This document shows, one piece after another, positions 1 to 64,000 of a DNA stretch of 64,000 bases. The first letter of the stretch is position 1, and each line of letters begins with the position of its first letter. The translations under genes and the position numbers were made by a program. Source of the DNA: Aureispira sp. CCB-QB1 (GTDB lineage Bacteria > Bacteroidota > Bacteroidia > Chitinophagales > Saprospiraceae); assembly GCF_000724545.1 (NCBI RefSeq), contig NZ_JHBV01000038.1, positions 1-64,000 on the forward strand. Direction: 5' to 3'. Under the pieces are notes generated by a model that had not been told where the DNA came from, did no database searches, and worked only from the letters and a program-made list of their open reading frames with translations.

Positions 1-117
1 AATGGAATCTATCGTGGTCGTCCAGCTCCTTCTGGAACATATACTTGGTATGCTGATGTCTTGTTTAAAGATGGACATACAGAACAACTTAAAGGTAGTG
101 TTATTCTACTTAGGTAA
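1..117 (+). CDS. C-terminal end of a T9SS (gliding-motility, CHU_C type) secreted protein, partial
   Basis: The first 38 codons are open from base 1 and end in TAA at 115-117. The peptide contains PSGTYTWYADV, then a DG turn (KDGH), then a closing LKGSVILLR. This matches the last strands of the gliding-motility-associated C-terminal domain, which is the type B sorting signal of the type IX secretion system: a Gly-rich turn, YxW, a DG hairpin, and G-x-V-x-LLR at the terminus. The rest of the gene lies outside the window, so its main function is unknown. A strong terminator follows 30 bases after the stop. Confidence 0.75.
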   Translation, partial: NGIYRGRPAPSGTYTWYADVLFKDGHTEQLKGSVILLR

Positions 118-146
118 AATACTTGCCATATAATTTTAGAAATTAG

Positions 147-178
147 CGCCCAAAACGAAAATCGTTTTGGGCGTTTTT
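147..178 (+). terminator. Intrinsic terminator after the CHU_C protein gene
   Basis: A perfect 12-bp stem (147-158 paired with 162-173) closes a 3-base AAA loop and is followed by five T (174-178). It lies 30 bases past the stop codon of the partial gene on the same strand. Confidence 0.9.
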
Positions 179-267
179 ATATATTAATATACCTATCTAA
201 CTCTCATTGACAAAAATCAATATATTATAAATAAAAATAATAAATAAAAGAACCTTAAAATAAAGTC

Positions 268-299
268 TTTGAATAAAAACGCATCTTAAAATATCTTTA
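268..299 (+). promoter_or_regulatory. Candidate Bacteroidota-type promoter
   Basis: TTTG at 268-271 and TATCTTTA at 292-299 are separated by 20 bases. This fits the Bacteroidota -33/-7 pattern with one mismatch in the -7 box. No gene starts downstream on this strand. It would feed a short transcript ending at the terminator near 404. Confidence 0.4.
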
Positions 300-305
300 T
301 AATAT

Positions 306-404
306 CATTTTTACTCTGTAAGAATATTTGCTAATAATTACTAAAATTCATAGGGTTTCATTTTAGTGTGAAGGGGTTGTCTTGTGGGGAGACAATCCTT
401 TTTT
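306..404 (+). ncRNA. Candidate small RNA of about 100 nt
   Basis: A candidate promoter (268-299) and a terminator (374-404) bracket a stretch with no coding potential on the plus strand. A perfect 8-bp inverted repeat (ACTAAAAT 340-347, ATTTTAGT 360-367) forms an internal hairpin. The upstream gene already has its own terminator at 147-178, so this second terminator is not needed for it. The transcript would converge on the 3' end of the flavin monooxygenase gene. The start site is inferred and expression is unproven. Confidence 0.35.
374..404 (+). terminator. Intrinsic terminator, second in tandem
   Basis: A 9-bp stem (374-382 with 390-398, one G-U pair) is followed by six T at 399-404. The direction is set by the T run. 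It ends two bases before the stop codon of the convergent monooxygenase gene. Confidence 0.75.
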
Positions 405-405
405 A

Positions 406-1602
406 TTAAATTTTCGTCTCTTCAAAAAAATTCACGGCACCTAATTGTTTTGTAACTAAAGGAACAAATGGTTTTTTGAATAACATTGGAGCCAATAAAT
501 TTCTAATCCACATCGAAAATTTAGAAGAAGGCAAATAAGAGCCTATATTCTTGACGGCTTTCTTTTGTAATGAGTGAATCAATGGTCTTAATTCTTCTTC
601 AAATTTTTGATATGCCACCTTATACGCCCCATTTGATTCTACTAATTTTTGAGCCAATAAATAAGCTCCTGTCATTGCCATGGAGGCTCCTTGTCCAGAT
701 AATAGAGTGACACAATATGCAGCATCTCCAATTAATACTGTTCGCCCTTTTGCCCAACTTCCATTAATTCTAATTTGAGCAACTTCATCAAAATAAATTT
801 TATCTAGTTTCGCAGCCGTCTCTAAAATTTCAGGTACTGGATGGGAAAAGGTTTTAAATTCGTTTTGGAGTAATTGCACTTGTTCTTGATGATTCATGCG
901 AGGTAATCGCTCTTCTTTTTTGAAAACGAAAACACTAGAATTCTGCTCCAAAGTAGCTTCATCTATAGTATACGTCATAACCTGTAAGTTAGGAACCATC
1001 ATTGCCAAAACCTCTTCTTTTTTTATTTCCAAAGGCACATTATGTTCTAGTGCAGCTACATAATATCCCAAGAACAGTTGTTCTACATTCTTAGCATCAA
1101 ACACTAAGTTTCGAACATTTGAATGAATACCATCTGCCCCAATTAATAAATCAAACTGCTCTTTTTTTCCTCCATCAAAAGTTACCCCAATGCCATCAGT
1201 ATTTTCTTCTACTTCATGAATGGATGTCTTGTAGCGCAAATCAATTACTCCCTTCACTTTTTGGTACAACACATCTACCAAATCTGTCCTCAAAAAATTG
1301 AATAGTTTGCCTTTTTGAGAATCTCTAAAAGCTGAAATATCCAATGTCATACTTTTCTTGCCTTTATCTGTATATTGTTTGACAATGGAAGAACCATGAT
1401 CTTTTTCTTTCAAGGCATCCAACAATCCCATTTGTTCAATTACATGTACTCCAGATGAAAAAAAGTCAATCATATACCCACCATCTCTCAAACCACTAGC
1501 CTTTTCTACAACAGTAGGTTTGAAACCATTCTCTTGTAAAAAATAAGCCAGCGTTAATCCAGCTATACCTGCACCAGAAATTAGGATTTTTTTATTTTTC
1601 AT
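406..1602 (-). CDS. FAD-dependent monooxygenase (PHBH/TetX-like class A flavoprotein)
   Basis: A 398-residue soluble flavoprotein. The dinucleotide-binding motif GAGIAGLTLAYFL is at residues 10-22. The second FAD motif near residues 290-310 reads VLIGDAAY followed by GQGASMAM. These place it among class A flavin monooxygenases, which use NAD(P)H and O2 to hydroxylate small aromatic or polyketide-like substrates; TetX and related enzymes belong here. Length is normal for the group. The substrate cannot be read from sequence. It lies 49 bases downstream of a TetR-type regulator on the same strand, so the two probably form one repressible operon, and the enzyme may detoxify or modify the compound the regulator senses. 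A degenerate copy of the dispersed repeat lies in the gap between them. Confidence 0.8.
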   Translation of the reverse strand: MKNKKILISGAGIAGLTLAYFLQENGFKPTVVEKASGLRDGGYMIDFFSSGVHVIEQMGLLDALKEKDHGSSIVKQYTDKGKKSMTLDISAFRDSQKGKLFNFLRTDLVDVLYQKVKGVIDLRYKTSIHEVEENTDGIGVTFDGGKKEQFDLLIGADGIHSNVRNLVFDAKNVEQLFLGYYVAALEHNVPLEIKKEEVLAMMVPNLQVMTYTIDEATLEQNSSVFVFKKEERLPRMNHQEQVQLLQNEFKTFSHPVPEILETAAKLDKIYFDEVAQIRINGSWAKGRTVLIGDAAYCVTLLSGQGASMAMTGAYLLAQKLVESNGAYKVAYQKFEEELRPLIHSLQKKAVKNIGSYLPSSKFSMWIRNLLAPMLFKKPFVPLVTKQLGAVNFFEETKI

Positions 1603-1615
1603 TATTATTAATATT

Positions 1616-1640
1616 TAGTAGTTAGCTACACTCCTGCATG
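1616..1640. repeat. Degenerate copy of the dispersed palindromic repeat
   Basis: The sequence begins TAGTAGTTAGCTAC, like the left arms of the copies at 15627 and 18111, but the right half is lost. It fills half of the short gap between the TetR gene and the monooxygenase gene. Confidence 0.5.
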
Positions 1641-1651
1641 TTTTTAATAGA

Positions 1652-2176
1652 CTAATGACTATACTTGCTCACTAAGTATTTTTCCATTTCACCTAACAAA
1701 ACATCATCTTCTGTTGTAATATATTCTAATGTAATTCCATCCAAAGTAGCGAGTAAAATCCTAGCCTCTATATCTGATACTTGCTGAGCAGGATTCATTA
1801 AGAGATGTGTAAAAGTATCTAACAACTCTACTTGCTGTTTGCCTAGCATCTCTTTGACAATTTGGGGAGTTTCTGGATGTACCACCAATAAGGTGCATAA
1901 CCGTATAAGATCCTTTTTAGACTTCAACATTTGGAAATAGACTTGTAGTAATTGATCCATTTGTAAAGTTTCTAGATCCATCAAAGATTGTGTCATCTCC
2001 CCCAATGTTTCACCAACAACTGCCCTTAATAGATCTTCTTTGTTCTGAAAATGATTATAGGTAAGACCTTTGGATACCCCTGCCTCTTTTGCAATTTTAC
2101 TTATAGATGTCTCTGTATATCCATGCTTTGCAAATAAATTCAAAGCTGCGTGTATGATTTTTTCTTTTTTTGTCAT
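1652..2176 (-). CDS. TetR/AcrR-family transcriptional regulator
   Basis: About 174 residues from the preferred start. The N-terminal 50 residues form the classic TetR helix-turn-helix: KEKIIHAALNLFAKHGYTET, then SISKIAKEAGVSKG and LTYNHFQNKEDLL. The C-terminal ligand and dimer domain is divergent, as usual. An upstream in-frame start at 2239 would add 21 residues, but that stretch contains the palindromic operator and lies beside the candidate promoter, so ATG at 2176 is preferred. The operator 15 bases upstream implies autorepression, with the downstream monooxygenase in the same transcript. Confidence 0.85.
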   Translation of the reverse strand: MTKKEKIIHAALNLFAKHGYTETSISKIAKEAGVSKGLTYNHFQNKEDLLRAVVGETLGEMTQSLMDLETLQMDQLLQVYFQMLKSKKDLIRLCTLLVVHPETPQIVKEMLGKQQVELLDTFTHLLMNPAQQVSDIEARILLATLDGITLEYITTEDDVLLGEMEKYLVSKYSH

Positions 2177-2190
2177 GCTTATTATTTTTA

Positions 2191-2208
2191 TGACTGACCG
2201 TTCATTCA
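2191..2208. promoter_or_regulatory. TetR-family operator palindrome
   Basis: TGACTGA-CCGT-TCATTCA is an imperfect palindrome (6 of 7 matching positions per half-site) of the TGAxTGA type bound by many TetR/AcrR repressors. It sits between the candidate -7 box (2220-2227, minus strand) and the regulator start at 2176, over the predicted transcription start. Repressor binding there would block the operon. Confidence 0.65.
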
Positions 2209-2219
2209 TAAAAATAAAA

Positions 2220-2227
2220 CAAAAATA
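2220..2227 (-). promoter_or_regulatory. -7 promoter box of the TetR-monooxygenase operon
   Basis: Read on the minus strand this is TATTTTTG, an exact match to the Bacteroidota TAnnTTTG box. No clear -33 box is visible at the usual distance. Confidence 0.45.
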
Positions 2228-2421
2228 GAAAGAAGTCAAGTTAGTTCAACTAAAAAAATAAAAAACCTATTACTAGCCCATCACAAAAACATCAAAATCA
2301 AACTATTACAAGCTAAAAAAAGTCCACTTTCAGATTTCCTAACGAATTATTTTGACTTTTTATCGAAAAAATTTGATTGCGATGTAACTTTTGAGCAATC
2401 TTATGGCACTTATAGATGTAC

Positions 2422-2445
2422 GGACTTATGAAAGAGCATAAGTCC
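2422..2445. promoter_or_regulatory. Hairpin upstream of the ECF sigma gene
   Basis: A perfect 9-bp inverted repeat (GGACTTATG 2422-2430, CATAAGTCC 2437-2445) encloses a 6-base loop and ends 28 bases before the sigma factor start. No T run follows, so it is probably not a terminator. It could be a leader hairpin or a dyad protein-binding site. Confidence 0.45.
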
Positions 2446-2473
2446 TTAAACAAAAAACTGTTCAATTCGCTAC

Positions 2474-2986
2474 ATGAATCATCACCAAAAACAACAATAC
2501 TTTTTACGGCTTTATGAGCCGAATCATACCAAGTTGTTGCGTTACTGCGAGTCTATTTTGAGAGACCCTGTTAATGCACAAGATTTGGTTAGTGAGACAG
2601 TATTGATAGCTTATGAGCAATTGGACAAGTTAAAAAAAGAAGCATCCTTTAATTATTTTTTGTTTGGTATTGCGCGCAACCTAATTCGTCGTCTGCAGCG
2701 ACGCAAAAAATTTTGGGGTTTATTTAATACAGAACAAGCTGAAAAAATTGTTGCACCTACTAGCCCAGAGCTAAATGAAGATGTACAGTTATTATATCAG
2801 GCATTAGATCGCTTACCAGCCGCTCAAAAAGAAGCCTTAATTTTATTTGAGATATCTGGTTACAACATCAAGGAAATTGCTGAGATACAAAACAGTAGTA
2901 TTTCTTCTGTCAAGGCAAGACTGGCACGAGGACGACAAAAATTAGGTAAAATTCTGTCACCAAAAACAACATTAGCTTATGAATAA
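2474..2986 (+). CDS. RNA polymerase ECF-type sigma-70 factor
   Basis: A 170-residue protein with the two regions expected of an ECF sigma factor. Region 2 (about residues 10-80) includes LRYCESILRDPVNAQDLVSE and the aromatic/basic FLFGIARNLIRRLQRRKK. Region 4 (about 105-160) includes LYQALDRLPAAQKEAL, the SGYNIKEIAEI turn and SISSVKARLARGRQKL. Its last codons overlap the next gene by 8 bases, so the two are translationally coupled and the downstream protein is its likely membrane partner. The target promoters and signal cannot be read from sequence. Confidence 0.92.
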   Translation: MNHHQKQQYFLRLYEPNHTKLLRYCESILRDPVNAQDLVSETVLIAYEQLDKLKKEASFNYFLFGIARNLIRRLQRRKKFWGLFNTEQAEKIVAPTSPELNEDVQLLYQALDRLPAAQKEALILFEISGYNIKEIAEIQNSSISSVKARLARGRQKLGKILSPKTTLAYE

Positions 2987-4403
2987 GAATTTGGATCATT
3001 TGTTTGAGCAAGCTCGGAAGTCTATGCAATCGGAGATGCCACTCGAAGAGGTGCAACAACTTATTCATGCCCAAGCGTCACCATCTTTATGGACTAATCA
3101 AAAAATTTGGATTATGAGTACATCGATTATAGGTATAATAACTATTGGCATTGTTTGTTGGTTCAACCCTTCTAATACACCTACGCCAATTTCTGAAACG
3201 GAGACCACAACTAAGCCTCCTCGTGTAGCAGAACATCACATATCTGCGCCTACTCCCCCAAATACTATTGTATTGCAAGATGCTATTCCTGATAATATCC
3301 CCCTGCCTATTATTACTAAGGTAGACCATCCGTCAACTCCCATTCAACCTATACAATTAACTTCTCTAGAGCAGACTCCTGAAATTCCATTGTTGGCTCA
3401 AAAAGTTGATTTCCTAGATTCTCTGGGACCGAAAAAAACGTTTACAGAATATACATTAGAAATTCGGAAAGAGAATTCTGAACAAGAAATTCAAAAATTA
3501 AAAACAGAGCTTGCTAATTATGGGATCCATATGGATGTAAAGATTCTGAATTATGATAATAATAACAAAATCAAACGATTCAAAGGGCAATTTAAAACGG
3601 ATAGTTTGTTTTGTGGTTCTAGCATGAATAACTATGAATTTGATATTAGTGGTTCTTTTAAATCCATGGAATTTATCTTTAGAGTTGCTGAAAATAAAAA
3701 TTTAAAATACTTGAAAATTCAGTCTGAGAATTTTGAGGAAACAATAGAATGCTATGACGATGAAGTTATTTCTAGTACACAAGAAGCTCGGAAACTAAGA
3801 CATCAAATGCACGAAGAAATGGCTAGAGCCCAAAGAGAGATGGCCAATGCTCAACAAGAAATGGCCAATGCTCAAGTTGAGATTGCTAGAGCAAGAGAGG
3901 AAGTTGCTCGATTGAGACACAGAGAACATTCTAAAGCAAGAATGAGAGAATTGGAACGCCTAGAAAAAGTAGATTGGGATAAAATCGAAGCTGATATTGA
4001 AAAAGCAATGCAAGAAGTAGAACTTGAAGATATTGACGATGAAATCAAAGACGCTTTGGATGATTTGGATGTTATTATCCTTGATAAAAACTTCAAGGAT
4101 GACATGAAAGCCCTACAAAAGGATTTAGCTAGAATGCGCATTGACCTTGATCGAGAAGTTAGAGAAAAACTAAAAGAGCGTCTCCATAATCACAACCGAA
4201 CACGAGTCTACACAGTACCTAGTCCTGATGAGCCAGTTATTATTGTTGAAAAAGAAAAAGCACCTGCGGCTCCAAAATTGGAAAAACGTACTGCCAAAGA
4301 ATTAAAAGAGGAGGCTAAAGCGATGGAAGAAGCGGCTAAAAAATTGCAAAAAGAAGCTAAAGAAAGACGAAAATTGGCAAAGAAAAAAGCCAAAGAAAAA
4401 TAA
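2979..4403 (+). CDS. Membrane-anchored coiled-coil protein, putative anti-sigma partner
   Basis: 474 residues. The N-terminal 42 residues are soluble, then one membrane segment spans about residues 43-62 (IWIMSTSIIGIITIGIVCW). A proline/threonine-rich linker follows. A small beta-rich domain (about 155-265) has a Cys pair (LFCGSS, TIECYDD). A very long charged helix (about 265-474) has repeats such as MANAQQEMANAQVEIARARE and ends in a Lys/Glu/Ala tail. The layout (ECF gene overlapping by 8 bases, short cytosolic head, one membrane span) is that of an anti-sigma factor, but I do not recognise a known anti-sigma fold in the head. The rod-like periplasmic part is unusual for this role. Function is inferred from context. 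Confidence 0.6.
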   Translation: MNKNLDHLFEQARKSMQSEMPLEEVQQLIHAQASPSLWTNQKIWIMSTSIIGIITIGIVCWFNPSNTPTPISETETTTKPPRVAEHHISAPTPPNTIVLQDAIPDNIPLPIITKVDHPSTPIQPIQLTSLEQTPEIPLLAQKVDFLDSLGPKKTFTEYTLEIRKENSEQEIQKLKTELANYGIHMDVKILNYDNNNKIKRFKGQFKTDSLFCGSSMNNYEFDISGSFKSMEFIFRVAENKNLKYLKIQSENFEETIECYDDEVISSTQEARKLRHQMHEEMARAQREMANAQQEMANAQVEIARAREEVARLRHREHSKARMRELERLEKVDWDKIEADIEKAMQEVELEDIDDEIKDALDDLDVIILDKNFKDDMKALQKDLARMRIDLDREVREKLKERLHNHNRTRVYTVPSPDEPVIIVEKEKAPAAPKLEKRTAKELKEEAKAMEEAAKKLQKEAKERRKLAKKKAKEK

Positions 4404-4729
4404 CCATAACCAACCAGGGATTGCCCAAACCAACTCAATCCCCCAAATAAAAACCGTACTTTAATAACAGTTTTTTGAGTGAGGAAATGTGAGCTATTCC
4501 TTGATTTTTGTACCATTCTGTTGAGTAATTGCAGGAACTTTAGGGTTTATTTTAGCGGATTGAGCACCTAAAGAGAAGGAAGATTATTCTACTAAAATTA
4601 ATCAAGATAATAGCTCACTGCTCCTTTGGTAAACGGAATATTTTACTTCAATTAAAGAGTAATGAATTCGCTTCAAGCAAAAGAGAACCACAATTTTGCT
4701 AGAAGGGCAACAAAAGGTTGCCCTTTTTT
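4404..4729. other. Intergenic region between the sigma operon and the lysozyme gene
   Basis: About 326 bases with no convincing gene. It holds a weak hairpin soon after the coiled-coil gene (GGGATTG 4417-4423 with CAATCCC 4436-4442, no T run) and a strong terminator at 4703-4731. I see nothing else in the roughly 260 bases between. Confidence 0.5.
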
Positions 4730-4731
4730 TT
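4703..4731 (+). terminator. Intrinsic terminator of the sigma factor operon
   Basis: A 9-bp stem (AAGGGCAAC 4703-4711 with GTTGCCCTT 4717-4725) and an 8-T run running to 4731. It lies 300 bases after the coiled-coil gene and abuts the stop codon of the convergent lysozyme gene. Confidence 0.85.
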
Positions 4732-5407
4732 ATGGTATGCACAAAGCTTGTAATTCTGCTCGTGTCCCCACAAATACATTTTTATCTACATAACCTACAA
4801 TTCCTTCGAGTTCTTCCGTATTGCTATATTGCCAAAACAACCAATTTATATCTTGAGGTGGTTCTTTTCGATTATAACGAGCAATCCAAACAGGATGATC
4901 AGGGAATGCTCCTTTTAGATGTTGTTCATAAACTTTTAAGGAAGTATATATTATAGGTCTTACTTGATAATGTTCCTCTACAAAACTTAACCAAAGTCGC
5001 ACTCGTTCAATCAAAGTCGGCATACTCACATTCTTAAAATCTTCTACATCCAAAACTGGTGGCAAATCCCCCTTGCTTAACTGTACTTGTTGCGTAAAAT
5101 TTTTGATTTGCCATTCAATACTAACATTTGGTCTAAAAAAATGATACGCTCCTCTTATTAAGCCAACTTCTTTGGCTTTTGACCAATTGTTTTCAAAAAT
5201 TGAATCTTGATAATCTGTACTTTCAGTAGCTTTTATAAAAGCAAAATGTATCTTATCTTGCTGTGCAACTGTTTCCCAGTCAATAATTTTTTGATAATGA
5301 GAAACATCAATTCCTTGTATTTTATACTGGTCGGCATCGTGCGTACAGGATATCAGCATAAAAAAAACGAGGCATAAAAAAGAACTATATACAAGTAATT
5401 TAAACAT
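4730..5407 (-). CDS. Glycoside hydrolase family 25 lysozyme, lipoprotein
   Basis: 225 residues. The N-terminus is a lipoprotein signal with the lipobox LISC (Cys21), so the mature enzyme should be membrane-anchored. The GH25 barrel begins with GIDVSHYQ at residues 32-39, and PPVLDVEDF near residues 116-123 holds the acidic residues (Asp120, Glu122) that hydrolyse the MurNAc-GlcNAc bond of peptidoglycan. The motifs FAFIKATE, GAYHFF and DINWLFWQYS are also typical. The start overlaps the end of the upstream glycosyltransferase gene by 8 bases, so the two are coupled. Likely roles are cell-wall turnover or attack on other bacteria. The pairing with a glycosyltransferase is unexplained. Confidence 0.9.
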   Translation of the reverse strand: MFKLLVYSSFLCLVFFMLISCTHDADQYKIQGIDVSHYQKIIDWETVAQQDKIHFAFIKATESTDYQDSIFENNWSKAKEVGLIRGAYHFFRPNVSIEWQIKNFTQQVQLSKGDLPPVLDVEDFKNVSMPTLIERVRLWLSFVEEHYQVRPIIYTSLKVYEQHLKGAFPDHPVWIARYNRKEPPQDINWLFWQYSNTEELEGIVGYVDKNVFVGTRAELQALCIP

Positions 5408-6623
5408 TCTGAAAAGGTGGGGTTATTTGAATTAATGACTGTACGTGTTCAGCAGCAGCTTGATACCCTCCTGCTCGTCTAAGAGCAAGATTCATCTTTT
5501 TTAGGTGTTGGGGTATGATCTTGTTTTCCATTAGTTGTGCCGCAGCTTTTCTGAGTTTGGCTGCCGTCAACCAATATTTACTTAACCAAATTCCTAATTG
5601 TTGCTCATGTATGGCTTTCGCAACCATAAATTGATCCGATACTTGAGGAATGACAAGCATGGGAACTTCAAAATAGATTCCTTCGTGTGCACTGTTCATC
5701 CCTCCGTGAGTTACAAATAAAGAAGCTTTAGACAAGACCTCTAATTGAGGCGCATAGTTACAAATAATAAAGTTATCTGGAGCCTCAAAATCTTCTATTC
5801 TCAACTGGGTACTAATATTCATCACGACCATGTAGTCGGTTTCTGCAAAGGCTTGAATACACTTTTGATAAAATGCTTTATCGGATAAAATGGATCCTAG
5901 AGAAATGTATATTATGGGTCTGTTTTCTTTTTCTAATTTATCATAAGGAAAACTTTCGTCTTTTGGGGTGCTATGCACATTTATGGTAGCCCCTGAAAAA
6001 AAATAATTATCAGGAAACAATTCTATTTGAGGTTGAAATTCTTTTGCTGTAAACACCACACAAGGGAGTTCTAAATCTCCTACTAGAAAATCATCTAATT
6101 GATGAATCTTATAAGGAGTATAGGTCTCTTTTAAGACTTTCATACTACGCCCTATCCTTTTAATCTGCCCAAAAGTTTTAATAGGTGTTCCCAACATTTG
6201 GAGTTTAGAATTAGGTGGATCTTTCAAACCTCTACGGATAGCAAAACAAGGACAAAACACAACGATTGGCAACGCTACTTGCTCTGCCACCAAACGCCCC
6301 CATACAGCGAATAAATCAGTCAGTACATAATCGTATTCTTGCTGTTTTATCTCTTTTAATAAGTAAGGCATTACCACTTCTGTCGCCTCTAATAGATCTG
6401 CAAAAAAACCTAACAAGCTAAAGTTCTTTAGAGTCGATTCAGCTAGTAACTCATGAGGCATTGCTCTAAAATTGGCTCCTGTGGCTTCTATTTTTTCTCG
6501 AAATTCCTCAGTACAATAATAATCAATTACAGCTCCCTTTTCTATCAACTCCTTAACAACAGCCAACGTTGGATTGACATGACCATGTCCTGGGATGTTG
6601 AAAAATACTCCTTTAGATTTCAT
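5400..6623 (-). CDS. MGT-family (GT1) glycosyltransferase, copy 1
   Basis: 407 residues with the two-domain GT-B layout. The N-terminal acceptor domain starts FFNIPGHGHVNPTLAVVKEL. The C-terminal donor domain (from about residue 230) has IIYISLGSILSD and the UDP-sugar signature THGGMNSAHEGIYFEVP near residues 303-319. Members of this macrolide glycosyltransferase group move a sugar from a nucleotide donor to a small lipophilic acceptor. It is clearly homologous to the gene at 9719-10927 (shared FTAKEFQPQ-x-ELFP and the donor motif). It is followed directly by the overlapping lysozyme lipoprotein gene. The acceptor cannot be read from sequence; a small molecule or a membrane lipid are both possible. 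Confidence 0.85.
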   Translation of the reverse strand: MKSKGVFFNIPGHGHVNPTLAVVKELIEKGAVIDYYCTEEFREKIEATGANFRAMPHELLAESTLKNFSLLGFFADLLEATEVVMPYLLKEIKQQEYDYVLTDLFAVWGRLVAEQVALPIVVFCPCFAIRRGLKDPPNSKLQMLGTPIKTFGQIKRIGRSMKVLKETYTPYKIHQLDDFLVGDLELPCVVFTAKEFQPQIELFPDNYFFSGATINVHSTPKDESFPYDKLEKENRPIIYISLGSILSDKAFYQKCIQAFAETDYMVVMNISTQLRIEDFEAPDNFIICNYAPQLEVLSKASLFVTHGGMNSAHEGIYFEVPMLVIPQVSDQFMVAKAIHEQQLGIWLSKYWLTAAKLRKAAAQLMENKIIPQHLKKMNLALRRAGGYQAAAEHVQSLIQITPPFQNV

Positions 6624-7034
6624 ATTCTATTTAATATTAAATTAATACGTGAAGTCGCATTAGATATTGGGGTTTTAGTATTTTGCGTTTTCCCTTTTCT
6701 TCTTTCTAGCACCTCTACAAGATCATTTTCACAAAACATATCAACCTAATTATCAACACTATACAAAAATGACTTCTTTTTTAAGTTATTAATTCCAAAG
6801 CACTCAAAAATCTCTAAATCAATACTCATTTAGAATTTGAAAAAGGCCCTCTTGCACCTCATGACTTAACTCTGCTAGCCCCTTTCTATAGAACAAAAGA
6901 AAATATAAGACTAAAACTAAACTAATATACGACTGTTTTTAGGTCTGGTCTTATATTCCCTCATATTTTATCTAATGCAAATTTCTTTCAAGAAAAGAAT
7001 CAACCATTATTACAAATCATCAAACCATACAGCT
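6624..7034. other. Divergent intergenic region with a large palindrome
   Basis: About 410 bases between the divergent glycosyltransferase and repeat-rich protein genes. It must carry promoters for both, but no clean TAnnTTTG box is apparent. Its main visible structure is the hairpin at 6902-6957. Confidence 0.4.
6902..6957. promoter_or_regulatory. 56-base imperfect palindrome upstream of a secreted protein gene
   Basis: A perfect 10-bp outer stem (AATATAAGAC 6902-6911, GTCTTATATT 6948-6957) continues with an inner TAAAAC/GTTTTTA pairing after a bulge. It ends 77 bases before the ATG at 7035. There is no T run, so it may be an operator or a leader RNA structure. Confidence 0.5.
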
Positions 7035-8183
7035 ATGAAAACGCTATTAATTTCCCTTATTGTAGGAATTTCCCTCGCTACCTTCTCTAATGCACAAAAT
7101 GTTGGAATTGGCACCCATACACCTGCCCCTAGCGCAAAAGTACATATCTCAGATCCCAATAGAGGTCTCTTATTACCTCACGTTTCTCTGGTTGCTGTTA
7201 CGAATACGACCACACCTATTAATATGCCTGCTACGGGGCTCTTGGTTTGGAATACAAATCCAACGGTAACGGGTGGTAATGGCACTGGTTTTTATTACTG
7301 GAACGGCAGCTTATGGACACCTTTGAAATCTAATGCAGGAGGTAACAATGGGCTTAGTTTAGTTGGCAGTAATATTGAATTAGGAGGAAACTTGACGCAT
7401 GGAACCACTGTCAATTGCAATGGAGAAGCACTTACCTTTGAAGATGCCTCTGGAGACTATGGATTTAACATTACCAATGGTGCTACTATTTTTGCTTTGA
7501 TGTATGGAGATAACGCTAGTATTTGGTGTGGCTTAAATGAATTGAGAATTGCCACTCCTGACATTGGTGCCACTGCAATGGTAGGCCAAGTTTTACAACT
7601 TCGGAATGCAACAACAGGAGAAGTTCGTTACACCTCTTATCAGTTCCCTATTGGGAATGGTAGTAATGGACAAGTTTTGACAACTGACGGTTTGGGCAAT
7701 CTTACATGGCAGCATATAAGCAGCACTACAGGGTGGCAATTAACTGGAAATACAGCCACCAATCCAAGCCTCCATTTCTTGGGGACTACAGATGCCAATG
7801 ACTTGGTGTTTCGAACCAACAATACAGAACGAGTACGTATCCTCGCAACAGGAAGGGTCGGTATCAATACTACACCTAATTTTTCTGCTCAATTACATGT
7901 AAATGGCAATATTATGATTAACAGCGACCAACGCTTGATTGTCGATGGTAGCAATTTTGATAATTGGTTATACCACGATAGTGGTTTGAATGAACTTCGC
8001 CTAGAATCTCCTTCCGAAACGGTTCATGTAACAGGAGATGTTGCGAGAATTTCGACAGGTACTGAAAGTATTTATCTATCAGGCGGCTTGGGTGGTCGTT
8101 CTTCTATTGGTGTTAATACCCTAACTCCAACTTCCTTATTCGATATTAATGGTAATAATGGTTATAACCAATTCAGATTATGA
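7035..8183 (+). CDS. Secreted repeat-rich beta protein, ended early by an in-frame TGA
   Basis: About 382 residues from the preferred ATG, which opens a clear signal peptide (MKTLLISLIVGISLATFSNA, then Q); a longer reading from 6975 adds 20 residues and is less likely. The mature start NVGIGTHTPAPSAKVHIS and the repeated short beta motifs (GLLLPHVSL, GNGTGFYYWNGSLW, RVGINTTPN) are like the fibre or tail-like surface proteins common in Bacteroidota. The reading frame meets TGA at 8181-8183 but continues open in the same frame for 41 more codons to TAG at 8307-8309, with a plausible end. CGA-to-TGA is one transition. No catalytic motif is seen; function is unknown. Confidence 0.7.
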   Translation: MKTLLISLIVGISLATFSNAQNVGIGTHTPAPSAKVHISDPNRGLLLPHVSLVAVTNTTTPINMPATGLLVWNTNPTVTGGNGTGFYYWNGSLWTPLKSNAGGNNGLSLVGSNIELGGNLTHGTTVNCNGEALTFEDASGDYGFNITNGATIFALMYGDNASIWCGLNELRIATPDIGATAMVGQVLQLRNATTGEVRYTSYQFPIGNGSNGQVLTTDGLGNLTWQHISSTTGWQLTGNTATNPSLHFLGTTDANDLVFRTNNTERVRILATGRVGINTTPNFSAQLHVNGNIMINSDQRLIVDGSNFDNWLYHDSGLNELRLESPSETVHVTGDVARISTGTESIYLSGGLGGRSSIGVNTLTPTSLFDINGNNGYNQFRL

Positions 8184-8309
8184 CAATCGTACACCCCTAC
8201 TAATTCCTCTGATCCCAATGGCAATACAGGGGATATTAGTTGGGACAACAATTATATCTACATTAAAACAAATTTAGGTTGGCGAAGAAGCTCATTAACA
8301 GCCTTTTAG
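8184..8309 (+). pseudogene. Continuation of the same reading frame after the internal TGA
   Basis: In frame with the preceding gene, 41 codons read QSYTPTNSSDPNG, then NTGDISWDNNYIYIKTN and LGWRRSSLTAF, ending in TAG. The composition (Asp-Ser-Asn loops, WDNNYIYIK, a closing hydrophobic tail) is like the usual end of this protein type. The gene is therefore probably disrupted by a point mutation, or read through, rather than naturally ending at 8183. Confidence 0.7.
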
Positions 8310-8312
8310 TTT

Positions 8313-9617
8313 TTAAGCAGGAACCTCATCTTCCAAACAATCTACTACCGCCTTATTTTTAACTTTTCTAACGATAAGGCGGGTTCCTTTATCATAAAAG
8401 AAATAAGACCATGCCCAATTCACAAAAACAACTAATCTAGAACGAAAATCAACCAATAACATCAAGTGAACAAACATCCACATTAGCCAAGCAAACCAAC
8501 CTCCAAATTTAAGCCGCTTCATATCGACAACGGCTAAGTTTCGCCCAATCGTTGCCATTGTTCCTTTATCTTTATAAACAAAGGGTAACATCTCCTTTTC
8601 TTTGGCTAAGCGGTTGAAGTTTTTGCCAAGGTGTACTCCTTGTTGTACAGCAACAGACGCCAACATTGGATGCCCATAAGGCAACTCTTCTGAAGTCATC
8701 GCAGCCACATCTCCTATCGCAAAAACATCTTTATAACCATTTATTTGATTCCATTCATTGACCAAAACGCGCCCCATGTTTGTAGTTTGACTAGCATCTA
8801 ACCCAGCTGTTGGTGCCCCTTTAACTCCCGCTGTCCAAATCAATGTCTTCGCTTTAAACGTCTCTTTGTTGGTATATACCGTTGTTCCATCATAATCTTG
8901 GGCTCGTATGTCCAACCAAACATTGACCCCCATTTTTCTAAGGAAACGTTCTGAATCTGCCGATGCTTTTTCGCTCATACCAGGTAGCAAACGATCGGCT
9001 CCTTGGACTACATGAATTTGCATTCTTCTAATATCCAAATCAGGATAATCCTTGGGCAAAATATACCGTTTTAGTTCTGCCAAAGCACCAGCTAGTTCTA
9101 CCCCAGTTGCGCCCCCACCTACAATAACAAAATTCATTAAGGCATCCTGTTCTTGTACATCCGAACTATTCAACGCTTTTTCAAAATTTTGCAGAATAAC
9201 CGAGCGCAAATTTAAGGCCTCTACTAAGCTTTTCATAGGCATCGAATGCTTCTCTACATTCTCCATTCCAAAGAAGTTAGAAACGGCACCTGTTGCCATC
9301 ACTAGATAATCATAATCTAATGTCCCAACGGAGGTGTGCAATAGTTTTTTTTCGGCATCAATCTCATGGACATCTGCCATCCTAAAATGGAAGTTTTCTT
9401 TTTTGTTGAATACTTTCCGAATGGGATAAACAATAGAATCAGGTTCTAAACCAGCACTGGCTACCTGATACATAAGAGGTTGAAAGGTATGGTAATTATT
9501 TTTATCAAAAAGAACTACTTGATATTGGTTGGTATTAATACTCTTGGCTAGTTTTAGCCCTCCAAATCCACATCCAATAATAACAATTCGAGGTAAATCT
9601 CTGTGTGGTACATTCAT
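8313..9617 (-). CDS. ndh: Type II NADH dehydrogenase (NDH-2)
   Basis: 434 residues. Two Rossmann motifs are visible: IVIIGCGFGGLKLAK (residues 11-25) for FAD, and FVIVGGGATGVELAGALAEL near 163-182 for NADH. The FAD-contact motifs AIGDVAA and VAVQQG are present. The C-terminal part (about 370-415) is rich in Trp/Phe and hydrophobic residues (FAWLMWMFVHLMLLVDFRSR), which is the membrane-binding tail. NDH-2 oxidises NADH and passes electrons to quinone at the inner face of the membrane without pumping protons. It lies downstream of the mutase and glycosyltransferase genes on the same strand and converges on the interrupted repeat protein gene, with 3 bases between stop codons. Confidence 0.93.
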   Translation of the reverse strand: MNVPHRDLPRIVIIGCGFGGLKLAKSINTNQYQVVLFDKNNYHTFQPLMYQVASAGLEPDSIVYPIRKVFNKKENFHFRMADVHEIDAEKKLLHTSVGTLDYDYLVMATGAVSNFFGMENVEKHSMPMKSLVEALNLRSVILQNFEKALNSSDVQEQDALMNFVIVGGGATGVELAGALAELKRYILPKDYPDLDIRRMQIHVVQGADRLLPGMSEKASADSERFLRKMGVNVWLDIRAQDYDGTTVYTNKETFKAKTLIWTAGVKGAPTAGLDASQTTNMGRVLVNEWNQINGYKDVFAIGDVAAMTSEELPYGHPMLASVAVQQGVHLGKNFNRLAKEKEMLPFVYKDKGTMATIGRNLAVVDMKRLKFGGWFAWLMWMFVHLMLLVDFRSRLVVFVNWAWSYFFYDKGTRLIVRKVKNKAVVDCLEDEVPA

Positions 9618-9718
9618 GCTTTTGCAATTTATTTTAGTGGGGATTAGGGCTGGCTATTTTCTTTTCTTAGAGAACAAAAGATGGTGCTTTTTAGTTCTTT
9701 TGTAATGCTGAAAATCAA

Positions 9719-10927
9719 TTAATTTTTAACCAAAACACACTTTTGTATAAATGCCTGAACTTCGTCTGCTGCTTTCTTAAAACCGCCCGCCGTTCTCAAA
9801 GCCTTACTCATGCGTTTTAAATTGCTTTTAATCACTTGATTTTCCATTGTTTCCTCTACCGTTCTCAACAGTTTTTTTGCCGATAGTGTCTTGTGATTTA
9901 ACCAAACGCCCAACTGTTGTTCAACCACTTGTTGTGCTACTAAAAACTGGTCACCAAATTGTGGTAATACTAATAACGGCACTTCAAAGTAAATCCCTTC
10001 GTGTGCACTATTCATACCTCCATGCGTTATAAACAAATCTGCTGCTGCCAACACTTGCAATTGGGGGGCAAAATTACAAAGTATAATATGTGACGGAACC
10101 TGAAAGTCTGAAGCATTTAAATATTTACTAATATTTAAAACAATCAAAAATTTAGAAGTTTTAAATGCTTCTATACACATTTTAATAAACTCCTTTCGGA
10201 CAACCACTGACCCTAAAGATATATAGATGATTTTTCTATTCTCTGGATTGTTTATAGAAAAATTAGAATCGGATATTCTTGCTTCTATGTCAATATTAGG
10301 TCCTGTAAAAAGATAGTTAGAAGGAAAAAGTTCGGACTGAGGTTGAAATTCTTTTGCGGTAAATGTAATACAAGGTTCGCTTACTTCTGCACTCAAAAAA
10401 TGCAATACATTGACAGAAGGTACGCCATATTTTTTTTGTATTTTTTTATAAATTGCAAACAACCGCACGCCATTCTTCAATGATCGCCCCAGACTCTTTA
10501 TTAATTGTAATTTAGAATTGGGCGGTTCTTTCATTTTTTGGTGCAATGCAAAGGAAGGGAAAAACAAAATTAAAGGCAAATTCAACTTTTCTGCCAACAA
10601 ACGTCCCCAAGGCGTGTACATATCTACCAACAGGTAATCATATTTCCCTTTTAGAATAATGGCTTCTATTTGTGGCAACACCTCATAACAGGTCTCAATC
10701 AAATCTGCAAAAATCTCCAACAAATTGACGTTATCATTGGTAACATGTACCAATTCATCAGGGAAAGGGATAAAATTAGCTCCTGTGTGTTCTATGGCTG
10801 GTCGAAACTCCTCTGTACAACAGTAATCAATTTGTTCCCCTCTCGCTACCAATTCCTTTACCATTGGTAAAGTTGGGTTTACATGTCCATAGCCTGGTAT
10901 ATTAAAAAAAATCCCTTTCGCCTTCAT
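9719..10927 (-). CDS. MGT-family (GT1) glycosyltransferase, copy 2
   Basis: 402 residues, a paralogue of the gene at 5400-6623. It starts FFNIPGYGHVNPTLPMVKEL and has the donor-site motif THGGMNSAHEGIYFEVP near residues 299-315. The paralogues differ most in the acceptor domain, which suggests different acceptors. Its start lies 18 bases after the methylmalonyl-CoA mutase stop, so it is probably co-transcribed with the mutase. The metabolic link is not obvious. Confidence 0.85.
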   Translation of the reverse strand: MKAKGIFFNIPGYGHVNPTLPMVKELVARGEQIDYCCTEEFRPAIEHTGANFIPFPDELVHVTNDNVNLLEIFADLIETCYEVLPQIEAIILKGKYDYLLVDMYTPWGRLLAEKLNLPLILFFPSFALHQKMKEPPNSKLQLIKSLGRSLKNGVRLFAIYKKIQKKYGVPSVNVLHFLSAEVSEPCITFTAKEFQPQSELFPSNYLFTGPNIDIEARISDSNFSINNPENRKIIYISLGSVVVRKEFIKMCIEAFKTSKFLIVLNISKYLNASDFQVPSHIILCNFAPQLQVLAAADLFITHGGMNSAHEGIYFEVPLLVLPQFGDQFLVAQQVVEQQLGVWLNHKTLSAKKLLRTVEETMENQVIKSNLKRMSKALRTAGGFKKAADEVQAFIQKCVLVKN

Positions 10928-10945
10928 CGTATTTTATGGTTATAA

Positions 10946-13087
10946 CTATTCCTCCACAGACTCTATCAAAATATCCAAAATAGCACTAGCCGCTTTAGCA
11001 ATGACAGTTCCTGGACCAAATACCCCTGCTACACCTGCTTCGTACAAATAATCGTAATCCTGTGCAGGAATAACACCACCAGCAACTACCAAAATGTCTG
11101 GGCGTCCTAATGCTTCTAGTTCCCCTATAATTTCAGGAACCAATGTTTTGTGCCCACCAGCTAAAGAAGATACGCCTAAAATATGAACATCATTTTCTGC
11201 AGCTTGTTTTGCGGCCTCTTTAGGTGTCTGAAACAAAGGTCCTATATCTACATCAAAGCCCAAATCAGCAAAACTAGTAGCGATGACTTTAGCACCTCTG
11301 TCGTGCCCATCTTGCCCTAATTTAGCTACCATAATACGAGGACGGCGCCCTTCCAAGCTAGCAAACTGATCAGCCAAAGCTTGTGCTTTTTTAAAGTTAT
11401 CATCCATTGCAATTTCTTTAGAGTATACACCAGAAATAGATTTAGTATTGGCTTTGTAACGACCAAAAGCAACCTCCATGGCATCTGATATTTCTCCCAA
11501 GGTAGCACGGACACGCGCAGCCTCTACTGCCAAGGCAAGAAGATTGCCTTTTCCTGCTTTTGCAGCAGCAGTAATTTTTGCTAAAGCCGTTTCTACCGCC
11601 AGAGTATCTCTTGTTGCTTTGATTTCCTCCAAACGCTTGATTTGAGACAATCGTACGGCCTTGTTGTCCACCTCTAAAATATCTAACGGATCTTCCTTCT
11701 CTAATTGAAAAACATTGACACCGATAATTTGATCTTTTCCACTATCAATGCGAGCTTGTTTACGAGCAGCAGCTTCTTCGATACGCATTTTAGGAACACC
11801 AGTTTCAATTGCTTTTGCCATTCCCCCCAACTCTTGCACCTCTTGAATATGCGCCCAAGCTTTGTGTACCAACTCATTGGTCAAATATTCTACGTAATGA
11901 GAACCTGCCCATGGGTCAATTGCCTTGGTTACCTTTGTATCTTTTTGTATATAAATCTGCGTATCTCTAGCAATTCCAGCTGAAAAATCAGTTGGCAAAG
12001 CAATCGCTTCATCAAAAGAATTGGTGTGCAATGATTGTGTTCCTCCCAATACAGCAGCCATTGCTTCTATGCAAGTACGAGCTACGTTATTAAATGGATC
12101 TTGCTCTGTCAAACTCCAGCCCGATGTTTGGCAATGCGTTCTTAACATCAAGGATTTTAAATTTTTAGGCTCAAATTGTTGAATCAATTTTGCCCACAGC
12201 ATTCGTCCAGCACGCATTTTAGCAATTTCCATAAAATGATTCATCCCAATTCCCCAAAAGAAAGACAAACGAGGCGCAAAATCATCTACTTTTAATCCTG
12301 CTTTTAACCCTGCTTGGATATACTCTAGCCCATCCGCCAATGTATAAGCCAATTCAATATCTGCTGGCGCACCAGCTTCATGCATATGATAACCACTAAT
12401 AGAAATAGAGTTAAACTTCGGCATGAATTGAGACGTATACTCAAAAATATCAGCAATGATTCGCATTGAGTGAGCAGGTGGATAAATATACGTATTACGC
12501 ACCATAAACTCTTTTAGAATATCATTTTGAATCGTTCCTGCCAATTTCACTTGATCCACACCTTGTTCTTCAGCTGCAACAATATAAAATGCCATAATAG
12601 GCAATACAGCTCCATTCATCGTCATGGATACGGACATTTGATCCAAGGGAATTTGGTCAAATAGAATTTTCATATCCTCAACGCTATCTATGGCTACTCC
12701 TGCCTTTCCAACATCACCAACAACACGTTCATGATCAGAATCATAACCTCTATGAGTTGCCAAATCAAAAGCCACCGACAAACCCTTTTGTCCCGCAGCT
12801 AAGTTTCTTCTATAAAAAGCATTACTCTCTTCTGCTGTTGAAAAACCTGCATATTGACGAATAGTCCAAGGACGTATGGCATACATCCCTCCATAAGGAC
12901 CTCCTATATACGGAGGTAAGCCCGAAGTAAACTGATGGTGTGGAATATCTTTCGTATCCTTTTCCGTATAAATTTGTTTGAGGTCTATTTTTTCAGACGT
13001 TTCCCACTGCTCTTTTCCTTCAACAGTAGGGTTACAATATTTAGACGGCTTGGTAATATCTATTTTTGAAAAATCTGGTCGATTCAT
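10946..13087 (-). CDS. scpA: Methylmalonyl-CoA mutase, large (catalytic) subunit
   Basis: 713 residues from the preferred start. The N-terminal barrel contains [30 protein letters not shown] and [19 protein letters not shown], which line the CoA and substrate site. The C-terminal cobalamin domain (from about residue 580) has the His-on motif [13 protein letters not shown], then [12 protein letters not shown]. The enzyme interconverts succinyl-CoA and (R)-methylmalonyl-CoA using adenosylcobalamin. A longer reading frame reaches 13198, but ATG at 13087 gives the conserved [11 protein letters not shown] start, and a TAnnTTTG box lies 20 bases upstream inside the would-be extension. The partner small subunit gene is not adjacent. 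Confidence 0.93.
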
Positions 13088-13106
13088 ATCCTTGATATTT
13101 TTTTTC

Positions 13107-13114
13107 CAAAGGTA
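13107..13114 (-). promoter_or_regulatory. -7 promoter box of the mutase operon
   Basis: On the minus strand this reads TACCTTTG, an exact TAnnTTTG match, 20 bases before the ATG at 13087. The -33 region is not clear. It supports the shorter start of the mutase gene. Confidence 0.5.
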
Positions 13115-13252
13115 CACTTTTTTATAGAAATTTGAATGGGAATTCGCGTCTTGCTTGTCTAGATTTTCTATAAAGAAAAAGCCCACACCAGAATACATCT
13201 GAATGTAGGCTATTGTGAGTTCCTATCCTAAAAAGGAAACTTGTCATAATAT

Positions 13253-14545
13253 TTATTCTTTCACAACTCGAATTGTTTCATTGGTTGTTGCGGTTTGGAT
13301 ATTTACCATATATAATCCTTTTGGAAACTTACCTAAATCAATACTAGTGTTAGAATCTGTAATATTTAGTTTTTGTGCGACCAAAGCACCTGCAATGTCG
13401 TATACTTTCACTGCTTCAATTTGCCCTCCCTCTCTAATTAGTTCAACCAAACCTGTTGTTGGATTAGGAAAGGCAGTTAAGGTAGCAGCAGAATTGAATA
13501 TTGACAAATTATCACCCATTGCTGTTCTAGCACTTCCTCCGTTGCCACTACAAGAACTATAGTCTACATTATTTGTTTCACTTCCTACCAATCTCCAAAC
13601 ACAATCGCTGCCTCTATACCATGCAGTAATCGTATAAGAGCCTACCAAACCATAGTTATTAATAAGAGGATCTTTTCCAAAATTTGGAGAAAAATTAATC
13701 TTATCCAATGCTTGATAAGGTCCTTGTGTAGCTATTGAAGCGGGTAAAGGTGCTGCCCCAGGATAAGGATTGGCTGTAAATTCCCATTTATATTCAATTC
13801 CAGGAAGTGCAGAAGCGATTGAAAATTCGTTTTTAGTTCCATCGCAATAACCATCAGGTACATTTATCTTTACCTTATTCATAAATACAGGATATATTTC
13901 AAAGTTTTTGGTGTAATTTCTTGCCGTACAACCATTGTGCGCTACTACTCCTATCGAAAAATCACTGGTAATAGCAGCCCCTGCTGGCTTATCGAGAAAA
14001 CCTTGTACGGCATTACTTGTAATAGGATCCCCATTAAAAGTCCAAGTGTAAGTACTAGCGGACGTTTTATTACCATCTTTTGCTTCGGCCAAAATAGCCC
14101 CTACACACAGAGAACTACTAACAATTTCAATATCTGTTAAATTAGGTACCAGACGAACTCTTGGCGTAATCGTTATATTTGTTGTATAAGAGGCATGCAG
14201 ACAGTTAGGTGTATATACTAATTCTCGAACCTCAATATCTCTGTTTCGGTTTGTAGGCTGCACCTCTATGGCATAAGCCCACCCCGTGGGAGACACTGAA
14301 GTAGAAACGGTAGCAGCAAAACCAACTCCATTTCCAAGATCAATAGGAGCTGCTCTCCATCCTGCTGAAGTGACTTGAATGCTATTTCCATAACAAGCAG
14401 TCGGGTCTGCTTCTAAATATAATGTGTATCGGCTATTAATGTCACAAGGTCTCGAAGATTCTACTACTGATAAATGTTGTCCAAAAACGCCAAAACTAAT
14501 TCCTAAAAAGCCCAATAAAAATACGGCTGTTAACATGTTTTTCAT
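13253..14545 (-). CDS. Secreted protein with T9SS type A sorting domain
   Basis: 430 residues. A signal peptide (MKNMLTAVFLLGFLGISFGVFG, then Q) opens the protein. The last 80 residues are a type A T9SS sorting domain: LTAFPNPTTGLVELI, VKVYDIAGALV, SIDLGKFPKGLYMVNI and a basic end. The middle (about 25-340) looks like Ig- or PKD-like beta modules, with Cys residues that may pair. No enzyme motif is seen. It is probably exported across the outer membrane and either attached to the surface or released. Confidence 0.8.
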   Translation of the reverse strand: MKNMLTAVFLLGFLGISFGVFGQHLSVVESSRPCDINSRYTLYLEADPTACYGNSIQVTSAGWRAAPIDLGNGVGFAATVSTSVSPTGWAYAIEVQPTNRNRDIEVRELVYTPNCLHASYTTNITITPRVRLVPNLTDIEIVSSSLCVGAILAEAKDGNKTSASTYTWTFNGDPITSNAVQGFLDKPAGAAITSDFSIGVVAHNGCTARNYTKNFEIYPVFMNKVKINVPDGYCDGTKNEFSIASALPGIEYKWEFTANPYPGAAPLPASIATQGPYQALDKINFSPNFGKDPLINNYGLVGSYTITAWYRGSDCVWRLVGSETNNVDYSSCSGNGGSARTAMGDNLSIFNSAATLTAFPNPTTGLVELIREGGQIEAVKVYDIAGALVAQKLNITDSNTSIDLGKFPKGLYMVNIQTATTNETIRVVKE

Positions 14546-14659
14546 TTTGATTCTTTTTTAATTTAGATTTTAAATTTATTTGTACGAATAATCGTGGGGA
14601 ACGATATTTCCTTTACAAAATATGCTATAGCGAGGTTAATCTGTATTGGATTTATATTA

Positions 14660-14691
14660 CAAAGGTAGATTAGCCTAGTGCAGAAAGCAAG
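14660..14691 (-). promoter_or_regulatory. Promoter of the T9SS protein gene
   Basis: On the minus strand CTTG (14691-14688), 20 bases, then TACCTTTG (14667-14660). This is an exact -7 match and a near -33 match at ideal spacing. The predicted leader is about 108 bases. Confidence 0.6.
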
Positions 14692-14800
14692 TCTCAAGCA
14701 AGGACTTGTACATCATGTTCAGTAGCGAGGATAAACGGGTTATTTTGAGGTACAATTGGACAGTCTTTTTTTTGCTGTTTTTAGCATCTACAAAAAGTAA

Positions 14801-14826
14801 GAGGTATCCTTTTTCAAGAATACCTC
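14801..14826 (-). terminator. Terminator of the kinase/regulator operon
   Basis: On the minus strand a 10-bp stem (14826-14817 with 14810-14801, one G-U pair) has a 6-base loop and is followed by TTACTTTTTG. Confidence 0.65.
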
Positions 14827-14862
14827 CTACAAGAGTTTAAATATATTGGTATAAGCAATATT

Positions 14863-15612
14863 TTAGAGCGACAATAATTTTAACAACGTCTTCTTTCTGC
14901 TTCGCGCAACATCCAAAATCACTTCGTTAGAAAGCACCACCTGTCCTCCTCGTCCTTTTAGGTAGCTCTTTAAATGAGACAGGTTAATTAGAAAAGATTC
15001 ATGAATCCTAAAAAAACCAAATGGCTCTAGTTTTTCTCCAAAGTATTTCAAATTGCGACTCACCGTAATTTTTTTGCCATCTTTTAAATAAAATAACGTA
15101 TAGTTTCTATCTGCTTCACAATAAAAAAGTTCGGAGATAAATAGGATTTGAAATCCTTTGGCTATCGGAAGTGCAATTTTACTATGCTGATTTTGAAGGT
15201 TGGTAAAATCCTTTGGCAAAAAATAGATACTCTCTTTTACAGGCTGCTGAGTTTCTTGTTTGCCTTTGAAGCGTTCTATAGATGCCTCCAACTCGTCTAT
15301 ATCAATTGGTTTTAATAAATAATCTAAGGCTGATAGCTTTATGGCATCAATGGCATATTCACTATAAGATGTGGTAAAAATAACATCAAAATCTATTGTC
15401 TCAAACTGCCTCAACATAGCAAAGCCATCCATTTGGGGCATTTCCACATCCAAAAAAATCAGATGAACCGTTTCTTTTTGAATCAGCTCAATCCCTTCTC
15501 TAGCTGAAGATGCTTCTCCAACAATTCTAATTTCGTGTTTATATTCCTCTAACAAAACCTTGAGCAAGGTTCTTGCTGCGGGTTCATCATCTATAATAAT
15601 AACATTAATCAT
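14863..15612 (-). CDS. LytTR-family response regulator
   Basis: 249 residues. The receiver domain (1-120) has IIDDEPAARTLLKVLL, the phospho-acceptor in LIFLDVEMPQMDGF (Asp near 55) and DYLLKPID. The LytTR DNA-binding domain (about 145-245) has FCEADRNYTLFYLKDGKKI and IHESFLINLSHLKSY. It acts with the histidine kinase encoded just upstream. Target genes are unknown. Confidence 0.93.
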   Translation of the reverse strand: MINVIIIDDEPAARTLLKVLLEEYKHEIRIVGEASSAREGIELIQKETVHLIFLDVEMPQMDGFAMLRQFETIDFDVIFTTSYSEYAIDAIKLSALDYLLKPIDIDELEASIERFKGKQETQQPVKESIYFLPKDFTNLQNQHSKIALPIAKGFQILFISELFYCEADRNYTLFYLKDGKKITVSRNLKYFGEKLEPFGFFRIHESFLINLSHLKSYLKGRGGQVVLSNEVILDVARSRKKTLLKLLSL

Positions 15613-15626
15613 TTTTTCTTATTTAT

Positions 15627-15736
15627 TAGTAGTTAGCTACGCTGCTACTTCGTGGTCGCTGATTAGCTTTGTTACTCCCTACGGTCGTGAGCTCGCATAG
15701 CTCGGTTCGCTGCTACTGCGTGGTTTCAACGAACTA
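15627..15736. repeat. Dispersed palindromic repeat, composite copy
   Basis: It lies in the gap between the kinase and regulator genes. It starts TAGTAGTTAGCTACGC and ends with the conserved GCTGCTACTGCGTGGTTTCA core followed by ACGAACTA. Two core-like units (around 15640 and 15709) suggest fusion or expansion. The region would be transcribed as part of the two-component operon. Confidence 0.75.
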
Positions 15737-15744
15737 TTAATTGG

Positions 15745-17967
15745 TTAGACATTATGTTTATTGATGATAGGAATTTCTAAATCCACTTTTGTTCCTTCTA
15801 CCTCCTGCTGTGCATTTTTAATATCCTGAATACTAAACCTTAATGGAGTATTATATCGTAACTGAAATAACTCCAAACGGTTTTTGGTTACTTCGATTCC
15901 CATCGATTCATGTTGTTTCGTTTTCTGTTGTTTGATTTGCTGTGCTCGTTCGCGTCCAACTCCTGTATCTTCTATTTGGCAAACAATTGAATTATTGTTT
16001 TTGTGCACACGAATAGTAATCTTTTTTTGTACTTCTTTTCTTCTATTCATAACACCATGCCAGATAGCATTTTCTACAAAGGGCTGCAATAACATGCTAG
16101 GAACCATTAATTCTTCATTCGAGTCTAGCTCATTGATAATTTCAAAATCAAAAGCATTTCCCGTTCTCAATTGCTCCAACTCAATGTACAATTTCAAGGC
16201 TTCCAATTCTTCTTTTAAAGAGATGCTGTCCTTATTCGATTGCATGAGTATCAAACGCATTAATTTGGTAAACTTAGCATGGTATTTATAAGCGACTGTA
16301 GGTTTTTCAGATAGAATAGTTGCTTGCAAAGAGTTAAGAACATTAAAGAAAAAGTGGGGATTAATTTGAGCTTTTAAAGCTTTTTGCTCCAATTCCATGA
16401 TTCTAAATTGATGTTGTATCCTCTTTTGTCGATAGAGCAACCAAGCAATACTTCCTAACAACAAAATTAAAAAAACAAGCCCTATAATAATAGACTTATT
16501 CCGTGTGTTAAGTGCTTTAGTAAAGGCGATTTCTTTAGCTTGTATTTCCTGATTTTTAGCCAATTCCAAGTTGGCTAATTTTAGTTTTTCAGAATCGTAT
16601 TTTATTTCAAAACCCAAGATAGAATTTTGTGTCATTCTATCTTTCATTTTATTTTCTTGGGCTACTTTTAATGCTTGATAAGTATAAGCTTTTGCATAGT
16701 TTTCTTGCTGCAAATAAAAATCTTCTAGCCTCTGATAAGTAGCTACTAAACGATCTACCACACCAAGTTTCAGCGCCGTTTTTTCTGCTTTGTTGTAATA
16801 ATATAAGATTGAATCTCTATTATTTTTCTGGGTATAAATTTTCCCTTTAGCTAAATAAATATCAAGTTGGCGAAACAACCAATCTCTATATCTTGGAGCA
16901 ATTCTGTATGCTTTATCTAAAGAATCTAGAGCGGCTTGATAATCATTTCCTTCGTCTATAATAAGATTGGCTAAACTTATCAGTGAATTAGACACATTGT
17001 CATATCTACCTCTTTGATAGGCAACAGTTAACGACTTTTGAGCATAATACTTAGCACTATCTATATTGTTCATATTCTTGTAGGTTTGGCTCAAGTTTAC
17101 ATACAAAGCACTTAAAGGAACAATTACTTGAACCGTCGAAACCCGATGCAAAGACAGATATTCTGGTAATTTTTCGGCTATTTCAATGCTCTTTTTGTGC
17201 CAATTGAGTGCTTTTTTATCATTACCGATTGCTCCAAACTCCAAGCCCAATTGCTCGTAAGAAAGCAAAATAGCAAAAGAATCTTTTATACTTTCTGCAA
17301 TTTTTAAGGTACTATCTAGATAAACAATAGCCACTTCATGTTCCCCCAATTCACTATAAACTTGCGCTAACGAAAGCATTATTTTAGGTATCAGGTGTTT
17401 ATTCTCTAAATCAGCATGATAACAATTTAAAACTTCATGACCTATTTCTAGTGCTTTCTTAAACTCCCTTTGCTCCCTAAATAAGGTAACCACGTAATCT
17501 TTTGCCCACAATGTTCCCTCATTACAAGGAAGGTGATTTATTTTATTACAATACACCACCATTGAATCTATATTCTGTTGCCTATGAAAAAGTTTGATCA
17601 AATCTTTATACATATTGGCTTTTGCATTGCTCGGGCTAAAACTTTCGTCAAAATCCTCTTCAGAAACATCATCTACTAGCTCTAAGGCTTCTTGAAAAAA
17701 GGAATAGGCTTCTTCATTTTTGCCCATTGCTTGATAAAGCTTTCCTTTTAGTGATTTGGACGCTAATAGCCTTCGAGGATTTTTTAATTTAAGACAAAGT
17801 TGATACACACTATCAGCATACATCAATGCGTCTTGAAACTTTCCACTAATAGCACTCTTTTGTGCCAGCATATTATAATGATCAATGCTTTTTATCCATA
17901 CTGAATCTTGCCCCAAAGCACTAACATAACTCGCTAAAAAGAAAATAAATAACAAAATAGTTTTCAT
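15745..17967 (-). CDS. TPR-containing LytS-type sensor histidine kinase
   Basis: 740 residues. A signal peptide (MKTILLFIFFLASYVSALG, then Q) is followed by about 430 residues of tetratricopeptide-like helical repeats in the periplasm. One membrane segment follows at about 490-512 (SIIIGLVFLILLLGSIAWLLY). The cytosolic kinase has the LytS-family site QINPHFFFNVLNSLQATIL near 540 and ATP-binding motifs VENAIWHGV and DTGVGRERAQ. It pairs with the LytTR regulator downstream. The TPR sensor suggests that it detects a protein or peptide rather than a small ion. Confidence 0.92.
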   Translation of the reverse strand: MKTILLFIFFLASYVSALGQDSVWIKSIDHYNMLAQKSAISGKFQDALMYADSVYQLCLKLKNPRRLLASKSLKGKLYQAMGKNEEAYSFFQEALELVDDVSEEDFDESFSPSNAKANMYKDLIKLFHRQQNIDSMVVYCNKINHLPCNEGTLWAKDYVVTLFREQREFKKALEIGHEVLNCYHADLENKHLIPKIMLSLAQVYSELGEHEVAIVYLDSTLKIAESIKDSFAILLSYEQLGLEFGAIGNDKKALNWHKKSIEIAEKLPEYLSLHRVSTVQVIVPLSALYVNLSQTYKNMNNIDSAKYYAQKSLTVAYQRGRYDNVSNSLISLANLIIDEGNDYQAALDSLDKAYRIAPRYRDWLFRQLDIYLAKGKIYTQKNNRDSILYYYNKAEKTALKLGVVDRLVATYQRLEDFYLQQENYAKAYTYQALKVAQENKMKDRMTQNSILGFEIKYDSEKLKLANLELAKNQEIQAKEIAFTKALNTRNKSIIIGLVFLILLLGSIAWLLYRQKRIQHQFRIMELEQKALKAQINPHFFFNVLNSLQATILSEKPTVAYKYHAKFTKLMRLILMQSNKDSISLKEELEALKLYIELEQLRTGNAFDFEIINELDSNEELMVPSMLLQPFVENAIWHGVMNRRKEVQKKITIRVHKNNNSIVCQIEDTGVGRERAQQIKQQKTKQHESMGIEVTKNRLELFQLRYNTPLRFSIQDIKNAQQEVEGTKVDLEIPIINKHNV

Positions 17968-18110
17968 AAGACTGGAATAATTGGAGTAAATATTGAATGT
18001 AATACCACTATTGATTACATTTTTTACTATTGAGAATAATGGTTAAGTAATCGTTTCTTAACCTGACGGATATGGTCCACCTACTTAGGATATAGCCAAA
18101 TACTATTTGA

Positions 18111-18155
18111 TAGTAGTTAGCTGCGCTGCTACTACGTGGTTTCAACGAACTACTA
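18111..18155. repeat. Dispersed palindromic repeat, short copy
   Basis: TAGTAGTT (18111-18118) and AACTACTA (18148-18155) form the end arms around the core GCTGCTACTACGTGGTTTCA. Confidence 0.75.
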
Positions 18156-18346
18156 CTATTAATGTTTGAGAATTTACCCTTTGGGGAGAATACGATTGAT
18201 GGGTATTAGAGCAGAATGAATTCTTTGTGACTTCTTTCATTGACGCACGGACAGGCTTTATAGATCGATTTTTTGATGGAACTCCGCGAGGTTGCTGATT
18301 TTACATAAAATTCTAAAAACACCTTCCTCTAGAAGCGTTTTTTAGT

Positions 18347-18399
18347 AAAAGTTGGGGAAACTTTTTCTGTCTATTGGATGCCGAACACCCAATAGACAG
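18347..18399. terminator. Double hairpin downstream of cysS
   Basis: The first hairpin is AAAAGTT 18347-18353 with AACTTTT 18359-18365. The second is a perfect 11-bp stem, CTGTCTATTGG 18367-18377 with CCAATAGACAG 18389-18399, around an 11-base loop. They lie 126 bases past the cysS stop. No long T run follows on the minus strand, so termination is possible but not certain. They could instead be a regulatory structure. Confidence 0.45.
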
Positions 18400-18524
18400 T
18401 ATAAATATTATTATAAACTAGATATTCAAATCATTTGATAATCTAAGTTATCTTAAAAGTAATTTTTCGCCATTAAACCTTGAAACAAAACACCTGCTTT
18501 TTGCTCGTGATTTGTTGGATGCTT

Positions 18525-20060
18525 TTAATTTTTAATCCAAGAAGCACCTTCTTTGGAATCTTTGATTTGAATACCGATTTCTTGCAATTTATCTCGAATC
18601 AAATCGCTTGTTGCCCAATCTTTGTTGTTACGTGCTTCTTGACGCAACTCAATGATCACTTCCATTGCTTGATCCAACAAGTTATTTTCATCTTCACTTT
18701 CTCCTTCTTTATCCTCATCTAATAGACCAAATATTGCAAAAATAAAATCATGGAAAACTTGCTTCATTCTAGCTAAGGTAGCTTTGCTAATATTGCTCAT
18801 CTTCATGCGACCATTTTGAATGGCGTTAATCTTAGGAATCACAATATTTAGTTTTGCTAAAGCAGCAGCCGTATTAAAGTCATCACTCATAGCTTCAAAT
18901 GCTAGATCCAACATTTTGTTGATTTGATCATCATCATCCGTCAATGCTTCCTCAACAGTATATTCTAAATCATTTAAAATATGATATGCTTCCATCAAAC
19001 GATGGTATCCTTTTTCGGCAGCTTGTAGTCCTTTATCTGTAATATTTAAGGTACTCGCATAATGCGCTTGTAACATAAAGAAACGAACGGTCATTGGGCT
19101 ATACGCTTTGGACAAAATATCGTTGTTGCCAGTAAATAACTCCACAGGCAAAATTGAATTTCCTTTGCTTTTGCTCATTTTTTTACCATTCAAAACCAGC
19201 ATATTGGTATGCAACCAATACTTAACAGGTTGGCATCCACAAGCCCCTACATTTTGAGCTACTTCGTTCTCATGATGAGGAAATTGCAAATCCATTCCCC
19301 CTCCATGTATGTCAAAATGCTTTCCTAGATACTTGGTACTCATAGCTGAACATTCCAAATGCCAACCAGGAAAGCCCAACGACCAAGGCGAAGGCCATTT
19401 CATAATATGATTTTCATCGGCTTTCATCCAAATAGCAAAATCCGAAGGATGGCGTTTTTCGCTTTGATTTTTTAAATCATCTCTAGTCTCCGTCAACAGA
19501 TCTTCTTGTTTTTTGCCCGATAACGTACCATAATCATATACGCCCGTATCCTCTTTAATCAATTTCTGCGTATCAAAATAAACAGAACCATTCATTTCGT
19601 ACGCATAACCATTGTCTATAATAGCTTTGACCATTTCAATTTGCTCAATCAAATGCCCTGTAGCAGTAGGTTCGATACTTGGGGGCAAAGCATTTAGTTG
19701 ACGCATCACATCGTGAAAACCATTGGTGTATTTTTGTACAATTTCCATTGGTTCCAACTGTTCCAAACGCGCCTGCTTCTCAATCTTGCCCTCTCCTTCT
19801 TCGGCATCATCTACCAAATGCCCCACATCTGTAATATTACGAACATAACGAACCTTGTACCCTAAGTACATCAAATAGCGGTAGACCAAATCGAATGAAA
19901 AGAACGTACGACAATTTCCTAAGTGCACCTCATTATAAACAGTAGGACCACAAACATACATTCCGACATAGCCAGGTGTTAGTGATTCAAATTTTTCTTT
20001 CTCACGTGTCAACGTATTGGTTACCGTCAACTCATACTTAGGTTTAAATTCTTGTTCCAT
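18525..20060 (-). CDS. cysS: Cysteine--tRNA ligase
   Basis: 511 residues, a class I synthetase. The zinc/active-site Cys and HIGH-type motif are in [16 protein letters not shown] (residues 32-47), followed by [12 protein letters not shown]. The KMSKS loop reads [11 protein letters not shown]. The motifs [10 protein letters not shown] and [17 protein letters not shown] are those of CysRS. The enzyme charges tRNA-Cys in the cytosol. Length is somewhat above the usual 460-490, from inserts in the C-terminal half. It is a single-gene unit followed by hairpins. Confidence 0.97.
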
Positions 20061-20580
20061 CGTACTTTTTGTTCATTGATAATTATGATAATAATTGTTT
20101 AGACCTATTGTCTAGTGGTTAGCAAAGCTAAAAAAAACTGTTTAGAAATTAACGAAACAGTCTTTAAACATAGTAGTTCGTTGATTATTCCCTGCGGTCA
20201 TGAGATCGCTATCGCTTAGTTGTTTACTTTTTTAGCTCGCTGCGCTCGTGAGATCGCAAGCTTAGTTACCAAAAAGACAAAAAAGCACATTTATATTAGT
20301 TTGATAATCAAAATTTTAACACAAAACACGATAAAATCATAATTTATTAATTATCAACTGCGCAGCACTCACGAAGTAAACTAATAAAGTTTAGCTTCGC
20401 TGCTACTGCGTGGTTTCAACGAACTATTGTAAACAAAAATAGTTTTCTAAATTGTAAAATTCTAATTTAACCTTAGAATGTATTCACTAGTCCACGAATT
20501 CTTTTAGTCTATTATGCCCATTAGAGCGTAATTTTTTATGTTGTGGGTCTCTTCATTGTTACAGCTTTTGTACTTCTCCA
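20061..20580. other. Intergenic region filled by a long dispersed repeat
   Basis: About 520 bases upstream of cysS and downstream of the peroxidase gene. Half of it is the 253-bp repeat at 20174-20426. No gene is evident in the rest. Confidence 0.55.
20174..20426. repeat. Dispersed palindromic repeat, long copy (253 bp)
   Basis: The ends are exact 11-bp inverted repeats: TAGTTCGTTGA 20174-20184 and TCAACGAACTA 20416-20426. The interior contains a segment (about 20190-20360) that recurs in the copy at 61133-61307 with few changes, including TGAGATCGCTATCGCTTAGT and a following AT-rich stretch. It encodes no protein. Both ends together with a shared interior suggest a small non-autonomous mobile element. 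Confidence 0.75.
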
Positions 20581-21930
20581 TTAATTACAGCCCAGATCTA
20601 TTTTTGACTGTGCATCGGCATTTGGGAAACAAGCACCTGTAGGCAGGCTGCTAGGTACATAACGATCCAAATAATCGTCGTGCAAAGCATTGTCAATAAA
20701 ATCGGCAATCTGATCAACTTGTTCCTCTGTCAATCCTAAAGGGACAAACATAGGAGACAATCTATTGGCAGGCACATTAGGGTTTTCGGCTATGCCTTTA
20801 TTTTTATAATCAACCATTGCTCGCACAGAACCAAAAGAGCCGCCATGTCCTTCAAAAGGCGAATCTCTAACATTGTAAAGTTGAGGAACTTTAAAACGAT
20901 ACATATCCGCTGCGTTCCCTGTAAAACCACCACGTCCCAATGTTTCTATACTATCTATAGATGTATTGTATATCGGGGCACTAGTGTTTTGATACAAATC
21001 TTTTGTTCCAAAAGCATGAAAGCCTTCTGTTGCTAAGGATGGTCCATTGTGACAACGGTAACAACCTGCTTCTCCAAAAAACAACAACGCACCTTGCTTC
21101 TGTTGATCGGTCATAGCCGTATAATTACCTCTAACCCATTCTTGAAAAGGGGCTTTGTTTGCCATAACAGTGCGAGAATAAGCAGCTATTGCCAATCCTG
21201 CCATCTTATTAGTATAACGCTCCGCAACTGGTACGGTAGGAAAAGCAGCATCAAACAAATCTTTATAAGCGGTTCCTTGAATGACCGCTGGGTCCATATT
21301 TTGGCGATGTCCTTTTAAAGCGACAATACTTTGAGTTTCGACCCCTTCAAACCCCAAGTGATTTTTAGAAAAAGCAGGTCCTACCCATCGTGCCTCTGTT
21401 CCCAAATTAGAGCCAGTAGCTCCCATCGAACCGTTCCATCGCATTACTTTTTGATACGCAACATTAAGCAACGAAGGAGTTCTGGTTTCTTGTACATCTA
21501 TAGAATCCAATGGGCAAAGTGGGTCTACTACTCGACCTTCTCCTTGTACTCCAAAACCTGTTCCACCATCAGCAATTCCCTGTGCCATTCCTGCTTGAAA
21601 ACCAGCCGCTGCATGGTGACAAGTAGCGCAAGAAATTGCCTTCATGCTTCCTGAAAATTTTACATCTACAGCAAAAGCAGTTTCATGATAAATGAGCTTA
21701 CCCAATTCTATTTTCTCTGCTGTTAACGGGTTTTTAGGGTCTTGGGGAATATTTTCCAAATCATCACTATCTGGAAGTTGATAATAGCTAACACCTTCAC
21801 CATAAGATGAGGTTTTCATTTGCTGAATCAACTGTTCATCTAATGGATTAAGTGTTTCTTCCTGACAGCCTATTTGGCTTAGTAGTATAGGTAGTAGCAA
21901 CAAAGCAGCAAAACTGTATGTCTTTTTCAT
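20581..21930 (-). CDS. Di-haem cytochrome c peroxidase/MauG-family lipoprotein
   Basis: 449 residues. The signal ends in a lipobox (SQIGC, Cys22). Two c-type haem sites are present: CATCHH at 101-106 and CYRCHN near 288-293. Conserved flanks include LIYHETAFAVD, ATEGFHAFGTKD and the GHGGSFGSVRAMVDY segment near the end. Members reduce hydrogen peroxide with electrons from small cytochromes, or oxidise other proteins (MauG type). The location is envelope-side, anchored by lipid. It appears to be a single-gene unit; no peroxidase-linked regulator is nearby. Confidence 0.9.
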   Translation of the reverse strand: MKKTYSFAALLLLPILLSQIGCQEETLNPLDEQLIQQMKTSSYGEGVSYYQLPDSDDLENIPQDPKNPLTAEKIELGKLIYHETAFAVDVKFSGSMKAISCATCHHAAAGFQAGMAQGIADGGTGFGVQGEGRVVDPLCPLDSIDVQETRTPSLLNVAYQKVMRWNGSMGATGSNLGTEARWVGPAFSKNHLGFEGVETQSIVALKGHRQNMDPAVIQGTAYKDLFDAAFPTVPVAERYTNKMAGLAIAAYSRTVMANKAPFQEWVRGNYTAMTDQQKQGALLFFGEAGCYRCHNGPSLATEGFHAFGTKDLYQNTSAPIYNTSIDSIETLGRGGFTGNAADMYRFKVPQLYNVRDSPFEGHGGSFGSVRAMVDYKNKGIAENPNVPANRLSPMFVPLGLTEEQVDQIADFIDNALHDDYLDRYVPSSLPTGACFPNADAQSKIDLGCN

Positions 21931-22203
21931 GTGTCCAGTTATTTAAAGTCTTTTAACTCCTTTGAATGGACGTACAAATTAGAGGGGGTCTATATTTAAT
22001 CCTTACAAAGGGGTCTTTTTAATGAGTTAATTAATAATTATTTTGTGTTGTTTTCTAAAATCATGACTTCATCCAATTTACATTGTATGTATAACGTGCT
22101 ATCCTGCTAATATATAAGCAGTCAATACTGATTTACTAAAAATTTTAATATAGAATAATTGCTTGGTAAAAATTAGATCAAAAAATAAACGAACCCAGCA
22201 GTA

Positions 22204-23004
22204 TCAATTCTTCAACACTAAAATATGTTCTTTGATAAAACATTTTAGTTTCTCTAAAAAACGTTGTTTCGCTTGAATATGTGGAGCATGCGCACAATTG
22301 TCAATTTCCCACACTTCTGTTGGGGCTTCCAAATAATCGGCAATTAAGTGCAGTTGTTCCAAAGTTGCATATTCATCCTCTTTTCCTTGTACCAATAAGG
22401 CAGGACAGTTTATTTTTGGCAAATAATGCGTAACATTCCAAGACTTAAATTCTGGATTCAACCAAGTATTGGCCCATGCCCAAAACAAATCATTTGCTTT
22501 GTTGCCATGATATCGTTCCAATTTAGCTCGAATATTATTTTTATCGTAATTAGAGACAGCCTCTTGTATTCCTTTTATAGTTATTTCTTCTACCAGCACG
22601 TGCGCAGCAGCTGTTATCACCATTGAAACAGGATAAAGAGCAGCATAAATTAAAGCAATTGTAGCCCCATCGCTATGCCCTATCAAAATAGGACGGTCAA
22701 TTTTTAATTGTTGTAATAATTGAGGAAGATAAACCTCTGCTTCAACCTCTAGATAATTTAAAGGTCGTGGACTGTTTAAAGGATCAGATTCTCCATGCCC
22801 TTGTCGTTCGTACATTATTATATCTAGTCCCGTTGCTTCTGCCACCAAATTGGGAAAGTCTTTCCACAAATCAATGCATCCTAGACCTTCATGCAAAAAT
22901 ACAATGGTTGGTGTATCGTTGTTGGTTCTCTTCTGTTTTAAATGCCTTACACGAAGTTTTTTATCCAATATGGTTACAAAACGATCTATTCTTTCCTGCT
23001 TCAT
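22204..23004 (-). CDS. Alpha/beta-fold hydrolase
   Basis: 266 residues from the preferred start. The fold is clear from TIVFLHEGLGCIDLWKDFP (oxyanion region), MYERQGHGESD, the nucleophile elbow LIGHSDGATIAL, and the C-terminal acid and base near LLVQGKEDEY and NCAHAPHIQ. Substrate is unknown; esterase, peptidase or lactonase activity are all possible. A GTG-started extension to 23100 would run through the terminator of the upstream lipoprotein gene at 23053-23081, so ATG at 23004 is preferred. Confidence 0.85.
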   Translation of the reverse strand: MKQERIDRFVTILDKKLRVRHLKQKRTNNDTPTIVFLHEGLGCIDLWKDFPNLVAEATGLDIIMYERQGHGESDPLNSPRPLNYLEVEAEVYLPQLLQQLKIDRPILIGHSDGATIALIYAALYPVSMVITAAAHVLVEEITIKGIQEAVSNYDKNNIRAKLERYHGNKANDLFWAWANTWLNPEFKSWNVTHYLPKINCPALLVQGKEDEYATLEQLHLIADYLEAPTEVWEIDNCAHAPHIQAKQRFLEKLKCFIKEHILVLKN

Positions 23005-23052
23005 TTTTGAATGCTTGTTGTTAAATTTTTGGCAAGATAGAGAAAATGCAAA

Positions 23053-23081
23053 AGCGACACAAACAAAAGGTCTGTATCGCT
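23053..23081 (-). terminator. Terminator of the upstream lipoprotein gene
   Basis: On the minus strand a 9-bp stem (23081-23073 with 23061-23053, one G-U pair) with an 11-base loop is followed by TTTGCATTTTC. It lies about 95 bases past the stop at 23177. Confidence 0.6.
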
Positions 23082-23176
23082 CTTTATTCTTGTAAGCCAC
23101 TTATGGCTTTTAATGTTTATCTATTGTTTTAACGTATGAAATTCCCTTACAACACAAAATAGTCTAGTAAGTGATG

Positions 23177-23962
23177 TTAGTTCATTGTAATATTCATAGA
23201 CCAAAGACCATAGGATACGGTTGCTGTAGCATCACAAGTGTTTGGACCGTAATCAATTTTTCGAACAACGCCACCACCAGCAGGCTGTACCTCTACAACG
23301 CCTTGTTGTACCCAGTTGCAGCTATTCGCTTTGATAACGGGAGTTGTAATTTGTGCGGTATATGCATTTCCATTTCTAGTAGTCCCATTGGCACTTCCTG
23401 TTAATTGCCAAACATCATCTGTAATATCCAGAGGCGTATTGGTACCATCTATCCATGCATACTCTTTTACTGCGTCACGATGTATGACATCTCCAGTTGG
23501 AGTAGTTACTTGTCCATTCGTTACTGTAGAACGAAATGTTGGATTTCCATTCACAGTACCTAAGTTTTCAATAACATTTGTTCCCGCAACTTTATACCCA
23601 TTTACGGTATAATCTGTTGTAGTAATCGTCACCGTAGTACCTGTAGCATTCCAGCGACCACTATACACCGCTGTGATTACTCCAGAACGCACACGACCAT
23701 CTCCACATCCCGTTGAGGCATTAAAATCGGCCGTTACTGTTATTGGAAATGTTGTGCCACTAAGCGTCAAGTTAGCACAAGCTCGTAAATTATTATTATC
23801 ATTAGATTCACCACTCATAGCATTGTAGACATCATCAAAAGCCAAATCAGCCATTGTATCATCTGTAGAGTATGTCCAGTCTGCGGCTTCTTGTTTTTCA
23901 CAAGCAGTTGTTACTAACAAAAGCGTAGCAATGCTCAAGGTAAAATAACTCAGTAGTTTCAT
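23177..23962 (-). CDS. Lipoprotein of unknown function
   Basis: 261 residues. The signal ends in a lipobox (VTTAC, Cys near 21). The mature part is a Thr/Asn/Gly-rich beta protein with several Cys residues (ACANL, TGCGDGR, NSCNW, NTCDA) that may form disulfides. Repeated short phrases such as GVITAVYSGRWNATGT and TVTNGQVTTPTGDVIHRDAV look like strands of a barrel or sandwich. I recognise no family with certainty; Bacteroidota have many such surface lipoproteins. It has its own terminator. Confidence 0.8.
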   Translation of the reverse strand: MKLLSYFTLSIATLLLVTTACEKQEAADWTYSTDDTMADLAFDDVYNAMSGESNDNNNLRACANLTLSGTTFPITVTADFNASTGCGDGRVRSGVITAVYSGRWNATGTTVTITTTDYTVNGYKVAGTNVIENLGTVNGNPTFRSTVTNGQVTTPTGDVIHRDAVKEYAWIDGTNTPLDITDDVWQLTGSANGTTRNGNAYTAQITTPVIKANSCNWVQQGVVEVQPAGGGVVRKIDYGPNTCDATATVSYGLWSMNITMN

Positions 23963-24167
23963 AATATTACTTTTTTTTTAAGATAGGGATTAAATAATGC
24001 GAATGTGGTTCAAGTTTTTCGGGGAGGAATATAGTTTTCCCGTTTAGGTTAGACTATTGAGATGTCTATAAGTTTAATTTTTTTTTCTTTAAAATAACAA
24101 ATTCAATACCAATCGAAGCATTCAGGGGCTTAATTATTCACAATGAGTTTTTTATGCGATTAACAAT

Positions 24168-24207
24168 AAAAAAAAGCCTCATCATTAATTATTAAATGAC
24201 GAGGCTT
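24168..24207 (-). terminator. Terminator of the E2 acyltransferase gene
   Basis: A 13-bp stem with one mismatch (24207-24195 with 24186-24174), an 8-base loop, and eight T on the minus strand. It lies 32 bases past the stop at 24239. Confidence 0.9.
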
Positions 24208-24238
24208 GTAATTCTTTAACTATAAAAGTTAATTATTC

Positions 24239-25567
24239 TTAGATGCTTCTATTCACATCGAATTTTTCTAGGTAATCTGCTACTCGGCGCAAGAAAGAAC
24301 CTCCTAACATTCCGTCTACTACTCTATGGTCATAAGACAAAGACAAGAACATCATGTGGCGCACAGCAATGACATCACCATGAGGTGTTTCCATAACAGC
24401 TGGTTTTTTGCGGATAGCCCCTACAGCCAAAATGGCTACTTGAGGTTGATTAATGATTGGAGTTCCCATTACATTACCAAATGTTCCTACATTAGTTAAA
24501 GTAAATGTTCCTCCCTGAATTTCATCAGGACGTAGTTGGTTGTTTCGAGCACGGTTTGCTAAGTCGTTAACATTCTTTGTTAATCCAACCATATTTAGGT
24601 TTTCTGCATTTTTAATAACAGGTACAATCAAATTACCAGTAGGCAAAGCTGCAGCCATCCCTATATTAATATCTTTATAACGTACAATTTGATCGCCATC
24701 AACAGCAACATTGACCATTGGGAAATCTTGAATGGCTTTCACGACAGCTTCCATAAAAATTGGAGTAAACGTGATTTTTTCGCCATGACGCTCTTGGAAA
24801 TCTTTTTTGATGCTATTTCTCCAGTTAACAATGTCCGTTACATCTGCTTCTACAAAAGAAGTAACGTGTGGAGATACATGTTTAGACATCACCATATGAT
24901 CGGCAATCAAACGGCGCATACGATCCATTTCAACAATCTCAACATTTCCGCTTCTATTAACAGGCGGTGTTTTGAATTGAGGAGCTGCAACAGTATTATT
25001 AGCAGCAGTAGGTTGTGACGTTTTAGCTGTAGTAGTTGGTGTCGTAGCAACAGGGGCATTGCCTCTATTTTCGATGTAAGCCAACATATCACTTTTAGTA
25101 ACTCTACTGTTTTTGCCTGTTCCTGTAATTTTTTCTAGTTCTTCTAATCCAATGCCCTCTTCTTTTGCCATACTCTTCACCAATGGAGAATAAAAGCGAT
25201 TAGAAGAAGAAGTATCTAAATTAGCAGAAGGAGTAGCCACAGTACCGTTATTTTGTGCGGCAGGTTGTTTTACCTCCTCAGAAGTTGTTTCCACGACCGC
25301 AGGAGATGCTTGAACCTCTGCTGCACTATCTGTTTCAATCATAGCAATAGCAGCACCAACAGCGACGGTATCACCTTCTTGAAATAGGATTTCTACTAGC
25401 TTACCCTCTACTGGAGAAGGTACTTCCGTATCTACTTTATCTGTTGCAATTACCACCACATTTTCATCCATCTCAATCGTGTCTCCAACCTGTTTTTCCC
25501 AAGTAAGAATGGTTGCCTCCATAACACTTTCGCCCAGTTTGGGCATTATTAGCTCGACTTTTGCCAT
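24239..25567 (-). CDS. 2-oxoacid dehydrogenase E2 (branched-chain type)
   Basis: 442 residues. The N-terminal lipoyl domain (1-80) has the lipoyl lysine in IATDKVDTEVPSP. A linker rich in Ala/Thr/Pro/Gln follows. The E1/E3-binding domain (about 130-170) reads YSPLVKSMAKEEGIGLEELEK, and the C-terminal catalytic core (about 215-442) ends with DHRVVDG, the His/Asp site of acyl transfer. The start MAKVELIMPKLGESVMEAT is that of the branched-chain 2-oxoacid E2 rather than the SucB type. It transfers acyl groups to CoA inside a large cytosolic complex. The E1 and E3 genes are not adjacent. Confidence 0.88.
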   Translation of the reverse strand: MAKVELIMPKLGESVMEATILTWEKQVGDTIEMDENVVVIATDKVDTEVPSPVEGKLVEILFQEGDTVAVGAAIAMIETDSAAEVQASPAVVETTSEEVKQPAAQNNGTVATPSANLDTSSSNRFYSPLVKSMAKEEGIGLEELEKITGTGKNSRVTKSDMLAYIENRGNAPVATTPTTTAKTSQPTAANNTVAAPQFKTPPVNRSGNVEIVEMDRMRRLIADHMVMSKHVSPHVTSFVEADVTDIVNWRNSIKKDFQERHGEKITFTPIFMEAVVKAIQDFPMVNVAVDGDQIVRYKDINIGMAAALPTGNLIVPVIKNAENLNMVGLTKNVNDLANRARNNQLRPDEIQGGTFTLTNVGTFGNVMGTPIINQPQVAILAVGAIRKKPAVMETPHGDVIAVRHMMFLSLSYDHRVVDGMLGGSFLRRVADYLEKFDVNRSI

Positions 25568-25606
25568 TGTACTAAAATATTTGGTGTAAAAATCCTAATT
25601 CAAGCG

Positions 25607-25614
25607 CAAAAGTA
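25607..25614 (-). promoter_or_regulatory. -7 promoter box of the E2 gene
   Basis: On the minus strand this reads TACTTTTG, an exact TAnnTTTG match 40 bases before the start codon. No -33 box is evident. Confidence 0.4.
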
Positions 25615-25848
25615 ACAAAAAACATGAATTTATAATAATAAATACCGAGCTTTTATCAAAAGCAGTTCAAATAAAAATAATTTTTAGATTTTACAAAACT
25701 ATACTTTTACCGAACATTACCATTTTTTGCTACTCTCAAAATCTATTTTTCAGAATTTTATTTGGTTCTTTTATAAAAACAAGCTGTATAAGGCATGTAT
25801 CGCTCTTGCAACAATGTTTTTAAATGCCAAATACTAAACGCATACTTA

Positions 25849-28230
25849 TTAAAAATAAACTTGATAAAATAAGTTGGGAATAATACCAAACTGTTGTGTC
25901 CTAACAATTTCTTCTGTTGTAGGGTTGTAACGAACTTCAAAATCATTGCGAAAAGCAGCTACATTTTGCACAACTAAAAAGATATGATGTGAAATTCGTT
26001 TTCTACGGTGATTAAATCGAGCACCAACACGTACATCGATTCGTTTGTATAATCCCAATTCTTGGCTATAAGCTTGATCTTCCAATAGTACTTCTCTACC
26101 TGCACGCTTAGAAGCTTCCAAATCTATTGGCGTATAAGGCAGCCCTCCATGCAAATTGAATCTAAAATCACCGTAAATTACATTTTGCTTTTCTTTTCCT
26201 ATTTTAAATTCTTTCCCCATTACTAAAGAGGTTACATATTGAGCATCGAAAGCACTTCTACGCCATACTTCATCACTACCTTGGTACATGGAACGCTGAT
26301 AAGCTGCTGACAACAACCCATACAGACCTTTGTTAAAGAATTTTTCTACTGAAATTTCGACACCATAATTTAAGGATTTACCTGTACTTTGTAGCCCCGT
26401 TGAGTCAGGATAGATGGCAAAATTTCCATGATTAACTATAGAAAAACTATTACGTTCTCTATCTACCGCTAGATTTGTATTGTATGAGACATAGGCATTC
26501 GCTTTGATACCCCAGAAACGAGCTAAATAAGTATCATAAGACAATGCCAACTGATGGCTCCTATTTAATCCTAACTCTCGGTTACTATCATCATAAGTTC
26601 CATCCGCTTGTTTCTTTACCAAAAAAGCAACCGCAAAAGATTGAATTTTGCTTGTCCAGCCATATCCTAAGCTAATTCTATGACGTTTCCCCACTCGCCA
26701 ATCTAATGCAAGCCTTGGTTCTATTGCCCATGAATTCTTATTCAAAGACCAATACATTCCTTGTACACCTAAAACAAAAGCAAATGCACTTGAAAATTTA
26801 TATCGTGCCTCAGCAAAAGCATTTGCTAACACTTGAATATCATCCGCCATAGAATGCAATTCGTTTCGTCTACGCCACTCTCCTTTCACAGATATAAAGT
26901 GAACATATGCACTAGCCCCTCCTCTCAATACAAATTGAGGACTAAACTTTTTGCTCAGTAGCGTTGAGATACCTGCACGTTGACGGAAATTTCTAACAGT
27001 AAAAAATGGCACTAAAGTATCGGGAAAAATCGTATCACGGTGCAATTTATAATCTTCGATTAAATAAGATAGTGTTGTTTTGAGAGACACATCATTTTCA
27101 AAATGTTTTAGATGGTTCAACCCTGCCAACCCAAAACCAGTATTAATATAAAAGTTAATCCCTGCATTGACAAATGCATCTTCGTCTATTGCTCCTTCAT
27201 CCAAAACGGCAATATCAGAAAGTCCTCCTACTCCAAACAAGGAAAAATGCCCTGCTTTCTTAGTAGGAATATCAATTTTAAAATTAACATCATAATACCT
27301 AGGCGTAGCATTGGTTCCCAAGCTTAATCCAATTTGCTGTAAAACGTCAAAAATACCTGCACGAGCAGCTATCGCATAAGAAGCACCTTTCTTTTTAAAA
27401 GGTCCTTCTGCAATAAATTCTGCTCCATACACACTCAACAAAGCCGAAAATTCATGACGTTGGTTATTTCCTCGACGCATATTAATATCAAACATTCCTG
27501 CATACACGTTGTTGTATCGAGCAGAGAAAGCTCCATTCACAAAATCCGAAGAAGCCAATAAATTGTTATTTAGCAACGGGAACAATGCCCCAGTATTTCC
27601 CATTGTAGCAAAATGATGAGGATTTTCTACAGGTACTCCCTCTATCATCCATTGGATACCATAAGGGCTATATCCTCTAGATACAATATAGTTTTGCGCA
27701 TCGTCTGTATTTAGTAAGCCAGGATAATTAGTTACGGCTCTCGCTGGTCCTCCAAATCCTGTAATGTATCGATTCGTTTCTTCTATATTAAAGGGTCGAG
27801 CACTCACCACATTCATCTCATCAATGGTTATCATTTTAGCATTCTTGATTCGACCATCTGTTGTTGCTTCTATGGTTGCAATTTCAATTTCTACCTCTTC
27901 TTCCATCTTTATCTTCATAACAGACTGTTTACCTGCTATAACCAGCTCAGTATAAACTACATCATAATAACCGTAGCCATTAGCCCGAATTCTTTGATAA
28001 CCAATAGGTACATTTTTTAGTTCAAATGAACCGTCCTCACTAGAGATTGCCGCAACCCTTGGCGTGTAATTTAATAACTCAACTAATACATTAGAGAGTC
28101 CTTTTCCTGTCACTTGGTCGACTACTTGACCTCGTACTGTTTGCAACTTAACAGACTTATCTCCTTGTTGAGCACAAAGCGTGTTCATCAAAAGAAAAAA
28201 GCCAAAAATAATTCCTAATTTATGATACAT
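25849..28230 (-). CDS. TonB-dependent receptor with carboxypeptidase-regulatory-like N-terminal domain
   Basis: 793 residues. A signal peptide (MYHKLGIIFGFFLLMNTLCA, then Q) comes first. A CarboxypepD_reg-like beta domain (about 30-110; VRGQVVDQVTGKGLSNVLVELL) is followed by the plug domain (about 150-260; VSRGYSPYGIQWMIEGVPVENP). The outer-membrane barrel fills the rest, ending in aromatic-terminated strands (FYQVYF). Such receptors import siderophores, vitamin B12 or glycans with energy from TonB. No SusD partner is adjacent, which argues against a glycan locus. Confidence 0.88.
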   Translation of the reverse strand: MYHKLGIIFGFFLLMNTLCAQQGDKSVKLQTVRGQVVDQVTGKGLSNVLVELLNYTPRVAAISSEDGSFELKNVPIGYQRIRANGYGYYDVVYTELVIAGKQSVMKIKMEEEVEIEIATIEATTDGRIKNAKMITIDEMNVVSARPFNIEETNRYITGFGGPARAVTNYPGLLNTDDAQNYIVSRGYSPYGIQWMIEGVPVENPHHFATMGNTGALFPLLNNNLLASSDFVNGAFSARYNNVYAGMFDINMRRGNNQRHEFSALLSVYGAEFIAEGPFKKKGASYAIAARAGIFDVLQQIGLSLGTNATPRYYDVNFKIDIPTKKAGHFSLFGVGGLSDIAVLDEGAIDEDAFVNAGINFYINTGFGLAGLNHLKHFENDVSLKTTLSYLIEDYKLHRDTIFPDTLVPFFTVRNFRQRAGISTLLSKKFSPQFVLRGGASAYVHFISVKGEWRRRNELHSMADDIQVLANAFAEARYKFSSAFAFVLGVQGMYWSLNKNSWAIEPRLALDWRVGKRHRISLGYGWTSKIQSFAVAFLVKKQADGTYDDSNRELGLNRSHQLALSYDTYLARFWGIKANAYVSYNTNLAVDRERNSFSIVNHGNFAIYPDSTGLQSTGKSLNYGVEISVEKFFNKGLYGLLSAAYQRSMYQGSDEVWRRSAFDAQYVTSLVMGKEFKIGKEKQNVIYGDFRFNLHGGLPYTPIDLEASKRAGREVLLEDQAYSQELGLYKRIDVRVGARFNHRRKRISHHIFLVVQNVAAFRNDFEVRYNPTTEEIVRTQQFGIIPNLFYQVYF

Positions 28231-28601
28231 TGTTTATTTGGATTAATTGGTTTTACTATGAGACTTCTATTTTTGCCTTTTTTTAGTAAAAATAGATTGT
28301 ATTTTAAGGGGTAAAATTTTGCGCTATTTCAATAAATAACGCAGCAAGATAATAAGATATATAGTTTTTTTTTAGTGCCAAAGCAAAAACCGCCTATCCT
28401 CTTCCTCTCCACAATACATCCTACACCAACACAACCCAACATAAACAATTAATTAACAAACACTTAACACCAAATCAAGCCAAAAAGTTAAAGTCGTTTC
28501 TATGCCCATAAAAAAACCATTTTAAATTAAATTTAAAATGGTTTATAATGCTTTCGATTATCAGCTATACCAGTAGGTGAATCAATCTATCAATATTATA
28601 T
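28231..28601. other. Intergenic region between cinA and the TonB-dependent receptor
   Basis: About 370 bases holding the cinA terminator (28511-28544) and the receptor's promoter region. Nothing else is seen; no clear -7 box is evident. Confidence 0.5.
28511..28544 (-). terminator. Intrinsic terminator of cinA
   Basis: A perfect 14-bp stem (28544-28531 with 28527-28514), a 3-base loop and a T run on the minus strand (28516-28510). Confidence 0.9.
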
Positions 28602-29867
28602 TTATTCCGCTTCGTTAGACAAATCGTCTAGCAAAAAACGGCGTAATAAATTAAGCGCAATCGTTGTTGTTCTTTCTATATTCTGCAATCGATCCTTTCC
28701 TAATTGTAGTTTTTGAGTATAAATTCGCTCATTCTCCGTTACTGCAACCCAAATTGTTCCAACTGGCTTTTCTGGACTGCCTCCTGTTGGTCCAGCAACT
28801 CCTGATACAGCGATAGCACAATTTACATTCAATAATTTCTGTGTTCCCCTTGCCATTTCAATTACTGTTTGCTCGCTTACTGCTCCATGCTCATCTAATG
28901 TCTCTTGTTTTACCCCTAGTAAATCTCGCTTTACTGCATTAGAATAAGCAATAACACTACTCTCATAATAAGCAGAACAACCTGCTACTGAAGTAATTTT
29001 ATGTGCAATATTTCCTCCCGTACAACTTTCAGCAGTTCCTAATGTATACTTTCTTTTTAGCAACATTTGACCAATGACTCGTTCAAGTGTATCTTTGTGC
29101 TCTCCATAAATTAAGCTTCCCAACACTGGTGGCAATTTTCGAATATAATGATCTAATTGAGTTTCTAAGACCATCACATCTTCTCCATAAGCACTCAAAC
29201 GCAAACGAACAACTCCAATCATAGAGTTAGGTAAATAAGCCAATTTGATATTTGAAGGCAGTTTTTGTTCAAATTCTGTCAACATTTCAGCCAAATCAGT
29301 TTCGCCCTTACCTGTTACATTTACAGTATAATGCATAATAGAAGGAAACTGAAATTGCATTTTTAAATTGGGCAATACTTCATATTTCATCAAGTACTTA
29401 ACCTCTCTAGGTATACCAGGCATGGAAACAATAACTTTTCCATCTCGTTCAAACCACATTCCAGAAGCAGCGCCCACTTTATTGATTAAAACCTTTGCTC
29501 CGTCTGGCATTTCAGCTTGTACCTTATAGCGGTCATCAGGGGTTCGTCCAAATTGAGCAAATAATTGTTGTAGATTATTAAAACTAGGTGCATGAAACTT
29601 CAATTCCATTCCAAAATAGTCTGTTAATGTTCTTTTGGTAATATCATCTTTTGTCAATCCCAAACCACCGGTTATCAAGACAAGATCCGTACGAGCTATA
29701 GCCAAATCCAAGGCATCTACTATCGCCTCTTTGGTGTCTGCAATTGTCAATACTCGATCAACAGCAATACCATTTTGGTTTAACTTTTCGGCCATCCAAG
29801 CTGCATTGGTATTCACAACTTGCCCTATTAAAATTTCATCTCCTATATTTATAATCGTTGCTTTCAT
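28602..29867 (-). CDS. cinA: CinA-family protein (NMN amidohydrolase/molybdopterin-binding fusion)
   Basis: 421 residues, normal for full-length CinA. The N-terminal MoCF-like domain (about 1-170) has IINIGDEILIGQVVNTNAAW and LVLITGGLGLTKDDITKRTL. The C-terminal PncC domain (about 255-415) has GTAESCTGGNIAHKITSV, the SSVIAYSNAVKRDLLG segment and AVSGVAGPTGGSPEKPVGT. The protein is known for nicotinamide mononucleotide deamidation and pyrophosphate hydrolysis in pyridine nucleotide salvage. It is a single-gene unit with its own terminator. Confidence 0.95.
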   Translation of the reverse strand: MKATIINIGDEILIGQVVNTNAAWMAEKLNQNGIAVDRVLTIADTKEAIVDALDLAIARTDLVLITGGLGLTKDDITKRTLTDYFGMELKFHAPSFNNLQQLFAQFGRTPDDRYKVQAEMPDGAKVLINKVGAASGMWFERDGKVIVSMPGIPREVKYLMKYEVLPNLKMQFQFPSIMHYTVNVTGKGETDLAEMLTEFEQKLPSNIKLAYLPNSMIGVVRLRLSAYGEDVMVLETQLDHYIRKLPPVLGSLIYGEHKDTLERVIGQMLLKRKYTLGTAESCTGGNIAHKITSVAGCSAYYESSVIAYSNAVKRDLLGVKQETLDEHGAVSEQTVIEMARGTQKLLNVNCAIAVSGVAGPTGGSPEKPVGTIWVAVTENERIYTQKLQLGKDRLQNIERTTTIALNLLRRFLLDDLSNEAE

Positions 29868-30473
29868 ATATACTTATTTAGTTATTTGTCGACATGACGG
29901 TCCTTTGTTTTATCACAACCATCCCATAGCCACTCTCAAAAAAAAATTGACAACCAATCTTTTAAGTGATTATCAAGACTACTCTTTTCAACAAAATCTT
30001 GCTAATTTTAATTTATTTATTTCTTTGTGTTTTTTAATCTAACAAACCAAGTTACGCAGGAATTTTATGGATTGCCAAATCTTTGGCGATTTTTTTGCAT
30101 TTATTAAATATAGTAACACAATCGTTTGTTTATTCACAATACTAGACAATACCTTGGATAAATTCTATCAAATTGGCATATTATGTTCCGCCATTTAAAA
30201 TGAAAGAATCATACGAGAACCAACCAGTTTATGGACGAATGTTATCTTTGATCCGTTGTAAGTAATCGTTTAGAAAAGTGCTCTATTAATGAACTACACT
30301 TCTGGAATTAATAAAAAACTTAATTCACTCTTGTTATTTTACAACGCCAAGCCTATTTGTAACGTCTTTATTCTCCTATTTGATTATTCTACAGAAATAC
30401 ATTAAAAGCTAGGTAATCCTTAATGTTTCTCGTATTCTTGTATTTATTCTTATGATTTGCACCAATTACCATA
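29868..30473. other. 606-base intergenic region with an orphan terminator
   Basis: It lies between the divergent cinA and gmhA-like genes. A strong plus-strand terminator sits at 30071-30097, but no plus-strand gene precedes it. The rest shows no convincing coding frame or further repeat. Confidence 0.5.
30071..30097 (+). terminator. Orphan intrinsic terminator
   Basis: A 9-bp stem (ATTGCCAAA 30071-30079 with TTTGGCGAT 30082-30090, one G-U pair) with a very tight TC loop is followed by a T run to 30097. The nearest plus-strand gene starts 377 bases later and the upstream gene is on the other strand, so it would end an unannotated short transcript. Confidence 0.6.
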
Positions 30474-31064
30474 ATGAAAGAGCAACAACAATCCATAAAA
30501 AATATCCTAGAAGCTTCTATTGCTGTTAAACAACAACTGCTGCAACAAGATTTGATTTTAAAGAAAATTCAAGAAGCAATCGAATTAATGGTTGATTGCT
30601 TTCAGTCTGATGGCAAGGTTCTTTTTTGTGGCAATGGAGGAAGTGCTGCGGATGCACAACATTTAGCAGCCGAGTTTTCTGGTCGATTTTATTACGATAG
30701 AGCACCATTATTTGCCGAAGCCTTGCATGTCAATGGCTCTTACTTAACAGCTGTTGCTAATGATTACTCCTTTGATGACATCTATGCAAGAATCGTTCAA
30801 GCAAAGGGTAAAAAAGGAGATATTTTAGTGGCGATTTCTACCTCTGGCAATTCTCCCAATGTGATCAAAGCATTAGAACAGGCTCGAAAAACAGGCTTGA
30901 TAACCATTGGTTTAACAGGAGAAAAAGGAGGCTCAATGCAAACCCTATGTGACCTAGTTTTTAATGTTCCATCTTCAGATACTCCGAGAATACAAGAGTG
31001 TCACATCCTAATCGGGCACACCATTTGCCAACTAGTAGAAGAACGTATTTTTAGAGATAAGTAG
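30474..31064 (+). CDS. gmhA: SIS-domain phosphoheptose isomerase (GmhA-like)
   Basis: 196 residues, normal for GmhA. The SIS fold has VLFCGNGGSAADAQHLAAEF (residues 49-68), GRFYYDRAPLFAEAL, LVAISTSGNSPNVIKALE and TPRIQECHILIGHTICQLVE, matching the sugar-phosphate isomerase family. It should convert sedoheptulose 7-phosphate to D-glycero-heptose 7-phosphate for the lipopolysaccharide core or heptose-containing glycans. Other heptose genes are not adjacent. The stop codon TAG lies in the left arm of a dispersed repeat, which follows immediately. Confidence 0.9.
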   Translation: MKEQQQSIKNILEASIAVKQQLLQQDLILKKIQEAIELMVDCFQSDGKVLFCGNGGSAADAQHLAAEFSGRFYYDRAPLFAEALHVNGSYLTAVANDYSFDDIYARIVQAKGKKGDILVAISTSGNSPNVIKALEQARKTGLITIGLTGEKGGSMQTLCDLVFNVPSSDTPRIQECHILIGHTICQLVEERIFRDK

Positions 31065-31096
31065 TTCGCTGTACTACGTGGTTTCAACAAATGATT
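31061..31096. repeat. Dispersed palindromic repeat, degenerate copy
   Basis: GTAGTTCGCTG at the left and CTACGTGGTTTCAAC at the right match the family. The right arm is degenerate (CAACAAATGAT instead of CAACGAACTA). Its TAG supplies the stop codon of the upstream gmhA-like gene. Confidence 0.65.
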
Positions 31097-31118
31097 GTTA
31101 GTATAAAATTCACTTCAA

Positions 31119-31925
31119 TTAATTGGGAGTTTTCACTTTTCGATATTCTGAATGATACCACTCAACACCCCAATCTTTGACTTCAATTAATTCTAAGTGT
31201 GTGAATCGATTCGTCGCTGTGATGGCAAATTTACGAGTAGTACCTCTCCATCCAGTAGAATCAATCAATGTTAAATAAATAAAATTATCCACTGCTGTCC
31301 AAGTCCCCTTATAACGATTACAATAATGACAGTCACGTGTCGAATTTTCATATAAAAATGTCTGGTCTGAATTGAGCTGAATGCGTTCTCTTCTTGCCCT
31401 CGAAGGCGTTGGTGTAAACACATACCATCCAAACCCCTTTTTGTTTTGTAACAATAACTGAGTTTTATTGATCATTTTCAGCTGAGTCAAATCATACTGA
31501 GGTTTTAGAATCCCCATTACATACTCGGCATGCCATACTTCTTCTCCTTTTCGATTGTACAAAACCTGTAAACCATGAAATTCCCCTGTTGCATTATACT
31601 CTGTATCGCTTTTCATCGTTCCGTCAGCATAAAATTGTTGCCCATACGTTTGTGTTCCATTATTATAATAAACCAACGCCAAACGATTGGTATCCTTATC
31701 ATAATATGCCTCGTAATATCCTTTGGGCACTCCTGAAGGCAAAATTAAAAATGTACTATCGTTCTTAATTGTTGTTGTAAATTGATAGGTGTGTCCATAT
31801 CTAAAATCAATATCTTCTAGATAAATGTCATCACTACTTAGCGTATCTAAAATGAAATAGTTTTCTTGACCATACAATACACAAGAGAACCACAAGTTCA
31901 TCCATATATAACAAGATTTCAACAT
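31119..31925 (-). CDS. Secreted protein with MORN-like repeats, unknown function
   Basis: About 268 residues from the preferred start, which gives a signal-like N-terminus (MLKSCYIWMNLWFSCVLYG, then Q); a longer reading from 31988 adds 21 residues. Residues around 85-150 hold MORN-type hairpins (GYYEAYYDKDTNRLALVYYNN, GQQFYADGTMKSDTEY, GLQVLYNRKGEEVW). The C-terminal 110 residues look like a small beta barrel (RIQLNSDQTFLYE, a CHYC pair, YKGTWTAVDNFIYLTL). No enzyme motif is seen. It is probably periplasmic or on the cell surface. Confidence 0.65.
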   Translation of the reverse strand: MLKSCYIWMNLWFSCVLYGQENYFILDTLSSDDIYLEDIDFRYGHTYQFTTTIKNDSTFLILPSGVPKGYYEAYYDKDTNRLALVYYNNGTQTYGQQFYADGTMKSDTEYNATGEFHGLQVLYNRKGEEVWHAEYVMGILKPQYDLTQLKMINKTQLLLQNKKGFGWYVFTPTPSRARRERIQLNSDQTFLYENSTRDCHYCNRYKGTWTAVDNFIYLTLIDSTGWRGTTRKFAITATNRFTHLELIEVKDWGVEWYHSEYRKVKTPN

Positions 31926-32050
31926 AGCATAAGAAAAGGAAATACCATAAAAAATAGGATTGCTATCTTGGTGGTTTAGTTTAAGCACATGCTATCAACT
32001 AATTCACCATTAGACAACAACCCTATCTATTCTATATTCTTAGGACTTTC

Positions 32051-33328
32051 TTAGATAATCAAACGCATTGGTTCTTCTAAGATCGCTTTTAGTGTTTGCA
32101 AGAATTTAGCTCCAGAAGCACCATCTACTACTCTATGATCACAAGACAATGTTACTTTCATAAAGTGCGACTCTTTGACTTCGCCATCTACCATCACCAA
32201 TTTAGGATTGATAGCACCTACAGCCAAAATACAAGCATCTGGTGAGTTGATAATTGCCGTGAACTCGTCAATACCAAACATTCCCAAGTTAGAAATAGTA
32301 AATGTATTTCCAGACATTTGTTCTGGCGTTAATTTACGATCTTTTGCTTTGCCAGCTAAGTCGCGAATTTCAGTAGCAATTTGAGACAATGCCTTTGTAT
32401 CTGCATTACGAACAACAGGAACCACCAAACCTTCATCAATTGCTACCGCTACTCCCATATTAACATAGTTGTAATAACGGATTTTATCTCCCAACCAAGA
32501 AGCATTGATATTTTTGTGATCTTTTAATGCTTTAGCTGTTGCTTTAACAACAAAATCATTAAATGAAATTTTAGTATCTGTTAGTTCCTTTAGTTGCTTG
32601 CGAGTAGCCATCAACTTATCCATACAAATTTCCATTGTTAGATAGAAATGAGGCGCAGAGAATTTGCTTTCGCCCAATCTACGAGAAATAACCTTACGCA
32701 TTTGGCTAACAGGAACGTCTTCGTAGTCGCCCTCTGGTTCAGGAACTTTAGTCGTCGCAGGAGCTGCTACTGGCTCTTCTGGCTGAGGATTTTTAAGGTA
32801 CTCCTCTATATCTCGTTTCACAATACGTCCATCATCACCTGTTCCCTTAACCTTACTCAAATCAATCCCTTCTTCTTTTGCCATTGCTTTTGCCAAAGGA
32901 GACGCTTTGATTCGACCATCGCTCGAATTATTGCTAGTTCCTTCCTCTTTTTTCAGAGGAGCAGAAACAGTTTCTAAAACCTCCTCTGAAGGTTTTTCCT
33001 CTTTCTTTGGAGCCTCTTTTTTATCTTGAGTAGTTTCTTTTTTGGAAGTTCCTTGATCTGCGCCTCCTAGCAAGGCTTTGTAATCTTCCCCTTCTTCTCC
33101 AATTACTGCAATTACAGCATCTACAGGAACTGCATTACCTTCCTCTACACCGATATACAAAAGTACACCATCGTAGAAGCTTTGAAATTCCATAACTGCT
33201 TTGTCTGTTTCAATTTCGGCTAATAGTTCGCCTGATTCTACAGTATCGCCGACTTTTTTGTGCCATGCCACTAGTGTCCCTTCTTCCATGGTATCACTAA
33301 GTGCGGGCATATGTACCACATTTGCCAT
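32051..33328 (-). CDS. pdhC: Pyruvate dehydrogenase complex E2, dihydrolipoyl acetyltransferase
   Basis: 425 residues. The lipoyl domain (1-80) has the lipoyl lysine in IETDKAVMEFQSF. A Lys/Glu-rich linker follows. The peripheral subunit-binding domain (about 143-180) reads SPLAKAMAKEEGIDLSKVKG, and the catalytic core (about 205-425) ends with LSCDHRVVDGASGAKFL. The opening MANVVHMPALSDTMEEGTL is typical of the pyruvate rather than the 2-oxoglutarate complex. It transfers the acetyl group to CoA. The E1 and E3 genes are not adjacent. Confidence 0.92.
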   Translation of the reverse strand: MANVVHMPALSDTMEEGTLVAWHKKVGDTVESGELLAEIETDKAVMEFQSFYDGVLLYIGVEEGNAVPVDAVIAVIGEEGEDYKALLGGADQGTSKKETTQDKKEAPKKEEKPSEEVLETVSAPLKKEEGTSNNSSDGRIKASPLAKAMAKEEGIDLSKVKGTGDDGRIVKRDIEEYLKNPQPEEPVAAPATTKVPEPEGDYEDVPVSQMRKVISRRLGESKFSAPHFYLTMEICMDKLMATRKQLKELTDTKISFNDFVVKATAKALKDHKNINASWLGDKIRYYNYVNMGVAVAIDEGLVVPVVRNADTKALSQIATEIRDLAGKAKDRKLTPEQMSGNTFTISNLGMFGIDEFTAIINSPDACILAVGAINPKLVMVDGEVKESHFMKVTLSCDHRVVDGASGAKFLQTLKAILEEPMRLII

Positions 33329-33533
33329 TATAGTTGTCTTTTTCGGTAGTTTTTTAGATATTTTTATAATCTCACGATAAAGATAGTAATGATTCTTTAA
33401 TGTTATAAAATTGAATCGTTTTATTTGACGTTAAGTAATAGAGACTAAAAATTCATTAGTCCAAAATCGTCTTATTTTTCATAAATACCTTTACAAAGGC
33501 TAAAATATTAAAATCCTTAAAAATAGCACAACA

Positions 33534-34172
33534 ATGTTAAAAAGACTAAGTTTAATTTTCTTACTACTTTCTGTTTATTTGTTTTCTTGCGACACTTCAA
33601 GAAGTTATACCTTAGAGGAGTTGGAAAGCAACACATTAAATACCTTAGATTTAAGAATTGACTCTTTAGATGCTAATGACTATCAAGATCTTTTTGATGA
33701 GTTTCAAAATTTGGATAAAGAGCAAATCTTAGAGCAATTGAATGCCAAGGGGCTAGAGTTGCATCGTGCCTCTTATGGTTTTTATTATTTGGCCAATCAG
33801 TATGCTATTGCTGGGGAGATGGAATCGGCAAAAAAATACCATTACATTGCTGCTGAAAACTACCTTAACCCTCAGTCTTTGCTCAAACTAGCTGAGTTCA
33901 ATTTTCACATAACCAAAGATTACAAAAAGGCGTATGAGTATCTATACCAATCGTTAGAAATTACAGTAGAAATTACAGAGAATAATCGCAGTCATCCTGT
34001 TGCTAAAAATGGAAAAGAGAGAAAAGAATTCTTGCGGCAAGAGTTGAAGCGTATGGGAGAAAAAAATCTTTTTGATGAGGCTGCCACAATAACACAGCTA
34101 AAAAAGGAATTACCTCCTTTGATGAAACAATATCGAGCGATGTATGATTTGAGTCCTAGGGTTGACTCTTAA
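33534..34172 (+). CDS. Small lipoprotein with a TPR-like helical domain
   Basis: 212 residues. The signal ends in a lipobox (YLFSC, Cys near 19). The rest is acidic and helical, with TPR-like pairs such as YYLANQYAIAGEMESAKKYHY and KLAEFNFHITKDYKKAYEYL. No enzyme motif is seen. It may be a periplasmic or outer-membrane-facing adaptor. It is divergent from the pyruvate dehydrogenase E2 gene and is followed by its own terminator. Confidence 0.7.
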   Translation: MLKRLSLIFLLLSVYLFSCDTSRSYTLEELESNTLNTLDLRIDSLDANDYQDLFDEFQNLDKEQILEQLNAKGLELHRASYGFYYLANQYAIAGEMESAKKYHYIAAENYLNPQSLLKLAEFNFHITKDYKKAYEYLYQSLEITVEITENNRSHPVAKNGKERKEFLRQELKRMGEKNLFDEAATITQLKKELPPLMKQYRAMYDLSPRVDS

Positions 34173-34192
34173 GTCAAAATTTATTTATAACC

Positions 34193-34231
34193 ATTTGGAG
34201 TTTGGGAAAAACTAGCTTCCCATCTCCAAAT
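34193..34231 (+). terminator. Terminator between the TPR lipoprotein gene and purF
   Basis: An imperfect long stem (34193-34208 with 34217-34231) is followed by AATTTTTAAGG. It lies between two convergent genes and could serve both. Confidence 0.6.
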
Positions 34232-34256
34232 AGCTACAATTTTTAAGGTCTTATCG

Positions 34257-35702
34257 TTAACCTTGTTTCTTTGCTTCTAATCGTTCTTCTTCAATTTGGC
34301 GCAAAGCAAGTGCTGCATTGGCGGTAGGATAATCACCAGACAAGCAAGCCATACAAGTATTTAATCCCATCTCATTAAATTGCGCTTGCAATTCTTCCAA
34401 AGATTGATAAATCAGTGCATCTGCTCCAATGTAATCTCTAATTTCATCTACGGTCTTATTCGCAGCAATCAACTCTGTGGTAACAGACATATCAATTCCA
34501 TAAATACAAGGATTGAGCAATGGAGGTGCCGCAGAGATGAAATAAATTTCGGCAGCACCAGCTTCTCTTAGAATTTGTACAATCCGCTTAGAAGTCGTTC
34601 CTCGAACAATTGAATCATCTACCACTGCTATTTTCTTTCCCTCAACTGTTTTAGAAATAGGATTCAACTTACGTTTAACAATATCTTCTCGTTCCGACTG
34701 CTTAGACGAAATAAAGCTTCGTCCAATATAGTTACTTTTAACCAATCCCCTACGGTGTGGAATCTGTAGCTCTTCTGCTAGCCCCGAAGCAGCAAAATAT
34801 CCCGATGTTGGAACATCAATTACGATATCTGGTTCTAACCCTGCTGCTCGAACTTTTTCTGCCAACTGACGTCCCATTTTTACACGTTGTCCAGCAACTA
34901 AGCGAGTATGCAAATAAGAATCTTCTCTAGCAAAATAGATAAATTCAAATACACAGAATCGTTGACCATTGCTATGTCCTTTTCTAGAATATATTTTCTT
35001 ATTGTTATCAATAAAAATCATCTCGCCTGGTTCCAAATCACGAACTACTTCGTACCCCAAGTGGTCAAAACAAACTGTTTCAGAGGCAACACCATATATC
35101 ACTCCTTCTTTAGTTTCTTTTTTGCCTAAGATCATAGGGCGAATTCCGTTAGGATCACAAAATGCTAACAAACCATGATTAGCAATAATAGCTACCGCAG
35201 CATAAGCACCATGCACTTTTCTCTGTGTAGCCTCTACGGCATCAAAAATATCATTGGGTGTTACATTTCCCAAATCTTTAGACGAACGCAATTCAGATAC
35301 AAAAGTATATAAAATCAACTCCAAATCATTGGTTGTATTGGGCAAGATATGATGCTCTCTATACAAGTGTTCGCTGATTTCATTAAAATTAGTGATATTT
35401 CCATTATGTGCCATTGAAATACCAAAAGGATAGTTTGTCCCAATAGGCTGTGCATTTTTTAACTCATTGGAGCCATGTGTTGTATAACGCACATGCCCAA
35501 TGCCAATATCCCCTAACAAGCGCTCTAAGTGCTTTTCTTCAAAAACATTATTCACCAAACCTAATCCCTTCTTCTCATGAAATAGTTTTTTGAACGTTGT
35601 TATCCCAGCTGCATCTTGACCTCTATGCTGCAATGCTGTTAAGCCCATCATCAAGTCGTATACTATTTTTTCACGACCTATAAAACCTACAATTCCACAC
35701 AT
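34257..35702 (-). CDS. purF: Amidophosphoribosyltransferase
   Basis: 481 residues. The catalytic N-terminal Cys of the glutaminase is in MCGIVGFIG. The phosphoribosyltransferase half has the PRPP motif KIAVVDDSIVRGTTSKRIV. Three Cys positions (FCVFEFIYFA, NPCIYGIDMS and TCMACLSGDYP) match the ligands of the 4Fe-4S cluster of the Bacillus-type enzyme. It makes 5-phosphoribosylamine from PRPP and glutamine, the first step of purine synthesis. It is the last gene of the purine cluster. Confidence 0.97.
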   Translation of the reverse strand: MCGIVGFIGREKIVYDLMMGLTALQHRGQDAAGITTFKKLFHEKKGLGLVNNVFEEKHLERLLGDIGIGHVRYTTHGSNELKNAQPIGTNYPFGISMAHNGNITNFNEISEHLYREHHILPNTTNDLELILYTFVSELRSSKDLGNVTPNDIFDAVEATQRKVHGAYAAVAIIANHGLLAFCDPNGIRPMILGKKETKEGVIYGVASETVCFDHLGYEVVRDLEPGEMIFIDNNKKIYSRKGHSNGQRFCVFEFIYFAREDSYLHTRLVAGQRVKMGRQLAEKVRAAGLEPDIVIDVPTSGYFAASGLAEELQIPHRRGLVKSNYIGRSFISSKQSEREDIVKRKLNPISKTVEGKKIAVVDDSIVRGTTSKRIVQILREAGAAEIYFISAAPPLLNPCIYGIDMSVTTELIAANKTVDEIRDYIGADALIYQSLEELQAQFNEMGLNTCMACLSGDYPTANAALALRQIEEERLEAKKQG

Positions 35703-35773
35703 TTTTTTCTTTTTAAAATGATAGTTGGTAATTTTTTTACACTCTCCAATCAGCTCTTTTTTAACAAAAGCTT

Positions 35774-35937
35774 AGAAGTTGTTTAAAATTAAGTAATAAT
35801 CAAATATGAAATCACTTTTTGTCCTACTTTGCGTTGGATTTTCGTCAAATAGCTACGGCTATTATTCTCAAATCCGCCTTAATTAGAACCAAAAATTGTA
35901 CTCATATTTAAAAAAGACGCAATTTTAAACGACTTCT
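35774..35937. repeat. 164-base nested palindromic element between purN and purF
   Basis: Outer 17-bp arms match at 16 of 17 positions: AGAAGTTGTTTAAAATT (35774-35790) and AATTTTAAACGACTTCT (35921-35937). Inside, GGATTT and AAATCC enclose AATAGC-TACG-GCTATT, another hairpin. The right arm ends in the purN stop codon. It encodes nothing and differs from the TAGTTCG repeat family. Confidence 0.75.
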
Positions 35938-36506
35938 TATTCAAAAATTCCTTGAAGTGTTTTACTATAAAAATAATGCTCTACTGCCAATCCTCGACGC
36001 TCAACTTCTTGTAAAGTATCTGCCCCTTTAAGATCAACAGGATGCTGCGCTATAATAGCTCCCGTATCTAATCCTTCATCTACATAATGGACGGTTACTT
36101 TTGTTGCGTCCAAACCATTTTCAAACGCCCAACCATAGCCATTTAAACCTTGGTGTTGGGTCGTATCCGCAGGATGAATATTAATAATCTGCTTTGGATA
36201 AGCTTGAACAAATTTGCTGGACAAGACACGCATATATCCTGCTAACACAATATAATCCAAATCGTAATTAGACAATAAAGTTAATACCTTTTCATCAAAA
36301 GTAGTTCGTTTTAGTCCCTTAGATTCTATCCATTGTGTCTCCAATCCTAATTCTTTGGCATATTCTAAACCAGCAGCACTTTGCTTGTTGGCAAAAACCA
36401 ACACTACTTCTGCCAAGTCTTTTAAAATACCTTGTTGACATTGCTCAACAATAGCCCTCATATTACTTCCTCGCCCCGATATAAATATCGCGATTTTCTT
36501 TTTCAT
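35937..36506 (-). CDS. purN: Phosphoribosylglycinamide formyltransferase, folate-dependent
   Basis: 189 residues, normal for PurN. The N-terminal motif IFISGRGSNMRAI binds the GAR phosphate. The formyl-transfer site is in QIINIHPAD, and the second catalytic element is VHYVDEGLDTGAIIAQ with its Asp. It formylates GAR with 10-formyl-tetrahydrofolate, step 3. Its ATG follows the purD stop with no gap, so the two are coupled. Confidence 0.95.
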   Translation of the reverse strand: MKKKIAIFISGRGSNMRAIVEQCQQGILKDLAEVVLVFANKQSAAGLEYAKELGLETQWIESKGLKRTTFDEKVLTLLSNYDLDYIVLAGYMRVLSSKFVQAYPKQIINIHPADTTQHQGLNGYGWAFENGLDATKVTVHYVDEGLDTGAIIAQHPVDLKGADTLQEVERRGLAVEHYFYSKTLQGIFE

Positions 36507-37757
36507 TTATTGAACTACTTTGTAAACACGTTGACCAATATCTTTTCTATAAAAATTATCTTTAAAGCTTACTTTTTTGCATTCCTCATACGCTTTTTGG
36601 ATAGCCGCATCTAATGTTTCACCTTGTGCAACAATGTTTAAAACACGTCCACCATTGGTAACGATTTTGCCCTCTTGTACTTTGGTTCCAGCATGAAAAA
36701 CGATGGCATCGTTTACTTCAGACAAACCGTGAATTTCATAACCTTTTTGATAACTTTTGGGGTAACCACCCGATACTTGTACAACATCTACAAAAAAGCC
36801 GTCCTCAAATTCCAAGGTCAATTCGCCCAATGTTCCATTCAAACAAGCCTTGACAATTTTTGACAAATCTGTTTTCAAAGAAGGCAACAATACCTCTGTT
36901 TCTGGATCGCCAAAACGAACATTGTATTCTAATAATTCTGGTCCATTTTCTCCCATCATAATACCAAAATAAATCACTCCTTTGTAATTCATTTTCTCGG
37001 CTTGTATCCCTTTCAAAGTAGGCTGAACAATTTTTTCGTCAATTTCTTGCGCCAAATCATCATTCCAAAACGGGACAGGGCACATCACGCCCATTCCACC
37101 TGTATTAGGTCCTGTATCACCATCGTTCAGCTGCTTGTGATCTTGAGAAGGGAGTAATAATTGAATATTTTGCCCATCTGTAAAACCAATAATCGAGATT
37201 TCGTCCCCAACAATTTTATCTTCAATCAGAAACGGACATTCCTCACCATACTGTGCTCTCATCTCATCCAAAGCATCCAAAGCTTCCTGCACATTATCAC
37301 AAACAAAAACACCTTTGCCAGCAGCCAAGCCATCGTACTTAATGACTAAATCACCGTCCATTTCATGTACAATTTCTTCGGCTTCACTCACTTCAGAAAA
37401 CGTATGGAAAGCAGCAGTTGCTACGCCATATTTTTTCATAAAATTCTTGGAGAAAATCTTAGAACCTTCCAAACGTGCCGCATCCTTGCACGGTCCCAAT
37501 GCTTTGATTGTTGTTTGATTAAAATAATCTACAATTCCATCAGCAAGAGGAACTTCTGGTCCTACAAAAATATAAGTAATATCATTGGCTTCACAGAACG
37601 TCTGGATAGCTTCAAAATCGCTAATGTCTATTGGATGACTATTAGGAATTCCACCATTTCCAGGCAAGGCGTATACGGCTTGTTCGCCTAAATCTTTTGC
37701 AAGTTTCCAAGCCAAGGCATGTTCTCTTCCTCCCGAGCCAATTATTGCTATTTTCAT
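36507..37757 (-). CDS. purD: Phosphoribosylamine--glycine ligase
   Basis: 416 residues, normal length. The ATP-grasp motifs include VIKYDGLAAGKGVFVCD (about 135-151) and LLEYNVRFGDPETEVLLP. IIGSGGREHALAWKL at the N-terminus is the typical PurD opening. It joins glycine to phosphoribosylamine, step 2. purN follows with no gap. Confidence 0.97.
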   Translation of the reverse strand: MKIAIIGSGGREHALAWKLAKDLGEQAVYALPGNGGIPNSHPIDISDFEAIQTFCEANDITYIFVGPEVPLADGIVDYFNQTTIKALGPCKDAARLEGSKIFSKNFMKKYGVATAAFHTFSEVSEAEEIVHEMDGDLVIKYDGLAAGKGVFVCDNVQEALDALDEMRAQYGEECPFLIEDKIVGDEISIIGFTDGQNIQLLLPSQDHKQLNDGDTGPNTGGMGVMCPVPFWNDDLAQEIDEKIVQPTLKGIQAEKMNYKGVIYFGIMMGENGPELLEYNVRFGDPETEVLLPSLKTDLSKIVKACLNGTLGELTLEFEDGFFVDVVQVSGGYPKSYQKGYEIHGLSEVNDAIVFHAGTKVQEGKIVTNGGRVLNIVAQGETLDAAIQKAYEECKKVSFKDNFYRKDIGQRVYKVVQ

Positions 37758-37773
37758 TTTTTAAATTTTACAA

Positions 37774-37934
37774 TAGTTCGTTAAAAACGTTATTAGTTTA
37801 ATAGCCAGCAAGTTGTCGTTTTATTATATTTCACTTAACCTTTTCCTTGCCAAGTCATATAAATATACTTTTTCACTAAAAATATAAAAAAGTAAGACCA
37901 AACGACCACGTAATAGTAGCCCAACTAACTACTA
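37774..37934. repeat. Dispersed palindromic repeat, inverted copy
   Basis: It lies between purB and purD. TAGTTCGTT opens at 37774-37782, and the right part (37903-37934) is the family core in reverse orientation: on the minus strand it reads TAGTAGTTAGTT ... ACGTGGTCG. The copy is therefore in the opposite direction to those at 41214 and 42979. Confidence 0.55.
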
Positions 37935-37979
37935 ATTTTGCAACATTGCTAATTATTTCTAGATGAAATCTATCCATCC

Positions 37980-39341
37980 TTACTGCATAATTTCCTTAGC
38001 TGTTTTGATTGTTAGATCACAGATACGAACGGCATCTCCAATATAATCTACTGTCTCTAACTGATAAATTCTATCTTTTACAGATTGCTCTATATCCAAG
38101 CCTTTTACCAAATCCATTAACATTTCTCTAGTTGGTTTTTGTCCACGAGAAACTTTCTTCAATAAAGTATATGGATCGTCTACCCCTACAATTTTAAGAA
38201 TGGTTTGGATTGGTTCAGCTAATAATTCTGGACTATCTTGCAATTCCTGACGGCAATTCTCTTCATTAATTTTTAATTTGTTCAACCCTCTTAATAACTC
38301 TGTCATACCCAATGAAGCATATGCCAAAGCGGAGCCCATATTGCGTTGAACTGTTGAGTCAGAAAGATCTCTTTGCATTCTAGAACGACACAACTTGTCA
38401 GACAAAAAGGTCAACATAGAGTTAGACAACATTAGATTTCCTTCACTATTCTCAAAGTTGATTGGATTTACCTTATGTGGCATGGTAGAAGAACCAACCT
38501 CTCCTGCTTTTACTTTCTCTGAAAATAAATCTTTGGAAATATACAACCAGCAATCTACGTCCAAATCCATTGCAATATTATTAATCTGGCGCGTCCAGTT
38601 AAAGTACGTAGCAAATGTATCGTGGTCTTCGATCTGAGTTGTTGCAATATTAGGTTCTAAACCATGCTTTGTCAAAAAGTTATGCGCAAATGTCAACCAA
38701 TCAAAATCAGGAAAGGCAGACAACATAGCAGAGTAATTTCCTACTGCACCATTAATTTTGCCTAAAAAAGTAAAGCTTTTTAAAGATTTGTAAATTCGAG
38801 TAATGCGGTTAATAAATACTGCAAACTCTTTCCCCGCAGTACTTGGAGACGCTTTTTGACCGTGCGTACGGCATGGGAAAGGAATATTCTTCCAAGCCTC
38901 TGCCAATTCGATCAATTTATTTAATACTTCTTCAATTTGTGGCAAGTGCTGTTCTTCTAGATAATCTTTTAGCATAAAGTTATACGCCAGATTATTAACG
39001 TCCTCCGATGTCAAGGCAAAATGCAGCATATTTACATCGCGCAATTCTGTACGCTCTCTCAAAAACATCTCACAAGCTTTCACATCATGGTTGGTAACAC
39101 TTTCTATCTCTTTGATACGCTGATAGTCCGCATCTGTGAAATTGTCAATACAATCTTGAATGTTTGCTTTTTCTGTTGCATTCAATGGCTCAAATAGTCC
39201 TGCCTCATCCAAGGCTAACACATATAGTAACTCTACCTTGCAACGGTAGTACATCAATCCTTTTTCAGAAAAATATTTTCTATGAGGAACTAATTTTCCA
39301 GCGTATCGACCATCTAAAGGTGAAATAGCATCAATTATCAT
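37980..39341 (-). CDS. purB: Adenylosuccinate lyase
   Basis: 453 residues, normal length. The fumarase/aspartase superfamily signature SSTMPHKVNPINFE is present, with SVTNHDVKACEMFL and THGQKASPSTAGKEFAVF carrying the catalytic His residues. It acts twice in purine synthesis: SAICAR to AICAR, and adenylosuccinate to AMP. A nested palindrome lies just upstream of its start. Confidence 0.97.
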   Translation of the reverse strand: MIIDAISPLDGRYAGKLVPHRKYFSEKGLMYYRCKVELLYVLALDEAGLFEPLNATEKANIQDCIDNFTDADYQRIKEIESVTNHDVKACEMFLRERTELRDVNMLHFALTSEDVNNLAYNFMLKDYLEEQHLPQIEEVLNKLIELAEAWKNIPFPCRTHGQKASPSTAGKEFAVFINRITRIYKSLKSFTFLGKINGAVGNYSAMLSAFPDFDWLTFAHNFLTKHGLEPNIATTQIEDHDTFATYFNWTRQINNIAMDLDVDCWLYISKDLFSEKVKAGEVGSSTMPHKVNPINFENSEGNLMLSNSMLTFLSDKLCRSRMQRDLSDSTVQRNMGSALAYASLGMTELLRGLNKLKINEENCRQELQDSPELLAEPIQTILKIVGVDDPYTLLKKVSRGQKPTREMLMDLVKGLDIEQSVKDRIYQLETVDYIGDAVRICDLTIKTAKEIMQ

Positions 39342-39360
39342 TTATAGGTGTATTATTCTG

Positions 39361-39471
39361 CGGAATTGAATAAAGGATATCGTGCAAAATAAAAGATAGA
39401 TTCTTTTATTTAGTACTTCGTGGATTTTTATACGAAGTAATGTTTATTGCGACATAAATTATTCAATTCCG
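39361..39471. repeat. Nested palindrome upstream of purB
   Basis: Outer arms are a perfect 13-bp inverted repeat (CGGAATTGAATAA 39361-39373, TTATTCAATTCCG 39459-39471). Inner arms are TACTTCGT 39414-39421 and ACGAAGTA 39432-39439. The inner pair also occurs upstream of purL at 47084-47141. Confidence 0.7.
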
Positions 39472-39491
39472 TACTAGTTATTTAATCAGTG

Positions 39492-39565
39492 CTTTGATAT
39501 CCGAAGCAAGGTTTGCCCTCTAGGTCTTCGTTACACTTCCTTCCGTAAGACGAGGAATATCAAAG
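39492..39565. repeat. Imperfect hairpin upstream of purB
   Basis: CTTTGATAT 39492-39500 pairs with ATATCAAAG 39557-39565. A smaller GTCTT/AAGAC pairing lies within. It may be a leader structure or the remnant of a mobile element. Confidence 0.45.
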
Positions 39566-39812
39566 TATTGTTTTTTCAATCCAATGAAGCTACAAGGCTT
39601 CTAATTCTTATATTCTTTTACTAAGGGTTATCACGTAATGTAAAAACTTGTCTATACTAAAATACTGCATATACCCCGAAGTATTTTTTAAATAAACAAT
39701 GATAGTCAATAGCTTAAAAACACAACTTAGCTATCATTGAACATTATTAAATCTTTCAAAGTATTATTGTCCAAATTTTTTTGTGACAGGCAATCCCCGT
39801 TCTAAGCATTCT

Positions 39813-41111
39813 CTAATTTCGAATCACAGCATCTGCATCTGCTAACGATTGTTTCATTTCTACAATCTCTTGAGCCATTTGCTCACGAATACTAGGAATA
39901 TTTAGGCTAGAAACGGTTGCTCGAACAACACTATCCATTGATGCTCCTACCCCATCAATAACAGGAACACTGAGATTGGCAACCAAAGCCATCCCTAAAC
40001 TATCTGGACCAACAGCAATCACTGCTACAGGTTCTACAGAAGTATTGTAAACGGCGGCTAAGTCTAAGATTCGCTCTCCATTTCTATCTGCCGAAATCAC
40101 GCGCATATCTACACAGAGGTCGTATTCTTCTACCAAATCTTTTAGAACTTTACAGTCGTCCAAATCTTCTTCATCGTCCATAATAATTCCGATAAAACCA
40201 GGCTTCAATACGCCCGCTTTAACAAGGTTATTATAAATACGAACTTTAGAAGGTAGGTCTACCAAACTAAAAGGCTTCCCTGTAACTGCTTTGTAAATTT
40301 CTTGGTATCTACGACTGGTTTCTGCGACTACTTCTGGTGACAGAATAGTTGGCACCTCTCCATTTACTTGATTCGCTAGCATCCATTGGCGAACAAATTC
40401 CTTATCAATTTGCTCTGCTGTTGATGGATTCGCTTGATAATCCTCTAAACTCCAGAAACGAGAAGAGTCAGGCGTATGCATTTCATCAATCAAAATCAAC
40501 TTGCCATCTAGCAAGCCAAACTCATATTTTGTATCCACCAATACAATTCCTCGTTCTGCCAAGAATTCACTACCAAATGTAAACAACTCAATGGCTTTAG
40601 CTTTCATCTGTTGATAAATTTCTGCACTTACCAAACCCGCTTCTAAAATTCCCTGCTCGTTGATTTCAGAATCATCGTCATCTTTTGTCGTTGGTGTTAA
40701 AATAGGTTGATCAAATTTTTGATTTTTGACCATTCCATCAGGAACGACTACATCACTAATTTGACGTTTTCCATTTTCATATCCTCTCCACATAGAGCCC
40801 GTCAAATATCCACGTACTACCATTTCTACACGAATAGGTTCTGCTTCTTTTACTAACGTCACATAATCATCTACTTGCTCAATGACGTGATTGTCTATAA
40901 TATGCTTTGTTTGCTCAAACCAGAAATTGGCAATACCATTTAAAACAGCCCCTTTGGTAGGAATAGCTGTCTTTATTTTTTTATTAAATGCTGAAATACG
41001 ATCCGTTACAACAATCATACGTGTATTATCATCAATACGGATACTATCTCTAACTTTTCCTCTATGAAGCGTTTTTAGTTGAGGGGAATCAAATTTTGTT
41101 AAGCAATCCAT
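39813..41111 (-). CDS. purC: SAICAR synthetase (PurC) with a C-terminal degenerate PurE-like domain
   Basis: 432 residues, about 120 longer than stand-alone PurC. Residues 1-300 are PurC: LHRGKVRDS, VVTDRISAFN, VEMVVRGYLTGSMWRGY, LVDTKYEFG and DEMHTPDSSRFW. Residues about 306-405 resemble PurE, in particular the animal PAICS type: GIIMDDEEDLDDC aligns with the GSxSD loop, MRVISADRNGE with SAHK/SAHR, and AVGPDSLGMALVANLSVPV with the AGR/AGGAAHLPG loop. The catalytic His of SAHR/SAHK is Asp342. The PurC half should ligate aspartate to CAIR. The C-terminal half may be inactive, structural or regulatory. No purE or purK gene lies in this window. Confidence 0.9.
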   Translation of the reverse strand: MDCLTKFDSPQLKTLHRGKVRDSIRIDDNTRMIVVTDRISAFNKKIKTAIPTKGAVLNGIANFWFEQTKHIIDNHVIEQVDDYVTLVKEAEPIRVEMVVRGYLTGSMWRGYENGKRQISDVVVPDGMVKNQKFDQPILTPTTKDDDDSEINEQGILEAGLVSAEIYQQMKAKAIELFTFGSEFLAERGIVLVDTKYEFGLLDGKLILIDEMHTPDSSRFWSLEDYQANPSTAEQIDKEFVRQWMLANQVNGEVPTILSPEVVAETSRRYQEIYKAVTGKPFSLVDLPSKVRIYNNLVKAGVLKPGFIGIIMDDEEDLDDCKVLKDLVEEYDLCVDMRVISADRNGERILDLAAVYNTSVEPVAVIAVGPDSLGMALVANLSVPVIDGVGASMDSVVRATVSSLNIPSIREQMAQEIVEMKQSLADADAVIRN

Positions 41112-41146
41112 TTTCTTATTCGTTATTTAGCTTTTTTAATTAAATC

Positions 41147-41187
41147 AATAGTCCGCTCAAAACAATATATTCTCTGAGCGAACTATT
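41147..41187. repeat. Hairpin related to the dispersed repeat, upstream of purC
   Basis: AATAGTCCGCTCA (41147-41159) and TGAGCGAACTATT (41175-41187) pair at 12 of 13 positions. The arm AATAGT(C/T)CGCTCA is close to the TAGTTCGTTGA arms of the dispersed family, so it may be a diverged member. Confidence 0.55.
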
Positions 41188-41213
41188 ATTAAATGGCAGT
41201 ATTCCTAATTTAG

Positions 41214-41260
41214 TAGTTCGTTGATTAGCTGCGCTGCTACTGCGTGGTTTCAACGAACTA
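41214..41260. repeat. Dispersed palindromic repeat, canonical short copy
   Basis: The cleanest copy: perfect 11-bp arms TAGTTCGTTGA (41214-41224) and TCAACGAACTA (41250-41260) around a 25-base core containing TAGCTGCGCTGCTACTGCGT. It lies between purH and purC. Confidence 0.85.
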
Positions 41261-41299
41261 TTGCCTAATTAAAACCGTCTATTAACAGACGATAATTGA

Positions 41300-42919
41300 C
41301 TAATGTTTGAAGTGTCTAATGCCTGTAAAGACCATTGATACTCCCAAATCATTGCAAGTTGCAATAACCGACTTGTCTCGAATAGAACCTCCTGGTTGAA
41401 CAATTTTTCGGATACCTGCTGCGGCAGCTATCTCCACATTATCTGCAAATGGGAAAAAGGCATCTGAAATTAGCCATGCATTTGCCAATTCTTCAGCTAC
41501 ATAAGCTTCAAAATCTTCGGCTGCTCCAGTGTATTCATTGCGTAGGTTTTCACGGCTTTTCTCAATAGATAGCTTAGTTGCAATCAATCGGTTGGGTTGT
41601 CCTGCTCCCATTCCTAACAACTGAGCATAACCATTTTTAAAACGAACAATAGCAATAGAATTTGACTTAATTGTTTTGATGGCACGCAAGCCAAACTCAA
41701 TCAATGGTTGTTCTACCTCCATATCAACAGGAGCTTCTGTAACTACATCCAACTTGTTGTGCAACTCATTGTCGGTATCTTGTGCCAACAAACTACCATT
41801 CATATAACGCAAGTCCATGTGACCAGTTAGGCTAGCAGCATCAAACTCTATGATACGAAGGTTTTTGTGTTGTTGTAAATAAACCAACGCTTCTGGTGTA
41901 AATGCAGGTGCAATAACAACCTCTACAAATTTGCGTTTGCTCTTGTCCTCATTGTTCAATTCAAAAAACTGCACTGTTTCAAAGGTCACCTTTTTATTAA
42001 ATGCGATGATAGAACCAAATGCAGAAATAGGATCACCAGCCCAAGCCAATTGCAACAATTCTGCTTGATCGTCTCCTTCACAAAGTCCACAAGGATTGCT
42101 GTGTTTAATTACAGAACAAGCAGAACGAGTAGATTCTTTGATGGCTTCAATCGCTCCATTAATGTCTAGAATATTATTAAAGGACAAGGCTTTTCCATGC
42201 AAAACATTCAAATCATACAAAGAATTGTCTGCATTTTTTTCTTTGTAAAAACGAGCAGCTTGATGACTATTCTCACCATAACGCAAATCAATACCTTCTT
42301 CAAAGCCCAATCGCAAAGAATTGACGCCAATTTCTTTGTCCATTGTGGTAGCAATCAATGCATCGTAGTCAGCCGTATGATTAAATGCTTTGGTCATCAA
42401 TTTTTTGCGAAAATCATAAGTCAAAGCCCCCTTGTGGCTTTTTAATTGTACCATCAACTCTGTATAATCCGAAGGTTGTGTTACTGTCGCTACATACTTA
42501 AAGTTCTTTGCAGCAGCACGAATCATGGTTGGACCACCAATATCAATGTTTTCAATTAGTGTCTCAAAGTCAGCTCCTTTTTTGAGGACTTCTTGAAATG
42601 GGTACAAGTTACAAACCACCAAATCAATAGGCTCAATATTAAGTGCAGCCGCTTCTTCGGCATCTTTTTCACGATCAAACAACAAAGCTGACTCGATGTT
42701 AAAAGAAATTGTTTTCATACGACCACCAAAAGCCTCAGGATTTCCTGTCACAGTAGAAATTTCTGTTGTTGTAATGCCTGCTTCCTCTAGTTTTCGTTGT
42801 GTTCCTCCTGTCGAAATAATCTCACAGCCTGCATCTGCCAAAGATTGTGCTAATTCAACTATTCCTGTTTTGTCTGAAACGCTAATTAAAGCTCGTTTAA
42901 TCGGAATCAAAAGATCCAT
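41300..42919 (-). CDS. purH: Bifunctional AICAR formyltransferase/IMP cyclohydrolase
   Basis: 539 residues. The N-terminal IMP cyclohydrolase domain (about 1-200) starts RALISVSDKTGIVELAQSL. The AICAR transformylase part (about 200-539) has the catalytic Lys-His in SVIKHSNPCGL and ends with IVQPGGSIRDKSVI. It performs the last two steps to IMP. Slightly longer than the usual 510-530. Confidence 0.97.
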   Translation of the reverse strand: MDLLIPIKRALISVSDKTGIVELAQSLADAGCEIISTGGTQRKLEEAGITTTEISTVTGNPEAFGGRMKTISFNIESALLFDREKDAEEAAALNIEPIDLVVCNLYPFQEVLKKGADFETLIENIDIGGPTMIRAAAKNFKYVATVTQPSDYTELMVQLKSHKGALTYDFRKKLMTKAFNHTADYDALIATTMDKEIGVNSLRLGFEEGIDLRYGENSHQAARFYKEKNADNSLYDLNVLHGKALSFNNILDINGAIEAIKESTRSACSVIKHSNPCGLCEGDDQAELLQLAWAGDPISAFGSIIAFNKKVTFETVQFFELNNEDKSKRKFVEVVIAPAFTPEALVYLQQHKNLRIIEFDAASLTGHMDLRYMNGSLLAQDTDNELHNKLDVVTEAPVDMEVEQPLIEFGLRAIKTIKSNSIAIVRFKNGYAQLLGMGAGQPNRLIATKLSIEKSRENLRNEYTGAAEDFEAYVAEELANAWLISDAFFPFADNVEIAAAAGIRKIVQPGGSIRDKSVIATCNDLGVSMVFTGIRHFKH

Positions 42920-42978
42920 TGTTTGTTATTGATTTATGTGGTTTTGATAAAAAATTGTTCTTATGTTGTTATTAATAA

Positions 42979-43014
42979 TAGTAGTTAGCGATGCTGCTAC
43001 TTCGTGGTCGTTGA
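42979..43014. repeat. Dispersed palindromic repeat, short copy without right arm
   Basis: TAGTAGTTAGCGATGCTGCT then ACTTCGTGGTCGTTGATT: the left arm and core of the family, upstream of purH. The right arm TCAACGAACTA is missing. Confidence 0.65.
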
Positions 43015-43049
43015 TTTTTAGGTTGTATTTCTATCGCACGCAAACACAA

Positions 43050-43083
43050 AGAGCCTGTTTGAAGTATGCTCCAAACAGGCTCT
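43050..43083 (-). terminator. Terminator of the purL-purQ operon
   Basis: A perfect 12-bp stem (43083-43072 with 43061-43050), a 10-base loop, and TTTGTGTTT on the minus strand. It lies 117 bases past the purQ stop. Confidence 0.7.
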
Positions 43084-43199
43084 ATCTCGCCTAGTTTTAT
43101 TCCCTATATACACATTGTATTAGGTTTATTTTTGTATCAACGATATACGTATTTTGAATGCCTGTTTTCATTGGTTAGCCTTCAATTAAATGTTTTGTC

Positions 43200-44036
43200 T
43201 TAAACTGTTGCCAGCTTCTTCGTTTTGATATGCTCTACAATATTTGTAAAGATAGTTAATCCTTCTCCCGCTTCGTTATGATTTGGATTATTTCGTTTAA
43301 TTTGTCCCCAATTTGGATGATTGTACAAACTCAAATAAGCCTCTGGATGTGGCATCAATCCAAACACCTGTCCTGTTGGGTTGGTTAAACCAGCACAATT
43401 CAAATCAGCACCATTGGGATTCGCTGGATAATCTGCTGTTTCCGTACCATCTTCGGTACAATAAGTCAAACAATTTAGGCTTTCTGCCTGCACTTTTGCA
43501 CGCATGGCATCATCCATAAAAATTAACTTACCCTCCCCATGACGAGCAGGCAAAGCAATCTTAGTTATTCCTTTCAAGAAAGGCGTTTTGGTCGTACTAT
43601 TAACCTTACAATAAACCCAACGATCTTCAAACTTTCCTGAGTTGTTATTGCTCAATGTAGCTTCTGGCTCAAAGTCATGGTTCGTATTCGGCAATAGCCC
43701 CATTCTCACCAACATTTGAAAACCATTACACACGCCTAAAATATACTTACCATCTTCCAAAAACTGTTTAATTTCATCCAATAAAACGTTTCCAGAAGGT
43801 AATTTTTTAAACTTAATTTTATTAGAAACTACTTTTCCAGATGCCAAATCATCGCCAAAAGAAAAGCCACCAGGAAAGTTTAAAATATCATAATCATGAA
43901 TAGAAACTTGTCCCAATAGAATCTCATTTAAATGGACAATTTCTGGTATCGCTCCAGCCAATTGATAAGCAGCTGCCATTTCTTCTTCACAATTGATTCC
44001 GAAGCCTGTTATCACTAAAGATTTTACTGTTGTCAT
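43200..44036 (-). CDS. purQ: FGAM synthase glutaminase subunit
   Basis: 278 residues, longer than the usual 220-230 of stand-alone PurQ and close to the C-terminal glutaminase domain of the large single-chain enzyme. Motifs: FPGGFSFGDDLASG, the nucleophile Cys in ILGVCNGFQMLV and the His of LMPHPEAYLS. It supplies ammonia from glutamine to PurL. It starts 16 bases after purL. Confidence 0.93.
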   Translation of the reverse strand: MTTVKSLVITGFGINCEEEMAAAYQLAGAIPEIVHLNEILLGQVSIHDYDILNFPGGFSFGDDLASGKVVSNKIKFKKLPSGNVLLDEIKQFLEDGKYILGVCNGFQMLVRMGLLPNTNHDFEPEATLSNNNSGKFEDRWVYCKVNSTTKTPFLKGITKIALPARHGEGKLIFMDDAMRAKVQAESLNCLTYCTEDGTETADYPANPNGADLNCAGLTNPTGQVFGLMPHPEAYLSLYNHPNWGQIKRNNPNHNEAGEGLTIFTNIVEHIKTKKLATV

Positions 44037-44052
44037 GTTATTTTTCTATTTA

Positions 44053-47000
44053 TTACAATACCAAACCTCCTGCCCAAGCATCTAGTAGGGTTTCTGTTGG
44101 TAAATCAATCAAGTTATTATTATTAGAAGTAATGTTAATTGTCTTTTCAGCGGTTACTTTTCCTAAGTAGTAAGCCTTGTCGCCCAAAATAGCCTCAAAT
44201 GCCGCTTTATTCTCTGGACGAATAGACACTACAAAACGAGAATGTGATTCAGAAAATAGTTTTACCAAATCTGTCCAATCACCTAAAGCATCCAAATTAG
44301 CTTCCAATCCAAACTCGCCTCCAAAAGCCGACTCTACCAAAGCAACTGCTAGTCCACCATCGGATAAATCATGACTTGATTCAATTAGGTTAGCCGCATT
44401 CGCTTTCATAACATTTAAGTACAGTTCTTTAGCCGCTTCTTTGCGTACTTTAGGTACATTTGCCCCTAGCTCGTTGTACAAGCTATAAAACTCTGAAGCA
44501 CCTAATTCATCATAAGTTGTTCCCAATTGATAAACTAAATCTCCTGCTGCTTTGAAGTTCGACGTAACTGTTTTTCTAACATCGTCTACCTTCGCTGTCA
44601 TTGAGTACAAGATTGTTGGCGGTACCGATATTTTAACACCATCTGCTTTGAAGTCATTTTTCATACTATCTTTGCCCGATGTTAGAGGAATATCGAAATA
44701 AGTTGCCATATCATTCAATGCTTCACACATCTGAACCAATTTAGCCAATTTCAATTTTCCATCTGGATTACTGACTTCGTGATACTCTGAATCAGGTACA
44801 CAGAAATTGTCGTTTACCGACCAAAAAATACCATCATCCGACTTTGTATTTGGCAAACTTCCTCCTGCTGAAATAATTTGACGCACGGCTTCATCAAAAG
44901 CCCCTGCCGACATTTCATAAGCATCAATATCGCCGTATCTAGGCAAAATTCCGTTAGAAACAGCCACCCCTTCAAAGCTATTGAACCCAAAACGCATAAT
45001 TGCAGCATCTTGTGGTGCTTTTCCTTTGGGTCCCATCAACGGTTTGATAATTGTTTTACCTTTTACCTCATGATCGTACTGACGAATAATAGACTCTCTA
45101 GAGCATATATTTAGACTTCCCATTAATTGAACCAATACCTCATTATAATTCTCTATCGTTGGCAAAGTTGGTTCTTTTAAAGAAGGCTTATCCCATTGTG
45201 CATACATCACTTTTTGAGGATCACCTTCATGTAGGAATTCCATATCCAAATAAGCTACTTTATTATCATTGTAGCGAATATCCAAATAACCATTGTCTGT
45301 AAACACTCCAATGTCGGTCAATTCCACCTCCATTGCTTTGGCCATTTCAAACAAAGGCGCTACTTTATCCTCCTCAATAACCAATGACATTCGCTCTTGA
45401 GATTCCGAAACAAAAATCTCCCAAGGTTTTAATCCTGCATATTTTAAAGGCACTTTTTCTAGGTGTACAATAGCTCCTCCAGAAATAGTTGCTAATTCAC
45501 CAATAGAAGAAGACAAACCACCAGCACCATTGTCGGTACTACACTTCACCAATCCTTCCAAACAAGCTTTTACTAAAAAGTCTGCTACTTTTTTCTGTGT
45601 AATTGGACTTCCAATTTGAACTGCGGAAGATGGAGAATGCTCATCAATTTCTATAGAAGAAAACGTTGCACCATGAATACCATCTTTCCCCACACGTCCA
45701 CCTGCAACAATAATTCTATCTCCAGCATCAATTGGTTTCTCCCAAGATGGTTTTCCTTTGTAGTCGTAAGGCATTAAAGCACCTGTTCCACAATAAACCA
45801 AAGGTTTACCACTATAACGATCGTCAAAAACAACCGAGCCATTTACGGTTGGAACCCCAGATTTGTTCCCGCCATCTTCAATTCCAGACACCACTCCTTC
45901 CATAATTTGGCGAGGGTGTAATTGCCCCGTCAACAAAGGTTTGTCATAATCTGGATTACCAAAACAAAGTACATTGGTATTAAACAATAACTTTGCACCA
46001 CCTACTCCTGTACCTAAGGGGTCACGATTATTACCCAATATACCAGTAATAGCCCCTCCGTAAGGATCTAAGGCAGATGGAGAATTGTGCGTTTCTACTT
46101 TCCAAACAAACAGCTGATCTTTGGTTGCTTTAACCACTCCAGCATTGTCAGAAAACACCTTCACCAACCACTTATTGTTGTTTGCTTCTAGACTTTCTTG
46201 AACCGTAGATGTTGTTCCTTTGATATACGTTTTAAATAGAGAATTGATGGTTTTCTCTTCTCCCGTTTCTGTATTTTTATAATGAATGGCAGCATTAAAC
46301 TCCTTGTGTTTGCAGTGTTCTGACCAAGTCTGCCCCAGTATTTCCAACTCACAATCGGTAGGGTCTATTGGCAAACCTACTGCTTGACGTGCTTCTTTTG
46401 TCTTGTCATTATTATAATAACCAACAATGGCTTTCATCTCGGCTAAATTCAGAGCCAACACCTTTTCTTTCGACAATTGTACCAAATCCTCATCACTTAG
46501 ATTCAAGTTAACAATCTCTGTCGTAGCATCCGTTGTCATTTTCACTTCAGGCACATAAGGTTTGAAACTCAATGTTCCCGTTTCGTCTTGATAAGCATAG
46601 GTAAAGTGATTGATCAAAGGATTTCCCAACAAGCGTTTGGCAATCAATTTCAACTCTCCTTCCAAAAGCTTTTCCTCAAAGTAATACACTACTTGCGTAA
46701 AAATTTGCTGTGTATTTACATCCGCTTCTATATTAAAGAAATCTACCCATGCCATTTGAGCAGACATCCCTTCATCATCAGTTACCCCTGGCAATTGAGC
46801 AATCGCAATACAAGATTGATAATCTGTCGGTGCATACAACTCATTAACCAAAATTTCATCTGTTACAACATCTTTAATACAACGAGTGGCATAGTCGTGT
46901 AGTTCGGCTGAACTTGCATTGTAGTTGATTGAAAAAAGCTTCGCGCTTTTTACCTTTCCTGTTGTAATCCCTAATTGTTTTAGGCATTTCTCTTCAACCT

Positions 47001-47058
47001 TTTTGCCTTTTACATCAACGATGTGTGGTTTCAATAAAACTTGAATAGAAGCAGTCAT
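44053..47058 (-). CDS. purL: FGAM synthase synthetase subunit with N-terminal PurS-like region
   Basis: 1001 residues, compared with about 740 for small PurL. The first 165 residues appear to be two PurS-like units (SIQVLLKPHIVDVKGKKVEE and SCIAIAQLPGVTDDEGMSAQ). Then come the linker and two AIR-synthase-like halves, with LGQTWSEHCKHKEFNAAIHY, KVETHNSPSALDPYGGA and SHDLSDGGLAVALVE. PurL plus PurQ (1001+278) approximates the about 1295 residues of the single-chain E. coli-type enzyme, so this looks like that enzyme split in two. It makes FGAM from FGAR, ATP and ammonia, step 4. Confidence 0.95.
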   Translation of the reverse strand: MTASIQVLLKPHIVDVKGKKVEEKCLKQLGITTGKVKSAKLFSINYNASSAELHDYATRCIKDVVTDEILVNELYAPTDYQSCIAIAQLPGVTDDEGMSAQMAWVDFFNIEADVNTQQIFTQVVYYFEEKLLEGELKLIAKRLLGNPLINHFTYAYQDETGTLSFKPYVPEVKMTTDATTEIVNLNLSDEDLVQLSKEKVLALNLAEMKAIVGYYNNDKTKEARQAVGLPIDPTDCELEILGQTWSEHCKHKEFNAAIHYKNTETGEEKTINSLFKTYIKGTTSTVQESLEANNNKWLVKVFSDNAGVVKATKDQLFVWKVETHNSPSALDPYGGAITGILGNNRDPLGTGVGGAKLLFNTNVLCFGNPDYDKPLLTGQLHPRQIMEGVVSGIEDGGNKSGVPTVNGSVVFDDRYSGKPLVYCGTGALMPYDYKGKPSWEKPIDAGDRIIVAGGRVGKDGIHGATFSSIEIDEHSPSSAVQIGSPITQKKVADFLVKACLEGLVKCSTDNGAGGLSSSIGELATISGGAIVHLEKVPLKYAGLKPWEIFVSESQERMSLVIEEDKVAPLFEMAKAMEVELTDIGVFTDNGYLDIRYNDNKVAYLDMEFLHEGDPQKVMYAQWDKPSLKEPTLPTIENYNEVLVQLMGSLNICSRESIIRQYDHEVKGKTIIKPLMGPKGKAPQDAAIMRFGFNSFEGVAVSNGILPRYGDIDAYEMSAGAFDEAVRQIISAGGSLPNTKSDDGIFWSVNDNFCVPDSEYHEVSNPDGKLKLAKLVQMCEALNDMATYFDIPLTSGKDSMKNDFKADGVKISVPPTILYSMTAKVDDVRKTVTSNFKAAGDLVYQLGTTYDELGASEFYSLYNELGANVPKVRKEAAKELYLNVMKANAANLIESSHDLSDGGLAVALVESAFGGEFGLEANLDALGDWTDLVKLFSESHSRFVVSIRPENKAAFEAILGDKAYYLGKVTAEKTINITSNNNNLIDLPTETLLDAWAGGLVL

Positions 47059-47083
47059 TATTTATGTTCTGTTATTAAGTTAA

Positions 47084-47141
47084 TACTTCGTGGATTTTAG
47101 CTAAAAAACTAAAAACATCTTTGCATTAGTTTGACGAAGTA
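47084..47141. repeat. TACTTCGT palindrome upstream of purL
   Basis: TACTTCGT (47084-47091) and ACGAAGTA (47134-47141) enclose a 42-base loop, starting 26 bases upstream of the purL ATG. The same arm pair sits inside the nested palindrome upstream of purB. The core TACTTCGTGG also occurs in the dispersed repeat family. Confidence 0.55.
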
Positions 47142-47346
47142 ATGATTAAGTCTAACAATTACTTTGGTGCTCATAAACATGCATTTAGAACATTTATATT
47201 TCAACAAAGCAATTTATTAAGTGATTATGATTATCTATATAATTTTCTTATTCTTTGACAATTATCAATGAGGAACTATCCTATCTATCCAACAATCTAT
47301 GTATTGCAAACATGATGTAACCTATTGCTACAACTACTTCAAAGCA

Positions 47347-48429
47347 TTACGAATGTTTATAAACCACACAATTGGCGTGCATTCCTGCTCCTACAGATGC
47401 AAAAACAACAATATCACCTTTGTTGATTGTCTGACCATCCATAACACCTTTCATAATAAGGTCTAAGACAGTTGGCACCGTAGCAGCAGAGCTATTGCCC
47501 AACTTGTGCACCACCAATGGCATCATTTCTTCAGGATAATCCGAATAGCCATTTAGCTCATACAAACGCTTCAAAATAATCTTATTCATTTTCATATTCG
47601 CTTGATGCATGACAAATTTGTCTACATCTTCCAACTTCAATCCAGCTTTTGCCAAGCATTCATTCATAGCAGCAGGCACTTTGGTGACGGCATAACGGAA
47701 AACACCTTTTCCGTACATACGAATGTATTGTCCTTCTGTTTCTGGACGTAGAGAGTCTCCCATTTTCAAATAATCCGCCTCTCCCACACAATCAGAAACT
47801 GTCACATGAGACAAAATTCCTGTTGGTTCTTCGTCTTCTTCATATTCAACAGCCTCTAATATAGCGGCACCCCCTCCATCAGCAAACAACATCCCATCAA
47901 TATCGTGCGGGTCGGTCATTCTAGAAACGGTATCCGCTCCAACAACCATAACGCGTTTTACATCACCTGATTTGATATAGTAATTGGCTTGAATAAATGC
48001 TTGCACCCAACTAGGGCATCCAAACAAAATATCATATGCCACACAATTCGGATTTTTGATCCCTAATTTTTGTTTTACTTTAGCGGCTAAGTTTGGTAAT
48101 AAATCGGATTGAATCGTTCCGTAATTTACATCACCAAAGTTATGTGCCACAATAATATATTCTAGCGTTTCAGGATCTATTCCTGAAGATTCTATAGCCA
48201 ATTTAGCCGCCTGAGTTCCCAAATCAGATGCCTTCACTCCTTTCTCTGCTACTCGACGCTCTACAATACCTGCCACTTCTTCAAACTTAGCGGTAATTGC
48301 CTCGTTTGTTTTAGTCATTCGTTCGTGGTCTTTATTAAAAAACGTATTGTTCCAAAAAGCATTATTTGCTTTTTTTATTTTTGGTAATACCGATCCACTC
48401 CCTATAATTCTTGAACTATATCTTTTCAT
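47347..48429 (-). CDS. Beta-ketoacyl-ACP synthase III (FabH)-like
   Basis: 360 residues, a little longer than the usual 315-335. The thiolase-fold catalytic triad is visible: Cys in DILFGCPSWVQAF, His in VMHQANMKMNK, and Asn in HKLGNSSAATVPTVL. It could start fatty-acid chains from acetyl-CoA or make other beta-keto products. The N-terminal 90 residues (RMTKTNEAITAKFEEVAGIVE) are typical of Bacteroidota homologues. It sits inside the purine cluster, between purL and purM, without an obvious pathway link. Confidence 0.85.
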   Translation of the reverse strand: MKRYSSRIIGSGSVLPKIKKANNAFWNNTFFNKDHERMTKTNEAITAKFEEVAGIVERRVAEKGVKASDLGTQAAKLAIESSGIDPETLEYIIVAHNFGDVNYGTIQSDLLPNLAAKVKQKLGIKNPNCVAYDILFGCPSWVQAFIQANYYIKSGDVKRVMVVGADTVSRMTDPHDIDGMLFADGGGAAILEAVEYEEDEEPTGILSHVTVSDCVGEADYLKMGDSLRPETEGQYIRMYGKGVFRYAVTKVPAAMNECLAKAGLKLEDVDKFVMHQANMKMNKIILKRLYELNGYSDYPEEMMPLVVHKLGNSSAATVPTVLDLIMKGVMDGQTINKGDIVVFASVGAGMHANCVVYKHS

Positions 48430-49110
48430 GAAATTTTTTTTATTGTCTTACTTAATGTGATTGATGATAATGATTTGGTTACTCTTTGTAAGACGTTTAA
48501 ATTCACGCTTACCACTACAAATTGTATTATAATACAATAATTTCGTTAAGAGCAAACAGCTACAAAATCACATTTATCCTCCTAAAAAACACTTTAAAGA
48601 GAGATCAAATTCATTAAGTATTGTTTTCAGAAACCATCCTCCAACATTGCTTCAAATAGCTTCTATTAAAAAATGTTCTACTAAAATACACACTACTTCT
48701 AGTCTGTTTCTTCTTTGGGATTTTGAGTAGATTTTAAATTGCAAATATACTATTTTAAACAAAAGATAGGGTTCCTTATTTGGGATAAAAAAAGGTTCCT
48801 TTTATCTATTCAAGTAGATCAAAATAGTGCTTGGTGTTTTTTACTGTTGCTAGAAACCTCAGAGTTAACAAAGCAAAACAGCAGAAATCATTGGCTATTA
48901 AATTAACAATTAGCTTTTTAAATACTGGAGAAGCAAATTTTGTTAACAATCAACAAAACTAGCAACCTATTTCTTTATAATACCTACTAATTGTTCGTTT
49001 AAAGCGATTTCGTCACAAAGCATGGATTCAACAACTTAATTATTTTTCAATAAATCATGATATCGTTAAAGAAAAAAGACTGTCTTTCGCAGACAGTCTT
49101 CTTCATTATT
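48430..49110. other. 680-base intergenic region
   Basis: Upstream of the FabH-like gene. It contains TATATTTG on the minus strand at 48749-48742 (a possible -7 box), two direct GGTTCCTT copies (48770-48777 and 48794-48801), and the purM terminator near 49076-49100. No coding frame is convincing. Confidence 0.45.
49072..49100 (-). terminator. Intrinsic terminator of purM
   Basis: A perfect 10-bp stem (49100-49091 with 49085-49076), a 5-base loop, and a T run on the minus strand. It lies 11 bases past the stop codon. Confidence 0.92.
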
Positions 49111-50190
49111 TTAGTACGTTCCTTCTAGTTCAGCGCTTGCTGTTTTCAGCGTAATCCTACGCTCTGCCGTAATTGTTCCAGCTATCTGTGCTTGATAACC
49201 TTGTTCTTTCGTTATCTCTAGGATTTTATCTACTTGACTTTCTTCGGCTACAACCAACATTCCGTTGCCCATATTCCAGTATAAATAAGCATCCTCAGCC
49301 GCTACATTTCCTAAGTCCATCAAGCGTTTCATAACAGGCAAAGGCTCAAACAAGTTGTCCAAGTCTGCCCCTACTCCATTCGCTTTTAGTACACGCTGAA
49401 AGTTATCAATAATACCTCCACCAGTAATATGTGCGACACCAGACAATGCTACGCCCGCCTTAATCATTTTGGTAATAACAGGGGTAAAAATCAAAGAAGG
49501 TGTCAATAAAGCTTCGCCCCAAGTAGTCTCGCCTTCGTATATTTCATTGTGCCAAGCATCTCCAAAGCTAGCTTGCATAATTCTGCGAATCAATGAAAAA
49601 CCATTGCTGCGAAATCCTCGCCCTTTTAAAGCAATCACTTTATCCCCTGCTTGAACAGCAGTACCATCAAAGGGTTTTTCTAATTCTTCTGGTAAAATAC
49701 CGATTGCCGTAGAGCACCAATTGAAATGCATTCCGTCACCATATCCACCAATGCGATTTCCCAATTCAGCAATTTCACCACCAGAAATACTCATGCCACA
49801 AAAGTCACAAGCTTCTGTTAGTCCCTTCATCAAGCTATTAATGGTTGCTCGGTCTAACTGATCGACATCTATGATGTTGGAAATATTCGTAGGTTCAAAA
49901 CCTGCCGTTGCTAGATCGTCTGCTACCATTGCTACTAAATCAAAGCCTAAGGTATCGTAAATACCCGTACGTTCTGCCAGCTCTATCTTGGTACCAATAC
50001 CATCGGAAGCAATTCCGATGCGTTGATTGCCAAATTGAAGCATATTAGAGAAAACGCCGTCAACTTTTAGTGCGGCAGCACCTGCCTTATTGGTTCTATT
50101 GGAGAAGGTCTTTTTAGCCCAGCCGAATGCATCTTTGGAACAAAGATTTCCAAGGTCGATATCTAGGCCACTTTTCTTTTGATTGGACAT
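49111..50190 (-). CDS. purM: Phosphoribosylformylglycinamidine cyclo-ligase (AIR synthase)
   Basis: 359 residues. PurM motifs include GIASDGIGTKIELAERTG, LVAMVADDLATAGFEPT, the MSISGGEIAELG loop, and VAHITGGGIIDNFQRVL. It closes the imidazole ring, step 5. A good promoter lies upstream and a perfect terminator downstream, so it is its own transcription unit apart from the rest of the purine cluster. Confidence 0.95.
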   Translation of the reverse strand: MSNQKKSGLDIDLGNLCSKDAFGWAKKTFSNRTNKAGAAALKVDGVFSNMLQFGNQRIGIASDGIGTKIELAERTGIYDTLGFDLVAMVADDLATAGFEPTNISNIIDVDQLDRATINSLMKGLTEACDFCGMSISGGEIAELGNRIGGYGDGMHFNWCSTAIGILPEELEKPFDGTAVQAGDKVIALKGRGFRSNGFSLIRRIMQASFGDAWHNEIYEGETTWGEALLTPSLIFTPVITKMIKAGVALSGVAHITGGGIIDNFQRVLKANGVGADLDNLFEPLPVMKRLMDLGNVAAEDAYLYWNMGNGMLVVAEESQVDKILEITKEQGYQAQIAGTITAERRITLKTASAELEGTY

Positions 50191-50275
50191 TTGTTAATGT
50201 TGTGAAAAGAAATGAAATGGTTTAAATTTATAGGCTCTGCCTAACTCTTTTTTTCTCTCCCTCTGAATTAAAGTG

Positions 50276-50305
50276 CAAAGGTAGCATTTTTATATCTAAA
50301 ACAAA
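50276..50305 (-). promoter_or_regulatory. Promoter of purM
   Basis: On the minus strand TTTG (50305-50302), 18 bases, then TACCTTTG (50283-50276). Both boxes match the Bacteroidota consensus. Confidence 0.65.
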
Positions 50306-50488
50306 TAATCGTTACCGAAAAATAATCCTCCAATTCATCAAAAGGAATAAAAAGCAGAAAAACAAACACATAAAACACTAAAAAGCAAACACATAAAACC
50401 ACTCAACCTTTTCCTTAGTCTATTAAATTTATTAAATTAATATTAATTTTAAGACTTTAATTGTTTTTTATAACCACTTTAAATCGCG

Positions 50489-50496
50489 TATATTTG
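50489..50496 (+). promoter_or_regulatory. -7 promoter box of guaB
   Basis: TATATTTG is an exact TAnnTTTG match 63 bases before the ATG. A TTG occurs 25 bases upstream, somewhat farther than ideal. Confidence 0.5.
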
Positions 50497-50550
50497 GGAT
50501 TAACAAAATAACAATGTAGATTTGCTCGCAATTTTTTCCAAACCACTTAA

Positions 50551-52023
<1,473 letters not shown>

Positions 52024-52130
52024 AGTTGATCTAAGTATGCTGTGTTATAGGTTTTAAAAAGCAAATGTTCCTTTATTCATCATCTTAAACTTGTTAATTT
52101 TCAACAGGTCATTGTCATAATTATAAAAAA

Positions 52131-53672
52131 ATGAATAACCACGAGTTAATTCTAGTATTAGATTTTGGAGGTCAGTACAATCAATTGATTGCTAGACGTG
52201 TCCGAGAATCAAAAGTATATTGTGAAGTTTTACCTCACAATGCTGATTTAGCTACTATTACAGCTAAAAACCCAAAGGGAATTATTTTTACAGGTGGTCC
52301 TAGCATTGCTTACGAAGAAAATGCACCGTCTGTTGATCCTAAGATATTTGAGCTAGGCATTCCAATTTTAGGAATATGTTATGGTGCTCAATTAACTGCC
52401 CATCTTTTAGGAGGAACGCTAGAAGCTGCTCAAAACCGTGAGTATGGGAAAAAGGAACTGGAGGTGGCTGGAGCCCATCCTATCTACAAAGGGGTTCATC
52501 AGAAAACAGTTTGTTGGATGAGTCATACTTATCATGTGACCAAACTACCTAGCGAGGATTACAAAATAATTGCTCAAACAGATCACTGTCCAATTGCTGC
52601 GTTTGCCAACGACAAAGACAAGATTTATGGTTTTCAATATCACCCTGAGGTTGTGCATACCACAGAAGGTAGACAAATGCTAGAGAATTTCTTGTACGAA
52701 ATCTGTGGTTGTCAAGGAGATTGGATCATGAGTAATTTTGTAGAAAACACCATTCAGCAACTAAAAGAAGAAATTGGTGATCGCAAAGTCTTGTGTGCCT
52801 TGTCTGGTGGTGTTGATTCGTCTGTGGCAGCCATGCTAGTGCACAAAGCGGTTGGACATCAATTAACTTGTATCTTTGTGGATAATGGCTTATTGCGTAA
52901 AGATGAAGGTGATTTGGTTGAAAAAGTATTTACAGAACAATTTGATTTAAATTTAATTCGTGTCAATGCACAAGAATTGTTTTTAAGTAAATTAGCTGGT
53001 ATCACCGATCCTGAGACAAAACGTAAAAATATCGGTGAAACATTCATCCGTGTTTTTGAAGCCGAAGCGGATAAACTAGATGGCGTAGAATTGTTGGTAC
53101 AAGGAACAATCTACCCAGATGTTATTGAAAGTGGTAGCGAGCATGCCGCTGTTATCAAAAGTCATCACAATGTAGGAGGTTTACCAGAGGATATGTCTTT
53201 TACTGGTGTTATTGAACCTTTGCGTGACTTGTTTAAAGATGAGGTGCGAGAAGTTGGACGTGAACTAGGTTTACCAGGTCATGTTGTAGATCGTCAACCA
53301 TTCCCTGGTCCAGGTCTCGCTATTCGAGTTATCGGAGACATTACAGAAGAGAAATTGGATATTTTGCGTGAAGCGGATTGGATTTACAGAGAAGAGATTC
53401 GTAAAGCTGGTTTGGCGAAAGAAATTTGGCAATATTTTGCAGTCTTAACAGGAATTAAAACAGTCGGTGTGATGGGAGATGAACGCACCTATAACTATAC
53501 CATCGGATTACGTGGTGTCACAAGTTTGGATGGTATGACTGCTGATTGGGCTAGAATTCCTTATCCTACTTTAGAAGCTATTTCTACTCGTATTGTGAAT
53601 GAAGTACAACATGTCAATCGTATCGTTTATGACATCACGTCTAAACCTCCTGCGACCATCGAGTGGGAGTAA
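52131..53672 (+). CDS. guaA: GMP synthase (glutamine-hydrolysing)
   Basis: 513 residues, normal length. The glutaminase domain (1-195) has the nucleophile in [17 protein letters not shown] and the His of YQFHPEV-type motif [13 protein letters not shown]. The ATP pyrophosphatase P-loop is [17 protein letters not shown]. The C-terminal dimer domain ends in [17 protein letters not shown]. It aminates XMP to GMP. A strong terminator follows. Confidence 0.97.
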
Positions 53673-54107
53673 AAAATAAATTTTAAAGCAAGTTTCGGTC
53701 GAAACTTGCTTTTTTTTTATATGCTTATCACTACAAAATTCCAACCTTTTACCAATTTAGTTGTCATAAGTGTAGTTGCTGCATGTCATCCAATATCCCT
53801 ACTCTTCACACAACAAAGTTTTCTAATTCACCGTTCTATTAAAAACGCTCTTACAAATCTATCTCCTAAAAAGGATAAAACATTCCATCACAAGACAATA
53901 TTATTCATTTGATAGTAGTGGTTTGGGATAAGTAACTTTCTTATTATCATCTTTTAATCAGCCCTTTTACCTAAGATTATCGTCCAACTAAGTTCACTTT
54001 TGTTATTTTTTAATCATAAAGTAATAAAAAGTAAATAATCACCCTCCACTATTCCTTCTCAATTTCTTCCCAATTCTATCTATTTTTTAATGCTTAAAAT
54101 ATATTTT
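53673..54107. other. Intergenic region after guaA
   Basis: 435 bases with the guaA terminator (53686-53719). A 68-codon plus-strand frame begins in the terminator T run; I regard it as chance. Nothing else is supported. Confidence 0.55.
53686..53719 (+). terminator. Intrinsic terminator of guaB-guaA
   Basis: A perfect 13-bp stem (53686-53698 with 53701-53713), a 2-base loop, and a T run to 53719. Confidence 0.95.
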
Positions 54108-54467
54108 ATGAAATATACTTTACTGTACTTTCTTGCCTTTATGCCATGGTTAAGTTGGGGACAAACAACGCTATCCAAAACTCCTATAACAGTCGTTCCC
54201 ACCACAACCTCTACTTCTGAAGCCATACGAACTGTTCCTTCAGATATAGAATTATTAAAAAAAGAACTAGATGGGACGTTTTATGTCGAGACCAACCTAG
54301 CCAATTATCAGGTACTTTATACCCAGAGCTTGCTAGAAACGATAAAAGCTTCCCGAAAAGCAACCGAAATAGTTCGGTTGAATTGGGATAATTATGTTAC
54401 GATTGTCATCTTCCCCCTTAGTCATACTCCTGCTTCTATATCTTCTAACCCAACTAAAAGCGAATAA
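54108..54467 (+). CDS. Small secreted protein of unknown function
   Basis: About 119 residues from the preferred start, which gives the signal peptide MKYTLLYFLAFMPWLSWG, then Q. The mature part is short, with a Thr-rich stretch and a helical stretch (DIELLKKELDGTFYVETN). No family is recognised. It ends four bases before the large T9SS protein gene, so the two are probably co-transcribed and possibly translationally coupled. Confidence 0.6.
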   Translation: MKYTLLYFLAFMPWLSWGQTTLSKTPITVVPTTTSTSEAIRTVPSDIELLKKELDGTFYVETNLANYQVLYTQSLLETIKASRKATEIVRLNWDNYVTIVIFPLSHTPASISSNPTKSE

Positions 54468-54471
54468 TAAT

Positions 54472-57030
54472 ATGATGCATTTATACACTAGAAAAATAAT
54501 ATTTACTCTATTGTTGAGCACCTTCACTTGTTTATTTGCCCGTGCACAGAACGATTGTGGATCGGCAGTAGCCGTCACGGACTTAACAGGTTCAACCTGT
54601 GCCACGAGTGCTCCAAGTACTACGAATGCACTAGGAGCAGGGTCTTGCGAAGAAGGAAATAACGATACATGGTTTCAATTTACAGCACAAGGAATTTCCG
54701 CCAATATAACAGTAAGCAGTACGGCCAATGGCTGGCGTCCAGAATTTTTGGTTGTATCAGGAACTCCTGCTAGTACCTGTGCGGGTTTTACAGAAGTATC
54801 TTGTAACGACCAAAATGGTAATTATACGAGTATTAGCGCTGCTACTACTCCATTAACAATAGGAGAAACCTACTGGATTGTTGTTTCTAGTAATAACGAT
54901 AACAGCACAGGAACATTGAGTGTTTGTGTAGACAATCCTGCACCTCCACCTGGTTGTATCGATAATCAAGATTGTAGTAGCCCTGCATCTATTGCCTTAA
55001 ACCCTACTGGTGGGGCAGATGTCTGTGTCAACGATTGTAATACAGGAGCTTCATTTGGTCCTGACTTTGCGGGAACCAATTGCTTTGATTTTCCTAACAA
55101 TACCGTTTGGTATTCTGTTACTACTGATGCAACAGCAACCTCTTTGAGTGTTAATCTTACTAGTGCTACACTTAGCAACCCTGAATTTACAGTTTTTACA
55201 ACTCCTGACTGTAGCAATTTTACAGTTATTGATTGTGTAGAAGGCACTGGTGGTTCGGCTAGCTCTAGTAATGTAACTGTTACGCCTAACACCACCTATC
55301 TAATTGCCATCTCAGATGCTACGGCAGATCAAGGGACTTTTGATTTATGTATCAGCCAAGATGTTGCCCCTTCTAGTTGTACAGACAACAACGAATGTAC
55401 CTCTGCAGCGACAATTACTTTAAACGCTTCTGGAGGAGCTGCAGCCTGTGTTAATGACTGTAACAATGGAGCTACTGCTGGTCCTAACTTTACAGGAAAC
55501 AACTGTTATGACCTTCCAAATGAAACCGTTTGGTATACCTTTACCACTGATGCAGCAGCAGCTACTTTAGATATAAACCTAACGAGTACCGACTTATCAA
55601 CCCCTGAGTTTACCTTATTTACCAATAGTTGTGGACCTTTTACCATTGTCAATTGTACAGAAGGAACAGGAGGTAGTGCTGCTGCGACACAAATTAATAT
55701 AGCGCCTAATACGACTTATATTCTTGCCGTATCGGATGTTTCAGGGAATACTGGAGTATTTGATTTGTGCTTGAGTCAAGATTTAGACAACAGTGCTTGT
55801 AATGTAGATAATAGGCTTGAGGTAACAAGCACTTCTATGGGGTCTCCTTTGACGGGACCTTTCCAAGCTGGAGAGGTTGTTACTTTTTGTTATACCATCA
55901 ATTCTTATATTTCATCTACAACCAATTGCAATTATCTTCATGGCATTGTTCCTAGTTTTGGAAACTGCTGGGATCCTGTATCTTTCGATGCACAAGGTCA
56001 ACCTACTAGTTTGCCAACGCCTTTGTCTACAGTTGGGGTTATTGGACCTTCAACAACAGGCCCTCCCAATCCTTGTGAGGGAGATTCTCCAGGTTCTTGG
56101 GCATGGTTTCCTGATGGAGCCGTAACCTATAACCTAACCACCCCCAACCCAACAGGATTAAATTCTGGAGATAATGTTGGAGCAGGTTGGTTCTTTTTAA
56201 CTTCTTATGCTTCGCCTAGTGGTGATTGCAACACGCCAGAAACAGACCCTAACAGTAGTTACGGAGACAACAATTTTCCTCAATGTGCTGATCTTGGGGG
56301 CTGGCAAGTTTGTTTCTCTCTGCAAGTTAAAGACATTACTGCTTGTAGTCTAGGAGAAACAGATTGTAGTGTTTCTATGAAAACATTTTCAGATGGAGAA
56401 ATTGGAGTTTGGGCAGATATTGGATGTACTGTTGATATACCAACTACATTTCCTGCTTCATTTGATTGCATTCTTTTGTCAACTGACTTGATAGAATTTA
56501 AGGGCAAACAAATCGGTTCCAAAAACTTCTTGAGTTGGACTATTGATAACACTCAAAACTTAGAGTTTTTCAGAATCGAAAAAAGTACCGATGGCATTAA
56601 TTGGGAGACAACAGATATTGTTAATAGTGATCCTACTCAAAGAAAATATTCTTTTGTAGATCCAATTCCTTTTATTCCTACGACTTACTATAGGTTAAAA
56701 ATTATAGCTATAGATGGTAGCATTACTCAGTCTCCTATTATTAGCGTACGTTCAGACAAAGAATTAGGATACAACTTAACCACAGAACTACATCCAAATC
56801 CTGCAAAAGACTATATTCAATTTGAGTATACTGGAAATGATTTTTCATCACCTTTACACATTCATATTGCTAATATGGTGGGACAAACTATGGTAGATTA
56901 TTCTATTGGTCAAATGGACTTAAACGAGCCCAATCATATCAATACATCTACTTTACCTGATGGGATTTATTATATCAGTATCACACAAAGTGGTCTAAAA
57001 TCAACTCAAAGAATTACGATTATTCGGTAA
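54472..57030 (+). CDS. Large secreted T9SS type A protein with tandem Cys-rich beta repeats
   Basis: 852 residues from the preferred start (signal peptide MHLYTRKIIFTLLLSTFTCL, then FARA, Q). Three pre-peptidase-C-like beta domains follow. The first is divergent. The second and third (54955-55377 and 55378-55797, 141 and 140 residues) are close copies sharing CVNDCN, NxTVWY, LSxPEFT, CxEGTGGSA, PNTTY and GxFDLC. Then comes a domain with many Trp and Cys residues (about 450-640), and a C-terminal T9SS sorting domain (LHPNPAKDYIQFEY, then ITQSGLKSTQRITIIR). It is probably an adhesin or a surface structural protein. No catalytic motif is seen. Confidence 0.85.
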   Translation: MMHLYTRKIIFTLLLSTFTCLFARAQNDCGSAVAVTDLTGSTCATSAPSTTNALGAGSCEEGNNDTWFQFTAQGISANITVSSTANGWRPEFLVVSGTPASTCAGFTEVSCNDQNGNYTSISAATTPLTIGETYWIVVSSNNDNSTGTLSVCVDNPAPPPGCIDNQDCSSPASIALNPTGGADVCVNDCNTGASFGPDFAGTNCFDFPNNTVWYSVTTDATATSLSVNLTSATLSNPEFTVFTTPDCSNFTVIDCVEGTGGSASSSNVTVTPNTTYLIAISDATADQGTFDLCISQDVAPSSCTDNNECTSAATITLNASGGAAACVNDCNNGATAGPNFTGNNCYDLPNETVWYTFTTDAAAATLDINLTSTDLSTPEFTLFTNSCGPFTIVNCTEGTGGSAAATQINIAPNTTYILAVSDVSGNTGVFDLCLSQDLDNSACNVDNRLEVTSTSMGSPLTGPFQAGEVVTFCYTINSYISSTTNCNYLHGIVPSFGNCWDPVSFDAQGQPTSLPTPLSTVGVIGPSTTGPPNPCEGDSPGSWAWFPDGAVTYNLTTPNPTGLNSGDNVGAGWFFLTSYASPSGDCNTPETDPNSSYGDNNFPQCADLGGWQVCFSLQVKDITACSLGETDCSVSMKTFSDGEIGVWADIGCTVDIPTTFPASFDCILLSTDLIEFKGKQIGSKNFLSWTIDNTQNLEFFRIEKSTDGINWETTDIVNSDPTQRKYSFVDPIPFIPTTYYRLKIIAIDGSITQSPIISVRSDKELGYNLTTELHPNPAKDYIQFEYTGNDFSSPLHIHIANMVGQTMVDYSIGQMDLNEPNHINTSTLPDGIYYISITQSGLKSTQRITIIR

Positions 57031-57047
57031 ACCTTAGATACAAAACA

Positions 57048-57080
57048 GGCAAGGTCAACATAGACTTTGCCCGTTCTTTT
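57048..57080 (+). terminator. Terminator of the T9SS protein gene
   Basis: A 9-bp stem (57048-57056 with 57063-57071, one G-U pair) followed by CGTTCTTTT, between convergent genes. Confidence 0.65.
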
Positions 57081-57085
57081 ATTTC

Positions 57086-57733
57086 CTAATTCACCCGAAA
57101 CAAACGAAAAGCTACTCTCAATTGTATATCGTGAAAACGATTGTAATCTGAAAACTCTACAAAGCCAGATGCAGTACTGCCTATGTAAATGGTCTGTTTC
57201 ATGTAATAATTAAAATAGTGCTTGTACAAGAGCTCAAATCGAAAACGCCCTTTGGTGTACGAAATCCCTGTCAAGGCTCCCACCATTACCTTGTTCTGAT
57301 AAAACAAAAATCCATTGTTGAACCAAGGTCCTAAAATATTGCCCAACTCTACCCCTAAATGGAAACCTATGTTATTGGGCAAAGTATATTGCGCATCTAT
57401 TGGTATAACCAAAATATGAAACCAGTATTTACTGTTTTCTGGATTTATATAAGCTTGCTTTATGTAATTTCCTTCGTGTCCTTTATACTGATATTCTATC
57501 CCCAGACCAAAAGAAAGGCGGTCATCAAATCCCAACCTAGCTCCAAAGCCTATGTCCAACCCTCCTCCTGGAAAATGCGTTTCAGCCGTAAAATTAGGTC
57601 TCGGCTTCTCTTGGGATACATATTGGCGATGAATTGACATATTTAAGCCTGTCCCTACTATAGCCTCTACACTAAATTGTGCCACAAGAGTATAGCTAAA
57701 AAAGATAAATAAGATGCTATAATATATTTTCAT
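57086..57733 (-). CDS. Outer-membrane beta-barrel candidate
   Basis: 215 residues from the preferred start, a signal peptide (MKIYYSILFIFFSYTLVA, then Q). The mature part alternates short amphipathic strands with aromatic ends (FGLGIEYQYKGHEG, FRFELLYKHYFNYYM, DIQLRVAFRLFRV), which fits a small PorT-like barrel. It starts 13 bases after the upstream lipoprotein gene stop, so they are likely one operon. Function is unknown. Confidence 0.65.
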   Translation of the reverse strand: MKIYYSILFIFFSYTLVAQFSVEAIVGTGLNMSIHRQYVSQEKPRPNFTAETHFPGGGLDIGFGARLGFDDRLSFGLGIEYQYKGHEGNYIKQAYINPENSKYWFHILVIPIDAQYTLPNNIGFHLGVELGNILGPWFNNGFLFYQNKVMVGALTGISYTKGRFRFELLYKHYFNYYMKQTIYIGSTASGFVEFSDYNRFHDIQLRVAFRLFRVN

Positions 57734-57746
57734 AACAATTGTAGTT

Positions 57747-58775
57747 TTATCGTGGGCAAGATTTAGAACCACTCATTAAAGGTGTTTGTAAATAAGATGA
57801 ACAGTAGTCAAATCGATAATCATTATCCGATTTTTCATTCCAGTAAATCAACAATCCATTGGGTCGTATATCATAGCTATAATTGATCTCACTAACATTG
57901 CCAACAGTTCCGCCTGTCCCATGACCAAAATTAGGGCTTTTAGTTTTATCATTGGCTTCTACTCCCCATCCTACATTCCAAGTAATGGTTGTTCGCTTGC
58001 GGTACCAATAATTTAAAAAGCCTCTGTACTGAGATTTGATGTGTACGTTAAAATAGCTTTTCACCTCCATTGGTGCTGCATTAATTAACACACTATAAGA
58101 TAACTGGCTAGTTTTATTATCCACATTATAATAAGCATAGATTCGATGCTCTACACCAGAATACCCGTGCAATGTATGCCATATATCATTGGGATGGCAA
58201 TATCGACTATTTACCAAATTAGCTTCCATATCTCGTCTAGGTACTACCCAAATGCCATTTTTTTCATCAGAAATAAGTTCTTTTTGTGCTTGTGCTAGTT
58301 TTTCCTCAGAACTATCTTCGATACGTATTATATGCGTATTGGTATATTTGACCAAGAAATTTGCAATCGATACTTCTCCATTGATGTTGAGCAGTGCACT
58401 CAAAAAGGGATGATAGCCCTTTATAGAAACAGAACTATCTGGTGTCATCCAAAGATAATCTTGATGTTGTTCTTGAAAGCGCTGATAGTCGACTCTATTT
58501 TCAACCTGTTCAAAATCTCTCTGAATGGCATCAAATGTCATCTTCATAGAGTGGAAGCCTATTTTCGATTGCCATTCGCTCACATCAATGGGCATTGGTC
58601 TATTAATGGCTAGACGAGTGGCATCAAATTGTTCTTGAGAGGGGAAGTGCAAGCGACCGTCAATCAGACGCACCTCACTTAAAGAGGGGATGGGAAGATT
58701 TGGTAAAGGTTCTTTTCTTTCGCAGGCAGTAAATGCACCAACGATAAAAAATAAAGCAACAAAACGAGCTTTCAT
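57747..58775 (-). CDS. Lipoprotein of unknown function, upstream of a barrel protein gene
   Basis: 342 residues. The lipobox is FTAC (Cys near 18). The mature protein has a helical start with EQFDATRLAINRP and a beta-rich C-terminal half with repeated Trp and Tyr (LNYWYRKRTTITWNVGWGVE, NYSYDIRPNGLLIYWNE). I do not recognise the family. It is followed by the barrel gene, so a partnered envelope role is possible. Five TGTAAA boxes lie about 110 bases upstream. Confidence 0.7.
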   Translation of the reverse strand: MKARFVALFFIVGAFTACERKEPLPNLPIPSLSEVRLIDGRLHFPSQEQFDATRLAINRPMPIDVSEWQSKIGFHSMKMTFDAIQRDFEQVENRVDYQRFQEQHQDYLWMTPDSSVSIKGYHPFLSALLNINGEVSIANFLVKYTNTHIIRIEDSSEEKLAQAQKELISDEKNGIWVVPRRDMEANLVNSRYCHPNDIWHTLHGYSGVEHRIYAYYNVDNKTSQLSYSVLINAAPMEVKSYFNVHIKSQYRGFLNYWYRKRTTITWNVGWGVEANDKTKSPNFGHGTGGTVGNVSEINYSYDIRPNGLLIYWNEKSDNDYRFDYCSSYLQTPLMSGSKSCPR

Positions 58776-58882
58776 AATTGGGACTATTTGGATGATTTAT
58801 AATTACATATCCATCCAAACTTATAAAAACAAACTGTTTTCACAAAATTATCCAGCACAAAAAATATTAAAAAAAAATAAAA

Positions 58883-58928
58883 TGTAAAACATTGTAAACG
58901 AGTGTAAACAAATGTAAAACAATGTAAA
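58883..58928. promoter_or_regulatory. Five TGTAAA boxes at 10-bp spacing
   Basis: TGTAAA starts at 58883, 58893, 58903, 58913 and 58923, exactly one helical turn apart, each flanked by A/C. The array sits between the hemA terminator and the lipoprotein/barrel operon. Phased direct repeats on one face of the helix are typical of a cooperatively bound regulator site. Confidence 0.6.
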
Positions 58929-58933
58929 TTTTT

Positions 58934-58975
58934 CAAAAAAAAAAGCAAAATCTACTACAACAGATTTTGCTTTTT
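58934..58975 (-). terminator. Bidirectional-type terminator of hemA
   Basis: A perfect 14-bp stem (58975-58962 with 58953-58940), an 8-base loop, and T runs on both strands. It lies 28 bases past the hemA stop. Confidence 0.93.
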
Positions 58976-59002
58976 CTCTAATAATTATTTGTATTATTCA
59001 AA

Positions 59003-60259
59003 CTATTTTTTGCTAGAAACAACCCCTGCTAAATGTTCTTTTGCCGCTTGAATTGGAATAGCAATGCATCGTTTCTCCATGTAAGTCATCATTCGATCAA
59101 TCAATTCTTGTACTTCATGATCCAAAGAAGAAACTTCGTTCTTAAAAACAGACGTTAAAGCATGTTGACGAATCGCCTTGATTTGCGTCGGAACTTCCTT
59201 CAAAGCTAATTCTACCTGCCTACCTTTATAAATTTTTCTAAACTCAGCGACACGTTCTTTGATAATTGCCTGAACATTAATGACCTCTTTTTCTCTAAAT
59301 GCTAAGTTTTCGTTTACCAACTCTTTCAATCCATCAATTTCAATATAAGTTGTTGGATAGGTTTCTGCAATTACTGGGTTAATATTATTAGGTATAGACA
59401 AGTCAATCAAAATTTTCTCATCTGTTTCCCCTTGCAACAGCTTTTCGTATAATTCGGGAGTAATGATAGCTTCTGTTGCTCCTGTACAAGCAATTAAGAT
59501 ATCAAAACCTTTGTCATATTGGGGCAGTGCATCCAATGTAAATGCCGGACCTTTGCCCAACATTTTTGCTAAAGTAACTGCATTGGGTTTAGAACGATTA
59601 AACACCGTACAGTTTTGAAAACCATACTTTAACAAAAACTTTCCAACAAGCGTATTGGTTTGTCCTGCTCCCACAATTAAAATACGAGCATCTCTAGGGG
59701 GATTTTTAGCCAACAATTGGCGAATAGCCAAAGAAACAACGGATACTGCTTTCTGACCAATTCGAGTAGTCGAATAAACCTTCTTGGCAGATTCCACTGC
59801 TAGTTGTACTGCCATACGGATAGAATCCCCTGTTGCTCCAACTTTGCAGCAACGCTGATAAGCCTCCCTTAATTGTCGTAAAATCTCTCTTTCTCCAATT
59901 ACTAAAGAATCTACAGACGAAGCAACCTCTAACAAATGAGTAATGGCAGCATTCCCATAATAAATACTTGCAGAATCTTTTAATTTAATATTAGCACTTA
60001 AATTAGGATAGACAACTGATTCAAATTTCTCTAAAAAACAATCAGTTAAAGGTTGTGCAGATGTGAAGAAAAACAAGACACGATTACAGGTAGCCAAATA
60101 TAACAATTCGTCCATTCCAAGGGCAGTTTGGATGGCTTGTAATTTTTGTTGAAGGGCACATTCACTATCTAAATTAGGCAATACAAAATTACCAATATTT
60201 TTAAGTGGTGTGCTTTTGTGCGTGATAGTTAATATTTTGTAACTACTTAGTGTGTCCAT
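59003..60259 (-). CDS. hemA: Glutamyl-tRNA reductase
   Basis: 418 residues, normal length. The catalytic Cys is in LYLATCNRVLFFF. The NADPH domain has ILIVGAGQTNTLVGKFLL, and SSVDSLVIGEREILRQLREAY is the tRNA-binding/catalytic signature. It makes glutamate-1-semialdehyde for tetrapyrroles (haem and perhaps cobalamin, which fits the methylmalonyl-CoA mutase in this window). Other hem genes are not adjacent. Confidence 0.96.
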   Translation of the reverse strand: MDTLSSYKILTITHKSTPLKNIGNFVLPNLDSECALQQKLQAIQTALGMDELLYLATCNRVLFFFTSAQPLTDCFLEKFESVVYPNLSANIKLKDSASIYYGNAAITHLLEVASSVDSLVIGEREILRQLREAYQRCCKVGATGDSIRMAVQLAVESAKKVYSTTRIGQKAVSVVSLAIRQLLAKNPPRDARILIVGAGQTNTLVGKFLLKYGFQNCTVFNRSKPNAVTLAKMLGKGPAFTLDALPQYDKGFDILIACTGATEAIITPELYEKLLQGETDEKILIDLSIPNNINPVIAETYPTTYIEIDGLKELVNENLAFREKEVINVQAIIKERVAEFRKIYKGRQVELALKEVPTQIKAIRQHALTSVFKNEVSSLDHEVQELIDRMMTYMEKRCIAIPIQAAKEHLAGVVSSKK

Positions 60260-60499
60260 GTATGTAGTAAAGTACGGATGTTAACTGTTGTATAACTTGT
60301 GTTTGGTTCTTTATCTTAGAACACAAAAGTACAAGAAAATATACATTTTTCCTGTCATTTTTATGTCAGTTCGCTAGAAGCTATCCTTATTTAAATTTAT
60401 TCTAATCAAATAACCTTGCTTCTATTCCAAAATATACAAAATTCTTTTCTATTTTGGTCTCTAATATTGATTTGAATGTTCATTTAATCTCCTAGAGTG

Positions 60500-60904
60500 C
60501 TATTCTGACATTAATATGGCAGAAACTTCTATTTCTATCTTCAAATCAGGATTTATCAGGCGACTCACTTCTACCATTGTAGCTGCTGGTTGAATATCTT
60601 TGAAGACGGCTCCATGCGCTCGACCAATTGCTTCCCACTCGTCTATATTGGTAACATACATTCGAGTTCGAACAACATCTTTTAGAGACGCTCCTGCCTC
60701 TCCTAGTGCTTGTTCTATTTTTTCTAAAATAAATTTAGTTTGTGCATACGCATCGTCTTTTCCAATCAACTGATCTCCATCCATTGCTGTTGTCCCTGCC
60801 ACTTCTACTATATTTCCAACTCGAACAGCTCGGCTATATCCTACCGTTTTCTCCCACTTTGTACCAGATTGAATTTTTTGTCTCTTGTTCATCATCATTA
60901 TCAT
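60500..60904 (-). CDS. RidA/YjgF-family protein, catalytic arginine missing
   Basis: 134 residues, normal for the family, with several possible ATG starts near 60892-60904. The core is typical: VGNIVEVAGTTAMDGDQLIG, ALGEAGASLKDVVRTRMYV, IEIEVSAIL. In E. coli-type RidA the imine-deaminating Arg105 lies in PARSCVEVARL; here the aligned stretch is QPAATMVEVSRL, so Arg is replaced by Ala. That places it among Rid subgroups without the standard deaminase activity. Role unknown. Confidence 0.85.
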   Translation of the reverse strand: MIMMMNKRQKIQSGTKWEKTVGYSRAVRVGNIVEVAGTTAMDGDQLIGKDDAYAQTKFILEKIEQALGEAGASLKDVVRTRMYVTNIDEWEAIGRAHGAVFKDIQPAATMVEVSRLINPDLKIEIEVSAILMSE

Positions 60905-61344
60905 CTTTAATTGTTAAGTATAAAATCACAAGTAGTTGACACTTGTCAATTCCTAGTTTTTTATGCATACATGGCTCATGCCTACTATTCTTCTATAAAT
61001 CATTAACAAAAAGTTAAAAATTAAACAAATGTTCTAAAATTAAACAAACATTCAATTTTGGTGTAATTTTAGGTTACTCAAACCATAGTAGCGCAACAAA
61101 CTTTTTTGTAAAACCTTTCTCTATTATAATAGTAGTTCGTTGATTAGCTCCCTGCGGTCGTGAGATCGCTATCGCTTAGTTGTTTGCTTTTTTACCAAAA
61201 AGATAAAAAAGCACATTTATATTATTTTGATAATCAAAATTTTAACACAAAACGCAATAAAACCATAACTTATTAATTATCAAGCTAATAAAATCTTCAA
61301 CGAACTGTTGTTATAATCAAGAACAGTTTAAAATTTAAGATACT
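60905..61344. other. Intergenic region with a long dispersed repeat
   Basis: 440 bases between the divergent RidA-family and membrane protein genes. The 175-bp repeat at 61133-61307 fills the right half; the left half has no visible gene. Confidence 0.55.
61133..61307. repeat. Dispersed palindromic repeat, long copy (175 bp)
   Basis: Ends: TAGTTCGTTGA (61133-61143) and TCAACGAACTG (61297-61307). The interior aligns with the copy at 20174-20426 over about 120 bp with few changes, including TGAGATCGCTATCGCTTAGT and the AT-rich stretch, but lacks an internal segment present in that copy. It encodes no protein. Confidence 0.75.
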
Positions 61345-61767
61345 ATGAGCATAAAATTATCATTTCTGCTTTGCTTAATTTTTTTTCTCTTAGGCAATAG
61401 TTTTACCAATACCATTCAAGCTTCCGCAGTCCCTGTTATCAAATCCAACACTTCTACATCAAAGCAATTCAATCATAAAAAAAAGCAATTGAAGCGAAAA
61501 AGACGAAAGGCAATAAAAAAACGAATTCAATATTTTAAAGAAAAGCAACTGACTCGCCCCAATTCGGATGTGACACATACTCTACTTGTCATTGTTGGAA
61601 TAGCTTGGTATCCCATTGCGATTGCATTGCTAGTCACTGCACTTGTTTTGGGGATTACGCCCCTACTTGTTGCCGCTATTATCATGTTATGTTTACCATT
61701 GCTTTTGTTTCTAATACTTGGGCTTATACTCATCATTGGATTAGCTACTTCAGGAGACTGGTGCTAG
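61345..61767 (+). CDS. Small membrane protein of unknown function
   Basis: 140 residues. A hydrophobic N-terminal signal (LSFLLCLIFFLLGNSF) is followed by a short strongly basic segment (HKKKQLKRKRRKAIKKR). Then come two or three membrane helices (TLLVIVGIAWYPIAIALLV, TALVLGITPLLVAA and IIMLCLPLLLFLILGLILII). Family not recognised. It is followed 150 bases later by anmK. Confidence 0.6.
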   Translation: MSIKLSFLLCLIFFLLGNSFTNTIQASAVPVIKSNTSTSKQFNHKKKQLKRKRRKAIKKRIQYFKEKQLTRPNSDVTHTLLVIVGIAWYPIAIALLVTALVLGITPLLVAAIIMLCLPLLLFLILGLILIIGLATSGDWC

Positions 61768-61865
61768 ATTTATCAAGATAACGTTTATCAATCATTTACA
61801 AAACGATAACGACACCACCAATTATTAAAAATATAAGCCATTTCCCTTTAAGAATGATTATCCGC

Positions 61866-61899
61866 TTTGTATTTTTCGTAACAATATTTTGTACTTTCG
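61866..61899 (+). promoter_or_regulatory. Candidate promoter of anmK
   Basis: TTTG at 61866-61869 and TACTTTCG at 61892-61899, 22 bases apart; one mismatch in the -7 box. It lies 21 bases before the anmK ATG. Confidence 0.4.
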
Positions 61900-61920
61900 A
61901 CGTTCAAATAAAAATAGATT

Positions 61921-63024
61921 ATGAATTATAAAGTACTAGGACTCATGTCAGGGAGTTCTTTAGATGGTTTGGATATTGCATATTGTTCTATCAATTGGGA
62001 AAATCAACAAGTAAAAGAATGGGAATTATTGGCTTCCGAAACATTAGATTTTTCGGATATGTGGAAGAGTAGGCTTCGCAATTTGCCCAGCCAAGATGGG
62101 CTTATTTTTGCCAAAACACATACTTATTTTGGGCACTATATGGCCGAATTGGTTCAAACGTTTATTCAAAAACACCACTTATCAAATATTGATTTTATCG
62201 CCTCGCATGGGCATACAATTTTTCACAACCCCAATCAGCGGATTTCTATTCAGATTGGCGATGGAGCTGCCCTTGCTGCCAAAACAGGTATTACGACCAT
62301 TTGTGACTTTAGAACCCAAGATGTTGCGTTGGATGGAGAAGGCGCGCCTCTAGCTCCATTAGCCGACCAATATCTTTTCAAAGGCTACGATTTTTATCTC
62401 AATATTGGAGGGATAGCCAACTTATCCGCCAATATCAATAACAAATGGGTAGCTATGGATTGTTGTCCTGCCAACCAAGTTTTAAATGCTTTGGCGCAAG
62501 AACTAGGAGCAGAATATGACGATAAAGGTATTTGGTCTAGTCAAGGCATCGTTGCTCAAGGACTATTGGAACAAGTTGCCAATTTTGACTATTACACTCA
62601 ATCCTACCCAAAATCACTGGGCAACGCGTGGATTCGGCAACAAGTTTTACCACTTTACTTAGCAGCATCTTTTTCATGGCAAGACAAACTAGCCACTGCC
62701 TGCGAACATATTGCTATTGAAATTGCTACCTGTATCGAACAAGTACTTCAAAAGGAAGCATTTTCAAAACAAAACTACAAGGTTCTAGTAACAGGTGGAG
62801 GCGCATTTAATGAATTTTTAATGGAGCGCATCAATGCTTATTGCAATCGCCATGCTGAAGTAGAATTATTTCTACCTGATGCTTCTATTATTTCTTTTAA
62901 AGAAGCCATTTTGATGGCATTGTTGGGTGTCATGCGCATAGAAAAGACCAGTAACAGCCTAAAAAGCATTACAGGCGCTCGAAGAAACACTATAAATGGT
63001 GCAATTTACCAAGGTTTGTTGTAA
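61921..63024 (+). CDS. anmK: Anhydro-N-acetylmuramic acid kinase
   Basis: 367 residues, normal length. Motifs: GLMSGSSLDGLDIAYC at the N-terminus, SHGHTIFHNP, ICDFRTQDVALDGEGAPLAP and KVLVTGGGAFNEFL. It opens and phosphorylates 1,6-anhydroMurNAc during recycling of peptidoglycan turnover products. The GH25 lysozyme elsewhere in the window is also a cell-wall enzyme but is not adjacent. Confidence 0.95.
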   Translation: MNYKVLGLMSGSSLDGLDIAYCSINWENQQVKEWELLASETLDFSDMWKSRLRNLPSQDGLIFAKTHTYFGHYMAELVQTFIQKHHLSNIDFIASHGHTIFHNPNQRISIQIGDGAALAAKTGITTICDFRTQDVALDGEGAPLAPLADQYLFKGYDFYLNIGGIANLSANINNKWVAMDCCPANQVLNALAQELGAEYDDKGIWSSQGIVAQGLLEQVANFDYYTQSYPKSLGNAWIRQQVLPLYLAASFSWQDKLATACEHIAIEIATCIEQVLQKEAFSKQNYKVLVTGGGAFNEFLMERINAYCNRHAEVELFLPDASIISFKEAILMALLGVMRIEKTSNSLKSITGARRNTINGAIYQGLL

Positions 63025-63033
63025 GTTTCTAAA

Positions 63034-63069
63034 AAAGAAAAGAGCCGCAGTTACTCAGGCTGCGACTCT
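63034..63069 (-). terminator. Terminator of tonB
   Basis: On the minus strand a 10-bp stem (63069-63060 with 63050-63041, one G-U pair), a 9-base loop and TTTTCTTTTTT. Confidence 0.8.
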
Positions 63070-63120
63070 ATCATTCATAACTTCTATCTAGCAATCAATA
63101 GAATAGATTATAAATACTTA

Positions 63121-63966
63121 TTAATCATTTAGTTTAAATCTTACTGGCAAATTATAACGAACTCTTACTGGTCTTCCACGTTGTTTTCCTGGCGTCCATT
63201 TTTCAGGCATTTTGTTCATTAGTTTTATAATTCTAATGGTCTCTTTGCCTAATCCTCCTCCTGGGTCTCTTAGAATTTTAATATCTCCTACCGAACCATC
63301 TTTGTTAATAACAAAACTCACCGCAACGGCTCCTTCTATGCCCATATCACGAGCCATACTTGGATATTTAATATTCTCATAAATAAAGCTCAATAATTTT
63401 TTATCGGCACAGGCTTTTTTCGCTTCATGATTTCCTGTTTGTTCTTCACATCCTGGAAATCTTGGCATTTGATCTGCAATCAGAATAATATCATCATTAG
63501 GTGCTGGTTCTTCTGGTTCTGGCTCTGGTTCTATTGCGATAACTGGTGGCAATTCTGTAGCATTTGGGTCGGTTGGACCTGTATAAGTACTAGGAGTTGG
63601 ACTCACATCTATAATAGGTTCTTCTGGCTTTTCTGGTTCGGGTTCTGGCTCATCTGTTGGCTCAAAAGTTAGCGCAGGTTTAGGAGCTGGTGGCGGCAAA
63701 GCTGGTGGCAATTTAGGTTTGTCTTGAGAAGTTGGTGGCACCTCCATTTCGATTTCTTCTAGCTCAGGAAAAAATTCTGCCAATACTTGCTCACTCGTAA
63801 ACTGTGTCCAAGCAAACGCAATCAATACCACGGCTACCGCTGAAGCAAAACCTGCTAACTTTATATTTTTAGTATGTTGATGAATATCTACTGCGGCATA
63901 CTTCCGAACCAAAGGAGAATCATTCTTGTTTCCTTCTGTTTTGATTTTTAATGCCTGTTGATTCAT
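63121..63966 (-). CDS. tonB: Energy transducer TonB
   Basis: 281 residues from ATG at 63966 (a TTG start at 63993 would add nine). A membrane helix (about residues 37-55; LAGFASAVAVVLIAFAW) follows a short cytosolic head. A long Pro/Glu spacer comes next (PPALPPPAPKPAL, EPEPEKPEEP). The C-terminal domain (about 185-281) has YPSMARDMGIEGAVAVSFVI and RPVRVRYNLPVRFKLN. It couples the inner-membrane proton force to outer-membrane receptors such as the one at 25849. ExbB/ExbD genes may lie outside the window. Confidence 0.92.
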   Translation of the reverse strand: MNQQALKIKTEGNKNDSPLVRKYAAVDIHQHTKNIKLAGFASAVAVVLIAFAWTQFTSEQVLAEFFPELEEIEMEVPPTSQDKPKLPPALPPPAPKPALTFEPTDEPEPEPEKPEEPIIDVSPTPSTYTGPTDPNATELPPVIAIEPEPEPEEPAPNDDIILIADQMPRFPGCEEQTGNHEAKKACADKKLLSFIYENIKYPSMARDMGIEGAVAVSFVINKDGSVGDIKILRDPGGGLGKETIRIIKLMNKMPEKWTPGKQRGRPVRVRYNLPVRFKLND

Positions 63967-64000
63967 ATAAGTCTTTGTGGCAAAAATTCCCAAGTAGATG

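Follow-up and report, generated by a model that had tools for sequence, protein, structure and literature searches.

The stretch of DNA analysed here (64,000 nucleotides from Aureispira sp. CCB-QB1, hereafter called the window) carries a seven-gene purine cluster on one strand, in the order purL-purQ-purH-purC(E')-purB-purD-purN. The gene of interest, purC-purE', is located on the minus strand and consists of a single open frame from ATG to stop that occupies exactly positions 39813 to 41111 and encodes 432 amino acids. Downstream of it (35937..39341) lie purN (35937-36506), purD (36507-37757) and purB (37980-39341), and upstream (41300..47058) lie purH (41300-42919), a purQ-like gene (43200-44036) and purL (44053-47058), all of them on the minus strand. 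The products of purN, purD, purB and purH scored over the cut-offs of the NCBIfam models TIGR00639, TIGR00877, NF006764 and PRK00881 respectively; for the remaining two, the PurQ and PurL models were the best matches and each stayed below its own cut-off. A 108-aa open frame antisense to purD (37365-37691, plus strand) is probably meaningless, and nothing of note was found among repeats flanking purC-purE'. The window genome comprises 184 contigs with 7.37 Mb in total. In another genome of this species (G727, 2 contigs) the protein is identical letter for letter, and the protein of genome G006 is 91% identical with the same deletions, so that a sequencing or assembly artefact is scarcely conceivable. 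The nearest named relative is an Aureispira MAG, 91% identical.

Residues 1-285 of the protein (40257..41111, minus strand, as are all parts of the gene given below) form an intact SAICAR synthetase (PurC) domain. Pfam PF01259 matched residues 15-247 with an E-value of 3e-70 and 237 bits (cut-off 20), TIGR00081 gave 196.5 bits (cut-off 189.9), and the genome profile search returned this fused PurC as the one PF01259 match in the window genome. A linker region follows (residues 286-303, 40203..40256), with a helix predicted by AlphaFold2 at residues 288-298 and an Arg291 that is kept across the compared fused proteins. The remainder, residues 304-432 (39816..40202), is a degenerate class II PurE (AIR carboxylase) domain, as judged from profiles, PDB matches, predicted fold, motifs and a dN/dS ratio treated below.

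The first-pass annotation had read the gene as PurC fused to a degenerate PurE-like domain of the animal PAICS type, and the searches bear this out. The Pfam AIRC/PurE profile (PF00731) matched residues 307-407 with an E-value of 4.7e-7 and 29.9 bits in the protein scan and with 32.3 bits in the genome scan (cut-off 30), and NCBIfam TIGR01162 (purE) matched the same residues with an E-value of 7e-7 and 28.9 bits, far under its cut-off of 149.6; these matches are weak but clear. A PDB search with the whole protein aligned residues 308-407 as the best stretch, both to invertebrate PAICS (E 6e-9) and to human PAICS (E 1e-7), and the C-terminal domain alone still matched the same two proteins with E-values of 9e-5 and 9e-4. 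Because Pfam, NCBIfam and PDB matches all fall on this domain, it is not a chance alignment, and the fold matches agree with them. The AlphaFold2 model of the window protein had a mean pLDDT of 90.5, with blocks of the C-terminal domain at 85-96 save for the last two residues; its input alignment included intact relatives, which possibly favoured a PurE fold. The pLDDT of the C-terminal domain was higher than in the intact relative L040 (57-93). Foldseek matched the predicted C-terminal fold to PurE chains, including the PurE of Treponema denticola, with TM-scores by target of 0.57-0.67 among the matches listed.

The origin of the domain can be read from its relatives. Proteins L038-L055, which are 51-58% identical to the window protein over their best segments, are fused in the same way and have the class II motifs complete (MGSxSD, SAHKN, AGRSNGLGGALxAN and NSSLxMPSxTP), and a graded series of forms connects the window domain to these intact fusions. 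Searched against the PDB, the domain of L040 gave its best matches to PAICS (invertebrate and human) and to T. denticola PurE; the remaining PurEs, which we take to be class I, ranked below them. With class II motifs kept in the relatives and such best matches for L040, the ancestor of the C-terminal domain evidently was a class II AIR carboxylase of the PAICS-like kind, already fused to PurC. By their sequences, intact relatives such as L040 and L042 have the PAICS-type architecture with both active sites; in the window protein the PurE site has been lost. The T. denticola enzyme (class II; PDB 3rg8, 3rgg) is the closest free-standing PDB relative of the intact fused domain (E 2.9e-20), but it stands alone, is active (a kcat is cited in PMC9376930) and keeps the SAHK and GRSN motifs that are lost in the window.

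Animal PAICS (PDB 2h31, 6yb8, 4ja0) shares with these proteins the order PurC then class II PurE and, with the intact bacterial relatives, the class II motifs; among PDB chains, it is PAICS to which the window C-terminal domain aligns best. In contrast, the PurC part of the window protein matches best the NCBIfam model PRK12607 (below its cut-off) and, in the PDB, yeast SAICAR synthase, so that the bacterial fusion looks independent of PAICS, and the carboxylase site is destroyed in the window protein. A lateral origin from animal PAICS was likewise rejected: the PurC part resembles a different type, and in a tree built without eukaryotes it has bacterial PurCs as neighbours.

To describe the erosion, 20 intact fused proteins (two of them fragments) were taken as a reference, and 62 positions of the C-terminal domain and 100 positions of PurC were found to be invariant among them. 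Three intact proteins outside this defining set (L213, L214 and L216) keep 60-61 of the 62 class II positions. The window protein keeps 28, with gaps at 15 of the 62, together with 97 of the 100 PurC positions. Other genomes retain 26 (G006), 24 (G004), 15 (G007) and 42 (G005) of the class II invariants, while G047 retains 14 (13 in a larger alignment) and G003, which belongs to the window's genus, 58; PurC is kept at 91-98 of 100 positions in all of these and in the window. The AIRC score falls stepwise in parallel, from 122-126 bits in L040 and L042 through 105 in L054, 78 in G005, 30 in the window, 26 in G006 and 17 in G004 to no match in G007. The domain is cut by a premature stop near its end in G005, and it is gapped and shortened in G004 and G007.

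Three altered sites in the window domain were located. First, SAHK is replaced by SADR at residues 340-343 (40083..40094), which places Asp342 where the catalytic His is expected; the role of this His is taken from PMC9376930. Secondly, the substrate loop AGRSNGLG is replaced by GPDSLG (residues 368-373, 39993..40010) with a deletion of two residues (GPDS--LG). Both changes, with the loop reading VGPDSLGM, are as the first-pass annotation had described them. Thirdly, about 26 residues have been deleted, the site of the lost stretch being at 39933..39956: gaps occupy 23 of the 29 columns that correspond to intact residues 389-417 (CPPF...NSSLMMPS.TP) and 3 of the 14 that correspond to 418-431. 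The long C-terminal helix in the AlphaFold2 model (residues 406-431, 39819..39896) is retained, and all 24 columns that align with L040 residues 432-455 are within the range seen in intact relatives. Of the 18 residues that form the human AIRc site (as listed in PMC9376930), 7 are within that range in the window.

That the domain still works as a carboxylase, by way of an unusual active site, is very improbable. It does retain the site residues Met311, Asp316, Ser340 and Ala341. However, His342, Lys343, the GRSNG loop and the NSSLMMPS stretch are altered, the general-base His is given in PMC9376930 as universally conserved in class I and class II PurE, with replacement mutants that fail in complementation, and a class I route is encoded in the same genome. 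Because Asp342 replaces the general-base His, the window domain would not be expected to carboxylate AIR. It may thus be regarded as a putative pseudoenzyme, with the fold predicted to be kept, the catalytic residues lost and the domain retained by selection.

The domain is uncommon, as had been supposed when it was first noticed. Among the matches listed, strongest first and all to PurCs near the query, it was found on PurC in 4 of the 395 genomes sampled from the phylum and in 13 of 396 from the order, and on this basis the reading that it is the ordinary C-terminus of PurC under another name was rejected. Seven further phylum genomes, in which the PurC match or frame looked long or a stop was read through, were rejected, since the AIRC search gave stand-alone PurE only in each. 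In the order sample, one fragment that ends at a contig end (G534, query residues 1-190) was assigned no class. Nine genomes of family f12 (G501, G511, G554, G558, G563, G572, G576, G580 and G584) gave no match to the PurC-PurE query; three of them are given as >90% complete, and loss of purine synthesis or assembly gaps are possible.

It had also been remarked from the sequence alone that no other purE or purK is nearby. Within the window this stands, its only AIRC match being the fused domain, but it does not hold for the genome. A search for a separate PurE found one further AIRC gene on another contig (C8), which encodes a canonical class I PurE (SAHRTP, GGAAHLPG) and directly adjoins PurK. 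Over 83 residues, this PurE and the fused domain share 29.8% identity. Like the class II enzyme, class I PurE and PurK (the N5-CAIR route) yield CAIR; unlike the fused domain, they are separate genes with the motifs of the other class.

Profile searches for AIRC and PurK covered 35 genomes, many of the genomes in these and the other comparisons being MAGs. With an intact fusion (21 genomes), neither stand-alone PurE nor PurK was found over the cut-off in any; with an eroded domain (6 genomes), PurE and PurK were present in all six; and with a PurC of the same type that lacks the domain (6 genomes), PurE was found in five and PurK over the cut-off in four. PurC was absent from the search results in the remaining two, one of which (G001) has PurE and PurK and the other (G002) neither. 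Three cases are to be read individually. In G082 (domain absent) PurK is split and under the cut-off, in G079 (without the domain) PurE and PurK are both missing, which an incomplete MAG may explain, and in G083 (intact) a second AIRC match of 25 bits, below the cut-off and with an internal stop, was not counted as PurE. G002, a member of the window's genus given as 97% complete, has no PurC, AIRC or PurK over the cut-off and might be a purine auxotroph or show an assembly gap.

A similar picture was obtained with the order sample (396 genomes), in which the 7 intact fused genomes had one match each and the 6 eroded and 5 unfused genomes of the same PurC type had two, the second match being counted as a stand-alone PurE without individual reading; the five fused genomes covered by both searches (G000, G003, G005, G032 and G047) agree with the result from the 35 genomes. 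The two sets overlap, and the clearly new genomes are G528, G539 and G549 (intact) and G544, G567 and G727 (eroded). Identical PurC rows mark L055/L217, L046/L212 and L061/L226 as probable pairs from the same genome. The tie between erosion of the fused domain and stand-alone PurE and PurK is strong but not absolute, because two genomes of family f28 (G154 and G248) combine a near-intact fused domain with a class I-like PurE (L160 and L161, SPHRTP for SAHRTP), PurK being found over the cut-off in neither. The three f28 fused loci, L123 (G468), L124 (G248) and L125 (G154), keep 54-55 of the 62 class II invariants and 90-95 of the 100 PurC positions and have variant motifs (GSPAD or DSPAD, AGLSNGLG). 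It is thus possible for a fused domain and a stand-alone PurE to co-exist, the fused motifs in f28 being variant. In G468 the genome profile searches found neither a further AIRC match nor a PurK above the cut-off, and its variant site may be that of an active, unusual class II enzyme.

Trees of PurC and of class I PurE were used to see how often the states had changed. From the PurC trees L063 (too short) and L083-L088 (including L086, a contig-end fragment) were left out, as were L034-L037 and L042, which are the same genes as L005, L007-L009 and L010. The fused types make up a single clade of the PurC tree (support 98 in one tree; 100/100 against a chosen outgroup in two others). Nested within it are members that lack the domain, which was therefore probably lost several times; the domain-less L062 and the G739 group lie on long branches, and L060, which stops at a contig end, was not scored as a loss. 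Eroded forms occupy two places, one in Aureispira and one in genus g41 of family f12 (G047, G544 and G567). The latter three loci, L220 (G047), L221 (G544) and L219 (G567), represent a second eroded PurE domain in another family. The intact G003 was placed among the eroded Aureispira (98/93 and 100/94), a placement that would mean parallel erosion within the genus; a single eroded Aureispira clade was not rejected (p-AU 0.065). Flank synteny in G003 stops before purEK.

In the class I PurE tree, the PurEs of these genomes are scattered over several positions, and the well-supported branches require 4 changes or more; seven Aureispira-type PurEs stand together (99/98). Such scattering fits repeated acquisition. 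Tree-aware tests on five pairs gave 4-5 concordant and 0 opposed (p 0.0625-0.125), or 3-4 of 5 concordant when the traits were swapped (p 0.125-0.25), and the PurK test gave 4 of 4 (p 0.125); G079, the incomplete MAG, was left out of the pair tests, and G082 also from that on PurK. The association is therefore suggestive, not significant, when the tree is taken into account.

Selection on the remnant was estimated with a scripted dN/dS calculation in the style of Nei and Gojobori. Between the window protein and that of G006, both eroded, the C-terminal domain gave a dN/dS of 0.120 (95% 0.056-0.210; dS 0.86), with 23 of 129 residues changed and no indels, and PurC gave 0.027 (0.012-0.048), dN of the domain being about 3.5 times that of PurC. 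As the eroded state is common to both, these differences postdate the erosion. In the second lineage, the dead domains of G544 and G567 (g41/f12) gave 0.027 (0.005-0.062) and PurC 0.046; comparison of G047 with G567 was saturated, and that with G544 gave 0.22 (0.11-0.40). Spanning pairs within Aureispira (intact against eroded, or eroded in different ways) ranged from 0.15 to 0.43 where dS could be computed. All these ratios are rough, because dS was about 0.6-1.1 in the pairs relied on. By these estimates the eroded domain is evidently under purifying selection, and the constraint is partial, since its dN is higher than that of PurC and the G047/G544 and spanning pairs gave higher ratios.

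A useless domain would be expected to approach a ratio of 1, and with 0.12 and 0.027 between partners that were both already eroded, the remnant does not behave as a neutral relic. A leftover without any role, on its way to being lost, would account for the graded erosion, for the premature stop in G005 and the gaps and shortening in G004 and G007, for the ratios of the spanning pairs and for the fact that several PurCs of this clade lack the domain. We nevertheless consider it unlikely, as the fold is predicted to be retained with high confidence, the window and G006 domains are free of indels relative to each other, and Arg291, Tyr355-Asn356, Glu360-Pro361, Leu378, Pro385 and Leu431 (L040 numbering) are kept in 8 of 8 eroded proteins compared. 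Among these, Arg291, Asn356, Pro361, Leu378, Pro385 and Leu431 are kept in all fused proteins of the alignment, two fragments excluded. Outside the deleted stretch, class II invariants of the active site are kept less than the others (mean 1.6 versus 2.7 of 5 lineages, one-sided p 0.018, for a comparison chosen post hoc).

The suggestion that this is a dead or repurposed PurE domain is thus supported, and to it are added the intact relatives, the separate PurE and PurK and the purifying selection on the eroded domain. Preferably, and with a probability of about 0.75, the protein is explained as a former bifunctional PurC-class II PurE in which class I PurE and PurK displaced the carboxylase, while the dead domain was retained by PurC as a structural module. 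The starting point would have been a bifunctional enzyme that corresponds in bacteria to animal PAICS but is built on another type of PurC. The conversion of AIR to CAIR would then have passed to a class I PurE and to PurK, which uses ATP and whose gene lies with that of PurE at another place in the genome, and erosion would have come second: the general-base His became Asp, residues binding phosphate and AIR were changed, and a further conserved stretch was deleted. The fusion most likely had made the PurE domain part of the folding or assembly of PurC, so that the active site would have been free to go and the scaffold not. What remains would most likely be a non-catalytic structural module that serves PurC in folding, stability or subunit assembly. 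This dependence is breakable, because some lineages of the same PurC type lack the domain, and PurC can evidently do without it.

Alternatively, the domain may have been repurposed, either to bind class I PurE in mixed assemblies that pass CAIR to PurC or to sense a nucleotide and regulate PurC. Constraint on the eroded domain in two lineages and the class I PurE in all six eroded-domain genomes among the 35 would suit such a role, and PMC9376930 describes human PAICS as an octamer with a proposed CAIR tunnel between the sites. However, most of the region corresponding to intact residues 389-417 has been deleted, and if it makes a subunit contact, assembly would suffer; moreover, the low identity of the genome's own class I PurE to the fused domain counts against such a role. 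We regard repurposing as somewhat less likely still than a relic without a role. Returning to the structural module, a bolder form of this reading, which we advance tentatively and doubt more than we believe, is that the same domain turned at least twice independently, each time beside class I PurE and PurK, into a pseudoenzyme scaffold on which PurC depends, and that it possibly docks class I PurE and so keeps the hand-over of CAIR.

Some elements of this system have been described. Fused PurCE is called common in eukaryotes in PMC3261824, which also states that class II AIR carboxylase joins CO2 to AIR without ATP. The methanobacterial PurE-PurE' tandem fusion described there resembles the window protein in retaining a second PurE-like domain in one chain, but both its domains are PurE-like, it has no PurC, and its gene complements purE and purK deletions. 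Titles and abstract openings among the literature matches listed describe neither a bacterial PurC-class II PurE fusion nor a dead version of it. The PurC-class II PurE combination is known as the PAICS architecture; apparently new, among those matches, are its occurrence in bacteria on the longer type of PurC and a dead but constrained form of it.

These proteins form a readable displacement series of a central metabolic enzyme, with intact, partly eroded, dead-but-constrained and absent states on one PurC clade and two or more of these states inside one genus. They bear on what decides whether CAIR is made by the class II route, which needs no ATP, or by the class I route, which consumes it, and provide matched proteins for asking why a dead domain is kept and how a bifunctional enzyme becomes monofunctional. 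For annotation, it follows that a PurE match on a PurC fusion must not be called AIR carboxylase.
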